A stretch of DNA of 64,000 nucleotides, from the NCBI RefSeq assembly GCF_001625215.2, contig NC_030385.2, positions 18,221,135 through 18,285,134 of the forward strand, given 5' to 3'. The notes beneath the pieces are model-generated. The model was not told where the DNA came from, did no database searches, and worked only from the letters and a program-made list of their open reading frames with translations. Within the stretch, counting starts at the first letter, position 1. Each line of letters starts with the position of its first letter. This DNA is from Daucus carota subsp. sativus. Taxonomy: Eukaryota; Streptophyta; Magnoliopsida; Apiales; Apiaceae. Shown here piece by piece: positions 1 through 64,000 of the stretch. The translations under genes and the position numbers were made by a program.

Positions 1-1313
1 TTTATTTAAATATATTTGTTAATTTATTTATTTGTATATAATATATGCAGACATTTGTGTCCATGATGAAAAAAACTCCTAAATCCATACTAACTGATCA
101 AGATCCTTGGATGACACAAGCTATTGCAGAGGAAATGCCTTTAACAAAACATGCCTTTTGTATATGGCACATCACATCAAAATTTGCCTTTAACAAAACA
201 TGCCTTTTGTATATGGCACATCACATCAAAATTTAGTAGTTGGTTCACTGGAATCCTCCGTACACAATATTTTAATTGGTGTTCAGATTTCTATACTTTG
301 TATAGACTTGATACTCAGGAGGAGTTCGAGAATAGGTGGCCTCAAGTAATTGAGAAATATAAGTTGGAGAAGAATAAACATGTAGTGGGCTTACACAGCA
401 TAAGGCATTCATGGGTGCCTTCTTATCTCCGTGAACACTTTTTTGCTGGAATGACCACAACAGGGAGATGCGAAAGTTTTAATGCATTTATCAAGAGATT
501 TACAACTTCACGTATATGCTTAAGCCTGTTCATAAAGCAAGTAAGTATTTTCTATTCTTTATAATTTTATTGGTACATAGTTGTATTGTTATATTAATGT
601 CATTGTATATAGGTTACATGTGACAATATATTTTTTATTTATATTTTATTATTGTAATGTAGTTTATTTCTAATATTAATATTTTTATAGGTTGATTTGG
701 CTATTGAAGATATTGAGCAAAATCAGTTGCAAGTTAGAATGTTGGAGAAATACAGAGGAGCTTCACTCCGAACTTTATCCCCACTTGAAGAGCAGCACAA
801 AACATCTTGACTCCATTCTCTTTCAAAAAATTTCAAGAACAGTTTGAAAGAGCTACTCACTACATTGTAGACACGGGCTATTTAGGCGGATTTATGGTGC
901 AACATTATACTCAAGAGAATACACAAAAACATCTAGTTGGGTGGAATGGACAAATGTTGGTTTGTTCATGCAAACACTTTGAGTTTTGGGGGATCATTTG
1001 CCGCCATATATTGAGTGTGTTCCTTCACCAAGATGTGTTCACTATTCCATCTTCTTATTTTCCATTGCGTTGGCATAGTAAGATTGAATCTGATCAAGAT
1101 ATAGTGGATTTGGTTGATGAAACTACTGGAGAAAGTTATGAGCAGCAGGACACTAATTTAGCTCAAACTGTTCATTGCCCTCCTAAATCAAAGACCAAAG
1201 GACGTCCAAAGAGTAAAAGAGCAAAAAGAGGAAAAGAAATGAATATGAAGCAAGTGAGATCATGCAGATTTTGCAAACAACAAGGTCACATGTCCGGAAA
1301 AGGAGAAAGATGA
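1..1313 (+). pseudogene. FAR1/FRS-type MULE transposase fragment, frameshifted
   Basis: This is the downstream part of a FAR1-related transposase; the start lies left of the window. An exon opens after an acceptor near 49 and reads the central transposase region (ILTDQDPWM, then FCIWHI). A later exon from about 691 carries a SWIM zinc finger (CSC...CRH near 970-1010) and a basic tail. The frame is broken twice. A 49-bp tandem duplication (136-184 and 185-233) shifts it inside the transposase core, and a second slip near 800 puts a stop before the part that continues LTPFSFKKFQ. The last zinc knuckle (CRFCKQQGHMS) lacks its final Cys. FAR1-type proteins bind DNA as transposases or as domesticated transcription factors. 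The breaks mark this copy as dead. It is a different gene from the intact transposase at 30.5-33.8 kb. Confidence 0.85.
136..233 (+). repeat. 49-bp tandem duplication inside the transposase exon
   Basis: Two near-identical 49-bp units lie head to tail (136-184, 185-233), beginning TGCCTTTAACAAAAC. Because 49 is not a multiple of three, the unit shifts the reading frame of the FAR1-type coding region. Confidence 0.95.
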
Positions 1314-2400
1314 AGAAACAAAGCATTTGCAAAGGCCTCAGAAACAGAGCAAAAGTGCTGCAGATAGTGAAGTCTTGAATCCAATTTATCATCTTAAATT
1401 TTAAGAACACTATTAGTATTAAGTTTCTTTGTTGAATTTTACGCGGTTGGTATGAAACTATTCTAATTAATTTTGCAGCTAAAAATTATTTTTAACAATA
1501 TTATACATTATTTTGATACATAAATATACAATAATTTGTGATTAAAAAAATTAAGAAAAAATTAATTGGTGAATAATGTGAGCTCGGATATTAAATTCAC
1601 AAAAGTGTATTGTTTACAAAATTAAGTTATTAAAAAATTAAATAATTTAATATTAACTATACATGAAGGAAGAGAAGAATGAAAGATGTAATTTTTGTGA
1701 AGAAATAATAAAGCCTTTGCATGTTATAATAAAATTAAAAATAAGAGATATTATAAAAATTAAAAATAAGTTATAATGTGTTTATATATTAAAATTGTTG
1801 TCTACATATTACTAAAGTGTGAAATAATTTGATTGAAAAGCAAAGAATATTAGGAAAGCAATAATGATTCTAAAATATTTTTTTTTAGTTCCATGATTTT
1901 TTAGTTCCATGATAACATAGATATACAATAATTTATGATTACAAAATATTTTATTTTAGCTCTTTATGCCGGAAGAATAAAAGATGCAACTCTTGTAAAG
2001 AAAATTGAAAGCATTTGCATGTTAAAATAGAATTAAAAAAAATTAATGTGTTTATATTCTAAAATTTATTGTCGTGGAATTACTAAAGTGTAAAATGATT
2101 TTATTGAAATTTAAGAAATATTACAAAAGTAATTGTGTTTCTAAATATATTAAAATTTTAAGAGTGTTTGTATCAATATATAAAATTATATAATAAAATA
2201 TTTTTGAATTAATTTTTTAGATATAGACTAATAAAGTATTAAACATGTTTATTATTGAAATAAAAGTAGATACAAAAGAACGTGAGAAAGTCTGTGAACA
2301 TGAAAAAAAAAAGAAAAAAGAAAAGTGAATGAGGCCTTTAACCGTGGTTAAGTAGAAGCAGTGTTAGGTGTGAGATAATTATCAGTTTCTATGGGGATAA
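1314..2400. repeat. AT-rich spacer with a diverged direct repeat
   Basis: No gene is seen. Two diverged copies of one segment lie in direct order, about 1505-1870 and 1911-2170. Shared blocks include a CATTTGCATGTTA-type stretch (near 1720 and 2015) and a CTAAAGTGT block (1813 and 2083), about 270-300 bp apart. This may be a remnant of the element that carried the transposase upstream. Confidence 0.6.
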
Positions 2401-2723
2401 GCTAAAATACAGCTGACTGACATTAATTATCATTGAAAAGTGAAAATGTATGACTCTTAGCGTGTGCCCTTGGGCACATGGGAGAAAAACTGATATTTGA
2501 ATATATGAGAATATATTTAAATATATGTACATATATTATTATATGTTCATATAAATAACATATATATGTGTATATAAATATATATATATACTTTAATTTA
2601 TTAATATATAAACACAACATAATATAATATATTATATATTATGCATGCATGGAGATGATGTCATGTGTCTAGGACACTCTAGGGTTTGCATGTGCATGTA
2701 GGGTTTCACACAAGACATTACCT

Positions 2724-3301
2724 GGCGCAAGTTCACCTGTGAATGATTTTGTCTAAGTCATTTATACTGTGAACACACTGGAAGCATACATGGCGTAAGG
2801 TTTGACCTGGATGAAGCCCGAGGAGAGATAACAGCGGAGTCCTCTACTGTACAGGCGCAAGTTCACAGACCTAGAATTTCTCTAAGTATATAACTCTGTC
2901 TCCAGTGTGCAAGAAGGCGCAAGTTTAAGTCTTGGCGCAAGGTTGAAGTCAAAAGAGAGACAACAGTGATATACTTCACTGTGAGGCGCAAGTTTCTTTT
3001 AACTTAGATAATTTCTGAGTCAGTATACAGGGAAGCCCTTGGAGCACAACATTTGACTAGCGCAAGGTTTGACTTCTCCTATATACAACAGTGGAGCAAG
3101 TTTGAACACTTAGAATAAATTCTAAGTGATCAAACACTGGACACAGTAAACTCCTCCTTGGCGCAGGTTTTGACCTAAAAGTCAAAGGTGGCGCAAGTTT
3201 GCTTTACTTGGAAATTTTTCTAAGTAAACTTACAGAATCATACTGTATGGCGCATCTTTACTATATATATATGTATATATGAATTGACGCAGCTTCATAT
3301 T

Positions 3302-3349
<48 letters not shown>

Positions 3350-3365
3350 ATTTGGCGCAACTTGG
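2724..3365 (+). repeat. Degenerate array of GGCGCAAG units with hairpins
   Basis: About 13 copies of GGCGCAAG(T/G)TT or close variants occur near 2724, 2792, 2854, 2916, 2934, 2984, 3060, 3093, 3160, 3190, 3249, 3286 and 3353, roughly every 30-70 bp. They tend to alternate between GCAAGTTT and GCAAGGTTTGAC forms. Several are followed by inverted repeats, the best being ACTTAGAAT-AA-ATTCTAAGT at about 3107-3126. A TATA-like CTATAAATAG follows near 3401. The setting looks like the promoter part of a long terminal repeat, but no LTR ends, primer-binding site or retroelement proteins were found. Confidence 0.6.
3308..3346. repeat. (TA)n microsatellite
   Basis: An uninterrupted TA dinucleotide run inside the GGCGCAAG array, just before its last unit. 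Confidence 0.9.
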
Positions 3366-3394
3366 ATCACCTGGCTTAACCATGGTTAGTTTGT

Positions 3395-3415
3395 TTGAAA
3401 GCCTATAAATAGTTG
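3395..3415 (+). promoter_or_regulatory. TATA-box-like sequence downstream of the array
   Basis: CTATAAATAG lies about 40 bp after the last GGCGCAAG unit. It could be a core promoter of an LTR-type element, but no transcript start or downstream gene supports this. Confidence 0.35.
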
Positions 3416-3897
3416 TGAAGTGCTTGTCACAAATATACAATATATAAGAGCTGTTGTGCTCTGCACACTACCACACACACAAATAAATATTAGCTTAGCT
3501 TTGTAATAGATATATTTTTAGAAGCTAGGATTTTGAGTGAGTGTAGTGGTAGCTCTTGTAGCCAATCTTCGGGTTTGAATTTATAGCACCCTTCGAGGTA
3601 TTTATCGATATACAGATATACTTTGGAAAATATTGCATGTTGATTTAATATTTTCATATCCTCAGAAATCGACCCGATATATATTCGGAACACGGAACCC
3701 ATTACAGGACTGCAATTTGTTTATCCGCAAGATTCGAAAGAATTTTAAATTGCCTTCTACGATACTTTGGACCTAACAACTTATTTTAATCTCACCCAAA
3801 CGGACCCATTGTGATTATCGTCGCTTAATTGAGTACTCATGAAGATCGCGTTTTTGATGACAATGGTGGGTATTTTGATATTATATCCGGATACTAG

Positions 3898-4270
3898 GAG
3901 CCTGTTTGTTTAAACTTAAAACTAGGGTTTAAAGTTGTTTCTAACTTTAAATTGAAAAATGTTTGTTTGTGTAATGAATCGGAAGTCGACTTAAAGTCAG
4001 GAATAAGTCAAAAATTGACTTAAAACCAAAAGTTAGTTTGAGCTACTTTTTTTAGTGACTTAATTTTTTTTAACTTTTCTTTATGATAAAAATTAACCAT
4101 ATGTCATAAATTACCCCATAAATCACTTTCATTTTCATTATTATATTTTTAATAACCTATAAGTCATTAATAATTAAAATTTACCCATACAGACATTTTA
4201 AACTCCCAGCTTATCAAATAAGTCGCGTTAAGTCATAAGTCATTAGTCATAAAGTCAGCTAAACGGGCTC
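3898..4270. mobile_element. hAT-like MITE (about 370 bp)
   Basis: The ends are imperfect inverted repeats: GAGCCTGTTTGTTTA on the left and, read inverted, GAGCCCGTTTAGC on the right. The inside is AT-rich and repeats AAGTCA and its complement. No clear target duplication was seen, so the superfamily is a guess from the end sequence. Confidence 0.55.
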
Positions 4271-6400
4271 AAGATGTTCACAACAATTAATATGGATACC
4301 TTTTAAATTCATAGAAGCATGTCTCAAATCACAGAAAAATGTCTCAGTTCGTACGTAGCAAATATAAGGCAACACATTAGCTTTTGGCGACGGTATTAAA
4401 ATGTCATATAATACAGAAATAGCCCTTCGTTGGACTGTCGTCTCGGCCTCCGACGCATAAAACAACATATTTTTGCTGGTCTATCTGGCCGGGCGATTAA
4501 TCAGCCCGTTATGCTATACAATCGTCTCTTAAAAAAGTCTTCTACAAACTCTTTCGTTTTCAATCTCAAAAAACTGTCAAAATCAATTTGTCTAAGTCTG
4601 AGTATGGTTTGAAAATCCACCGCAAATACGGTTCAAAGGAATCAACAAGCTATTTTCGCTATTTAAAATCCAGGGTTGAAGTCTAGGACAGAAAATCAGG
4701 CTTATATTGTAGTATCAGACTAATACTACATATAGCCAACAATAGTTTTAAACAATAAAATAACTCAAACATCAATTTTCAGAAAACTGATTAAATAAGA
4801 ATCATAATACTTTTCTAATAAAGTTGTCACTGTATATATAACAGTAAAAGGATCAAACTTGAGATATTAGATATTTTAAATCACAAGATAAAGATAAAAA
4901 CATTTGTACTTTTAAATATCAAATCTAGATAGTAATGCTTGCTGTAAGTACAAGTCATAGATGAAAACTTGCGTTGTCAAAAGAGGGAGTTTAAAAAGTT
5001 GCCTCTTACAGTGAAAACAGGTGACTCCACGGTCACTTGAATCGAGATTCATAGACTTGCCTCAACTCTGCTAATTTCTGCAATTACTACATTTTACTGG
5101 ACTATCTTACGACACAATCTCGCCTAATCGAACTATTTCTGACTTCACTTGCAATACTATTCAATTGCTTCTGAAAGTCGTTGATGTACGAGTCTCAATA
5201 GACTATATAAGCACAACAATACTTCAGTTGGCGAAAAATCCAGAGCGTCGTCTAAATCGCATAATCGAAATTATTTTACATACTCTTCGCAATATGTACT
5301 TATACTATATACAAATAATATATACATGTAGTGTCAAACAATTAAACAGATAGTCACATCAGCATGTAACATATAATTAGCATGCTACAATATTTATACT
5401 TATAATTCAATTATTCTTGTATATAATCTCATATCTGATTATATACAAACCACTAACATATCAATAAGATACCCGTGGGTATCACCCAAATCCACATTAT
5501 CTTATAAATTAAATCAATCTGAATTACAAATCCAACTGCAAGGTCAGACCATCAGTTAAAATGCAGAGATATGTATGAAGTGAGGTCATAATTATTGGCT
5601 AAAATAGTTTGGTTGGCAATGATAAGTACAACATACTTAGAATATTATTAGTTGTTCAACTTAGGTGTTTCAAGTTACAGATGAGGTGATTGAAGTTATC
5701 AAATTAGGTCTTTTTATTTTATCCGGTCACTCCTATCGTTTACAAATAGGAATTCTTATAGACCAGATGATTATAAATAAAATTAGTACTATTTTTTCTT
5801 ACATAATTTTTCTCGAGAATAGCCTTCTCGAATAGGAAAACTTAAGATCGGTGCTTTCATTGAGTTTGGAAAACCTACACTTTGCTTATAACATTTCAGC
5901 AACAACGATTTCTAACTCACATTAACAATTAGTGCAGCGCTTAAACGATAGAAGATATGTTTGCACCGTACTGTAACAATAAGGACCCGAATTTAACACA
6001 ACTGTAAACTCTCTATTATTTGCATTCTCGGTCATCGAAAAGGACTAGTATCATCCATTCATGCGTATGAGAACATGTCCATCCCTAATACGGGCTACAA
6101 TGCTAGCTAAATTTAAAAGAGAATAGAACATTACAAAATATATATAGTTTATCTGCTAAGATTTCTAAAATAAAATGTCAAGTTGAATGTAGTGTAATGA
6201 TAAATAAGTTTATAATCAAAGTTTATGGTTTAATGTGATCATTTTTTTTTTTTTTGCTCATTTCGTGTATGTATCTCAAAATTATTCTCAAATCATCATT
6301 GGCGAACCGATTCTAATAATAATAAAAACGCTTTATGCATATTTATTATCTGATTAAAATAAGCTCACACCATACAGATGTAGAAGCAGATCGTATTCGT
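4271..6400. other. No recognisable gene
   Basis: The short ORFs here show no known domain and no consistent splicing. Parts such as 4430-4620 and 5030-5350 have a less AT-rich, coding-like feel and may be old transposon debris, but I could not assign them. Confidence 0.5.
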
Positions 6401-6404
6401 ATCT

Positions 6405-6885
6405 AGTGGCCGTTTGGCTAACTTTGGTTTTTTTAAAAATAAAAAATAAGGACTTATTTAGACTTGTATCATCATAATGCCAAGTGAATCGTTAAAAACA
6501 GTAAAAAGTATGCTAACCCAATAACGAAAGTTTCATATGGATACTGGACCATGCTAACATGAGACAAAAGATCCTCTTTTTAAAGAGTTTCGATCCATAA
6601 CTCTTATATATTCGAGGTTTAATATTGAAATAAAGTCAGAAATTTTACCAGCAACAAATAATTTGAAATATCTCGATTTTTTAATTAAGAACATGTCCGA
6701 ATAAAGTACATATAATAACTATACCTTTTTCTTGAAAAAAGTCCTTATTTTTTATTAACTAACGAATATAAAACACATCTTAACATTTATATCAAAAGAA
6801 TAAATCATAACAATATATTTTCTTAAATAATAAAAATAAACACTTAAATTTGAAAAAAAAAATATTGCTCAAACACGCCCAAGAG
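6405..6885. mobile_element. Possible MITE with GGCCGTTTGGCTAA-type end
   Basis: The left end reads GGCCGTTTGGCTAA. The right end, inverted, reads GGGCGTGTTTGAGCAA. These are similar but imperfect. No target duplication was recognised. Confidence 0.35.
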
Positions 6886-6939
6886 ATTGGGTTAAATTTT
6901 GTAAGAGGTCAATTTACTTGTATAATTTTAAAAGAAGCT

Positions 6940-8833
6940 GAGAGTGAAGAGATCGATCACAATTCACATTCACATTCACTCGCAGGAGTAGCCTCCGGTT
7001 AGTAACTCATCAGCTCCAACTATAACAACACTATTGCTTTCAGTTCCAACTCCTCATTCGCCTAATTTTTACTGAATGCTGTATTCATATTCAGCCTCGT
7101 ATGGATTGTGATTTATTTGATTGACTGGGCATGTCTTTGATATCTTTGTTGCTCGAGATTGTTTCTTTCTGTATATTTTGTCTATGACTTTATCTTATGA
7201 TGCTATCTGTTTGACAAAAATCCCCACTGAACTCTGCTTTTGCCATTTAAACCCTTTCTATGTCACATTGTCACTACATTATGTTTAACTACTTGGCCAA
7301 TTACAGACCTTCCAATATTAATATTTACTGTATTTTCTTGTGCTAATCATGGTTGCTTTCCTTCTAATGTTTCCAATTTGTGAGAAGGTGTCAAGGCTTT
7401 GCTGTTTTTTAATATACTTCGATATTGCTTCAACCGGAATGTAATCAAGAAGCCTATTTTGTGCAAAATGTAGCTAGGTGCGTGAATTAAGTTGAGCTCG
7501 CAAATCTGTATTATGGGTATTGTCACTTCCTGTTATGTGTCTGCGGCTTTTTTCTTTAATATCAATATTATGGCTATTTTCTTTATACTAATATATTGTG
7601 TAGGGCTCACTCTTTCCTCAGTTATATCATATCAATTCTTTAGCAATATCATGTTTAATGAAAGTTCATCCTTCCATAATTTACAAAAAATTAGCTTTTC
7701 TAGTTCAAAGTATGCTGCAGATTTTTTCTGTGTCTGCGTTTGGAGAGTTTTAAGTTTATTTAATAATGCAAAGTTGGGTGCCCTTGTTTCTGAGGAATTT
7801 TAGGCTGCTAATGAGCATGCTTTGCTAGTCCTTGAGTCTGAAGTTTCTTTTTCCTTTTTCTTCCAAAGTCATTTCAGAAGTTGCATCAACCAGTTTTTTT
7901 AACTTTCTTTTGAGTCACAAGATTTTGTTGAAAGTTCTGAAGTAAGATATAATAAACTTTGTAGGAATGAAGCATATGATTCTAGTTTGTTAATTATACA
8001 AATACGATTGGATAATAATGTTAAACCTTGGTTTGTTCTGATGTAAGATTTAACTCTTTTAAGGTATGAATTGTGAAATAATTACTTCTTAATAGACTGG
8101 AATGTAATCATTTACAATTTAGCTGTCAGCAGAAAGAACTTACTTCATGTGATTTACAGTTACTAGGATATTTTTCAGATCCCACCACCCCCTCCCCCCT
8201 GATTCACTGAATGTGGCATATCTAAAGAAATGATTATTTCAATTTATCAACAGCAATACAAAATTTCTTAATCTAGAATGTAAGACTGAATTGGCTTTCT
8301 CACTGAAAATCATGTTTAAACCTCAACAACCTAGATTTTCTTATATCAAGCTATACTCTTAGAAACGAGTCAAATACATATTTCGAATTTTATTTTGATT
8401 GTCCATCTCTGTCTGGCACAACCTAAAGTATTCTCCATTATCACAGACATTATAGGGTTCCTAGTGTTCATGTTCTGTGATTCCCTCTATAAATTTTACC
8501 TGCCTACTTGGAAACTGGTCGGCAAAAATGCTCTTACTAGTTATTGTGCTGAGTCATGAGTGCATTCACTTAAATATGACATTTATGGTGTGGCTTTAAG
8601 TTTTGCCATCATTTTACTTTGTTTTTATATCAGTAAGGAGTACGATTATCTGGATCGTACTAAATTGCAACCTTCGATACTAAATTTCTTAAACAATGAA
8701 AAGCCCCTTGCTCATTTAGAGTAGTGTATTAAGGTGCTTCCGGATTAAACAAATACTGCTTAAATATATTTGATGAATACTATCAACATTTATTTGCAGG
8801 TAATACAAGTGCACGCCTTTCTTGTGTGCAAGT
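6940..8833 (+). other. Probable 5' UTR and leader intron of TFB4
   Basis: A plausible non-coding exon around 6940-6997 ends in a GTTAGT donor. A long intron follows, ending at TTTGCAG (8793-8799). The stretch 8800-8833 then leads into the TFB4 start codon. Transcript evidence is needed to fix the cap site. Confidence 0.5.
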
Positions 8834-11800
8834 ATGACTCCGGTTTCCAGAAAGCTTTACACAGGTTACTCTTTCGACATTTCTTTTCTGCAAACACAAT
8901 TTTTGTTTGATTTTTGAAACTTCTATTTACTGAAAATTAGTTTATGTTTATGATTGTGTCCTTGTTCTCACAGATGACGTCAGTCTTTTGGTGGTGTTAA
9001 TTGACACCAATCCATACTTTTGGAGCACAAATAACAGTGGCCTTCCATACTCCAAATTCCTTTCTCATGTATTTCCGTTTTCTATATCATATTCCTCTTT
9101 TGATATCTTCCTTTAATTTCACCACCTTTATTAATAATCATAATAATTAATTGACTAATTTTTGCAGCTTGTAGCATTTTTGAACTCAATACTTTTGCTC
9201 AACCAGCTTAACCAAGTTGTTGGTATTGCTACGGGGGTCAATTCCTGCGGTTACATATATGATTCTTCATTGGCACCTCCAAATAAGAGAGCTGAGACTT
9301 TGTTGCAGAAGTTAGAGGAGTTTGTGATTAAAGATGAAGAATTAAGTGCTGAAGATTCAGTTGATGGAATCAAGTCTTCGTTGCTATCAGGGTCTCTTTC
9401 AATGGCTCTTTGTTGTATCCTTTGTTGGAGGCAGTGATTCTATAGCAGTGATGTTTACATTGTTGTTACATATATGTTCTGTATCTGATCTTAACTTTGA
9501 CAAATAGATATACAGCGGGTATTGCGATCTGGCTCACTTCATCCACAGCCTCGGGTAAGCATTTTCATATGTTTTTGAAAATTGTGAGAACGTGGATCAA
9601 GTTCAAGGCCATCACAGTTGTGCATTTTGTTGAACTTCTATGTGTCTGTTTTGCTGTCAAATATTGTTTACGGGCTGTGAATTTATATCTTTTTGATTAA
9701 TTTTTGTTTAGAGTTGTGTTGATTTGGGAATGTCGAAGGCCTGACATGATGTGCCATATTTATAAAGTGGTTTCTTAATTTGATTGTGTATATGTTTTGG
9801 AGACTAGCTGTTCTGTAAAATGATTGGCATTTCTCTTTATTGGGATTTGAATGCTTGATAGTTAAATTTTACACTGTGCAGTATTCTATACTTGTAGTTG
9901 GCACATGTAGTAAATGCACCTCTGCATATTTGAATATAGATTTCATGTCTCATATATGATTTTGAAGTATTACATTGACTTTTTATGTGTCATACTTTTT
10001 AAAGGGTCTATCAGTGTTCTTTCTGTTTAATTCTAAAATGTGCACTATGCTGCTATACTGAATAAGATGATTAACTGGGTACATTTCCTGCTTCATTTTT
10101 CACATCACAGTTTATTTGAGGAATTACTATAACAAAATTACTTATTAAATGTGGCAGATACTATGCTTGCATGGATCTCCAGATGGACCTGGACAGTACG
10201 TATTGTTTTTCCTGTTAAAATGTATAGTGATACATATACTGTCTTCTCCACAGGCTTTTAACACAAATAATGTTGCTCTTTGCAGATATGTTGCAGTCAT
10301 GAATTCAATATTCTCAGCACAACGCTCAATGGTACTGTAACATAGACTATCACTTAAGTTCTTGATATGATTTTGCTTTTACTAACAACACTGTTGTTGG
10401 TTTTTTTGCTCAACAATCATAGTTTTAAACACCCCCCCCCCCCCCCCCCCCCCCCCGCCCGCCCCACCACCACTACACACACACCCCCAAAAAAAAAGAA
10501 TATAAATTCACATATTTTATGGCCTGGCTACTGTAAAATTGAAGACCATCTTTCTACAACAATACTGTAATACCGTAGCCAGCAAAAATGCTCACCAGAA
10601 TTTGAGGTTCATAGACATTATTGCATCACCTAATTCAAATTACATGCGCTGTTATATTCTTCGTGCACAATGGTAGCTGCATTGTGCTTACGATTTATGA
10701 AGGTTGTCATCAGCCACTGGAGGACTTAAAGGTGAAAGTAGTGTCTCTGTTTATAATAGTGCTTTCTCGCAATATTTTCAAGGGGTAAAAATCCATTTTT
10801 TCCAGCTACTAACCATATATGAGAATTGATGCATTAGATTTCCACGTAGTATACATTGTTTAGTTTGGTTGCAAACAGCGAGACTGTAGAAAAAGTATGT
10901 GTTCAATAGTTAAAACTGACACAGAAATTTGTATGCGATGGGGTATCGGATAGATTGAAAGGAAGAGGGAGGGGTGGGGGGGGGGGAGGGGGTGATCGGT
11001 GCATTTGACTGCAAAGTTGTTTCCGTTTACCTTGCAATCCATCCATATAATTGTTTCACAGTTATTGTTATTGGCTAAATTGACTTCGCTCAACTGGCAT
11101 TTTTTAAATTCCTTAAGTTCAATCTTTGCACGTTTCTCTGCAGCTACCTATAGATTCCTGTGTTATAGGAGCTCAGCATTCTGCTTTTCTGCAGCAGGTA
11201 GCCTCTATTGTTAATTTTGTTTAATTTGTGTACCTCTGTTCCTTGTTAACTCTTGCTGGCTTAAGAATATTGTGTAAACAGGCTTCTCATATAACTGGTG
11301 GTATATATTCGAAGCCCCAACAATTGGATGGGCTGTTTCAGTATCTTTCGGTACGTCTTTTACTGGCTAGTAAATTGTGAAGCAAAGATCTTTGTGAGTG
11401 TGTGTAATTCCTGTGGCCAATGAAGCAGCAACATCCTTTATTTAAATATTTTTTTAGTCTGAAAACAGCATGACTGCATTTGGACCTGCTTCTTCACTTA
11501 TATTAGATTCTTTATTAAGTGGAAGTAGAATATTATAATAAGGCTACTATATATAATTAGTTGCTGTCTTGTATTAGAAAAGTTTGCTTCTTTTTCTTCT
11601 GAGGGGCATTTTATGCCAGAACTACTATATCCGACCTTATTAATTTGTTGTAATAGTACTGCTCTTAGTTCCCATGATATGTTCCTTTTTGCTTTCCTCT
11701 TACACCCCATTGTTTGTTTACTTATGTCATACTTTTGTTACATGTAGACACTATTTGCTACAGATTTGCATTCTCGTAGTTTTATACAACTCCACAAGTC

Positions 11801-13181
11801 TGTCGGTGTGGATTTTCGTGCCTCGTAAGTTCTCCTTAAGTTTCATTATATATTGCAATCTTCCTGTAAATTTTAATTTCTTAGTTTGCACTAAATTAAT
11901 GCAATTATCAGAAGTCCTGGTTTTATAACAATAATCAGAAGTCCCGGTTTTATAACAATTATCAGAAGTCCAGTCCAGTTATCTATACTATGTAAAGTTT
12001 TCCTATTCAGCATTATGTCGGCTCTTGAATTTTGGTTGTTAATCCTCATAAAACTTTAATGTCCTCAGGTGTTTTTGCCACAAAAGCACAATTGATATGG
12101 GCTACATATGTTCTGTCTGTTTGTCTATATTTTGCAAGCCTCACAAGAAGTGCTCAACATGTGGGTGAGTATGATTAATGCAAAAAGTTACTTATTCAAG
12201 ATATTCTTATCTTTTTTTCCAAATGCAAGCATATTCTTGCTTTAATGGGGTTGAATTGCTATTTATACTAAGTAAGATATTCTTATCATTTTTTCCTTAT
12301 TCAAGATATTCTTATCTTTTTTTCCTAATGCAAGCATATTCCTACTTTTAAAGAGGTTGAATTGCTAGGTATACTATCTAGTTGGTTTTTTCTGAGGTTT
12401 TAGGCTTGTGTGGAGAGGGGTATAAGTATAACCAGTCATTGTGACATAAATTTTAAAGTCTTACAAAACTTTACCAAATATGGGCGCTAAGAACTACTGG
12501 TAGTGATATCAAGAATATTACCTTTTTTTTGTACCTTGTGCTATCATGTAGTTGCAAGATAATTCTGCAAATATCATAAAGCTAATCAAGTGAGGCTATA
12601 TCTGGTGGATAGTAGTATGTTTAGGTGGTCAACAAGACTGAAAACACGGCCATTTATATTTATGAAGCAACCTCTAGTTTATCTGCCTCTGACTATAAGT
12701 CTATAAGTGGTTATTTGAATTATTATTTTTTGATGCTGTTGAGAATCTGACAGTGCTTATTTATACAAGGATTCTGGAACCTGGATTTTTTGTTGGCATG
12801 TGAAAATCTACTGTATTAATTTGAGAAATGTGATTGATTGCTAAACATAATGCTTTTGTCCCTGGCCAAGGTGACAAGTTAAAGGAAGTAGTCATTTGTT
12901 ATGCTAAATATCCCATCATATTGCATTCTATGTGTAGCGTTAATTTAAAGCGTGATTATAGAGATGAGTCATAGATGTCATAAATCCTTCCCTATACATC
13001 TAAGTTCGTTTATGAGTTTCCCCAATTGTCAATAAGTATGGTTTCTTGATGTTCATATATTCCTCAGTTAAGATTAATTTAAAGTATTACTGAGTGGCAA
13101 CTGATTTGCAGGTCAACTTTTGGGCAACCTCAAGCAACTGTTTCTCCTACAAATTTGAAGAGAAAAGCTCCGGATTCATGA
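8834..13181 (+). CDS. TFB4: TFIIH core subunit TFB4 (p34/GTF2H3)
   Basis: TFB4 is the p34 subunit of the TFIIH core, used in RNA polymerase II initiation and in nucleotide-excision repair in the nucleus. Eleven coding exons join in frame: 8834-8864, 8974-9068, 9168-9414, 9508-9554, 10158-10195, 10286-10331, 11144-11197, 11282-11350, 11748-11824, 12069-12164, 13112-13181. They give 289 aa, close to the family length. The N-terminal von Willebrand-like domain opens with [13 protein letters not shown] and later has [19 protein letters not shown]. The C-terminal zinc-finger region is CFCHK...[11 protein letters not shown]...KKCSTCG, followed by a short basic tail. All introns are GT–AG; exon 5 ends at a GTACGT donor, the only choice that keeps frame. 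The start ATG lies directly before the VSLLVVLID core, as in homologues. The gene looks intact. Confidence 0.95.
10432..10456. repeat. Poly-C tract in TFB4 intron 6
   Basis: A run of about 25 C residues, followed by further C-rich and (CA)n sequence, within the intron between 10332 and 11143. Confidence 0.9.
10966..10992. repeat. G-rich tract in TFB4 intron 6
   Basis: Blocks of five or more G separated by single T or A lie in the same intron, about 510 bp after the poly-C tract and complementary to it. Such RNA could form a G-quadruplex or pair with the C tract. Confidence 0.8.
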
Positions 13182-13955
13182 AGAACATTTGTAGCAAAGT
13201 TTTGTACTATAGAATTGTTTAGTTGGCCATCATGTTGCTAGTAACACTGGGCTCCTTTTTTGGGCAATGTTTTTCAAGCAAAATATGTACAGTTGACATG
13301 GCAAAAAAAAAAAAAAAAACTGAAAGAAAGAAAACAAAGGTGTATTGTTGCTGATGAGAAGTTTTCGCAATCATGACAGATTACCAAAATACACACAAGG
13401 AGCGAGTTTGTTGATAGGCAGCAGCATTTTTTCAGTACTGTTGTGCTGCTAGTTATCTGGGAAGTTACATCTTAAATATCTGTTTAGTTTGTTGTATTGT
13501 GTTAATTTGCAAACATAGGAGCTCTCTTTTGAGTTTTGTGCAAACATGCAAACTATGTGTTCATGGTTTATGTGTAGTACTGTTGTTACTACTATTCTGC
13601 AAACATACAAGCTCCCCCTTAACTTTCGAGCACACATGCAATCTATACTTTGGCATTAAAGTCTCCTCGAGTGTTTGCTTAACAGCCTCCTCTTCTGCGC
13701 AGACTTATCCTCTCTAAAATCTTATATTTGTAATGGACATGCTTAAGATATGTCATGCACACCTTGTATATAATCATACTTGTGTTTATATTACTTACCG
13801 TTGCACTTTGCCAGGTTTTGTACATACACGTCAGTATCTATAGGGAAATGGGCAAATGGTTTTCATAAGTACCAATTGATTGTTTTATGGAGCGGGGGGT
13901 AATAAACATTTACGTTAATTACATTAGTTTTAAAGTTGAAATCTAGAGTTCTCAT
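13182..13955. other. TFB4 3' UTR and spacer
   Basis: Transcribed 3' sequence probably runs past an A-rich stretch at 13302-13319. No further gene is seen up to the first MITE. Confidence 0.4.
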
Positions 13956-14339
13956 AGCATCTCCAAGAGATTCTTCATTTAGGCTCCTAACTTGAGATTT
14001 GATGAGGGAAAGGAAAAATGTTGCTTCAAGAGACTCTTAGTGGCTCTTTAAATCACTAAGAGCATCTTGTTTTTCTCTCCTCTCTCCTCAAAGTTAAGAC
14101 CCACTACATTGCTCTTAACTTATTTTTTCACAACAAAAAAATCCTTCTCTCCAATTCACCTCCATCTCTCTCTCTCTCTTTTGTTATAGTGGAGCCCAAT
14201 AAATGAATAAAATATGAAATAGAGAAGAAATGTAGAGAGTATTGTTGGAGTTTACACTCTTAACTTTGTCCTAAATTGCTAAAAGCCACATTTTTTATAT
14301 TATATTTAGGAGCCAACAAGGAGGCTCTTGGAGATGCTC
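13956..14339. mobile_element. MITE with AGCATCTCCAAGAG ends
   Basis: Inverted repeats AGCATCTCCAAGAG (left) and CTCTTGGAGATGCT (right) bound about 384 bp of non-coding sequence. The ends resemble Tourist/PIF-Harbinger MITEs, but a clean 3-bp target duplication is not visible. Confidence 0.75.
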
Positions 14340-14408
14340 TTAGCTGCAATCACACAAGGGGCCTCAAATTGCTGACCTCATGGGAATAGTTACAACAGTT
14401 CAACGATA

Positions 14409-14676
14409 CCCCTTCTGTCCCACAATACATGCCTCTTTTTGGAAAAAAAATTGTCCCATAATTATTTGTCCACTTTTAGTTTCTAATGCAAAAATATTGA
14501 CATTAATCTAAAATTACCCTTCTTAAAAGTTGTATAGCAACTAATAAGGGGGTTGAATAAGAGTCTATATATTCATGCATTTATTAGGGGTATAAGTGAC
14601 AAAATGTTATCTAATTAATGCTTTCTTAATATGCGTAATTTTTTCAAAAGAAACTTGTATTGTGGGACGGAGGGAG
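14409..14676. mobile_element. Stowaway-like MITE
   Basis: The ends read CCCCTTCTGTCCCACAATAC and, inverted, CTCCCTCCGTCCCACAATAC, with TA on both sides. This is the usual Tc1/mariner-type (Stowaway) MITE structure, about 268 bp. Confidence 0.8.
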
Positions 14677-14741
14677 TATAATTTTTGTATTGATTATACA
14701 CAAGTAGCAAGTCAAACAACTGTGTTAGCGGGAGATGAGAG

Positions 14742-15286
14742 TAGGGGTGAGCAAAACCGAACCGGAACCGAAAAACCGGACCGAACCGTGTAAATTCGGT
14801 TCGGTTCGGTCCAAATTTTCTGAAAGTTCGGTCCATTCGGTCCGGACCGAATAGACCGAAATAAAGTTCGGTTCGGTCCGGTCCGTAAAAAAATATTTCG
14901 GTCCGGACCGAATAGACCGAATTGTCCAAAATATATATAATTTTAATTTATATTTATATTATATATGTATCTTATATGTTATAATTTTAATATCTAGTTT
15001 GTAAATTTAATTATATGTATCTTTAATGAATTGGGGGTGATTAATTAATATGAAAATTTTAAAATAAATCATGAATTTTAGTTTTATTTATAATATTTTT
15101 TTTATTTTTAAAATAATTTCGGTTCCTTCGGTCCGGACCGGACCGAACCGAATTATTTCGGTTCGGTCCGGTTCGGTCCATTATTAAATTTCGGTCCGGT
15201 TCGGTCCGAAAAAAATCTAAATTTCGGTTCTCGGTCTATTCGGTTCGGTCCGGTTTTGGACCGAACCGACCGAATGCTCACCCCTA
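14742..15286. mobile_element. Non-autonomous hAT element with 8-bp TSD
   Basis: Ends TAGGGGTGAGCA and TGCTCACCCCTA are inverted repeats. The direct repeat GATGAGAG flanks both sides (14734-14741 and 15287-15294), the 8-bp duplication expected of hAT. Both ends are packed with CGGTTCGGTCCGG-type units in both orientations, so most of the element can fold on itself. It shares its terminal family with the larger element at 48729-52522. Confidence 0.92.
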
Positions 15287-15437
15287 GATGAGAGGACTGC
15301 ATCCCATTACCTTTCTGACCGTACTCATACTTGACCATGCTTTGCTTTTATTGATTTTATACGGCTTTATAATTTGTTTGCACAAAATATAGTAGTGTTT
15401 TATTGGTCTCTGATTTGAAGGGCCTGCTACCGACCAA

Positions 15438-15667
15438 CTCCTTCTGTTTGGATATATTAGTCTCACTTTTTTGCACGTAATTTCAAGAACTTTGACCTCA
15501 CATCTAAAATTATTATTTTTAAAATTTTCTTTTTATGAAAAAAATATTAGTGATATACTTTATTCACGAAAGAAAAAATTTAAAAATAATAATTTTATGT
15601 GTGCGGTCAAAGCTCTTAAAAGTACGTGCAAAAAAATCAAGCGACTATTAAACCCAGACGGAGGGAG
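15438..15667. mobile_element. Stowaway-like MITE
   Basis: CTCCTTCTGTTTGG at the left and CCAGACGGAGGGAG at the right form terminal inverted repeats around about 230 bp. The interior is itself a long imperfect hairpin. ORFs inside it are not genes. Confidence 0.75.
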
Positions 15668-16129
15668 AAACTCTAAGGATTCAGGTTATAATGTTGTGCA
15701 AATCACATTACCTGTTGTAACTAAGGAAATGTAATCATCAGTTTTACTGCCTAAATTTGTTACTGTTGTAATTGATATCCAAGCAAACTTTACACAGTGC
15801 ATCGATTTTACAAGTCTGCACCAAAAAAATTGTTTGATACCACCTCAACTTGGATACGGTGGCAAATACCAGCACCAATCAATAATCCAATAATAATCGA
15901 TTAGATGCAAACTCAAATTAAACATTAATTAAAATGTATGTTATATTTACAATTAAGTAAGCAGTAACTTATATATATCACATGGATACACAACACACAT
16001 GCTATCAACAGATTACCACGCTAGAAACCACAAACTGGATAGAAACTTTTATGTACAGGACGCACAAAGAACAATACACATCCATTGTTTAATCCATTTT
16101 GGTCTACAAGGGAGGAGGAACAGCCATCT

Positions 16130-17622
16130 TCAGAGAGCCTTTAGAACATATTTGCTAGATTTATGAACCCCCATTGCAGCAACCCTCACTACAGAACGAG
16201 CCTTGTACAGCCTGCAAACATTGAGTACCACAACCAGTCTCTTTTACCACTGTATTTATAATGATGATTTAAATTTCTAAAAACATAAAAATCAGTTAAA
16301 CCTTACCCTATGAGAGCAATTCCCCAAGTAGAGAGCGTATAGAACATGGCCCCGGCATGCCAGATGTCTAACATTTTCTCAAACTTGCTCATGCCGCGCA
16401 ATGCATTTGTCAGAGCTGCAATTTCAAAAATCATCATCAAAAACACAAGGTACATGAATTAAACTAAAGGGAAGGTAACCAATTTACTCCTAATAACTAT
16501 AAAATTGATGCAACGGAAAGTGCTAAAATAAACATGTATGAGGACTCAATGTCAGGTTCACACAGAAAACGAAGTTAAAACAGTATACATACTTTTCTGA
16601 AGCTCCTCCGGTGTTAACTTCTGCAAATCCATACAAGCATAGTATGAGACGCATAGCAATGCATTTATAAGAGCAAAAGAGAGGCAGAGTAATTCACATA
16701 CCTGAGCATTTGGATTTGACACGACACACCTAGCCATAAAGTTGGCAACACCATCCACCACACTTTCTTCACTCACGACCACATAATTCTCATGGTCAAT
16801 TGCACTCCTTTCTTCCACATTACTGGGAACCATTTCATCCGTGACCCAAACCCACCAACTTGGTTCTCCAGCGCTAACATTGACTAAGATTTCAGCCGTC
16901 TCTAGATCAGTTCCTAATCACACATACGATCTATTTGTGATCAAACGTTGTTTAAAACAATAACAATGATCTAACTGTCGATAGATGTAGATGCATAATC
17001 CTATCTACGATGAATGAAACCAATATAACCCTTGATTGATTATCTATATACATACGAACTTGTAACGTGGGAAAACAATCTAATACTCCAATTATGACTA
17101 GGATAAGGAAAACGTAATGATTGCATAAGACGATATAAGGAATGGAAACCTGAAGCCTCCTTGAAAGGAAAGTTACAGCTAGCTCCATCAGCCTGGAGGG
17201 ACTGAAGCTGATTCAAGAACTTAGTCGAATCAACGGAAGCCATGAGACGATCATGTAGCTGCACCAACAAAATCATCTCTCTATAACTAATTCATACATA
17301 TACATTCAAATTATCTAGAATACATACAGAAATAACAAATAGACCCCTCAAATCGAAAATAAAACCAGTAAAAGGGTGATAATTTACATACATCAGGGGG
17401 GCAATCTGGTAATAAAGAGGCGGAATCTTGAGCGATGTTGTGGAGAAGCTTTAGATTCTCTTGCAGCAACTTCTTCAGACGATGATTCTCTGATCTCAAA
17501 GCATCCAATTCAGACGACGGCGTCGTTTCGTTGAGAAGATGGTGTTTGTGGCAGCACTCCACGGCGGTCAACGCCACTTCGGCAAGTTCCATTACCGTCT
17601 TGGCCGCTTTGATCGAACCCAT
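16130..17622 (-). CDS. Conserved plant protein of unknown function, 256 aa
   Basis: Six exons on the minus strand join in frame: 17392-17622, 17150-17258, 16702-16913, 16593-16620, 16307-16415, 16130-16211. The N-terminus (MGSIKAAKTVMELAEVALTA) leads into a leucine/asparagine-rich heptad stretch at about residues 40-70 that could be a coiled coil. The middle part is acidic and holds a WWVWVTDE motif (about residue 127-134). The C-terminal part (about 190-256) has an uncharged run, FYTLSTWGIALIGLY, that could be a membrane anchor or buried helix, then a basic region. I do not recognise the family and propose no function. Regular splicing and lack of stops argue for a real, constrained gene. 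Confidence 0.85.
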
Positions 17623-17825
17623 CTTGTATATTATTGTTCAAGTTTCTCTGAGTAATTTTTAAATTCCGGAGCCCTAGAAATCTAATTGCTTGCTTGCTTT
17701 GCGCCTCTCTTGTTTGTTAAAATACGGCTGTAGTATTTTCCTGTGTTGATGATTCGGGTCCGGTCGGGTTCCTTATTACTCTTACGATCACTTACGCAAC
17801 TCATGCCAAGGGATTTAGGGGATAA

Positions 17826-18202
17826 GAGCAAGTCCAAGGGTGCCCTATATTGATGTCCTAAATCAAAATTTAAGGCACGTGAAGCAAATCAATGCTCCAA
17901 CAATGTCCTAGTGGTGCCTTAAAACACTAGGACACATGTAACAAGTGCCTTATTTTTGAGGCACCACTAGGCATGTCCTATCAATAAAAAAATAGTTTCA
18001 TATCATTCCACTATATCTCTCTCCTCCCTCCTTTTCATTTCCCTCCAATAACAATTCAAATATATATTATTATTTTAATAATAAGGCACAATAATAAGGC
18101 ATGTTGTTGGACTTGATACATTAAGATGATGTCCTAAGTCGCTAGGACACAATATTTTATTATATTTATAAGGCATTTGCTAGGACACGGTTGGACTTGC
18201 TC
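17826..18202. mobile_element. Tourist-like (PIF/Harbinger) MITE with TAA TSD
   Basis: Inverted ends GAGCAAGTCCAA and TTGGACTTGCTC are flanked by TAA on both sides (17823-17825, 18203-18205). That is the 3-bp target duplication of PIF/Harbinger elements. Length 377 bp; subterminal GTCCTA units repeat in both directions. Confidence 0.88.
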
Positions 18203-18999
18203 TAATAACTAGAGGAAAATAGTTAGGGATGTATTTTGCTTTCAAAAAAAAAAGTTAGGGATGTTTTTAATTAAAATTTTGAGTTTTTTTTATTCTTCAA
18301 ATCCATTCAGATTTATTGATCATGATTTTAAAAAATATAGTGGAATTTTAATATATATATATATATAGAGAGAGAGTAGGGTTCTATGGGATACCATTAT
18401 TTTTAAGAAATTGGAGTCCCTAAGATCCACCGTTAAATTTTAAAAAGATCCTATGGCTAAGATTTAATGATAAAATACACTGCTGACAATTTTTTTGCAA
18501 TTTTGAACTCCACTTCCGTGCACGTTTCTTCAAAGATGTATCCCACATCCTCCGATGAAAGAGAGTAGTACGGTCGTTATCAAAGAATCCCTAATTATCA
18601 CTGTGATCAACCCTAATTGCAGAACGGTAGAGACGTAACTCAGCGACTGGTTAGGGGTTTGCAGGACGCATCGATTTTGTTCGAAAATGAGTTCGGGTAT
18701 GCCCACTATCTCCTCCTTATGTCCTTTAATTGCTTTGCATATCATTTTTCTGGGCGCTGAATAGACTGATTTAATGTTCTCCAGCAGCCCGATTGAATGG
18801 GTTGTCCTGCATTTTCCGGCTCTAATTCGTGGCTCCTCTCATGTTTTTTTTGGGCTTTGTTAGAAATAGAAGTTTGTGTGTGTTGTTACTCGACATATTG
18901 CAACACCATGTCCTCTTTTTGGATAATGATTGTTTCGATGGAATTTGGATCTTATGTTGTGTAATACATTCTTTAAAATCTAAATGCGTTTTGTTGTTG

Positions 19000-19200
19000 A
19001 GTTATGCACTTTGTTACTATTTTGATCTGGAAGTTGCATCTTATGTGATTTTGCATTTGGTGTGTATTTTTGGGAACAAAGATTGCAATTTTTAATGTGT
19101 CCTGCAACTGTGTAATATGCTAGTATCTAGTTCTTCTGTTGTTTGGTCCTGCACTTTGTCTAGTTTGATCCTGAAGTTGCATACTATGTGATTCTGCGGG
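19000..19200 (+). repeat. Short direct duplication in the Pack-MULE-like element
   Basis: A block reading GCACTTTGT...TTTGATC.GGAAGTTGCAT.TTATGTGATT near 19005-19055 recurs diverged near 19150-19195, about 145 bp on. Confidence 0.6.
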
Positions 19201-20063
19201 ACTCTACAAACTTAATTCACTAACTGGTTAGTTGCCTCGAGGAAGAGCTGCTTAATTTTTTGGTGGCGTATGTAGCTGCTTAATTGCAAGCATATACATT
19301 AAATCTAGGTTTGTAATCCAAACTGATACTATTTGAATAATGCGTCCTACATTAATACAAAGCGGGACGGTTCTTTGGTAGTATGGTATTTTTTTTATTT
19401 ATTAGGTTATTTGTGTTTTGAATGCAGATGTTGGATAACTTATGCGTTATATATGTTATTGTATGTTGAAGTTTCAGAGTGTGTGTTAATGAAGTAGATT
19501 TTCATGTAATTATTTTTAAGTTATAGAGTTGACGTGTGATAGACTTGTGCATGACATACTTCTGTCCATTGATGGTTAGACTATTATTGTTCTTACCACA
19601 TGTAAGGAGTGGACAAGTTTTTAATTTGGGAACTCAGGCTTGTTCCTTTTAATAGTAGGGGCCGAATGTTTTTATTGTTTGTGCAAAATAGTTTATAGAA
19701 CCATAAGTTTGTTCTGCATTTGATGTTGCTAATATATTTAGTGATTTTTGGAAGTAGAAGTTGTGACACGTATCGTGCATTTGTCCTACATATGTTGTTT
19801 AGGGCATTTTTCTTTTGTGCCACACATTCTTTTGAAGCATTGGTTGTGTTCTGCAGTTGATGCTGCAAAGATATTGACTGGTTATAGGAATTTTAAAAAG
19901 AAGATTGCTATGTCATGCATTCATGTCCTAATGCGATGATAAATGTTCCCGGTCATGTTTTACTTGTCACATTCCTAATGCGATGATTCTTTATAATGCA
20001 AGCTTATGACAAACTTTTCAGTGAGATTCATTTATTTTGTTGGAACTTTGAGTGGTTGCAGAA

Positions 20064-20226
20064 TGCAGTGCAAGCTGGCATATTTGACAATTTTGTTGAT
20101 GGTAATTTGGATAGTCCTAATGCACGTGCTGGAAGCCGCTCGAAAGGTGGTGCAAGCAATCCTGGAGGTGGTGGTGCTAGTAGCACTGGTGGCAAGAGAA
20201 AGAAAAAGGGAAAGAAACAATGGTGA
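20064..20226 (+). CDS. Short Gly/Lys-rich ORF, hypothetical
   Basis: An open stretch after a TTGCAG acceptor-like site reads NAVQAGIFDNFVDG, then a glycine/serine linker and a basic end (GGKRKKKGKKQW, stop at 20224-20226). A possible first exon with an ATG ends at a GTATGC donor near 18697, but no complete gene can be built. It may be the 3' exon of a captured gene. Family not recognised. Confidence 0.3.
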
Positions 20227-20539
20227 GCTTTAAGGCAACTTTAGCACTCTTCTTGGGAAAGGGAGGTCAACCATTTTGAGTCACAGCAAAATTGGGCATA
20301 AAGATGACCTTAATTTGTGTTTTAGAATACGCAAGTCTGAAAGAATTGATTCATCTAATTATATGCTTGTGTAGACTAAAACCCTCAAGCATTATAAAGA
20401 CTTTAAGAGTCTGTGTAGCATTTGTACCCCATTTGTTGGGCAACATATTCAAATATATAAGACTTTTCAAATGAATTACCAATTACAAGTGTGTGTTCTT
20501 ATAGTTCTGCTGCTTCCTTCATTCTTCATTTTACAAATC

Positions 20540-20756
20540 GTCAACCAGTACATGACATATGCAACAAGGTTCTTATTTTGCTTCAGATGACTCGAAATAA
20601 CTTCCTCGCTTACTCTAGTATTCACATCTTCAATGCGCTCTTCAAGATCCAACAACTCCTAAATAACCAAATAGTTACTGCATAGGCAACTAGGATCACA
20701 AGAATGATGATAAGGAAGTTAAGAATAGAACCTCGTATGACATGTTATCGACATCA
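20540..20756 (-). pseudogene. Captured fragment of a RING-H2 E3 ligase (MBR/BIG BROTHER-like)
   Basis: On the minus strand an exon end reads DVDNMSYE (about 20732-20755), followed by a GT donor. After a TTTAG acceptor at 20659-20660 the next exon reads ELLDLEERIEDVNTRVSEEV then ISSHLKQNK (20658 downward). This matches the conserved stretch just before the RING-H2 finger in plant MBR1/2-type ubiquitin ligases. The frame then runs into unrelated sequence and no RING is present. It is a gene fragment inside a transposon, as in Pack-MULEs. Confidence 0.65.
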
Positions 20757-21383
20757 AAATCAAGAATGCAGTACACATATTCTGCCGAAGCACATAACAA
20801 CATGTGTAGAACTTTAAAAAAAAAAAGAAACCTTATTCTACTGAAACACATAAGCACATGTGCAGAACATAAAAAAAATTACTCTGGAATAATACTACGA
20901 AGGGAGCAAAATACAGTGTTCTTGAACAAGTCCCGCACATAATTATTGATAAAGGAAAATCTTGCGGAACTTTACATGAATTAAAATGGACAAAAGACGC
21001 ATTAAAAAATCTGCAGGACATTAGACACTTGTTATGGAGAAAAACACAGATTGCTTTAGGAGTTATATAAATTGCCTGCCAAGTATCAAAGAACGAAAAG
21101 ATGAAAAGGAAAAAAAATTGAAGGAACTAGTGCAGGACAATTCTTCTTGGCCGTCTCCTGAAACGCTCGAGCAGTTGTAACTGCCCCGTGACTTAAGCAG
21201 CATGCAAGTCTTACTCAAAAAATCGTGGCTTTGTGTGTACAAAAAATAAAATATACAAATAAAAAATTAAATCAAATATCTTATCATCCATTGGATCAAA
21301 ATCAAAATGGAGGGTCTGGATTTGGGACTCCAAGACTCCAACAAATTATAGGACTCCAAATAACTTTCCTATATATATATATA

Positions 21384-21445
21384 GGGTGACAATCTAGGGA
21401 GTGCACCTTATATGGAGTTATATAGTACACTCGATCTGAACCGTT
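21384..21445 (+). repeat. Left terminal inverted repeat of the large MULE
   Basis: Begins GGGTGACAATCTAGGGAGTG after a TA run and continues through TATGGAGTTATATAGTACAC to GAACCGTTGAT. It pairs with the right end near 38391. Confidence 0.65.
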
Positions 21446-23400
21446 GATATTAAAAAAAAATTTAACGGCTGTGATTAAGCATATTAAATACATGTTAAAA
21501 CAGTTGGATCTAAATTTAATTTTGGCAACTATACACACACAGGAGCTATACACACACTGGAGCTATACACACGGAAACTTCACACAGAGACATCGAGAGC
21601 TTCACACACACAGCAACTACACACAGCTTCAGAGATTCGAACGACGAAGCTCAGAAACAAGCTCGAAACAACGAATCGAGCTTCCTTATCTATCAAATCG
21701 AAGGTTCAGAAGCCAATCGAAGCAATTCGAAGCTAATCGAAGCTTATCGATTCAATTTTGTTTTGATAAATTAGGGTTTCAAATTAATCGAAGCTAATCG
21801 AAGTTGTTTTGGTTTGTTTCAGGTGATTTAGAGCAGTATTGACAGCTTAGAAGATGCTCCGCCGAATAGGTCAGTGAAATTCCGGCGATTTCTTCATAAT
21901 TTTATATTCTACAATAGAATGTTGTGAATTAGAATAATATACAATATACAATAAAATGTTTATTATTGTTCTACAGTAGGTGATTTACCAATGTTCGAAA
22001 CACATATGTTCCACAATAGAAGTAATTTTGATTATTCTGTATTAGAATAATATCATTTTCATAAAACAGAGCATGTTTATTAAGTTTATAGATTATTTTT
22101 CATTATTTTGCATCTGTAGTAGAACATATTACAATTTCATGATGTTTGTGCTACATTAGAATAAAATCATTGTTTATAGTACATAGCGTTTAATCTTCCA
22201 CAGTAGAATATATTACAAGTTTGTCAAATTTGTTGTATATTAGAATAAATTCATTGTTTATAGTATAGATTATATTGCTTCTTTGATAGAATATGTTACT
22301 AGTTTATGAAGTTTGTCAAATATGTTGTATATTAGAATAAATTCGTTGTTTATAGTATAGATTATTTTGCTTCTTTGGTAGAATACTAGTTTATGACAAG
22401 GCTTATATATTACTTGTATTCATCAGAATAACTAGTCATAGAATATTTTTTAGGAAATAGTCACCTTGAGTTATTATTTGGTGTTTGCTTAAGGTAACAT
22501 CAGTTGATCCCAGTGATCATGGATTCACTTTGGAGATTGGTATACTCAAATATGTGGTATTTTATGATTCATGGAAGCATCCATATTCTTTTTGTACTTA
22601 CTCTTTTTGTACATATTCGAGCCATGCCAAAATCTGATATTTTAGGATTCATGGAAGTATCCAGTAGTACGTTGCTAGCTTATAAATCTCTGTGAATTAT
22701 TCTGAGTATTGAGTCGTGGTAAAGATATATCATTCCTCGAGCAATTCTGATTGCAATATCAAAGCGTGTACGCCAATTTAGCACTAAACATAAATACCTT
22801 TTGTTGTCCTTTAGTTCCACCCAAGCTTCATTTGTGGAAGATAGGTAATGGTCGGATGATCAAAATAACCTTGCCATAAAAAATTCTTCTCACTAAACAT
22901 ATTCTTAAATAGAACTAAGTTTCCAGTATTCAGTAGCTGGGCTGAGTTTTTACATCCGGATTATGAAATGTTAGTTGACTAAATTGAAATATGAGGAGTT
23001 TCACTGTAAAATAAAACAAGCTGTCCTGTTTTATCCATTTAGTATCACTTAAGCTTGTGTGACATTTAGTCATTGTTTCCTGTTATAATGGTATGGAACA
23101 TTGTTTACAGGCACATATTTAGAGTACAACTTTAAAGCTATTTGCTCTTTCCATATTTTAACTCAAAGTGTATCTCTTAAGGAATAACTCAAAGTGGATC
23201 ATATAAAATTACTCTGGCTCTGCCTCTGGGTCATATGACAACACAATCATTCTAATACTTTATTTATTTATTTGCATAAATTAATTAAAGTGTTTTAGGT
23301 GTCTCGGTGGTGTAAGCTTTCATTTATTTGCATAAATGAAATACTTGGTTTTGATTTTCCTATTTAATCATTCTAATATCTTCACTACTTTTATCTAAAC

Positions 23401-25399
23401 ATGGCAGGTACAAGGTCGGGAGGAAAGAAATATAAATTCAAAACTTCAGGATCTGCAAAACAAAGCAAGTCGCAAAAGAGGCTTAAGCAAAATTCTGATG
23501 ATGAAGTACAAGAACAGTTGAGCACATTAGTCTTTGATGATTATTGGAGGTAATATATTTTTGCCAAATTATACAACTGTTTTCATAACATTTTTTCTAT
23601 ATTATTTTCTCTGGTCATGCAAATAATTTTTTTTCTATGTAGTTTAATCTGGAAAAGAATACCTTCAGAGAGAATAGAAGGATGTGTGTATTACCATCCT
23701 TTATCTTTTCGAAGCTATTTGACTGAAAAATCAGTTAAAAAACTGAAAAAATGGGTATCAAGACAAAAAGTGTTCTCAAGCAGATATGTCTTCATTCCAA
23801 TGTGCCAATCGTAAGTAAATTAATAACATGATGTTAGATATGTACTAAACATTCTTCAAACCAATTCTAATAAATTTATATTTGTTCATGACAGAAATCA
23901 CTGGAACATGCTCATTATCTGTAACATTGGCGAGGATATGAATTCAGAAACAAATAGTCCATGCATGTTCTTATTGGACTCGCTGCAAATTGGTGAAGCT
24001 ACAAGACTTGAACCAAGATTAAGAGAGTAAGATCTTATATTAACTACTAATTATAGTTTAATTATTTCTTATATATAAATATTATATTGTAACATAAAAT
24101 TTGATATGATGCAAACTTCAGGTTTGTGTTTCATTTATATGAATCTGGAAATCGAAAAGAATCTGCTGAGGACATCTTCAATATACCATACAACATACCA
24201 TCAATTCCACAACAAGAAGATGGGACTAAATGTGGTTATTACATGTTGTTTTACATGTTCAAATTCCTCACTGCTTGTCCCTATCAATTTGACATTTCTA
24301 AGGATTACCCAGGATTTGTAAGTTCTTATTTATTGGCTTTCTGTAATCTATATGTTCCTAATCTGTGTTATGATTTATAAAATAAAATGATGTGTTAAAA
24401 ACTTGTCTGTTGTAACAGATGACTGAAGATTGGTTTGATAAGGATGAATTTCAAAAATTTTATGAAGACTTGACATCAGAGAAAGATAAGGAGTGTAGTT
24501 TATCTGACACAACTACAGATAAAAAGAAAGATGGTGAAGGAAGTAGCATTCAAAAAATTGAGAATGTGAATAATGATATGATGCAAACAACGCCATCACA
24601 TGATCTATTCAGATCTAATGATGCCCTCCCTCCACTGGTATCATACACCCCAGAAAGTTCACAAGAAGAGCAGAAAATAACTCAATGTAAGGAATTCTCC
24701 ACTTTGTTAAGTTTATATTCTTTAGAACTTTGTTTATTGCAAATTGCTTTAAAGAAACATAATGTTGTTCTTTAAATATGTCTCCCTGTAGGCAATAAGC
24801 CATCCCCTTTGCCAGCAATTGAAGAATCAAAGATCGAGGGTGATGTTGTCAAAAAGAAAAAGAGCATCAAATTTAAAATCAAATCAGGGGAACAAAGAAA
24901 ATCACCTAGGCTCATTGAAGCAAAGAAAAATCCTAATGACTACACCAAGGATGAGACAAAAGTTGCTGCAGAAGAAGATGAAAGAAATTCTACAGAAGAA
25001 GAAGCTGAACCAGTCGTCATTTCTGTAGTTGATCATAATGAGGATGAAGAAAATCTGGATAGCAATAATGAAGACAAGGCTGATGAAGATGATTTTATTG
25101 AAGATGGTAAAAGCAAAAAAACAACTAAGCCTAAGAAAAAGAAGAGAAAAGCTTCAAGTCCGGTAAATAACTTTATTATTCAACATTCTATTTCTTCTTT
25201 CACTTCATATATTAGGAACACTCTTTCATATATGTGCACACATTTGGAACCTGTATATCTTTTGATATGTGTAATTCAAATACTAAATCTTTTCCTTCAA
25301 TCTGGATGATATTAGGTCAAAATGAAAAGAGCCAAGAACGAAAAAATGTCAAAGAAGAAGAAGAAGAAACAGAAGAAGAGGAACCAACTGAGAACATAA
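23401..25399 (+). CDS. Ulp1/SENP-type C48 cysteine protease, catalytic set intact
   Basis: Ulp1-family proteases mature SUMO and remove it from proteins; this one is MULE-borne, so its substrate is unknown. Exons: 23401-23549, 23643-23810, 23895-24026, 24122-24317, 24419-24686, 24792-25162, then 25316-25399 if the first acceptor is used (455 aa). The C48 domain spans about residues 45-235: His108 (SNHWNML), Asp134 (FLLDSL), Gln181 and Cys187 (QQEDGTKCGYY, five residues between Gln and Cys as in Ulp1). Downstream WF...EF resembles the end of ULP2-like domains. Residues 300-428 are an acidic/basic low-complexity tail with Lys clusters that may be nuclear signals. All phases agree. The end is uncertain: an acceptor 14 nt further on would fuse it to the next gene. 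Confidence 0.85.
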
Positions 25400-25416
25400 G
25401 AAAGCCTGAAACAGAC

Positions 25417-28400
25417 ATGCCAAATAAGATATTGTTACGTGCCTACCCGAAAACCTTCACCGATGCTATCCAGGCATTGACAGAAGATCAGAAAAAATGG
25501 GTGACTGAAGCGGGATTTGGCCCTCTCTTATCATTTGCAATGAGAAAAGTTCCGCACTCAATGTGTGTGAATATAATTTGGTGGTATGATTTGACCGAGG
25601 ATGAGATGATCTTCAGTAAACAAAGGGTGAAGATCACAGAGCAAGATGTGGCTGATACCCTTGGGCTGCCAAAGGGAGAGAAAGAAATCTGTTTCAAAAA
25701 AGGCAAAGTAAATAGAGACAAATTCTCTAGATGGAGGGCACAATTTCCTGACAAAGATGGAAATAGAATCACAGAGTTGACCGTGTATGAGGCGATAACA
25801 AGATCAAGAGTGGTGGATCTTCATTTCAAACAAAACTTCATGATTCTAATGATGAATCTGTTTGTATACACAAACAACAGCTCTTTCGTTTGTCAAGATG
25901 TTTTGGGATTTGAAGACGAGTTTGAAAACGCAAGCCACTACAATTGGTGCAAGCTTGTGGTTGAATCTCTTCGATCTACTCATGAGGAATGGTGGGATGA
26001 TCCTCAGAAAAAGTACTACACTGGTTCACTAGTGTTCCTCCTTGTAAGTAAACATATAATATTAATAATTCATACTTGTCCTTAATTTCTATTGTGCATT
26101 GATTTTAACTAACAATGTTTGCAGTTCTTCTACCTTGACCGAAGCGTCCATACTGAATATAGAGCAGAAAGGACAAGGCCTGTATTCATTGGTTGGAGGG
26201 ATTCACTGATTGAAAATAGAAACAGAAGTGAATCCATTGATGGAACATTTATGAGAGGAGAAATTGTAGGTTCATTTGTCCAATTAATATAATTCTCAAC
26301 CGATTTCTTTGAAAGATTATGATTAAATTTTGTTTTTAAAATACATTTCAGGTTGGACCATTGCACATTTCAAACACTGGAGAGAGACAGAGTACTAGAA
26401 ATGTATCAGCTGAAGAACATAGGCAGCAGGTAAGAATGACAAACACATCATAAACTACATTCTCAATATAAACATATGTGATAAGTAAACTACAATTCTC
26501 ATATGTTATTGAACTTTAAAAATATAGGATGTAAATCATGAAAATGAGGAGGCTGCAATTTTGAAATTGCGTAAAAACAAAGGAAAGTTACCAGCTGAAG
26601 AATTTGTGGATGTAAACTTCTCAATTCTATTCTCTAAAGATTATTTTAATTTATTTGGATTTATTTTAATTATGTTCTATAGTACAATAGTAATTTTGTG
26701 CTTCCAAAGTATGCTCGATTTAATTGATTATTAAACTGCATCAATCTTATGCTTTTATTAACAACATAAATATGTCTTCTCTTACAGATATTTCAAGAAG
26801 GTGAGAATTTTAAAACACCAAAAGAAACCTTAAGTGGAGTAGAAATGATTCCACAAGTTTTCAAGGAAGATGAAACTTATTCTGGAATCATGTCTGTGGC
26901 GAGAGATATTAAGTACACGTATGAAGATAATGAAATTATCACTGAAGAGGTACAAATCTTTTTTTTATAATTCTATAAAATCTAGTTTATCTTGTGTAAT
27001 TATATAAAGTTTTGAATAATGTTATTATGTCTTTGAAACTAGGAAATGATAACACAAGTTGATAAAGACATCAAAGAATTGGAATTTGTGTATGAAAAAT
27101 GCAAAAACAACTTGAAGCTGGCAAATGACCTCTTCCCAAACAACCATAACCTGAAGCTGTATGAAGACAAATTTGCGAAAATGTATCAACCACAAAGTCA
27201 GGAAGAAGAAGAACAACAAAGGTATTATAACAACACTTAGAATATAATGTAATTTTTGTGATTGTTTACTTTGATAATTGTATGATTCAATATTCTTATT
27301 TATCATATGTCATTCTCTTCTATTCTAGTAATCATTAAAAAATAATTCAAGTGAAAATAATATATTTTGAAAAACAGAATTGAACCAGAGAGTGACAGAG
27401 ACCCAGAATGGCCTTACTACACGAACAAGGACTGGAAAACCATCGATATTTTAGCGCTTCCAAAATACGATAGAGCATATAACAAAATGATTGATATCGA
27501 TGATTTTCTTGGTGATCTAACATTGGGTGGTGAACGTATTGATTTTGATAGATTTGAAAGAGAAGGTGACACTGAATATAATCCAGGAAGACTGAGGAGA
27601 GAGGTAAAGGTCGGAGACTCCAAAAAATCACCATTTCTTGATCGCACAATTGACTTCAACAAGCAAAAGATTACAAAGGCAGAGGAGGAGGTGTGGAATT
27701 GGATCACAGCAGATACATCAGATGCAACGTATGTTTTCACTAACATATTTGATTAAATTAAAAAATACGTCATTACTAAATCTATGCAGTGCTTTTAAGT
27801 ATGAATAATATAATGTTACTGCAGCCAAATTATTTTCTTCTGGGAGGATGTAATTTGCATGAGCTACCAGATTAAAACTTTTCAATTCAATGAAAAAATA
27901 TCAACTGCTGTCATTGATGTATATGCGACCATCCTGAATGAAGATGAAAAATACAGATCCCCAGACTCCCCACACCGGTTCTTTTGCAACACTAATATCA
28001 CGGTATGCTACCAGACGAAATATTTTAGACACAATGAAGGTCTTTAATAATATGTAATATGCACTGATTTATATTAACTTCTATAGTTTATATTAATTTG
28101 AGTTTGTTTGTACAATACAGGGGATGTCATTGACAAAAAGGAACCATGTTGAAACTCCTGAAGAGGCTAAAGCAAAGTATAGAAGGTTTTGTTCAAGATT
28201 AAATATATGGCTTCTAAAACATGATACAAAAATTGATGATATCGATCTGGTACATTCTAAATCATTTAATAAATAATTTCTGTTTCACACAAAAACACAA
28301 ACATAGATAGACTAAAATATATATTTCACATTTATTTATGCAGATATTTTTCCCAATCCATGATGTAGACCACTATTATGTTGTCTGTTTCAACATTAAA

Positions 28401-29059
28401 AATCCATCAATAGAGATCATTGACAACAATAGAATTGCAGATGGCAGCAATGCTGTCTATGATGGATTACCGCAATGCTTGGTATTTTTCTACTTTTATT
28501 TGTAACTATTAGTTGTGTTATATGTATTGACCACAAATTTTTTTTCAGCAACAACATTTTGTGAGCTACTTGGAAACAAGCAGTCCGGCCAAGAGTAAAC
28601 AATTGGGCAGCGTTTCAATTGTTCGACTAGATATGAAATGGCGAACAATGTATAACAAGGTGGATTCTGGAGTGTTTGCCATTAACCATATGGAAACCTA
28701 CAAAGGCAATGGATTGCGGAGCTGGGAATGCAAATTTGCATATGAAAAGGTAAGACCATTCCATGTCTGATTTGAGTTATATAATAATTAAATTATAGTA
28801 TCAGCAAAATGCTATTTAGATACTTTACTCTAATACAATTGGTATTCATTGTTCTACTATCTATTCAGTTCTAGAATACTTTATGCTCCAGACAAACTAA
28901 CTAGTTAAAATGATCAATATATTGATGCAGGGAGTTCAACAGAAAAAACAGCTGGAGAAGGCACGTCAGATTTATGCCTCAAAGATTATATATTCACCAA
29001 TAAATCTGTACAAAAACAAAATGGTGAATGAGATCAAGTCGCTGTGTCAACCAAGATGA
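25417..29059 (+). CDS. MULE-borne C48-like protein with Cys-to-Ser change
   Basis: Twelve exons join in frame: 25417-26043, 26125-26265, 26352-26429, 26528-26611, 26788-26949, 27043-27221, 27378-27728, 27825-28002, 28121-28249, 28344-28481, 28549-28749, 28931-29059 (798 aa from this ATG). The N-terminal domain (LLRAYPK...EAGFGPLLSFAMRKVP...WWYDL) is the type found in front of Ulp1 domains in plant transposon proteins. The C-terminal C48-like domain has His653 (DVDHYYVV) and Asp670 (IEIIDNN), 17 residues apart as in Ulp1. The nucleophile position is Ser729 (KVDSGVFAINHMETY, codon TCT at 28666-28668), and the usual oxyanion Gln is Met723. It is probably not a normal protease and may bind rather than cut. 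The true N-terminus may lie upstream, fused to the previous protease. I see no frameshift or stop. Confidence 0.8.
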
Positions 29060-29408
29060 ATAGTACTTGTCTTTGAAAGTACTTGTCTTAGAAAATGCTT
29101 GTCTTTGAAAATGATGTGAATAGTGAGGTGAAGCAAGTACTTATTTTTGAAAGTGATGTGAATACTCATTGTTTGGTGTTATAATGGTATGGAACAGTGT
29201 TTAGAGGCACATTTAGAGTACAAATTTAAAACTATTTGCTCTTTGAAAGCGATTGTGAATAGTGAAACTGCTAGTAAAAATGTTGCAGACTTTTACTCTC
29301 TTGTAATGTCTGTTTTGCTCTATCTATCATTCTATATATAAAATAATCATTGTTATGTATTAACTTGTGTTGATCTTCATATGGATTGTAAGTTATTAAA
29401 AATGGATA

Positions 29409-29890
29409 GTAAGCTAATAATAGTAAGTTAAATAATAGTATTCTTTAGTGGAATCATTATATTTTACCAAAACCAAAAAACCTACAATGTTCACATCAAT
29501 ATTCAATAGTAGAATAATTTAATTTATTAAAAAGAATTTTGGTTTTCATTGTAATACATCTAAATTTTAGTAAGCTAATAATAGTAAGTTAAATAATAGT
29601 ATTCTTTAGTGGAATCATTATATTTTACCAAAACCAAAAAACCTACAATGTTCACATCAATATTCAATAGTAGAGTAATTTAATTTATTAAAAAGAATTT
29701 TGTTTTTCACTGTAATACATCTAAATTTTAGTAAGCTAATAATAGTAAGTTAATAATAGTATTCTTTAGTGGAATCATTATATTTTGCCAAAACCAAAAA
29801 ACTTACAATGTTCACATCAATATTCAATAGTAGAATAATTTAATTTATTAGAAATAATTTTTGTTTTCACTGTAATACACTTAGATTTTT
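29409..29890 (+). repeat. About 161-bp tandem repeat, three copies
   Basis: Units start at GTAAGCTAATAATAGTAAGT near 29409, 29570 and 29731 and are almost identical. Each contains AATAGTAGAATAA, a variant of the element-wide motif. The repeat lies between the protease and transposase genes. Confidence 0.9.
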
Positions 29891-29899
29891 ATAATGTTC

Positions 29900-30518
29900 T
29901 ACACTAGAATCATAGTTTTTCATGTACAATATATTTGTTTTTTAGTGTTCTATAAAAAAAAACTCATTACATTCCTCATCATATGACTTAGGTTTATCAT
30001 AGGAATAATATATGACTTACAAAACTAAATGAAAGCCTAATATATTAGCTGAACTAATCCACCACTTTCTGAACTAATCCGAATAATTTACAAGATCTCT
30101 ACTCCTGCACTGAAATACCATGTGAATCACAAGGCATCCTCCTACTCATCTGGTATATGCAGCCTCTCTATGGCAGCCTGCCAAAATATTACAACCTGGT
30201 CTTTAGCTTGTGCATTCAAGTCCATATATATAATCTGTATAGCGTAGCAAGTTTGGTCAAGCAAATTCATATCTATGCCAATAAAGCCAATTGAAAAATA
30301 ATCCATAGTTACATCTCCACCGTGAGAACACATTGGGATAAAATCCAAATATCAGAGTTTCAGACAATCATTCTTGCTTAGTAAAATTTGTAATTTAATA
30401 TAGTGAACAAAGTAAAATTTGTTCATTTACACTGCAAAATAATCCAGGAACTATAAACTTGACAAATCCATATTTTTGCTTCAATCCTTGTTTCTTCTTG
30501 TCCGCTGATCCATGCAAA
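29900..30518 (-). other. Spacer with one coding-like ORF (30142-30348)
   Basis: A minus-strand ORF at 30142-30348 reads DFIPMCSHGGDVTMDYFSIG and ends IERLHIPDE. Its composition is protein-like (GIDMNLLDQTCYAIQIIYMD). It could be an alternative 3' exon of the transposase gene or a remnant. No family recognised. Confidence 0.3.
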
Positions 30519-33500
30519 CTAGCTTATTATTCCTAAAAAGAGATATATGGAAATAAGTTATAAATTGAAATCAATCTATAAGTTTCAATTACCATTAGAT
30601 AAAAATATTTAACAAGCATAATTGCAGAGAACTTTAAATTGCAAAATACCTGTATTGATGGTTTGGTTAGTGCTAATATTGTCGACACAAATATTAGCAG
30701 CTTGCATGATTGGATTTTGCATCTTCTTCTTCGGGCAAGTACGTGAATCATGATATCCTTCCAGCATACAGAATTTGCACACCCTTAATTTCCTCTTCTT
30801 TCCATCACAACTTTTTTCTGCAGGACCAACAAGTCTTTTTCGGCTACCTTTATTATTACTTTGGAGTGGTGGATGAACAGTAGTTATAGTTGAAGGCCTC
30901 ACTCCGAAACATTCTTCTAGCATATCTTCTTTTGTAGCTCTGGAACTTTCAAATTTTTCTTCAACCCTTATTTTCAAACTATTCATCTCATCAAACAAAA
31001 ACTGCATACCATTACCATTGTTTGAAACATATTCAATGCATCCTTGGAACACAGTCCATACTTTTTTTGACATATCCCTAATGTTCTGTACATTAGTACT
31101 TTCCATCACATCTGAAAATTTTGATTTACAAAATCTGTCCTCTGCATTTCTCATCCAGCGACTACACAAATACTGATGTGGAATTCGTTCAACACCCCAT
31201 AGACCCAAACAGTAGAAACAATGCCGACAAAGGTATCCCACTCTAGTAAAAAGCTTGCAAGAACAATCCACATTGTTTGTCAAGAACGAAAACTGAACCT
31301 CGAAATACTTCTCATCATAAGTTTTATCACGTACAATATACTTACTAACACCATCAGCCACAATTGGCTGTCCAGCCAAACTAATATGAAAACAACTAGC
31401 TTTAATCTGTTTTTGAACCTTGTAAAACATTGTGCGAGTGTAAAGCTGGGCTGCTTCCTTTTCAATTTCTTTTTCAGTGATAGTTTTAGGAATACATCTA
31501 TCTCCATCATTAAGTTTTTTATTTTCATAAATCTGTTTCTCAATGGCACTCTCATAGCATATATAGAACTCTGACAGTGTGTCACCCCTCTGCACAAAAT
31601 GATTAAAGAAAAAGTTACTACTTTCTGACCTTGATGTCGTTCTCAGCAACGCTCCCATGGGCTTGTCCCGAAAAAAGGCAGGAATCCACGATTCTCTCAT
31701 AAGGTACATTTCATTCAACCATACATGTTCACTCAATCCAAACTCATCCAACACAGAATTCCAACCTTGTTCAAATTCAGATATCGTCAAATGTGATGAC
31801 CAAACAAATTTATTAAGTTTCTTCATAAAACCAGATTCCGCACAAAAAACAGGACCAACCTATAATAAAAATAATATTTTTAATGGATTTAGACAAATGA
31901 GAAGGTACTTCTAACACACAACAGATAATCGAATTAAGTAGATAATGTACAACTAATCTATTCCTCTAATAGAATAAATGATAAAATATAATAACTCAAA
32001 TCATACTAATGAATATCTATATTACCAACAAACATATAACAGAAACAAGTAAATCAAAATCATTTAATTTGCATAAGGAAGATGTATTTGATTACCTTAG
32101 CTGTAAACTTTTGCATTATATGCCACATGCAACATCGATGAATTGAATTAGGGAAAATCTTGTTGATAGCAACTTTCATAGCCGGACATTGATCAGTGAT
32201 AATACATTTTGGTGCCTGCTGAAAGACTTTCAAAAACATCTCGCACACCCATGTAAAATTTGTCGAATCCTCGTGATTAAGCAAAGCAGATGCAAAGGTA
32301 ACACTTTTCCAATGATTGTCAACACCTATAAATGGTACAAAAACCATGCCATACCTACAATAACACAATATAAATTATACAAAAGCAGAGGTGAAAAAAT
32401 AAAACAAAGTTTATAAACTTATACAAATATAAAACTAACATACTTATTTGTGCGATAAGTTGCATCAAAAGAGACCACATCACCAAACACTTCATAGCTT
32501 TGGCGTCCTGGAATATCAGCCCAAAATAGACGAGTAAGATGACCATCCGAATCTGTTTCATACTCATAAGAAAATCCAGCATCTGATGTCTCTCGCTTAT
32601 TTTGGAATTTTTGAAGCAACATATCCGCATCATGCTTTCCAATATACAACTTAATATCCCTTACCCAATTCTGAAAATCTGTAGCAGTTGCTCCTATATC
32701 AGTGTAGGAACCGGCTATAGATTTATAGAGGCTATGCGCTCTATGAGCACCAATATTTGATTTAGCAGCATCTAAAATGAATCGGCGTTGAAGTGAGGAA
32801 ATAGTTCGATTGATACGAAGAAATTGCTTTCCAGATGTGGATGCTAAAGGATGATTGTGACCTTCAACAAAACAAGATATTATATATTGATTAAAACCAC
32901 CATATTTCAGTTGAACCTTTGCTTCACATTGACATTTTTTTGTAACTGTCCTTCTTCGCTTTCTTACATCAACTCCTGCAGTGCTTGAGACAAGAGACAA
33001 ATCCGAATTACTATCAGATTCTTTCGACATAGAAGTTTCATGATTACCTCCCTTCGAACAGACAAAATACTTGTAAACTACAATACCATCTCTGACTTTT
33101 TGTGATGACTTGCGAATATCGAAACCACCTTGCCTCCCATATTCAGCATAAAACTTAAAACATGTTTCAATATCTCTAAAAATCTGACCAGAATAAGGCT
33201 TCACTTTGTTGTCATTAACCTTCGGTATCCATAATCCACTACTACTACTAAACGAATCATCAAAACCTTCGATGAAATTCTCAACTTCATCATCACGAGC
33301 ACACTCAACAGTGAAATCATTGTCATTAGCAGTAGAATCAACTTGTAAATCACTGTATGTATTGCAACTGTTATGTATATTTCCTGGTCAAAAGAAAACT
33401 ATAATTCAATAAAAAGTAGAATAAAATTGCATTCAAAACAAATTAAACACTTAATTTCCACTATATATGATTCTCTAGTAGAATAAAAAAAATATTATAT

Positions 33501-33803
33501 GTTCAATAATATAACTATAAGGACTCAAACATACTTTAGCTATACAACTCAAACATGTAATCTAAAATTAAGTCAATCAACACTTAAAAGATAGCTCACA
33601 GTATTCAGAATCCACAACACAAACAAAAATAAATATAAACTTTCAAAAACAACTACCAGTGCAAGTAGAATCACAGATTTTAAGAAGTACAAATCTCCTA
33701 ATTATATTAGCTAAACACAATGAAATTGAAGATAAATACCGGATGATAATTGGATCTGAAATTTTGATTTAATGATATTACCTTGATTCGAAGAAGACGC
33801 CAT
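30519..33803 (-). CDS. FAR1-type MULE transposase, intact, 814 aa
   Basis: Five exons on the minus strand join in frame: 33782-33803, 32444-33383, 32096-32354, 30650-31859, 30519-30532. Domains in order: FAR1 DNA-binding zinc finger of the WRKY-GCM1 type (about residues 80-200, ending FVEGHNHPL); MULE transposase core with the expected acidic triad Asp314 (SFDATYRTNKY), Asp375 (ITDQCPAMK) and Glu486 (SRSESSN); SWIM finger Cys606/Cys608/Cys618/His620; and a CCHC-like knuckle (CKFCMLEGYHDSRTC) near the C-terminus. The start MASSSNQ is a 22-nt exon, and the short last exon gives GIIS-stop. The region before the ATG is GA-rich. No stops or frameshifts, so the element could be, or recently was, autonomous. 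Confidence 0.9.
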
Positions 33804-34189
33804 TGTTACTTTACTGTGTTTGACAGAGAGAGGGAGGAGAGAGTGCAGAGGGGAGAGTGCAGAGCGGGGAGGGGTGAGGCACGGAGGCGAGGGAGGGGTT
33901 TTGCTGCAGTGACACTGACGGAGGGAGTGGGTATGGTTTGGGGAGGGAGAGTGTAGTTGGTTATGAATCAACTGTATCAATTAAGTTTAAGCATTTATTA
34001 TTATTTTTATTATTATTTTTTTATTAATGACTATGATTAATAAAAATATTCTATAATATTTATGATATTCCATAATAGAATAATCTTCAATTTTCTTTTC
34101 TCTCCTATCTTCCTCTCTTTTTTTCTCTTCATTCTCTCTTCCTCCACTTGTCTCTACAATGTCTTTGCTCATGGTGGAGGAGGAGGAAC

Positions 34190-34813
34190 ACAATGACAGC
34201 AACACGAAGCCCGAGAAGGCGATCTTGTCGCGATGAGCACGCCTTCCAATATCTTGAATGGGAAGCGGACTAAGAGACAAAGGCCACAATCACCCTTACC
34301 ATTCTCAGTTGCACATGCAAATTCTTCAAGCAACTATGCAGGAGGTGATTATGTGACTAGCACCACCACGAGTGACGAGGACTCGGCTGGGCCTGGCACC
34401 ACGGAGGAGGAGGAAGACATGGCAAAATGCTTGTTGCTATTGGCGCAAGTTGGTCCCAAAAATGATTCAAATTTCGGGCTAGTTCCTTATAAATTCACTA
34501 GCAAAAAGTACTTGGAAACAAGCATAAGTACTAATGGCAAAACAGGCATTTATGTCTACCAATGCAAAACATGCAACCAAACATTCCCTTCTTTCCAGGC
34601 TCTAGGTGGTGACCGGGCTAGTCACCGCAAGCCTAAGAACGTTAACGCGGCCTTGGAGAACAAGTCGAGGCTTATAATCTCAGATGAAGACGAAGATCAG
34701 CCACCACCATTCAAGAGAAGTTCTCATCTGGACAGGCCTTAGGCGGTCACATGAGGCGCCATTGTGGAGGCGCCCCTGTCAACCGCAGCAATGCCACAAA
34801 TACAACTACTCTA
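34190..34813 (+). pseudogene. Captured ZAT-like C2H2 zinc-finger gene fragment
   Basis: The frame from 34233 reads KRTKRQRPQSPLPFSVA, an acidic EEEEDMAKCLLLLAQ block, and a QALGG-type finger (YQCKTCNQTFPSFQALGGDR), all typical of plant ZAT repressors. The first zinc-binding His of that finger is Asp. The second finger has lost its Cys pair, and a one-base slip near 34715 moves SSGQALGGHMRRH into another frame. No intron. It looks like a captured, decayed host gene within the MULE. Confidence 0.8.
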
Positions 34814-35095
34814 TAAGAGAATAATAATTAGATGATTAATTATATTCAAGAGTAGAAGTATTTAAGTATCAGTATTCTTAACAACTATATTGCTTTTGTG
34901 CTTAAGTAGAAGAATTTTTGCTGTTCTACAAAAGAATCTTTTGCACTATAAAAGTACATAAAAAATCAAAATTTACATTTGTTTCGAACACAAATTACAC
35001 AATTTCTTCAATATGTGACACAAACACAAATATTTACATACTATTTCAAGCATATTTACATTAGCAAAAAGTATTGCTTCTATACATAATTTGAT

Positions 35096-38018
35096 TCAAG
35101 ATACTACATCGAAATCTAGTGTCTTTTTCTCAACTTTTTCGGCAAATTTTACAGCTTCCAACCACCAACCATCTTTCAAGCAGCTATCCACACTGCCTAT
35201 CGTCTTGTTATCAACATCATTCTCATAAATTTTGTGACGCTTAACACCCTCAAAAAATACAGTTGTATCAGGTACAATTTCTTCAGGAACTGGACGTAGT
35301 GGAGAGCGATAACCTGTTATAACATTAACAAGATTATTTAAAATTGATTATATTTTTCAAACATTTATTTCTATAACTACTAGTGACACATAATTTAATA
35401 ATACAGTGACTCATACCTCTGCAATCTGGATCATGACATTTTTGATAATAACTAGCTCTTCTTAGATCAACAACATATATAACTACAACGTACAAGTCAA
35501 CTTCAAATCAAAATAAAATCACAAAACTCAAAGCTACAATATAAAATCAAAATAGATACTACTAAGTGAGATAAAATGTACCATGATTGCTTTTGTGTTG
35601 TCTACCAATTCTCTCACAGTATCTATTTTTTGACATATTATACACCATTATACCATATTCTGAAAACCAATGCCAACTGTGAATTTTTCCTGAAAAGAAC
35701 ATGTAATATCCAACCTACTAATCATATAAACGATTATATATTGAAATATCAATAAATATATATTCTTCTTATGTTTCTAATATTCAATTATACATAAATC
35801 AAAATCACTTAATGGATACCTGATATATTTCCTAAGGAGGCAACAGATTCTACAAACATATCCAATAGTGGAAATAGTGATCTCCCTGTCTGAAATATTC
35901 TTGACGAATCAATTATGCAAGAATTTGACAGAAGATTTCTTGGGACTCCATAATCTTTATGGAAGTTAACATGAACCTGAATCAAATTACATCTTATTTT
36001 AATTCAAAATAAAATTAACAAATATGCAAATTACAACAATTATAAGGGGTATGGATACATTCTATCAAACAAAAGACTTTTAGAGGTGATAATAGTTACC
36101 TGTGTAGCAAATTGGAGAGTGTTTGAACAACCAATATCCATTTCACATATAAGAATATTTTGAACATCAACATCCACTTTGCAGATCAAAGATGCCATAA
36201 ACATATCTTCCTCACTCTATTTTAGGAATATTTCATTTCATTTAGTTGAGTAACAAATATAAGCATAGGAGAAATAACAACTCAGAGTCTTAGTCTAGTA
36301 TTTTACCATTAACCTGCACTTAAAACGTCCAGTAGGTACAAGTATAGAAGTCTTTCGTGCTTTTGAAGACAATGGTAAGCGAAAGCATCGATTTCTGGAA
36401 TACACTGCTCTATCAATAAAAACTTCTTTATTCACATGAGATGAGTTCCTATCTTTTAATATGAACAATTTTTCAAATCTTCCATCTCTTCCCCTTTCAT
36501 TTTGTATCCTTGAGCAAATCTGAAATTTAAAAAAATATGAAAGCTTCATCAGTTTTGTGATTAAACAATACAAATCCCAAGAACCTAAACCTTGATGAAT
36601 ACAATGTAATTTAAATCTGAATTACACCTCACCAACAAATGCACCAGCATGTCGGTTGTTCTTAAAAGCAGTGTTAGGGAAACAAATGATTATATGGAGA
36701 GAAAATTTTTCTGCCAATAATAGTATAATTACAGAATCAGAATCCAAATTATAATTTGTTAAAAAAAGACTGTTTATGTCAAAATAATACCTTCTGTTGA
36801 CGAATCAAGTTCAACAACACACTCTTTATCTCCTTCAATAGAATACTTCTCATTCATGAAATCAAAAACAAGTGATAACAGTATATCAACCATTTCCTCA
36901 CCATTGTTGTTTGAGTTTTCGATCTTATTGAATTCCAAATCAAAATAAAGGTGGCATGGTAATCCCTAATCACAAAAGGAAAGTTTAAAACAGATTAGAT
37001 AAATAAAAACACACTAATTACACCGTGTATTACACTAATACTACATAATGTAATGGAACATAATTACCTCCTGAATAACTTCATAATGATGACGATATTT
37101 GGGATTCATGTTCTTGTACCTATGATTACATGACAAATTTATAAGTTATAGCAACCATAAACATCAAAATTACATAGATATATTAAAGCAAATAAACAAA
37201 GATTATAAGAACCTTCGCCAAAACTCCTTATAGCTTGAAACAACAAACCTCCTCTGACCATTAACATGGTCTTGATAGCTAAAAATAAAAACATTGCTAT
37301 GTTCTTTTTGATAACTAATAGCTTGCTCTTGTCTAGGAAATGTTACCCATACTTCATTCCTGACAAATATCATATGCAACAATAATAGTTCATTGATAAT
37401 TGTAAAAACAAAACTAACTAAAAGCACATAATAACATTAATCCAATGTACCTTACTGCATTTTGTTCACTAATATCATCACGAATCTCGTGTAATAATCG
37501 CAGCACTCTATCTGGCAATGATTAGGACCATGAAATGGACTATATTCATTAGAAGTTTAACACATTCAACTATACATAACAATTTTATTCCACACTAGAA
37601 TGAATATTAAAAACATTGCAGATAACAACACCAACACCTAATCTGATTCTATAGTAGAAGCGTTAATTAAACAGTAAACTATAAAATCAACAAATCAATT
37701 CTACATTAGAATCCAAATCCAAATTAATTATAAGATACAAGAACATACAAATCTCATATGTAATACTATTCTACGATAGAACATAAACAACTTATCAAGA
37801 TTATAATCAATCCAGTATACAAGTTCAACAATACAATCCGAAATCACATTCAAAATAACTAAACAACATATATGACTGTAAAATTGTAACTTTACACAAT
37901 CTCCAACAATATGCAGCTTGAAAAAATGAAAATCAATTAGAATAAACAATAAACCTGATGAACTTGGAACATCACCGACTGATTTCATGCTTTCAGATCC
38001 ATTGTAAGAATAATCCAT
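35096..38018 (-). CDS. PRIMPOL: PrimPol primase-polymerase (CCDC111-like), intact, 483 aa
   Basis: PrimPol reprimes stalled DNA synthesis in eukaryotes. Twelve exons join in frame: 37955-38018, 37451-37511, 37213-37359, 37068-37119, 36791-36965, 36628-36710, 36314-36519, 36100-36214, 35820-35976, 35582-35689, 35417-35482, 35096-35313. The archaeo-eukaryotic primase motifs are present: I, Asp117-x-Glu119 (HLYFDLEF); II, Ser170-x-His172 (KFSLHII); III, Asp230 (FIDRAVYSRNRCFR). The UL52-type zinc ligands Cys378, His385, Cys405 and Cys410 keep the x6 and x4 spacing of human PrimPol. An acidic/aromatic C-terminal stretch (DGWWLEAVKFAEKVE) could be an RPA-binding motif. The start is about 280 bp inside the right MULE end, after a GA-rich leader. 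Intron 1 holds four copies of the MULE motif. Full-length and unbroken, so either MULE cargo under constraint or a recent capture. Confidence 0.92.
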
Positions 38019-38019
38019 A

Positions 38020-38260
38020 GTTCGTTTGCAAGAAACAGAGCAGAGAAAGAAATTCCGAGAGAGAAAGAAATTGCGAGAGAGAAAGAAATAGCGTTGAGAG
38101 AGAAAGAGAGAGAGAAGAGAGACAAGTGCGAGAGAGAGATTTGAGAGAGAGGAAGAACAGAGAGAGAAGTGCGAGAGAGAGCTTTGAGAGAGAGGGAGAG
38201 CAGAGAGAGAGCGTTGAGCGAGAGACACAGACAGTAGAGAGAGAAAGTAGTTGGGTCAAA
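38020..38260 (-). promoter_or_regulatory. GA-rich leader upstream of PrimPol
   Basis: A purine-rich stretch of GAGAGAGAAAG-type repeats lies between the PrimPol ATG and the right MULE end. A similar GA-rich block (33810-33960) precedes the transposase ATG. These are probable promoter or 5' UTR sequences. Confidence 0.45.
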
Positions 38261-38299
38261 CGGTTGACTGGATAAAAATTTCAGTTTTTATATAAATAT

Positions 38300-38391
38300 T
38301 AACAGCCGTTGGATAAGATACGAATGAAGGGTGGAGATTGAATTAAAGGTTTACTACGTAACTCTATATAAGATGTCCCTCTCTAGAATTT
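38300..38391 (-). repeat. Right terminal inverted repeat of the large MULE
   Basis: Read on the minus strand it gives TTCTAGAGAGGGACATCTTA then TATAGAGTTACGTAGTAAAC, with CCAACGGCTG about 85 bp in. Agreement with the left end is about 80% over the first 40 bp with one indel, judged by eye. Confidence 0.65.
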
Positions 38392-38392
38392 T

Positions 38393-38395
<3 letters not shown>

Positions 38396-38440
<45 letters not shown>
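38396..38440. repeat. (TA)n tract at the right MULE edge
   Basis: An uninterrupted TA run directly outside the right inverted repeat, matching the TA run outside the left end. Confidence 0.9.
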
Positions 38441-38444
<4 letters not shown>

Positions 38445-38849
38445 GAATTTTAGTGTTAAAATTATATTTAATCAAAATTTTAAATTGCATTTAAAAATTT
38501 AATGAAATTCAATTAAAATTATTTAGAATCTATTAAAATTTGTTATTATCGTTATTGATGAATTTTTCATGAAACGATGGAATTTGTGAAATTGTTAAGT
38601 GTATTTTATATTTTTTAAAATTTCACCACAGTCCATGAGATTTGAAAAATTATGTTTAAACTAGTAATTTTTGCCCACTACGCATGGGCATAAAAATGAT
38701 ATATTTGCAATAAATAAGTTCATAAATTAAAAAAATATTATAAATTTAATACAACAATAATGAGTAATTTAATTTGAAAAGAGGTGTCTATCTTTATATG
38801 CAATATGAAAAGAAACTCCTATAAGTTTAGTAACAAACATATGCAATAC

Positions 38850-38973
38850 CTCAGGCATGAAGTGACCTCAAATTTGTCAGCAGCCATCAGGAAATCCAGT
38901 AAAGCAGTAGCAGTGGTAACTTTTAAGGTGTTGCTATACATAAAATTTAGGAGGTCCATAAGAGCAGCTTCTT
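38850..38973 (-). pseudogene. Captured exon of a POB1/LRB-type BTB protein
   Basis: Between a GAACAG acceptor and a GTATTG donor the minus strand reads [20 protein letters not shown], then [20 protein letters not shown]. This is the conserved BTB-domain end of plant POB1/LRB substrate adaptors for CUL3 ubiquitin ligases. Only this exon is present. Confidence 0.8.
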
Positions 38974-39149
38974 CTGTTCAAATGAACAAAGCAGAAAATA
39001 TTAATGTCCACATTACAGGAGTCACTGTGAGAAGATATAACAACTTGTATTAAATAAAACACTCTGGCATATAATTAGGTATATTGTTACATTGTTTCTG
39101 TAGAGAGCCAGAGAAAAAGGCAAAGACTATTGATAATTAATTTAATTAC

Positions 39150-39226
39150 CTGACAGCTTATTATGTATTCCTTGGCTTTCTCTCTATCTATACCACTCCA
39201 ATCTTCCAGCATGGAACAGGTGGCCG
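39150..39226 (-). pseudogene. Captured exon of protein geranylgeranyltransferase-I beta
   Basis: A 77-nt exon between TTTTCAG and GTAATT reads AATCSMLEDWSGIDREKAKE then YIISCQ. It matches the segment before the SYDGGFG repeat in plant GGT-I beta (GGB). The rest of the gene is absent. Confidence 0.7.
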
Positions 39227-39329
39227 CTGAAAACATCAGATACAAAGAGTTTATTTCAAACAATATATAGCAATATTCTTGTTCGAGCAAAATAGAAACC
39301 AGCATACATCATCATATTCTTACTTGCAC

Positions 39330-39562
39330 AATAAACAAAACGAAGAAGTAATTACAACATGAGAAAGGACTTGCAGCGCTTCTGGTAACACTTCTAGCAG
39401 GACTACTTCCACTTCTAATAGGACTTTTGCTAAAACCCTACTTCCACGAATGAAACATGGAGGGCTTCCACTAACACTTCTGCTCATGCTCGGGTTCTTT
39501 CTCAAGCTTCTCCTGGGAGGACTAATGCTTCTATTCCTGCCCATCAATATAGGAAAATTCAC
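39330..39562 (-). pseudogene. Captured RS-rich (SR splicing factor-like) fragment
   Basis: The minus-strand frame begins MGRNRSISPPRRSLRKNPSM then SRSVSGSPP, an RS-type low-complexity stretch like SR-protein tails. The frame then turns into a valine/leucine-rich shifted reading of the same repeats. Only a fragment; the exact source gene is unclear. Confidence 0.5.
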
Positions 39563-39641
39563 AGGATTTGAAAGAGAACTAAAAATAAAGAAAATAAGAA
39601 AAAATTATCAATAGCAGACCTATTTTTTCCAGGATGGACAT

Positions 39642-39850
39642 CTAAAAAATCAGGATGTCTCTATGTCCTTTTATCAAGTTTAGTTTCCATTCGAATCTTA
39701 CTACTCTGCCGCTGTCCGTTTTCCCTTGGGTATTTGTTTCATTGCGCTCCAGCATATCCGGCAAATCAACCTTTTTATAACAAAAAGTCATGTCTTCCCT
39801 TTTTCCAAGCAAAGATGATTTAACCTCACCTGCATACATTAAAACACAGC
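39642..39850 (-). pseudogene. Unassigned coding-like fragment in the Helitron
   Basis: After an acceptor-like GCAG the minus strand reads GEVKSSLLGKREDMTFCYKK to a stop at 39642. No family recognised. It sits between the RS-rich and TDX/HIP fragments and is probably captured exon material. Confidence 0.35.
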
Positions 39851-40228
39851 ACCATAGGGAGACGTATAGGATAAAAGGGTATCATTACAGTATATATAAA
39901 GATACAACCAACAATTGCCAACACGGTACCATATATACACACTACAATTTATTCAACTTAGCATAGAACTTCAATTGCTAATTTCAGTTTGGCAGTTTCA
40001 TAAAAGTAAGAATATGTTCTATCATCATTAGGAGAAGGTATTTCCAATTAATTACAGTCAATACCACAATTACTACATAGATACTTTTTAGATTTTCAAG
40101 TTAACGAATTAAATTCTCATATAGCAGAAATAATTCTCATACAACATCTAAATCTGCTATGCTCATATTCTCATGTCAAACACTCCACACAACACACTCA
40201 CACAAACACAAAACCAAAAGAAGAATAC

Positions 40229-40893
40229 CTTCAGAAATTGCTTCAACAGCCTTCCCCTTGGCCTCCTGCGCAGCAATGCGATTCTCCTCACTAACCTTAA
40301 CAGAAAGATCTCCTATCTACAATAACAAAAACCACAATCTCAACATCCAAACACAAATTGCACTCAACAATAAGAAACATAATGCCCTAAACAAAATACC
40401 TTTTGCGGAGGACCATTATCAGGCTCAACAATTCCACCTTCGAGCTCAAAATCAGATTCAATTATCTCTTCATTTGCCTATCCAACCTCCTCCATTTCAT
40501 TCATATCATTTTCATCACTGTCTAATACGTCCAGCACTGACAAAAAAAGAAGCAAAAACAACTTGTAAATTAAACTTTTTCAGTCTAATAAGCTATAAAA
40601 AACACATCCAAATTACTGCCTCTGCAAACATGGTATGAAAATAAAATGTATTCAGTTTAAAAATAAGCTATAAAAAATACATCCAAATTTTAGAGAGCAA
40701 ACATGGTATGAAGAACAAATTTATTCAGTTTAACTACAACTGCAGGATGCTTAAAGACAGGTATATAGTATTAGAGAACACAGCAATGAGCAAGCAGCTG
40801 TGAAATACCAGTTTGAATCAATCTAGCAGCTGTGAAACACTCACCACTAATAAAATGTTTGAAGCACCCGCCTACTTCGTTTTCCAGAAAAAC
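40229..40893 (-). pseudogene. Captured fragment of TDX/HIP (Hsp70-interacting, FAM10-like)
   Basis: Three minus-strand exons (40845-40893, 40400-40536, 40229-40316) read an N-terminal piece, then DSDENDMNEMEE, IIESDFELEGG, VEPDNGPPQK and IGDLSVKVSEENRIAAQEAK. This is the linker just before the TPR repeats of plant HIP and of the TPR-thioredoxin TDX. An in-frame TAG follows MNEMEEVG, and the TPR repeats are missing. A possible further exon is at 40998-41057 (NYHHLNLDNFPSLRDDGG). Confidence 0.75.
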
Positions 40894-41499
40894 CTGCGTA
40901 AGACACATTAAACCAAACACATCACTACAGCCCTCACAAAAACAAAAAAAAAAAAGATACCAGGTAAACTCTTCAAGAAGATTGGGGGGAAATTTACCTC
41001 CACCATCGTCGCGTAGTGATGGAAAATTGTCAAGATTCAGGTGATGATAATTAGCCTGAAAAAAAATACAACATATATGAAACTTGATTAAGAGACCGTG
41101 TTTAATCTAATGGTGGAAGTTGAAAGTGATAAAGCAGCTGGGAACCTAACCTCTTTCAAAAGTGGAGAAGATCGGGTTCTATGTTGTAGCTTCTCTCTAG
41201 TTGTTTTGAATTTGAAATCGAAATGAAAATTGAATTCAAAAGAGATTCTTGGGATAAGATCATGGTCAAAGTACACGGCAAAGGAAAGCTTTGGTAATGT
41301 GCAGAGATTGGTTTTTTGTTCTATTGCCAAATGAAGACATGGCAGAAGAGAGGGTTAATGGGAACATCTGTCCAAACTCAACAGAAAGGGAAAGTGAGCA
41401 TGTGCTGGAAGTTTGTGGGGGTGGAAAGCTTATACAAAAACAGAAATTATGATGGCATTTTTTGTAATTAAGTATGAACTCTTGGGGCATGGGGTGTAA

Positions 41500-42244
41500 A
41501 ATGACATTGATTTAGGATTCAAGATTTATGATTTAAGGGATTCTAAAACTTTACATCAACAGTACACCATTTTATCTAGAATTCGTATAAAATTAAAATC
41601 AGATACAATCCACCATTAGAATTAATAATCCATAGATTATATATGTAAGATACTAAAATCCTACTTGAAATTCCTTACTCTCATTTTCGGCATTTGTTTC
41701 ATAAAAATTATCATTCTCTCGACTGATTTTAAGTTTGCCCAATGTCTTTAATAATTCGTTTCCCATCTACAATCAGACCTTTCATCCATCTCGAATAATA
41801 GTCACGTTCTAATTTGACTCGATAAAAGTAATTATATTTTGATCAATAATTACTCATATTATACAAGTAAGAAAATTTTAAAAATAATATCACTAGAAAA
41901 GATATTTGATCTACTTTAACTTGTAATTTAAAAAAAAATTTGAATGCATAACTTTTATATTTAAGATTTGATTCAGTTTGACTACTAAAAAATAAAACAA
42001 GATTATTATTCTGAGATGAAAGGAGTATTTGTTTTCTCTTTCCTCAGTCTTTTTTATTTTTATATTAAATAAAAATTGTGATTGTTGAACCTACAATATG
42101 CTCTAGCAGTCTAGCTAGACAAAATATTTATATTAAAAAATATATATCATACGTAATAATTAACAAATCAAATTTATCTGACAAAAAAAATATCAAACTC
42201 ATGAATTTTGTATGTCATTCAGATAAAACTAGATACTCTCTATA
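41500..42244. other. AT-rich spacer
   Basis: No gene seen. It probably contains the unseen 5' end of the Helitron. Confidence 0.5.
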
Positions 42245-42525
42245 CTCTCTCTGTCCCAACCATTTCTTTACACTTTTCTTTTTAGATGTTTCATCCAATT
42301 CTTTACATTTCAAAACTTATCAATAATAGTCAATTGGTCCCGCCACTTTTCCATTTTTCCTCCCTTTTCACACTACTATTATTTCAATATCTCCTTTGTA
42401 TACATTAAAAATAACGGATCTCACCACTTCACCCACTTTTCTTTCTCTTTTCCACTACTTTATATATATATTTCTTAACCTCCGTGCCCAAACCAAAGGT
42501 AAATAATTGGCTGGGACTGAGGGAG
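42245..42525 (-). mobile_element. Stowaway-like MITE, copy A (281 bp)
   Basis: CTCTCTCTGTCCC and, inverted, CTCCCTCAGTCCC ends with TA on both sides. Inside, AAGTAGTGGAAAAGAGAAAG (read inverted) matches the copy at 47320-47600, which lies in the opposite orientation and has the same length. Confidence 0.88.
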
Positions 42526-42850
42526 TAACAAACAAATTCTATTTACCATCCAGTTTATTCCATTCATTCAAATTTCAATCCATCAGAAAAAATGATTTAA
42601 CAAATCACCTCTAGTTAAGAAGGGAAAAAAGATCGTTTATTGATCAAGAGTAAAGATCAGTTACAATAGAAAATACTCCAATCACCAAAAGACATTGACC
42701 ACATGTCGAAACTGATAAATGCTACTACATTTCTGTAAAGTAAAGATAATATGTTCAATCCTATCAAGATTTCTTTTGTCCTTGAACACGAATGGCTAAA
42801 TTTTCTACTAATGAATAGTAAAATAATCATGTCTTAATTATGAAGCTGTC

Positions 42851-45800
42851 TCAGGCCGCAAGCAACTTTCTTACTTCATTGGCAAGATCAGTGACATGTT
42901 TGTCTTCACATCCTACATATTATTTGAGATTAATAAGATTATCTAATTGACAAACCAAGTAAGTTGAAAAGGGAGAGAACAGAAACAGAGGGGTAGAAAT
43001 TCCGCATATTAATTTAGTACTTTCATTGGGGGATACTTAAAGTGACAAGTCCCTGGGCAGAACAATAAGTAGTGCGGAAAGTTTACCTAATTGGAGAAGT
43101 GCCTTCTCAAGATGGAAAAGGTAGTCTCTGTTAGGTCCTGAGGGACCTTCTGCTTTAATAATTTGCCTGCAAAACGAGAAGTGGACTTCGAATTAAATTC
43201 CTTTCAAGAGACAAAGCTAGAGGGTAGATGCACAGTTCACACTGATGAGTTCATAGAGATATCACTGAGCAGTTTGAGGAACTAATTAGTAAGATAAACA
43301 AAATTTGTTTGCTTAGGGGGAGGAGAAACAAGAATATTTTCTACAGAATTGCTATTATTTATCCAAAAAGAGATTGTGGTCATACATAAAGTATGATTGG
43401 TGCTTAAACAATTCACTTACTATCATTCAGTTTTATATAAATTTAAATGACATTTTTCTAGTATACACGTGAATATTAACTTTCACACTCGAAAGTCAAA
43501 ACAATAAATTTTACGTTACACCTTAAATCATATTCAACATATGAACAGCCCTTACATATTATTCCTATTCACTTTTTGCAATAAGAAACTAGGCATTATA
43601 TAGTGTCTAGTACTCTAGTTAACGAAACTAAAAGTTCTAGAGATATACACTGGAGCTTATTATACAAATTCAATTTTGCAAATTCACTAGTACATGGTGG
43701 CACTGTTGCAGTATTAACATAACAAAACTAAACTGCAATGAACCAAAAGAAAACAAGACCTGGCAAGTTCTTCAAGTGATGCAGGGCCCAAGTAGTTCTT
43801 GTTCAGCTTCTTGTCTGGAGACGCTATATATCTGAATGGTCAAACAATCATTATAATCTAGTAAATTTTTAACATTAAGACATGAGAATATTGCAGATAG
43901 TAAATGGTGATGTCCTTTCAGGCCTTTTAGATACATACACCATTACTCCAGAAAGGGCAGGTGTTGAAGCTCCAGACTCCTAAAAAGAAAAAGGAATTTA
44001 GCCCAGCTTAATTAGATCAATATTAAGTGGATATGTCAATACATAAATTTGATAACTGATGGAAAATTTATATTTGTATGGTAGTTGATCAAAAACTTAC
44101 AGTGTAAAAATCAAGGTAAGCCTTCTTGTCATATTGTTTCTCCCTTACTTCCAGATGCTACATGTAAAAACATCATAATATTTCTGCTACAATCTAGTAC
44201 TGGAACATGATACTAGACAATTATGTCATCTAGAAACGAAAATTATATATAAAGAATGAACTAATAATCTTTCATATTTCTCAACACATTTACACATCTG
44301 TAAGAGTAGCACCTTTTATAATCTTTAAGTTTAAGGGGAAATGGGGCCTCAGCCGACCTTGGTAACTTATCAAGAAAATATGTTCAAGTTTAACAGTTTT
44401 ATACATTGATAATTAGACTTATTTTTATCATTATTATAGCTTATATATTATTTATCTGATGCAGGACAAAGTAACAAAAGCAAAGCATAAACACAATACA
44501 GTATTGGGTGATCATATCGCAACTCAATTACTACCCTGATATAAATCCTAAGATGTAATTGATATCAGATCGCAGCCAATAATCCTAAGAAAAACAAATG
44601 CATTTAATCCAAGAGGAAGTAAAGAGTCGTGTATATTAAGTCTATACACTGTACAAACGCTACAAGATAATCCCAAAACAAGAGGGCTAATAAAAAGACC
44701 CAACAATAATGTAAGTCCAACAATAGAGTTAATGCAAGTCCAACAATAGAGATAAAACCAATTAGAGCTCAAGGTAAAGGACACGGAGCCAATTTTGAAA
44801 TAAGAAGATGAAGAAGAAGAGATCAAGTATAAACACAGAGGGCAGAGGAATAAGATATAACAGCCTGATTGGCTGTTTGCAACTCCGTGCTGCTATTACT
44901 AGCATTTATATTATTTTCGCTATTAATAGAAGAATCCCTATACAGTAGGGGTGTGCTTTGTCCTTCTATTGTCTGTCTGGTTGTCTTCATATCCCCACCT
45001 TTTCTTTCAAAAGCTATTTATGTTTATAATAAGCCATCAAATGTAAATTATAAAAAGAAAACTTCAACTATATATCTGAACGTCTGATATTTAGATGTTA
45101 TAGATTGAGAGATTATCTCCAGTAAACAAAGTAAGAATGTACCAGTAAAGCCGCCTCTTCATCTTCTTTGCTTGACACCTTGTAGGCGATGCCCCACTAT
45201 GTAAAAGTGATAACACAAACTAATAAATAATTATCTTAAGAGATATATATAATATACTGAAATCGATCTCAAGGAAGCTTACTACTTATTTAAACAAGTA
45301 TATAAATGAAGTGCATTACTAATCATTGCAACGTGTAACACTTTCAATTATTTAGGGCCTAGGTTTTGAATGAAATCAAGACTTTGGTTGAGATTTGTAG
45401 GGAGAGAAAAGAAACGGAGTAATAAACTGAGGGATAAGATCATAAGAAGCTGAATGAACTTCATTTCTCGTGTTCCTGAGAAGGAGAAAGGAAGTTCAGA
45501 TATATAGTCTCTTTACTCTGAAGTTTCCCACTTCTTGGATGATTACTATAATGGCCTGTTTGGAAACTTGGTTTTCATTTGAAATCCTGGATGATCAAAT
45601 GACATGTTTCGATATATAAAAAAAATGGGTTTGAATTTCATTTGAAATCCAAAACATTCAAATACTAGTTTAAAGTTAAGAATTTGAAATGACAACTCAA
45701 ATCATGGCATTTGAAATGAAATATATGTTACCAAACGCAATATTGATTATTTATAATATTCTGCTTTCCTCCTCTTTAAAAACGAGTTAGAATTCCCTTA

Positions 45801-47046
45801 AGAGAGTTTAACCTCTGAACTAACTGCAACCAAACTGCAGCAAATTCAAAATAATTCGCAATTTCTACTGGTTTGAGAAAAGAATACTAATATTTAAAGT
45901 GATGTGAAAATTATTTTAGTGCCTTCTTTAGTCTTACCATATAAGTAGCAAAAAAAGTGTTTCGTGACCAAATAGATACTCCCGTTTTCTAGAAGTCAAA
46001 TTGACCAATCTTACTAAATATTAAAAAATATTTATTTATTATTTTAGAAAATAGAAAAGTTACATTTTAAAATAGACTAGGGATTCGTTTGGTTCATGAT
46101 TAATGAGCCCGGTTAACAGGAACCTCAAACTCATGTATTGGTATTTGGATTAGCAATTCTATGACACGGAATAGTAATTTCAATCCCTCTTACACTCTCC
46201 TTGGGATACTCATTAATATATACCCGATTCTCATTCCCACCCACTATCCAAACGACCCCCGGATATCCTTTCCAAAGGTATAACTTTTTTTTTTTTCCAA
46301 TTATATAAAAGATACTCCCTCCGTTTCAAAATACATGTCCACTTTAGAAAAAAAAATTTGTTTCAAAATACTTGTCGACTTCAACTTTCAATGTAAATTT
46401 ATATTTCCAAAATCAACTCTCCTTCACATATTTCAAATTTATATTTCCAAGATCAACCATACACCACATATTAGGTTCAATTAATGACTTAATGCACCTC
46501 TTTTTTCTCAAAATTCACTTTTCTTAAATTATGTGATTTTTTGAAAATGGACATGTAAATTGAAACGGAGGGAGTATGAATTTCAGTCCAAGTACAATTA
46601 ATTTGATAAGTCAAAAAAATCAAAAGGTACATGTATTATTGGACGGAATGAGTATAACTTAAAGCAATATGGTTGTTATTTAAGTGTAATTAAATACAAA
46701 GGAAGTTTTATAAAATGAAGATTTTGAAAAATGAAATGCAGAGAAGAAGTAAAAGAAACTTACACAAACTTGACCTTGAGCAGGTTCGAGAGTAACAGTT
46801 CGACCTGGATAATCAGGAGTCCCTCGATGATCCGTACTGCCTGGCGATGTAAAAGGAGCCATTAGAGCAACACAGAGTAACAGAGTATTTTATTTTATTA
46901 ACACAAATAAATAAAAAGAGAAAAGAAGCAAGCAGACCTTGAAAAAAGACACGGCGATAGTCTTTGATGAAACCAACAAGGCGATCATCATATTTGAAGC
47001 CTGCTTTCCATATGAGAGACCCATATCCAAACACCCACATCACCAT
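42851..47046 (-). CDS. GGCT2: Gamma-glutamylcyclotransferase, ChaC/GGCT2 type
   Basis: This cytosolic enzyme cleaves glutathione's gamma-glutamyl group to 5-oxoproline and Cys-Gly. Eight exons on the minus strand join in frame: 46938-47046, 46764-46840, 45143-45196, 44101-44157, 43939-43979, 43760-43831, 43087-43166, 42851-42912 (183 aa). The N-terminal [13 protein letters not shown] substrate loop and the catalytic Glu83 ([14 protein letters not shown]) are present, as are [21 protein letters not shown] and the C-terminal GCEDKHV. Exon 5 must end at GGT/GTATGT to keep frame. It is a little shorter than many plant GGCT2 proteins, mainly at the C-terminus. A TA run (47078-47099) lies just upstream. 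The exact paralogue cannot be told. Confidence 0.93.
45553..45738. mobile_element. MITE in GGCT intron 2
   Basis: Ends GGCCTGTTTGGAAAC and, inverted, GCGTTTGGTAACAT bound about 186 bp rich in CATTTGAAAT and its complement. TIRs are short and imperfect. Confidence 0.55.
46080..46260. mobile_element. MITE in GGCT intron 2
   Basis: GGGATTCGTTTGGTTCATGA at the left and, inverted, GGGGGTCGTTTGGATAGTGG at the right, around 180 bp. It may be hAT- or PIF-type; no target duplication read. Confidence 0.6.
46315..46574. mobile_element. Stowaway-like MITE in GGCT intron 2
   Basis: CTCCCTCCGTTTCAAAATAC and, inverted, CTCCCTCCGTTTCAATTTAC ends, with TA on both sides. About 260 bp. Confidence 0.85.
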
Positions 47047-47077
47047 TTTTCAATTGTGTAATTCTTTTACCAATCAC

Positions 47078-47099
47078 AATATATATATATATATATATA
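47078..47099. repeat. (TA)n upstream of GGCT
   Basis: Short TA run about 30 bp before the GGCT start codon. Confidence 0.85.
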
Positions 47100-47319
47100 C
47101 ATGTGGTGTAACTGTGAGGAGAAGGAATTCATGAGGTCTGCTCAATTGGACCGTATGTTTTCTTTCGCCCCAAACTGCACTCGTACCCTGTTTCTTCCAA
47201 TCATAGTGCGCCACATCAGCCTGTGACGAATTTAAAATATTATTTCTAAATTACATTAAATTTATGACATTCGTATAGTCTTATCATCTTCTTTAAGAAT
47301 TCTTTTTTTTTACATGATA

Positions 47320-47600
47320 CTCCCTCCGTCCCTCCCAATTCTTATCGAATGGGTTGGGCACGGAGGTTAAGAAATATGTATAAAGTAGTGGAAAAGAGAA
47401 AGAAAAGTGGGTGAAGTGGTGGGACTCATTGATTTTTAATGTAGAAAAAGAAGATAGTGGAGTAAAAGTAGTGTGAAAAGGAAAGAAAAGTGGAGAAGTG
47501 GTGGGACCCATTGACTATTTTTGGTAAGTTTTGAAATGTAAAGAATTGGGTGGGACATCTCAAAACGGAAAATGTAAAGAAATGGGTGGGACGGAGGGAG
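47320..47600 (+). mobile_element. Stowaway-like MITE, copy B (281 bp)
   Basis: CTCCCTCCGTCCC and, inverted, CTCCCTCCGTCCC ends, TA on both sides. Same family and same length as 42245-42525, in inverse orientation, so the two copies bracket the GGCT gene. Confidence 0.9.
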
Positions 47601-47874
47601 TAATTAAAATAACAAGTCAGATGATTCAGATTTAAAATATTATCACGTCAGTCTCATTTCATGTGTCAGACATTGTGTCCAGTAATTGGAACCTTCCCCA
47701 TCATCACAAGTCATGAATTAAAGGGCCGTTGGGACAAGTTTGGAAAAAGTGATTTCTTGCTTCGATAAAAAATCGAATTAGAAGTGAAAAGTAAATAAGT
47801 TAATAAAGTTTTTAGAAAAAAAAAGAAGCTAAAAGATAAACTAGCATTTGCGACTTTTTAAAAGTGGTTTTACT

Positions 47875-48640
47875 ATCTAGGGTTTGTGCATTTTCAAGTA
47901 AATCAAGGGGCTTCCACTGGTTTTCTCCGGTGGAAAGCCCCAACCCCTTCATTTTTCCTTTATTCTCGTTAATTTCCTTTCAATAAAACCCAATCTTTTG
48001 GGTGTTTGTGTGTCTCTCCTCTTGGAGTGTGTGTCTTGTCTCTCCTTTTGGAGTGTTTTGTTATGTTTTTGTCTAGTTGTGATTGGGTTCATTTGGTGTT
48101 GGATCTATTGAGAACGAGTTTATTGATATTTTTGGTGATCTGCAAAGACTGTATTGATTCTGAGACGGTGATGATTATTGCAAGAGCTCACCTTTCACAA
48201 TCCAAGATTGTTCATTCTTCACGGGGTTACACTTTCGGCATGTCTATAGCTGGTATCCGGCAGATAGCTGGGGTGCCTTCGGCATGTCTATAGCTGGTGT
48301 CCGGCACGTAGATAGCTGTGGTGCCGTTTCTCCAATCTCAATTCATGCGATTGGTGTTTCTGAACATTGGGCTAACAATGGGTTTTACGTGATATGGTCA
48401 ATTGCGATGGTACTATTTCCCGAGATGTTGGTGCAGTTTGGATCACTTGGGATGTCTTTGATTTCGTTTTTAGTTTCAAGAATTTTTAAATTCTATGTGT
48501 TAAACGATCAGGAAACAAATCATCTAATTGTTTTTAGTATGTTATTTGTTTTACCACCTGGTTGTATCGGCAGTTGGGGATTTGTCCCGGCTGTATTATA
48601 TTCAAGTTAATGAAATCTTTTGCATTTGTCAAAAAAAAAA
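47875..48640 (+). mobile_element. Poly(A) retroposon with 14-bp TSD
   Basis: AAAGTGGTTTTACT occurs on both sides (47861-47874 and 48641-48654). The right copy directly follows an A run that ends the element after TTAATGAAATCTTTTGCATT. A target duplication of this length plus a poly(A) tail marks LINE-type retrotransposition. The 766-bp body lacks reverse transcriptase or endonuclease motifs, so it is a 5'-truncated LINE or a retroposed RNA. It contains a 44-bp tandem duplication (from 48234 and 48278, TTCGGCATGTCTATAGCTGG). Confidence 0.85.
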
Positions 48641-49382
48641 AAAGTGGTTTTACTTATTTAAACAAACGTGTCAAGAAAAGTAAAAGCTCTCTCTTAAACA
48701 AAAGTTTCCCAATATTCAACACATTAACTAGGAGTGTGCATGGTGCGGTTTGGTGCGGTTCCGGACATTAACCGTAACCAAACCGTTAAATGCGGTTTGG
48801 TTCGGTTAATTATCATTAACCGTAACCACACCAATTAAAACGGTTTTTCGGTTGCGGTTAACCATTAGCCGGTTGCGGTTTTTTTCGGTTTTTCTACTTT
48901 TGTCCATAATAATTTTTTTTTAAAAAAAATATAAAATTTTCATAAACATGTAAGTTCGGTTACTCATGTTTCAATACATGAGGATATAGGAAACATTACA
49001 TACTTTCATCTAAAAAAACTTAATACACAATAAAAACTAAAACATACATATTTCAACAAGAAATTAGATGATGTCAAGTCAATATAATTATCCAAAATTA
49101 ACTAATCATAAAATTCAAATAAAAAGTCTTCAAAAAGTACATAATAAAAAAAGTAGAATAGGTTTCATAATAAAATTTGATTAGCAGATTAACAACATAA
49201 ATATTTCTGCTCTGTGGAAAACTACAGTAGTCCTAATCTTCGAGTAAGCGCTCCTCCAAATATTTGGGTGCTTTTCAGTCATTTAATTGACTCAACAAGT
49301 GAGTGTCTCTGGACAAGAAGCCTCGATATATAAAATAAGATGTGAAGTGTAAAAATGATTGAGGTGCTTTATTACTATTATT

Positions 49383-49387
<5 letters not shown>

Positions 49388-49471
<84 letters not shown>
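49388..49471. repeat. (TA)n tract, left flank of nested MULE
   Basis: About 84 bp of uninterrupted TA. It yields a meaningless Tyr-Ile ORF. Confidence 0.95.
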
Positions 49472-49474
<3 letters not shown>

Positions 49475-52314
49475 TAAGGTTCGAGGGAGAACCTTATTAT
49501 CAAGAGAACCGAGAGATCTCTTTAGAGCCGTTGATATTTTGGATATTATTTATTCATTTCCTTATATCTTTTCAATCACAAAATCAAGAATAAACATTTG
49601 ATTGAGGGCATTTTTGACCATAGTGATTCTTTATTATATGCAAATCTTTTTAAATTTCCTACCTAAGAGCCATGCTAACATAATTACTTTATCTTGTCAT
49701 TAGCCAGTCTTCTAGCGATTGTTGCAGTACAGATAAAAAGCATTTTTTTGAAGAAACTTGCGTGATATATAGTAGAATCGTCATTCATAAATAAAAGATC
49801 CAAAAAAAATAAAATTCACAGTTGTATTATGTATTGGGGTACACGACGTATAGTTCCTTATGGAAATTTGAGACAATTAATACAATCTTAATATTATCAA
49901 TATGTATTGAAGATTCTCTAAAATATTTTATTATTTTTAGTAATATATATTTGTATCGTGCAAAGTTCTTTTCGAATATTTAATATTTCTGTATAAATTA
50001 TTCACCCTATAATATTATTTTGAATCTTCAAATATTTTAAAAATAGTCTTATTTTGAAGAATTTCAATCTAATTAATATTAAAGAATTTTAATTTAAAAA
50101 TTATAATAATATTCAAAAGAACACTTCAAGAATACTTCAAACGTTAAAAATTACATGTGATACACTTAATAGAATCTTAATATCGTTAATATATATAGAA
50201 GTTATTCTAAAAATATTTTATTATTTTCTAGTAATAAATATTTGTATTTTGCAAGATGCTTTTAGAATATTTAATTTTTCTGTATAAATTATACACCCTA
50301 CATATTCTTTTGACTCTTCAAAAATATTTAAATTAATATTTTGTTGAATAATTAATAGTAAAGAACCCTAATTTACAAATTATAGAATATTTAAAAGAAC
50401 ACTTTCGGAATCCTTCAAATGTTAAAAGTTATAGGTGGAACACTTAATAGAATCTTAATATTACTAATATATATAGGAGTTTCTCCGAAAAAAATCATTG
50501 ATATATATAGAAGATTCTCTAGAATATATTACAAGATTCTCTAAGATGTTTTTTTATAAATATTATATGTTAAATGTAAACTGTGAAATGTGAAAAAAGT
50601 AGTTTTTAAATTTTTCCAAGGCGAATCTTTAAAATTTGAAATTTGAAATTCAAATTGAATAGACTTTAAATGATTGATTAAGATATGGTGAATCTATTAA
50701 TGTGATTGATTTGGTTATATTTATGTTTCAAAATTACTATATTTATGCTAAATTTGATTGACATAATTAAAAATTAGAATACAGTATATTCTTTATATTT
50801 GAACTCTATAAGGAGGAAGTTGAGAATACAGTACAATGAATTTGTTAACAAAAAAATACATTCGCACATAAAGTATACGTAACTTAAAATAAAATTTAAA
50901 TGTATGCCCTTCAAATCTATTAAAAAAATTAAATTTGGTCAATTAACTGGAAAGGACCAACTCAATAAAATATTTTACTCAAAGATTCTTTAAAATAATC
51001 TCTTAAAAACATATTTTTGAATTCAAAGATATTTCAAAGAATTCTTAATGAAATTCTTCAAAAATAATCTTATTTTGAACAAATTCAATCTAATTAATAT
51101 TAAAAAATTGTAATTTATAAATTATAATAATATTCAAAAGAACACTCCAAGAATATTTCAAATGTTGAAAGTTACAAGTGATCACTTAATAAAATCTTAA
51201 TATCGTTAATATATATAGAATTTATTCTTAAAATATTTTATTATTTTCTAATAATAAATATTTGTATTTTGCAAGATTCTTTTAGAATATTTAATTTTCG
51301 TGTATAAATTAATTATGCACCCTTCATATTCTTTTGACTCTTCAAAAATTTTTAAATTAATATTTTGTTGAATAATTAATAGTAAAGAATTCTAATTTAA
51401 AAATTATAGAATATTTAAAAGAACACTTTCAGAATCCTTCAAATGTTAAAAGTTATAGGTGAAACACTTAATAGAATCTTAATATTACTAATATATATAG
51501 GAGTTTCCCTAAAAAAATTTATTGATATATATAGAAGATTCTCTAGAATATATTACAAGATTCTCTAAAATGTTTTTTTATAAATATTATATGTTAAATG
51601 TAAACTGTGAAATGTGAAAAAGTAGTTTTTAAATTTTTCCAAGGCGAATCTTTAAAATTTGAAATTTTAAATTCAAATTGAATAGACTTTAAATGATTGA
51701 TTAAGATACGGTGAATCTATTAATGTGATTGATTTGTTTATATTTATGTTTCAAAATTACCATATATACGCTAAATTTGATTGACATAATTAAAAATTAG
51801 AATACAGTATATTACTTATATTTGAACTCTATAAGGAAGAAGTTGAGAATACAGTACAATGAATTTGTTAACAAAAGAATACATTCGCACATAAAATATA
51901 CGTAACTTAAAATAAAACTTAAATGTATGCCCTTCAAATCTATTAAAAAAAATTAAATTTGGTCAATTAAACTGGAAAGGACCAACTCAAGAAAATATTT
52001 TACTCAAAGATTCTTTAAAATAAGAAAGAGATGAAAAAGTGCTTATTCTAGGTTGATTGCTTTGCTTGCGGTAAAAAGGAACTGTAGAATCTTAAGAAAC
52101 TTAAAAACAGCAAGAAAATCATTAAAAAGGGTAATAAATTGCTATTGATTCTATGTATTTTTTGTTGTACAAAAATACCCCTAGCATCATTAGATTTGAT
52201 TGATTTTGTAAAGATATTATTTCAAAATAGAAATATATTAAGATTCTTAATCAACGGCAGATTTAGGAGTTCTCTCGGTTCTCTTGATAATATGAGTTCT
52301 CCCAGGATCTTACT

Positions 52315-52315
<1 letters not shown>
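49472..52315. mobile_element. Non-autonomous MULE nested in the hAT element
   Basis: Terminal inverted repeats of about 65 bp: left GAGTAAGGTTCGAGGGAGAA, right inverted GAGTAAGATCCTGGGAGAAC. Both continue with TATTATCAAGAGAACCGAGA and end in GCCGTTGAT. The element sits inside a TA run (49388-49471 and 52317-52369). It carries no recognisable gene; the interior is AT-rich and largely a tandem duplication. Confidence 0.88.
50000..52023 (+). repeat. About 1.02-kb tandem duplication in the nested MULE
   Basis: Copy 1 (about 50000-50998) and copy 2 (about 51020-52023) share long blocks in the same order, for example AATCTTAATATCGTTAATAT at 50173 and 51193, and ATGTATGCCCTTCAAATC near 50910 and 51927. 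Shorter diverged echoes occur at 49880 and 50450. Confidence 0.85.

Positions 52316-52316
<1 letters not shown>

Positions 52317-52369
<53 letters not shown>
52317..52369. repeat. (TA)n tract, right flank of nested MULE
   Basis: TA run directly outside the right inverted repeat. Confidence 0.95.
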
Positions 52370-52371
<2 letters not shown>

Positions 52372-53006
52372 CGGTTCGGTTAATTTCGATGCGGTTTTAG
52401 CATAAAACCGAAAATAAAACCGCACCATTAATTTCGGTTATTTTCGGTTTGGTTTTTCTCGTTGTGGTTTTTCGATTTTTTCAGGTTTTTTTTGCGGTTT
52501 CGGTTTTTTCTGCTCACCCCTAACATTAACCATGGACCGATGATCATTGCTAAGGTCCTTGGACAGTACAGCCTTGAAACTACAAACAATGTCTCACAAA
52601 TCAGAAAAACTCACATATACGCATGTGGGAGTACACATACCTCAGGAATATGGTCTGAATTGTATCTCAACTCAACTCCAGGACTTCATTTGGGAGCAAG
52701 CAAAAATCACAAACAATGTCTCTTGGGACTTGAGGATAACAGTATGCATTAAGTAAACTGAAAAATACAATACCTTTGGGGGTGTAACTGTGTTACACTT
52801 AAGAATGTAACACTGTTTTCAGCCTTTTCTTTCTAAAACAATCACAAGGCCTGCTCGTTTAAATGCATAACTATTAAGAAATGAAATACAACTTTATGGT
52901 ACAACAAAGATTAAGCTAAAAGCCAGGTTCCCTCCGTTTCTTGACAAGCATTGTTTCCTCAGGTTTTTATATTGAGAATTCTGTAGTGCAGGGCAGATTG
53001 AAATAT

Positions 53007-56000
53007 CTAGAGAAGCTTCTTTTTCCGAAAGTAAAGCTTGAGGTGAAAAACTTGCAGAACTGAAACTGTAATGCATACACCGATGGACATTATACTGTAC
53101 CATGCCACTCTCCCGTTAGTTGTTTCACTCACTTCCCTCATCTCCGCTTCCCTATCGTACAATCGGAAAATAACAAACGAAACATCAATACATTTTTGAG
53201 CTACAACTATAGATTCTTTCCTAAACATTCTACTGGGCAAGTACACATAAAAAAATATATACCTCATAAAATGAAACTGTCTTATTCTTCTTAAATAATG
53301 TAAACTACCGTGTACTACATATGATGAAGAGCTGGATGTATACTGTCTTATTTTCAAAGTATTAATTTACCTTGTCTTAAGATATATTAGATTCTGATGG
53401 ATGGTATCAACTGCATCTTCAAGTTTCCTCAACTCCAATTCAATACCCTGGGATTACACAGTAACATGTTAGGAGGACAAGGAGAAAGTAAAAAGTTTGA
53501 ACATAATTTTATTTTAGTAAAAAGATATCAAAGTTCCCGCCTCGAGTTTTTCTTTCCTTGCTACCGACTCCCAATCCTTTGCAGCAATTCCAGTTCTCCA
53601 GTCCAGACTAACAGTCACGCTGGTGGTTGCTTTGTGACCTTCATCCACCCAGAAACATGCAAAGTAAGTTCCAGCCTCAGTAGTTGTAAATGCAAATTGA
53701 CCATGAGTCACATTTTCTTGGTGATGGAGATTATTCCCGTAAGGAGATGTTACCTATGGATACACTTTTAACATTAAGCATTTTGCAGAGCTACTGGAGA
53801 AATGTTTTGCTGAACAATACCTTGAAACAGGAGGATTAATACATGGTCCACTTTTAACCTTCATTTGCATTCTAGGATCAAAGTTTTCCTTTTGAGATTA
53901 AAATACAGTCCAATTTTTCCAGTATGTAGATTTCTCATCAATGACTTATTTCACGGATACAGAAGGATTAGTACCATTACTCTATATCTCTGGCTTAAAT
54001 AATTTTTTAAGCATTATCATCCAATAAAATAAGGTCGGCCAGGCGGCCTAACTTTGTAGGAGGAATTGCACCAGGTAGAATATTTTTCTTGTATACTTAT
54101 TTCATTTCTTTTTTACTTTTCTTGTTGCCCAATGGAAGAATATTTTATCTAGTTGATTTTGATGGTTCATGTAACATTGCCTTCTCACTACTAGTTAAAT
54201 ATAAATTAGCTTCTGGAAGGATTGTTGCTTCGTAAATAAGGTGCTACTGCAGCTACTCATTCTATATCAAGAAGCATATAGGTAGCAGCAACTTTTTTTA
54301 GCTTCGATATTGTAATTCGTCTCCATACCCTAGTACTGAAAAGAAATGATGACCATACAAAATTATTTACCTTAGATTGCCTGAAATGTCATGCAAAGAA
54401 CAATTGTAGGTCATATAGTAGAACCCTCTCTAAGGTTATATATATACTTGAGACCATAGATATTTATCACTTAAGGGAGGTTATCATAGAAGAGAGATAT
54501 TTATTTTCTTAATAAAAATAATTATAATTAATTTCTACATACTAATACATTTCATATACAAAATATTTAAGTGAAATGTTAATATTTATACACACTTAAC
54601 ACTTTCAAGGTAGAAACAACATATAAATTTGATAATATTCCTTAAATTGATGAAAATATAACATATAAGATATCAGAAAGACGAATTAAAGATAACTTAG
54701 ATGATAATACAGGCGGGGAAGTTATTCAATAAGCGCAAAAATTGCATAAAATCAATATTAAAAAATATATATAATATGTTCAAAAAGCGTATAAAAAACA
54801 TGCACATGGTCGAAAATATCACTTTACGTCAATTTTAGAGGGTTTATTAATCGGAGATTATTGATTTTGAGGGGTTCTGGTTATAACTCAATTTTATGCA
54901 GTGTTACGTGACTAGTTCCTCTGCAACCTTAAGCTGTTAGGCTTTTACTAGCGCTCATCTTTGACTGATACCATGTTAAGTGATCAGTTCTTCTAAAACC
55001 AGGATCATTAGAACTTAACATATAGTTTCTGGATCATCATATTCTAACCTATAGTTTCTGGTGATGTGCTGTGAAGATTTATATCATGCATCATGGAGTT
55101 CAAGTTTGCAGATTTTAATCCAATTTTTTTTTTATTAAAAATCTTCTGCATATCTTCTGAACTAGCTATATGGTGGTGCTATTAAACATAGTAATATATA
55201 ATTTAACAAGGATATGAAGAACAAGTTATCTAAAATTACAAAATTAAAAATAAAAGGAAATGAAGAACATCCAAAAAGTATGATTTTGTGCTTAGTGGAA
55301 TAATAGCACTGAGCAATTCCAATAGGTTGCCTATCTTATTACCTATTAATAATATAAAATAATGAGTCCTAGTGAGTCCAACTGTCCTAGTGATTTGGGA
55401 AATCCATTTTTAGTGTCAACTCCGGTAACAATCCTTATTTTTGTTCCCAATTATTATTTTAATAATAAATTTGAGCGGAAAAACGGGAAAAGGCAAAGGA
55501 AATGATCTTTTTATTCATAAATATTAAATAAGTAATTACTAGAGGTTACTAAAAAATAGGTAATGACTAGGAAATTTGATTGTGCCAGTGATTTTAGTAA
55601 TCATTAGGATAGTGTTAGGAAAACTTTTTTTTTTATACACATTACCTAAATGTGAGTTTAGGAGCTCATTTACGTTATTGGACTTGCTCTTCACAGGAAG
55701 GAAGGGAAAGTCCTGAAAATAGGACAAACTTGAGGCTTTTGGCGAAAAATATTTTCATTCCATCACTCTCTACCGATGTTGATTTCTGTCGAATATCCAT
55801 TCCTTGCTCTCACTAATTTTCTTTAAAATTGAAACTAGTAAGTTAAAAAGGCAAGGACATTGACAAAACTAGAGGCGATAGAGAAAAGAGTTGAATTGGT
55901 AATAAGAAAAAGAGAGAATTGACAAGAGAGAAGAGAGAGCAAGAATACCTTAATAGAGAGGACAGGGAGGAGCTGGGAACTAACATCTTCTAAATTGACA

Positions 56001-56167
56001 AGGGAGAAATCAGCAATGACTACAACGTTCTGCTTGATATCTTCAGAAACACACTTTGTGACTCCTGTGCTGCCTACTTCAATCCATATTGCTTCACATG
56101 TGCTAATGTTATTATTATATGCAAGGACGACTATACTTATCATCAGTACAACTTTTAGTAGTATCAT
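53007..56167 (-). CDS. p24/TMED cargo receptor, delta-type
   Basis: p24 proteins cycle between ER and Golgi in COPI/COPII vesicles and help sort cargo. Four exons on the minus strand: 55949-56167, 53541-53753, 53371-53447, 53007-53151 (217 aa, the usual size). A signal peptide (about 1-27) precedes the GOLD domain with its two conserved Cys (KCVSEDI and YFACFW). A coiled coil ([20 protein letters not shown]) and one membrane segment ([20 protein letters not shown]) follow. The cytosolic tail YFRKKKLL carries a KKXX dilysine COPI signal and an aromatic COPII signal. Intron 1 is about 2.2 kb and holds two MITEs. Intron 2 starts GAG/GCGGGA: there is no GT nearby, so it must be a GC–AG intron or a damaged donor. 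All other junctions are GT–AG with matching phase. Confidence 0.92.
54419..54879. mobile_element. MITE in p24 intron 1
   Basis: AGAACCCTCTCTAAGGTTAT at the left and, inverted, AGAACCCCTCAAAATCAATA at the right. AT-rich, about 460 bp, no gene inside. Confidence 0.65.
55311..55689. mobile_element. Tourist-like MITE in p24 intron 1
   Basis: GAGCAATTCCAATAGG and, inverted, GAGCAAGTCCAATAAC ends bound 379 bp. The ends match the family at 17826-18202, but no clean TAA duplication is visible. Confidence 0.65.
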
Positions 56168-56394
56168 TTTCGTTAGAGTTGCTTGCAGAGGTGATGCATA
56201 GACTAGTAGTCGCAGTATTTAGTTTAGATCTCTGTCTTGGGTTGTGTGTTGTAATAGAGTAGAAATATACGAGGATGCGCGGACATGTATGTAGCAGTGC
56301 CACGACAGTTCAACCAATCACACGAGGCCTCTGCGTCCCATTGCTGACTTTCTGCTTCTTTGGCAATCTTTTGTCCGACTTTTTAATCGAAAAC

Positions 56395-57081
56395 AAGACG
56401 CCGACCCGATCCGATCCGATCCGATCCGATCCGGAGTCTTTTTAGCGGATATGGATTCATCGGAAAAAAATCCGATTATATATGGAGCGGATATGGATTT
56501 AAGGTGATCCGATCCGTTAATGACCCAATCCGGTAGAATATATATAAATAAATATATAAATATATATATATATATAATAAATATAAATAAATAAATATAT
56601 TATATTTTTTTAGTTGCAGTAGTTATTTTTAGTTATAGTAGTCCATGGATATTATTTATGTGAGTCGTGGGTGATGATTGTGTTTGATTAATCGTTTAAT
56701 TAATTAGTATGAATAAGTTGTAAAGTTATAACAAATAGTATTGGTATCTTGAAAATTCTATTATTTTGTGTATTTTGCCTCTTAATTTGTGATTTTTAAT
56801 AGAATAAAAATGTAAGAAGCTACTTCGATCACGGCGTCTCATTTCATCCTGTCCTTCCTTTAAGAATCACTGACATGATTTTTTTTAAAAATATTTTTAA
56901 ATCTAAGTAAAAAAAACTAAATGGATCAGGATATCCGATCCGTGATCCGTGATCCTAATGGATCCGGATATGGATCGGCCTATAAAAAATCCGGTCCCGA
57001 TCCGATCCGAATCCGATAAAATAAATGGATATGGATATGGATTTAGACTGATCCGATCCGAACCCGATCCATTGACAGACC
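56395..57081. mobile_element. GATCCG-rich element, probably hAT-type MITE
   Basis: The left part begins with a (GATCC)n run (about 56408-56440) and continues with GGATATGGAT units. The right part is GGATCCGGATATGGATCGG-type in inverse order and ends CATTGACAGACCTA near 57081. The structure resembles the CGGTTCGG elements elsewhere here. The left terminus and TSD are not clear. Confidence 0.5.
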
Positions 57082-58437
57082 TAATCCTGAGCTGTAAAAA
57101 AGGGCTTATAATATCATGATTTAGAATTAAAATATCTCAAATATTATAATAAAAAAAAAGCTTGAATATCACTGAAAAATGTGGGATTGTCTTGCATTAC
57201 CTGAGACAATACCGAAACGCAACATAATGTTGCGATGATAGTTTTGTTAATTTTTTCTTTTTTTCTTTTTTAAACATAATTTTGTAACTCAGGATAGTTT
57301 GCGTTTTGCACAACTTAAAGCTAAAGGATTAGGTCTGTCACCCATGGCCAGCTTATTAATCCATGTTCCGTAACTCACCGAACTGATTAAATCTTTGATT
57401 AATCAACGATCAATCTGATTAATTCCCCATCAATTCAATTAATCTCTGATTAATCCTTGTTCCGTGAATTCGCCGATTAAGTCCGATTCCCGCTTTTTAC
57501 AACACTGACTTAAAGTAGTATTTTGAACTTATAAAAAAATGAGTAACCCCGAATAAGTAGTGTTTTTCACTCAAAACTCAACTTAAAATTATGCTTTGTA
57601 TCTAAAACACTACTTTAAATAGCGTTTTTTAACTTTAAAAAAATGAAAAGTATTTTTTTACCCAAAACGCTATACGATAATACGTTTTATATAAAACAAC
57701 TTAAAGTTGCATTTTGAAATGATGTTTGGGGCCATTTTTATGAAATATGAATTTTTTTGGCATTATTTGTTAAAATTGTGAAAGTGGGGGCCAACACCCG
57801 TGAGTTTTGATAGTTAATAATTTTAATACATTTATTCAAATTAATAAAAAGTTCTAACATACTATTAACGGGAATCAAATTTTAGCTTTTTAATAATATA
57901 TTTTGTTTTTCCGTTAAAATGATTTAAAAAAAGGAGATAAAAAGAACAAGGTCCGCGAAGAGGAAAACTAGAAAGGAGGAAAGAAGAAACCACACAAAGC
58001 TTTATACTACACTGAACCGAATAATAGTCATCAATAATGACATAACAAAACAAAATTACGATATACGTAAAAAAACATCAACTATGACACCACTCAGATG
58101 AAACATGATAATATAAATATATGAAACACAATAACACAAATTATAACATATAATCTTTATAGCTTAGCAAAAAAAGACATATAATCTTTATATACCTAGG
58201 TAGAACCGAATCGTACAAAAGTCAAACTACAGAATATTTAATGAAAAAAGGACAAATATTGTACATACCAAATATAATATTCAAATACGCTAAGATAAAA
58301 AAAAATTGAACTTTATGCTATTATCGTGAGATTAATCTACACGATATTTACCTTATCAAATGGAAATAGATGTGACTGATGTGGTTGAAATAAAATTACA
58401 GTCGCCTAACTTGTCATTACCTCATCTAATTACCTAA
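57082..58437. other. No gene; AT-rich repeat debris
   Basis: Contains a GATTAATC-rich stretch (57350-57480), typical of hairpin-forming repeats, and nothing coding that I can support. Confidence 0.5.
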
Positions 58438-59700
58438 CTAGTGTAAAAGCCCGTGCAAGGCACGGGCCTCTATTTCAACTCATGATTTTCATGATACTAA
58501 AAAGTTTACAAATCTACTATGAAAATGGGGTCGAAAAATTGCTGAAATGTATAGTCACTGTAAACGTTTTTTAGTAAGCATAGATCAACAATGAGCTTTC
58601 GGTATATGAGGTTTAATGAAAGTGAACCGCTCCTGTAAAAAAAACTTTTGACTCTACAAAGTAATAGTGCAAATCTTTTGCCAAAAATATTTCAAACTTG
58701 TCCTCCAAAGCAAGCTTCTAAAATATAGAATATTCATATCGAGAATTCACATTAAGTCTTATCATTTTCGTGATCTAGACATAACATGAGTAAACTACTA
58801 ATGAAAAAAATGTTTAAAGGTAATCTTTCTCTACACTAAAGCAAAAGACCGCTGATGTCATCCAAGCTTATGTGTCAAGCTCTCATTTGAATGAATGACA
58901 TCATCATACTTATGTGTAAATTCCTCATTACATCTCAATTTTTAAGATAACTATTCCATATAATTTTAGCTTACTCCGCTGATTCTCTCTTGGAGGTGTT
59001 CTTTAGCTTCACATATATCAGTAGTCTCGGCTCGTTGAATGGTGGCCCTCACTGTCATAAAAGAATTCATAATAAACAGCGTGACAAGTATAAGTTTCGA
59101 TTCATGATTATAATTTATGATCAACAGCAACCTAGTATCCCGACTGAGCATATATTTTCATGAATGGCGTCTAGAATAGTAATAGATAAAAGAATAATGA
59201 TTTAAAAGAATAGTTTATAGTAACATCATTTTAACAATTACCGGTAAGTGCAAAGTGTTAAAGCAGGCAATATAACAGTCAATAGTAAATTTGTATCTGT
59301 AAAATTATAATCTAGCATAATCTTATCATCTTACACAGAAGCGTAAAACTATTTTATAGTTATAAATGGAACAATCAAGAAGTAAAGCATTTTATAAAGG
59401 GAAGTGAAAAGCAGAATATAGGAAAAGTATCACTCAAAAATTAAATGCATCATACAACACACTCGATTAATAACTTCACAAACGAAATAAAATGACGAAG
59501 ACTAATTCACTGATACAACTTTTTTTTCCTCTTTGAATTTAAAAGGTTCAGAGGATGATTAACAACCCTCTGGAAGCGAATAAGAACGAAAATCAAAAAT
59601 TCCGGTGATATAGATCTAAGAAACTTTCCCTCTTGAAGAAGGAGATTTATTAAGAAAATCAACGAAAAAGCAAGAACAATAAGAACTAGCAATCAAACAG
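58438..59700 (-). mobile_element. Non-autonomous Helitron (3' end certain, 5' end not seen)
   Basis: On the minus strand the end reads GCCCGTGCCTTGCACGGGC (8-bp stem), TTTTACA, then CTAG at 58441-58438 followed by T. This is the canonical Helitron 3' terminus. The upper limit given is a guess. The interior has no recognised gene or captured exon. Confidence 0.6.
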
Positions 59701-60129
59701 AAAGATATATATTTTTTGTATTTATATTTTAATAAATATCATAATAGTGAGGATATGTGTACATATATACATCAATATAGAGTGTATTTGGGTAAATCTT
59801 ATGAAAAGTGACTTCCTTCTTAAAATAAAAAAAGTGGACTATTTGTGAGAAGTGAGTCAATACTTATAAGTGATTAAAGTGTTTGAAAAAAAATTGAAGT
59901 CCTAAAAAAAGTTAGAATTTCAAGTTCCTATGCGTGCTTGTGACTTTTTACACAAACAGGTCAAAAAAAACATATGCGACTATTTTAGAAAAAAAAGCCA
60001 GAAGCAAGGACAGATATACACATAATATGACTTAAAATACAAATGAATATTAAATTGAAATTAAATTTACAAATAATCTCAACTTAAAAAAGATGAACAA
60101 AAAAAATATGAGATACATTAATTTAATTC

Positions 60130-60360
60130 AAAACGACCAATTTACCCTTTGCTCATTATACAATATATATATATATAAAGGTTATTATTGACTTTTAACA
60201 CTAATGTATTTATTAGACATTAATGTCTAATAATTGTAAATTAATTCGATATGACTAATATACCCTTCTCTTAATACACATATTTTAATATATATAAAAG
60301 TTATTATTGACTTTTTATACTAACGCATTTATTATACATTAATGTCTAAGCAATGTATTT
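60130..60360 (+). repeat. Tandem repeat, two copies of about 120-130 bp
   Basis: AAGGTTATTATTGACTTTTA near 60176 recurs as AAAGTTATTATTGACTTTTT near 60297, with following CATTAATGTCTAA blocks in both. Confidence 0.75.
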
Positions 60361-60769
60361 ATTATACACATTAATTATAACATGATTTTGGAATTAATTT
60401 AATATTATACATATAAATAATATATATCTAATCATTTTTAAAATTTTTTATTTTCCCAATCTTTTCTTTTTTTTATAGACGTACGTTCAAATTTTGTGAA
60501 TGAAAAATATCTTCTTTTTTTTTTTTGAAACAAAGGTGTTAATCTAATAATAGAAAGCCATAAGGCATCTACACCAATGATCGAGTTAATTAAAAAATGG
60601 ATTTAATATATATTTTCCTTTATAAGTTTATTAAATGTGAATGATATATATTATACTTGTATACAATTCTTTATAAATTTGTTAATGTATCTACAATATA
60701 TTTCCACACATACATATAAATATATACTTTATACTCAATTATATATTTAATATATCATTACATATATAT

Positions 60770-60959
60770 AATAAATATAATCTACAAATATTTCGTGTAC
60801 TTTCGTGTATTTCGTGTACCCCAAATGAAAATCCATATCCGACACGAAATCTATCGTGTAATTTCGTATTTCTTGTATCGAAAATCAAAACCTGTATCCA
60901 TTTTTTTCGTGTCGTTTCATTTCGTGTTAGCGTGTTACGTGTCAAATTGCCAGGCCTAG
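60770..60959. mobile_element. End of a TCGTGT-rich element
   Basis: TTTCGTGT and its complement recur about ten times, and the right end reads TTGCCAGGCCTAG. This is the style of a hAT-like end (inverted: CTAGGCCTGGCAA). The left end was not found. Confidence 0.4.
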
Positions 60960-61952
60960 TCTATAGTCTAATACCTTCAAGTCTTTATTATGACTAAGAA
61001 AAACTATATTCGAGTTTTGATTGTTTCATATATTTTTATTATTTATAAATTTTAATTAAAATAATATTAATAGGGACGAGTGCTAAACAAGTTGAATCTA
61101 ATAAAAATAAAATTCGGTTTAATAGATCATAAGCAAATTAGTTAACAAGTTCATTAATTGATTTGTTGTGTAGAATTAATTTCTTTCTTTTTTGTTGTAA
61201 AAATATATATTTATTACTTTTGTAAATTAGACTAATGACACGTCTAGTGAGGAGGGTTATATACTAGGCTAGAATACAAGAGATTCTTCAAATACAAAAA
61301 CTGCATGAATATTCTGAAATGACGACAATATGTATAATATAAATGTGTTTGTTTATGTGTGAGTTTGTTTAGCAATTTTCTTCCAACTTTTTTTTTGCAT
61401 CTAAAGTACACATGGTAATTTTTGCAGATTACACTAGTTTAAAAACAAATAGTTCTAATAAGCAAGCAATTGTGCTGTAGAAAAGTCATTTCTCCCGGAC
61501 AAAAAATATCCAAACAGATCAAGAACAAACCGAGCTACAGAGATAAGATACTGAAAAGTCATTTTATACTTGTTGCAAATCATACACCAACTTATTAACA
61601 TATACAATCATATGTTTCAACACAAGAATTAATAAACATCAGCTACATATCAAGAAAGAGATAATTACTTGTTGCAAATCATCGTCGGTGCAAGCCCTCC
61701 CTCGCCACCCCAAAGCCTCTTAACCACATCTAGCTTAGATTCTACGTACACCCAACAAATACAATTCATAAGTCGATTAATCAAATTAAAAACACGTACA
61801 CACGCGAACAACATAACGTTTTCTTCTACATAACATAACTCATTTCTACATAACATTTTGCTGCTCAACCATTTTACATGATTCTGCATTTTCCTTAGCT
61901 CTCAACACACTCTTTCTCAAATGCGTGTCAGTTGAGGGAGGTGGTGTGTGTA

Positions 61953-62262
61953 CAGTGACGAATCCAGCTCCGAAAATATGAGGGGTCGCATGTAATATTT
62001 TGTAATGATGATTAATCGGAATAAACACAGGAAAAATAATAATATTCATATTATATAATTTTTTACCGTTCACAAAATAAATAAATCATGTCCACTTTGA
62101 TTATAATGGTGGATACCAACATGATAACATAGAAAACAAAAAATAAATATTCAGATTATGTAATTTTTTACCGTTGCACAACATTATGTAATTATGTAAA
62201 ATTAAGAACAAAAATTTAAAGGGTTCGACTGACCTTCTTACCCCTATCAAGATCCGCCTCTG
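61953..62262. mobile_element. hAT MITE with 8-bp TSD (310 bp)
   Basis: Ends CAGTGACGAATCC and, inverted, CAGAGGCGGATCT. TGTGTGTA lies directly on both sides (61945-61952 and 62263-62270). The TSD falls in a TG-rich stretch, so it is slightly less certain than the others. Confidence 0.75.
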
Positions 62263-62460
62263 TGTGTGTATGAGGGAGGTGGAAATGCATGAAGGGTAGT
62301 TATTACCAAGAGAGATATTATATGTATAAATATAATTTGCTAGCGGATTTGTTTGGCCAAAGATTCGAAAGGTCTAGACAGGTAAAAATTCTACCGGCTA
62401 GGAACCAGGAAGTACAGAGAAGTAGCACTAGCACATAACTAGGTGTTTAGGTAGGCTTTT

Positions 62461-62879
62461 TAAGTCCAAGTCAAACCCACATGTTTTTGTTAATATGCAG
62501 GCATGTTTACCAGTGATGGGTAAATATTGTGGGGGTGAAAACAGAAAGTCTGGGTTTGTGCAGCTACAGAGGGCCGGCTAAAGTTGAGCAAAAAAGATCA
62601 ACATCGTATCTCTGAACCAGGTTGGTCTCACAAAACATCTTCCAACGAGCATATTACCCACACTCTCTTTTTAAGTCCAAGTCAAAGCCACATGTTTCTG
62701 TTAATACTGCAGGCGTGTTTACTAGTGACGGGTAAATATTGTGGGGTGAAAACAGAAAGTCTGGGTTTGTGCAGCTACAGAGGGCCGGCTAAAATTGAGC
62801 AAAAAAGATCAACATCGTATCTCTGAACCAGGTTGGTCTCACAAAACATCTTCCAACGAGCATATTACCCACACTCTCT
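62461..62879 (+). repeat. 211-bp tandem duplication
   Basis: TAAGTCCAAGTCAAACCCAC at 62461 recurs at 62672 (TAAGTCCAAGTCAAAGCCAC). The two units are nearly identical through CATATTACCCACACTCTC. The low divergence points to a recent event. No gene recognised. Confidence 0.92.
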
Positions 62880-63235
62880 CCCCTCATATTTTTTTACATT
62901 ATTTATCAGCACGTTTTTTAAGACTCATTTAAAGTATATTTCTATAATATATTTTTATTTTTTTTCCTGAATAAAAATTTGATATTTAAACTTTTATTCA
63001 AGAAATGAAAATTTTAAGAAAAAGTTATGAAACCATACTTTATAAGAGTTTTAAGACGTGTGCGAACAGTAAACGTAAACAACCCAAAGCACGGAGGAAG
63101 TACAGTATTATGTGCATGATTTAAGAAGCAGTTATATATATGCAATATATTTTTTTTACTATTTTTAATGTATATTTTCGACGCATGCAAGCTATGTACG
63201 TGTCTATATATATTATATACTTATATATAATAAGC

Positions 63236-64000
63236 GTAAGGGAGATAATTTGGTCGCATGGTCCTATGGTCCAAAAGCTTATCATCCGTTGGATCGTATA
63301 TTGAACAAATAAGTACCGTTATATTAGAACAAAATTAAATTCTGTTCTATATGAAAACTGATATCTAATTGCATGTTTATAATTCCTTTTCTGAATCCAA
63401 AACAAATTCTGTCTTTCACGTGTTTTTGGTTTTTTTTTTAATCCAAAATAAATATTTTCTACCAATTTTAATTGTAGAATCGTATAAATCACACCGTCAC
63501 AAAATTATTTTTTTCCATCGAAATATATATTGAACAAATAAGCACCGTTAGATTAGAATAAAATTAACTTCTATTCCATAAGACAACTGATATCTACGTG
63601 CATGTTTAAAATCCTTTTCTGAATCCAAAACAAATTCTGTCTTTCACGTGTTTATGATTTTTTTTAATCCAAAATAAATATTTTCTACCAGTTTTATTTG
63701 TAGAATCATATAAATCGCACCATCATAAAATTATTTTTATCTCATATATTTTAAAATTAATAAGCCCGATTTATGTGAGGAACGAATACAAAAACTTTTT
63801 CTTAATCCAAAACAAATTCTACCATCTTATTGCATGTTTATGATCCATCTTCTTAATTCAAAACAAATTATGTTTATCAATTTTAATTTCGAACCATAAA
63901 AATTTTTAGAAAAATATTTAAGTCACATTATAATAATTCTAATATAAAATACATTTATAAATATAATCTAATAGGAGTTGGCGTCACATATTCTACTTAA
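63236..64000 (+). mobile_element. Left end of another MULE, running off the window
   Basis: After TA-rich sequence, GGTCGCATGGTCCTATGGTC leads into TTATCATCCGTTGGATCG, like the other MULE ends here. A 230-bp unit then repeats (ATATTGAACAAATAAG at about 63299 and 63529), with a third partial copy from about 63800. The other end lies outside the window. Confidence 0.55.

Follow-up and report, generated by a model that had tools for sequence, protein, structure and literature searches.

A 17-kb carrot MULE carries a PrimPol gene under purifying selection

Introduction

VANDAL and KIU/Kaonashi MULEs are described as carrying extra genes, including ones with a Ulp1-type domain, together with VANC anti-silencing and a short motif that is dense in non-coding sequence (PMC13317346, PMC5735166), and the Medicago element MuTAnT, with a mudrA-like transposase, is described as targeting TA microsatellites and as present in 218 copies (PMC4486113). 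The Pack-MULEs reported by Jiang et al. measure at most 7 kb and depend for their movement on transposase supplied in trans, and Polintons, Teratorn and other giant transposons are reported to have replication genes (polymerase or primase) aboard (PMC6431247). For PrimPol itself, the Arabidopsis enzyme is reported to begin with a targeting region of 90 aa and to conserve RPA motif A (PMC8523556), and human PrimPol reduced to residues 1-487, with the tail missing, is reported to retain priming (PMC4027207).

The carrot element analysed here holds a FAR1-type MULE transposase and a PrimPol gene between its ends, and our search found no MULE with PrimPol within the literature and terms searched. 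We favour, with a probability of about 0.6, the reading that an autonomous-type carrot MULE captured a host PrimPol once and maintains it as an accessory gene aiding DNA synthesis.

Results

Ends and gene content of the element

The element lies within the window (the whole stretch of carrot DNA analysed, 64,000 nucleotides) and contains the following features.

21384..38396, no strand assigned: whole MULE, 17,013 bp, with tips and (TA)n flanks common to other genome copies
21384..21553, plus strand: left terminal inverted region, agreeing with the right tip
23401..25399, plus strand: Ulp1 (C48) peptidase-like gene (Pfam PF02902, E 1.6e-9), last junction provisional
25417..26605, plus strand: second open gene segment, unmatched in Pfam
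28121..28749, plus strand: second segment, resembling a Ulp1 C-terminus and spliced by eye (Pfam PF02902, E 1.2e-6)
29407..29889, plus strand: three direct repeats of ~161 bp each, self-similar blocks in the copy comparison
30650..33803, minus strand: FAR1-type MULE transposase, exons 33803-33782, 33383-32444, 32354-32096 and 31859-30650
34096..34804, plus strand: captured C2H2 gene fragment (Pfam PF13912, E 1.4e-8), in subfamily I copies only
35096..38018, minus strand: PrimPol gene, 12 exons, 486 aa
38227..38396, minus strand: right terminal inverted region, its tip present in 11/11 copies

The inverted ends are weak and each adjoins (TA)n; over the outermost 60 bp the two tips match at 41 of 55 aligned positions, their score of 55 exceeding all 1000 shuffles (best 45), and the left and right 170-bp terminal regions agree at 107 of 152. 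The original observation of inverted ends about 17 kb apart was thus upheld, with the left tip at 21384 and the right end moved from 38391 to 38396. The left tip was found in the five copies where it is visible. The (TA)n on both sides masks the limits of any target site duplication of 8-11 bp; past the tip and the TA run, the flanks compared among the 11 genomic places share unrelated repeats only.

The transposase model comprises four exons, with an additional short last exon lacking fixed coordinates. The frame is open across the four modelled exons, which match the Pfam MULE (E 9.1e-28) and FAR1 (E 3.7e-13) families, in agreement with the intact FAR1-type transposase first proposed; it is open in the window copy, C5b, C2a and C9a. 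The second gene (25417..26605) matched no Pfam family, even at E 10, and showed a dN/dS of 0.37-0.50 between subfamilies. The Ulp1-like segment at 28121..28749 has Ser at what we take to be the position of the catalytic Cys. The C2H2 fragment, presumably ZAT-like, had no match in the subfamily II copies C3a, C9c, C7a and C9d, and its absence from these four makes it unlikely that the fragment has been fixed in the element since early times. The diverged relative L030 holds a putative PP2C fragment (read by eye).

When up to one mismatch is allowed, the palindrome TTCTANNNTAGAA is found at 24 sites in 21384..38391, compared with a mean of 1.85 and a maximum of 5 in 40 dinucleotide shuffles, and 23 of the 24 sites are non-coding. 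PrimPol intron 1 holds four of the sites and introns 2-11 are free of them, which bears out the proposal of a motif found throughout the element and in that intron. The intron 1 leader sequence, with the PrimPol body absent, is found in the diverged members L030 and L031, which were mobilised without that body.

A near-complete PrimPol with a new leader

The PrimPol gene was modelled as follows.

38018-37955, 37511-37451, 37359-37213, 37119-37068, 36965-36791, 36710-36628, minus strand: exons 1-6
36519-36307, 36216-36100, 35976-35820, 35689-35582, 35482-35417, 35313-35096, minus strand: exons 7-12
37512..37954, minus strand: intron 1, the element-type leader intron, with TTCTANNNTAGAA sites at 37588, 37647, 37699 and 37769

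All 11 introns are GT-AG and the frame has no internal stops. A PDB search matched the protein to PrimPol 5l2x (E 7.6e-36), which we take to be human PrimPol, and alignment with host and plant PrimPols placed the DxE, SxH, motif III Asp and C-H-C-C zinc ligands. Gene model, alignment and structure match agree with the full 12-exon, stop-free PrimPol with catalytic and zinc residues first described, although the start lies ~380 bp inside the right end rather than ~280 bp. The tail segment containing DGWWLEAVKFAE can be aligned to the tail of plant PrimPols, and the tail had no match among solved structures in the PDB search; judged against the human sequence, this segment is a putative RPA-binding motif A. 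The element PrimPol retains the core, the zinc finger and, probably, motif A.

Compared with the host PrimPols of carrot, celery and Arabidopsis, the element protein is 55-70% identical, with identical catalytic and zinc residues, and its exon blocks correspond to those of the carrot host gene. Unlike host PrimPol, it is missing the last exon and, at the N-terminus, ~140 residues, has a new 21-aa leader exon, and is multicopy and mobile. We infer that it may be an active primase-polymerase in the nucleus, a location suggested by the loss of the organelle-targeting N-terminus of plant PrimPol.

PrimPol is linked to the element across the genome

A census of the carrot genome found 12 PrimPol loci (all 72 candidates scored): the host gene, a separate single locus on C3, and 11 loci that all lie inside copies of the MULE. 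These 11 copies are dispersed and alike in gene order and right end. Conversely, the transposase loci at least 92% identical to that of the window all carry PrimPol (9/9 found; 40/127 candidates scored), so that further copies with both genes exist. Within carrot, neither of the refuting outcomes named at the outset (this PrimPol in a syntenic place where the flanking element is lacking, or every related MULE lacking PrimPol) was seen. Taken together, these counts strongly support the original prediction of a MULE carrying its own PrimPol. In a sister family with a transposase 71% identical, which is multicopy without PrimPol, the one copy examined has no PrimPol and ends ~1.1 kb past the transposase.

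Copies C9a and C9b show 36 differences over 16,715 aligned columns (0.22%) and have different right flanks, the low divergence indicating recent movement. The PrimPol frame is fully open in only four of the 11 copies and broken or truncated in the remaining seven, including all four copies of subfamily II. Transposase and PrimPol distances were correlated (Spearman 0.92, pairs of eight copies, the pairs not being independent).

Among the annotated proteins of celery and hogweed, no extra PrimPol was listed (two lists, the best 120 of 1460 and the best 120 of 175), a weak search in that the hogweed host PrimPol was itself absent from the listed matches and in that transposon genes are often missing from annotation; related transposases do occur there.

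Origin and selection

In a tree with the host single-copy PrimPol, run as had been proposed, the element PrimPols form one clade (100/100) that groups with the host genes of carrot and celery (100/99), inside Apiaceae. With a dS of ~0.65 between element and host PrimPol, this placement rules out recent capture from the present carrot gene. A retrocopy is also ruled out, since introns are kept and exon blocks match the host, which indicates capture as genomic DNA. Element pieces matching the host gene have a DNA identity of 73-84%.

The dN/dS of element against host PrimPol, another check suggested at the outset, was 0.28-0.31 for nine copies and 0.41 for the truncated C2b. In codon models, omega over eight copies was 0.45, and omega 1, fitted as a fixed value with kappa taken from a grid, was rejected (2dlnL 13.2); subfamily I gave 0.30 (2dlnL 6.1 versus omega 1), a test with few changes in which kappa of the omega-1 fit lay at the grid's lower bound. 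Between subfamilies, the dN/dS of PrimPol equals that of the transposase. These results support purifying selection on PrimPol, about as strong as that on the transposase. Protein evolution is ~3x faster in the element lineage than in the host lineage of the tree, indicating relaxed constraint, and motif conservation was lacking within subfamily I. Among the broken copies of subfamily II, evolution looks close to neutral (dN/dS 1.08 for C3a-C9c, 0.75 for C9c-C7a and 0.63 for C3a-C7a), the pattern expected of dead copies.

Discussion

The single clade, the fixed linkage, four open frames, purifying selection and recent movement together argue for a single capture followed by retention. We propose that a single capture brought the host PrimPol gene, as intron-containing genomic DNA, into the interval from the transposase gene to the right end, and that the element then kept it as an accessory gene. 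The enzyme would reprime on single-stranded stretches, most likely assisting the synthesis by which the long element is copied into the gap left by its excision, or synthesis through the (TA)n flanks, and would thereby raise the copy number of an element well beyond the usual MULE size. A further step, in which a nuclear-retargeted PrimPol, repriming in long excision gaps and through (TA)n flanks, has become part of the transposition cycle and lets a 17-kb element multiply, is possible but less likely than not. The roles in gap filling, copy-number gain and replication stress at excision sites may apply, and movement of the element is possibly tied to replication stress.

A Pack-MULE-style passenger, near full length by luck and with no role for the element, is an unlikely account of this PrimPol. 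It would suit a family that also took up the C2H2 fragment (subfamily I) and, in L030, the putative PP2C fragment, and it would suit the 7/11 broken or truncated copies and the subfamily II dN/dS of up to 1.08; it does not suit a dN/dS of 0.29 at a dS of 0.65 to the host, an omega below 1 among the element copies (2dlnL 13.2), a dN/dS between subfamilies equal to the transposase's, or a PrimPol that is at least recognisable in every close transposase-bearing copy found. On another account the host-derived sequence protects the element against silencing, since small RNAs directed at it would hit the host gene as well, and the protein is irrelevant; protein-level constraint is not predicted in that case. 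Conflict of this sort for captured genes is discussed in a 2026 review (PMC13317346), but the DNA identity of only 73-84% weakens such small-RNA cross-talk, and we consider shielding very unlikely.

It is also highly improbable that the element PrimPols serve the host, for instance in stress tolerance, with selection on the host maintaining them: public records annotate some copies as genes, yet 11/11 lie inside element copies and none stands alone, the copies have no flank in common apart from tips, TA runs and unrelated repeats, and some are very young. A chance neighbourhood of a host PrimPol locus and a MULE, which only a single-locus view would allow, is refuted by the genome census of PrimPol and transposase loci, with eleven dispersed copies alike in order and right end and the host PrimPol elsewhere.

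Cut-and-paste transposons generally rely on the host for the DNA synthesis needed where they excise and insert. Retention of PrimPol suggests a cut-and-paste element that supplies its own DNA-synthesis helper; if true, a host damage-tolerance primase would enable this unusually large, 17-kb element to restore itself and multiply. In a MULE that has kept PrimPol, under constraint like that on the transposase, one can test whether copy-number gain and element size are limited by repriming, and intact, broken and deleted copies can be set against a PrimPol-free outgroup family and the host enzyme. Independently, VANC-like anti-silencing could be tested beyond Arabidopsis with the dispersed palindrome.

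Like VANDAL and KIU elements as described, the carrot MULE has a Ulp1-domain gene and a short motif concentrated in non-coding sequence; unlike these non-TIR elements, it has recognisable inverted ends, a PrimPol and a FAR1-type transposase. Its motif is a palindrome, in contrast to the reported VANDAL motif YAGTATTAY, and its second gene has no Pfam match. Insertion in (TA)n is shared with MuTAnT, which differs in tip sequence, is related to short non-autonomous elements and has no PrimPol as described in PMC4486113. As in Pack-MULEs, host gene DNA has been captured between the ends; unlike those non-autonomous elements, the carrot MULE retains a transposase and a nearly complete enzyme gene. 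Finally, it resembles Polintons and Teratorn, on the account in PMC6431247, in being a mobile element that brings a polymerase/primase, but those are virus-like or virus-derived, whereas the carrot MULE is a cut-and-paste element with a repair enzyme recruited from its host.

Architecture of the element

The MULE in the window (C5:18221135-18285134 of the 441-Mb carrot genome) comprises the following features.

Features of the window copy
21384 (left tip) to 38396 (right tip): whole element, both tips abutting (TA)n
Within the element: Ulp1-type peptidase gene (Pfam C48, E 1.6e-9)
Within the element: second gene, without a Pfam match
28121-28749: second Ulp1-like piece, with Ser at the expected catalytic Cys position
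29407-29889: three direct repeats of ~161 bp each, between the Ulp1-type gene and the transposase, present in other copies too
Within the element, minus strand: FAR1/MULE transposase
34096-34804, plus strand: C2H2 zinc-finger gene fragment, frame open and ending early, matched in subfamily I only
Gene nearest the right end, minus strand: PrimPol, 12 exons, 486 aa

The inverted ends ~17 kb apart of the original prediction were recovered, with 41 of 55 aligned bases identical between the 60-bp tips and a score exceeding all 1000 shuffles; its right end at 38391 was displaced to 38396. The predicted FAR1-type transposase is intact, its frame being open across the modelled length, and the PrimPol likewise shows the 12 exons foreseen: all 11 introns are GT-AG, and the catalytic motifs and C-H-C-C zinc ligands are conserved in alignment with the host, celery and other plant PrimPols. 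The exon model is our own, and annotations of other copies diverge from it at both ends. The second Ulp1-like segment is perhaps a non-catalytic domain, judging from its Ser; the C2H2 fragment, which we take to be ZAT-like, is probably a passenger.

Copies and movement in the carrot genome

A DNA search of the genome with 34700-38450 revealed long copies at other places (40 of 175 candidates scored), and ten, named by chromosome, were taken together with their surroundings: C5b, C2a, C9a and C9b (subfamily I, mostly 95-98% like the window copy, one C2a block at 92%), C3a, C9c, C7a and C9d (subfamily II, mostly 88-94%), and the internal-deletion derivatives C2b and C8a. A protein search in which all 72 candidates were scored gave 12 PrimPol loci genome-wide, one being the host gene (C3 2.417-2.422 Mb, where 564 of the 637 codons of the annotated protein P0003 mapped) and the other 11 exactly the window copy and the ten known copies. 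The pairing of transposase and PrimPol seen in the window recurs: among the 40 of 127 candidates scored in a DNA search, all nine transposase loci at ≥92% carry PrimPol, and the next long matches, 71% alike, include none of the 12 PrimPol loci.

Four of the 11 copies (window, C2a, C9a and C9b) retain an uninterrupted PrimPol frame. C5b is missing 8 bases of exon 12, the subfamily II copies have stops or frameshifting gaps, with a ~14 kb insertion interrupting the PrimPol of C7a (C7:11402397-11419847; L024, L025), and C2b and C8a are truncated. The transposase is open across its full modelled length in the window copy, C5b, C2a and C9a.

Right tips were seen in all 11 copies, nine of them running directly into (TA)n of at least five repeats; C9a has only TATAT followed by other sequence, and C7a has (CA)n and then a TA run. 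Five copies (window, C9a, C9c, C2b and C8a) showed a left tip, each preceded by (TA)n, the six remaining left ends lying outside the stretches taken or not being found. Past the TA runs the copies share no common flank apart from unrelated repeats. C9a and C9b are separated by 36 differences over 16,715 aligned columns, and their right flanks, the side compared, are different; a copy with an intact PrimPol has therefore moved recently, on the order of 0.1-0.2 million years ago at a substitution rate of ~7e-9 per site and year.

Origin and selection of the captured PrimPol

Phylogenetic placement, a check proposed with the original prediction, put the nine element PrimPols of a 28-row protein tree on one branch (100/100) that joins the carrot and celery host PrimPols (100/99); the two hosts were grouped against the element at only 89/77. 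The element stem measures 0.44 vs ~0.13 for the carrot host lineage, so the element PrimPol has evolved faster while still being constrained. Its exon blocks match those of the host gene, and hence the host PrimPol was taken up as genomic DNA. The captured piece begins inside a host exon and stops before the last one, leaving out ~140 N-terminal and 33 C-terminal host residues, and the 21-aa leader exon and intron 1 are of element-side origin.

Measurement of dN/dS, likewise proposed at the outset, disfavoured neutrality. Against the host, the counting method gave dS 0.62-0.66 and dN/dS 0.28-0.31 for nine copies with C8a omitted; C2b, with its truncated end misaligned, gave 0.41. Subfamily I pairs gave 0.19-0.53 from few changes, and in C5b/C2a and C9a/C9b these did not suffice to calculate a ratio. 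Between subfamilies, values were 0.33-0.43 for PrimPol (window vs C9c, C9d and C3a; C9a vs C9c and C9d), 0.31-0.45 for the transposase, 0.37-0.50 for the second gene and 0.59-0.75 for the Ulp1 gene; for the window copy vs the decayed C7a they were 0.54 (PrimPol) and 0.48 (transposase). The subfamily II PrimPols, all broken, look near neutral, since their pairs span 0.37-1.08. For subfamily I, for eight copies and for the set including the host, a codon model with kappa put omega at 0.30, 0.45 and 0.32, with 2dlnL against omega 1 of 6.1, 13.2 and 85.6 (p ~0.013, 3e-4 and <1e-15; chi-square, one degree of freedom), where kappa in the omega-1 fits came from a grid and the subfamily I optimum was its lowest value, making 6.1 slightly high at worst. 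Without kappa, 2dlnL was 5.9, 19.1 and 104.7. Pairwise PrimPol and transposase distances correlate (Spearman 0.92, over non-independent pairs), so the two genes were inherited together.

The 73% relative L030 (C1:39647500-39652500) is a deletion derivative of ~4.3 kb in which the 5' part of the transposase is fused to the PrimPol leader; this leader is accompanied there by 38 bases of exon 2, suggesting that PrimPol was captured before L030 split off. On visual inspection, an open frame in L030 resembles a PP2C fragment. The sister copy at C4:18.82 Mb, one of the 71% loci, has its right end at (TA)n ~1.1 kb past the transposase match, and no PrimPol was found between the two. Either the lineage of this family therefore gained PrimPol between the transposase gene and the right end, or the sister lost it. 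Neither the window Ulp1-type gene nor the second gene has a match in the 9.9 kb left of the sister transposase. The sister MULE (L033/L032, C4:18812600-18832400), without PrimPol, carries other open frames on the left and no Ulp1-type match, and accessory genes may thus have been exchanged between MULE families.

Proposed role and comparison with known systems

The element PrimPol lacks the N-terminus and keeps the core, the zinc finger and a tail segment presumed, by comparison with the human sequence, to be RPA motif A. In Arabidopsis PrimPol, predicted signals for chloroplast and mitochondrial targeting as well as for nuclear localisation lie in the plant-specific N-terminal 90 aa, and RPA motif A is conserved across plants (PMC8523556); the zinc finger is required for priming (PMC4027207). 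Loss of the N-terminus with retention of the other parts leads us to infer a putative nuclear primase-polymerase. Mutator elements gain copies through gap repair. Cargo >6 kb is said to lower DNA transposition efficiency (PMC6431247). As its most likely role, we propose that the element PrimPol would reprime in long gaps or at the (TA)n flanks. Among the titles and abstract starts covered, which leave out most subscription papers and bioRxiv, we found no MULE with PrimPol and no paper combining PrimPol, plant and MULE; the accessible parts of a MULE survey (PMC6446971) and a 2026 gene-capture review (PMC13317346) mention neither primase nor polymerase.

The motif predicted throughout the element is the palindrome TTCTANNNTAGAA, all five exact window sites of which lie within the element; at ≤1 mismatch there are 24 sites in the 17-kb element vs six in the remaining 47 kb, and a mean of 1.85 (maximum 5) over 40 shuffles. 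It is dense in the non-coding parts and occurs also in diverged members and the sister family, with raw counts of 14 and 13 per 5 kb in the relatives L030 and L031 and 17 in the 20-kb sister locus, all inside 9.5 kb. At non-coding sites, chosen in the window and hence somewhat biased, 1.9-3.3% of the specified bases differ between C3a, C9c or C9d and the window copy vs 6.4-7.9% of all non-coding bases; there is little contrast for C7a (7.4% vs 8.6%) and little or none within subfamily I (2.1-3.1% vs 2.9-3.3%). The palindrome is a candidate binding site for a protein of the element that may be VANC-like, and in arrangement it resembles the VANC21 motif (PMC5735166).
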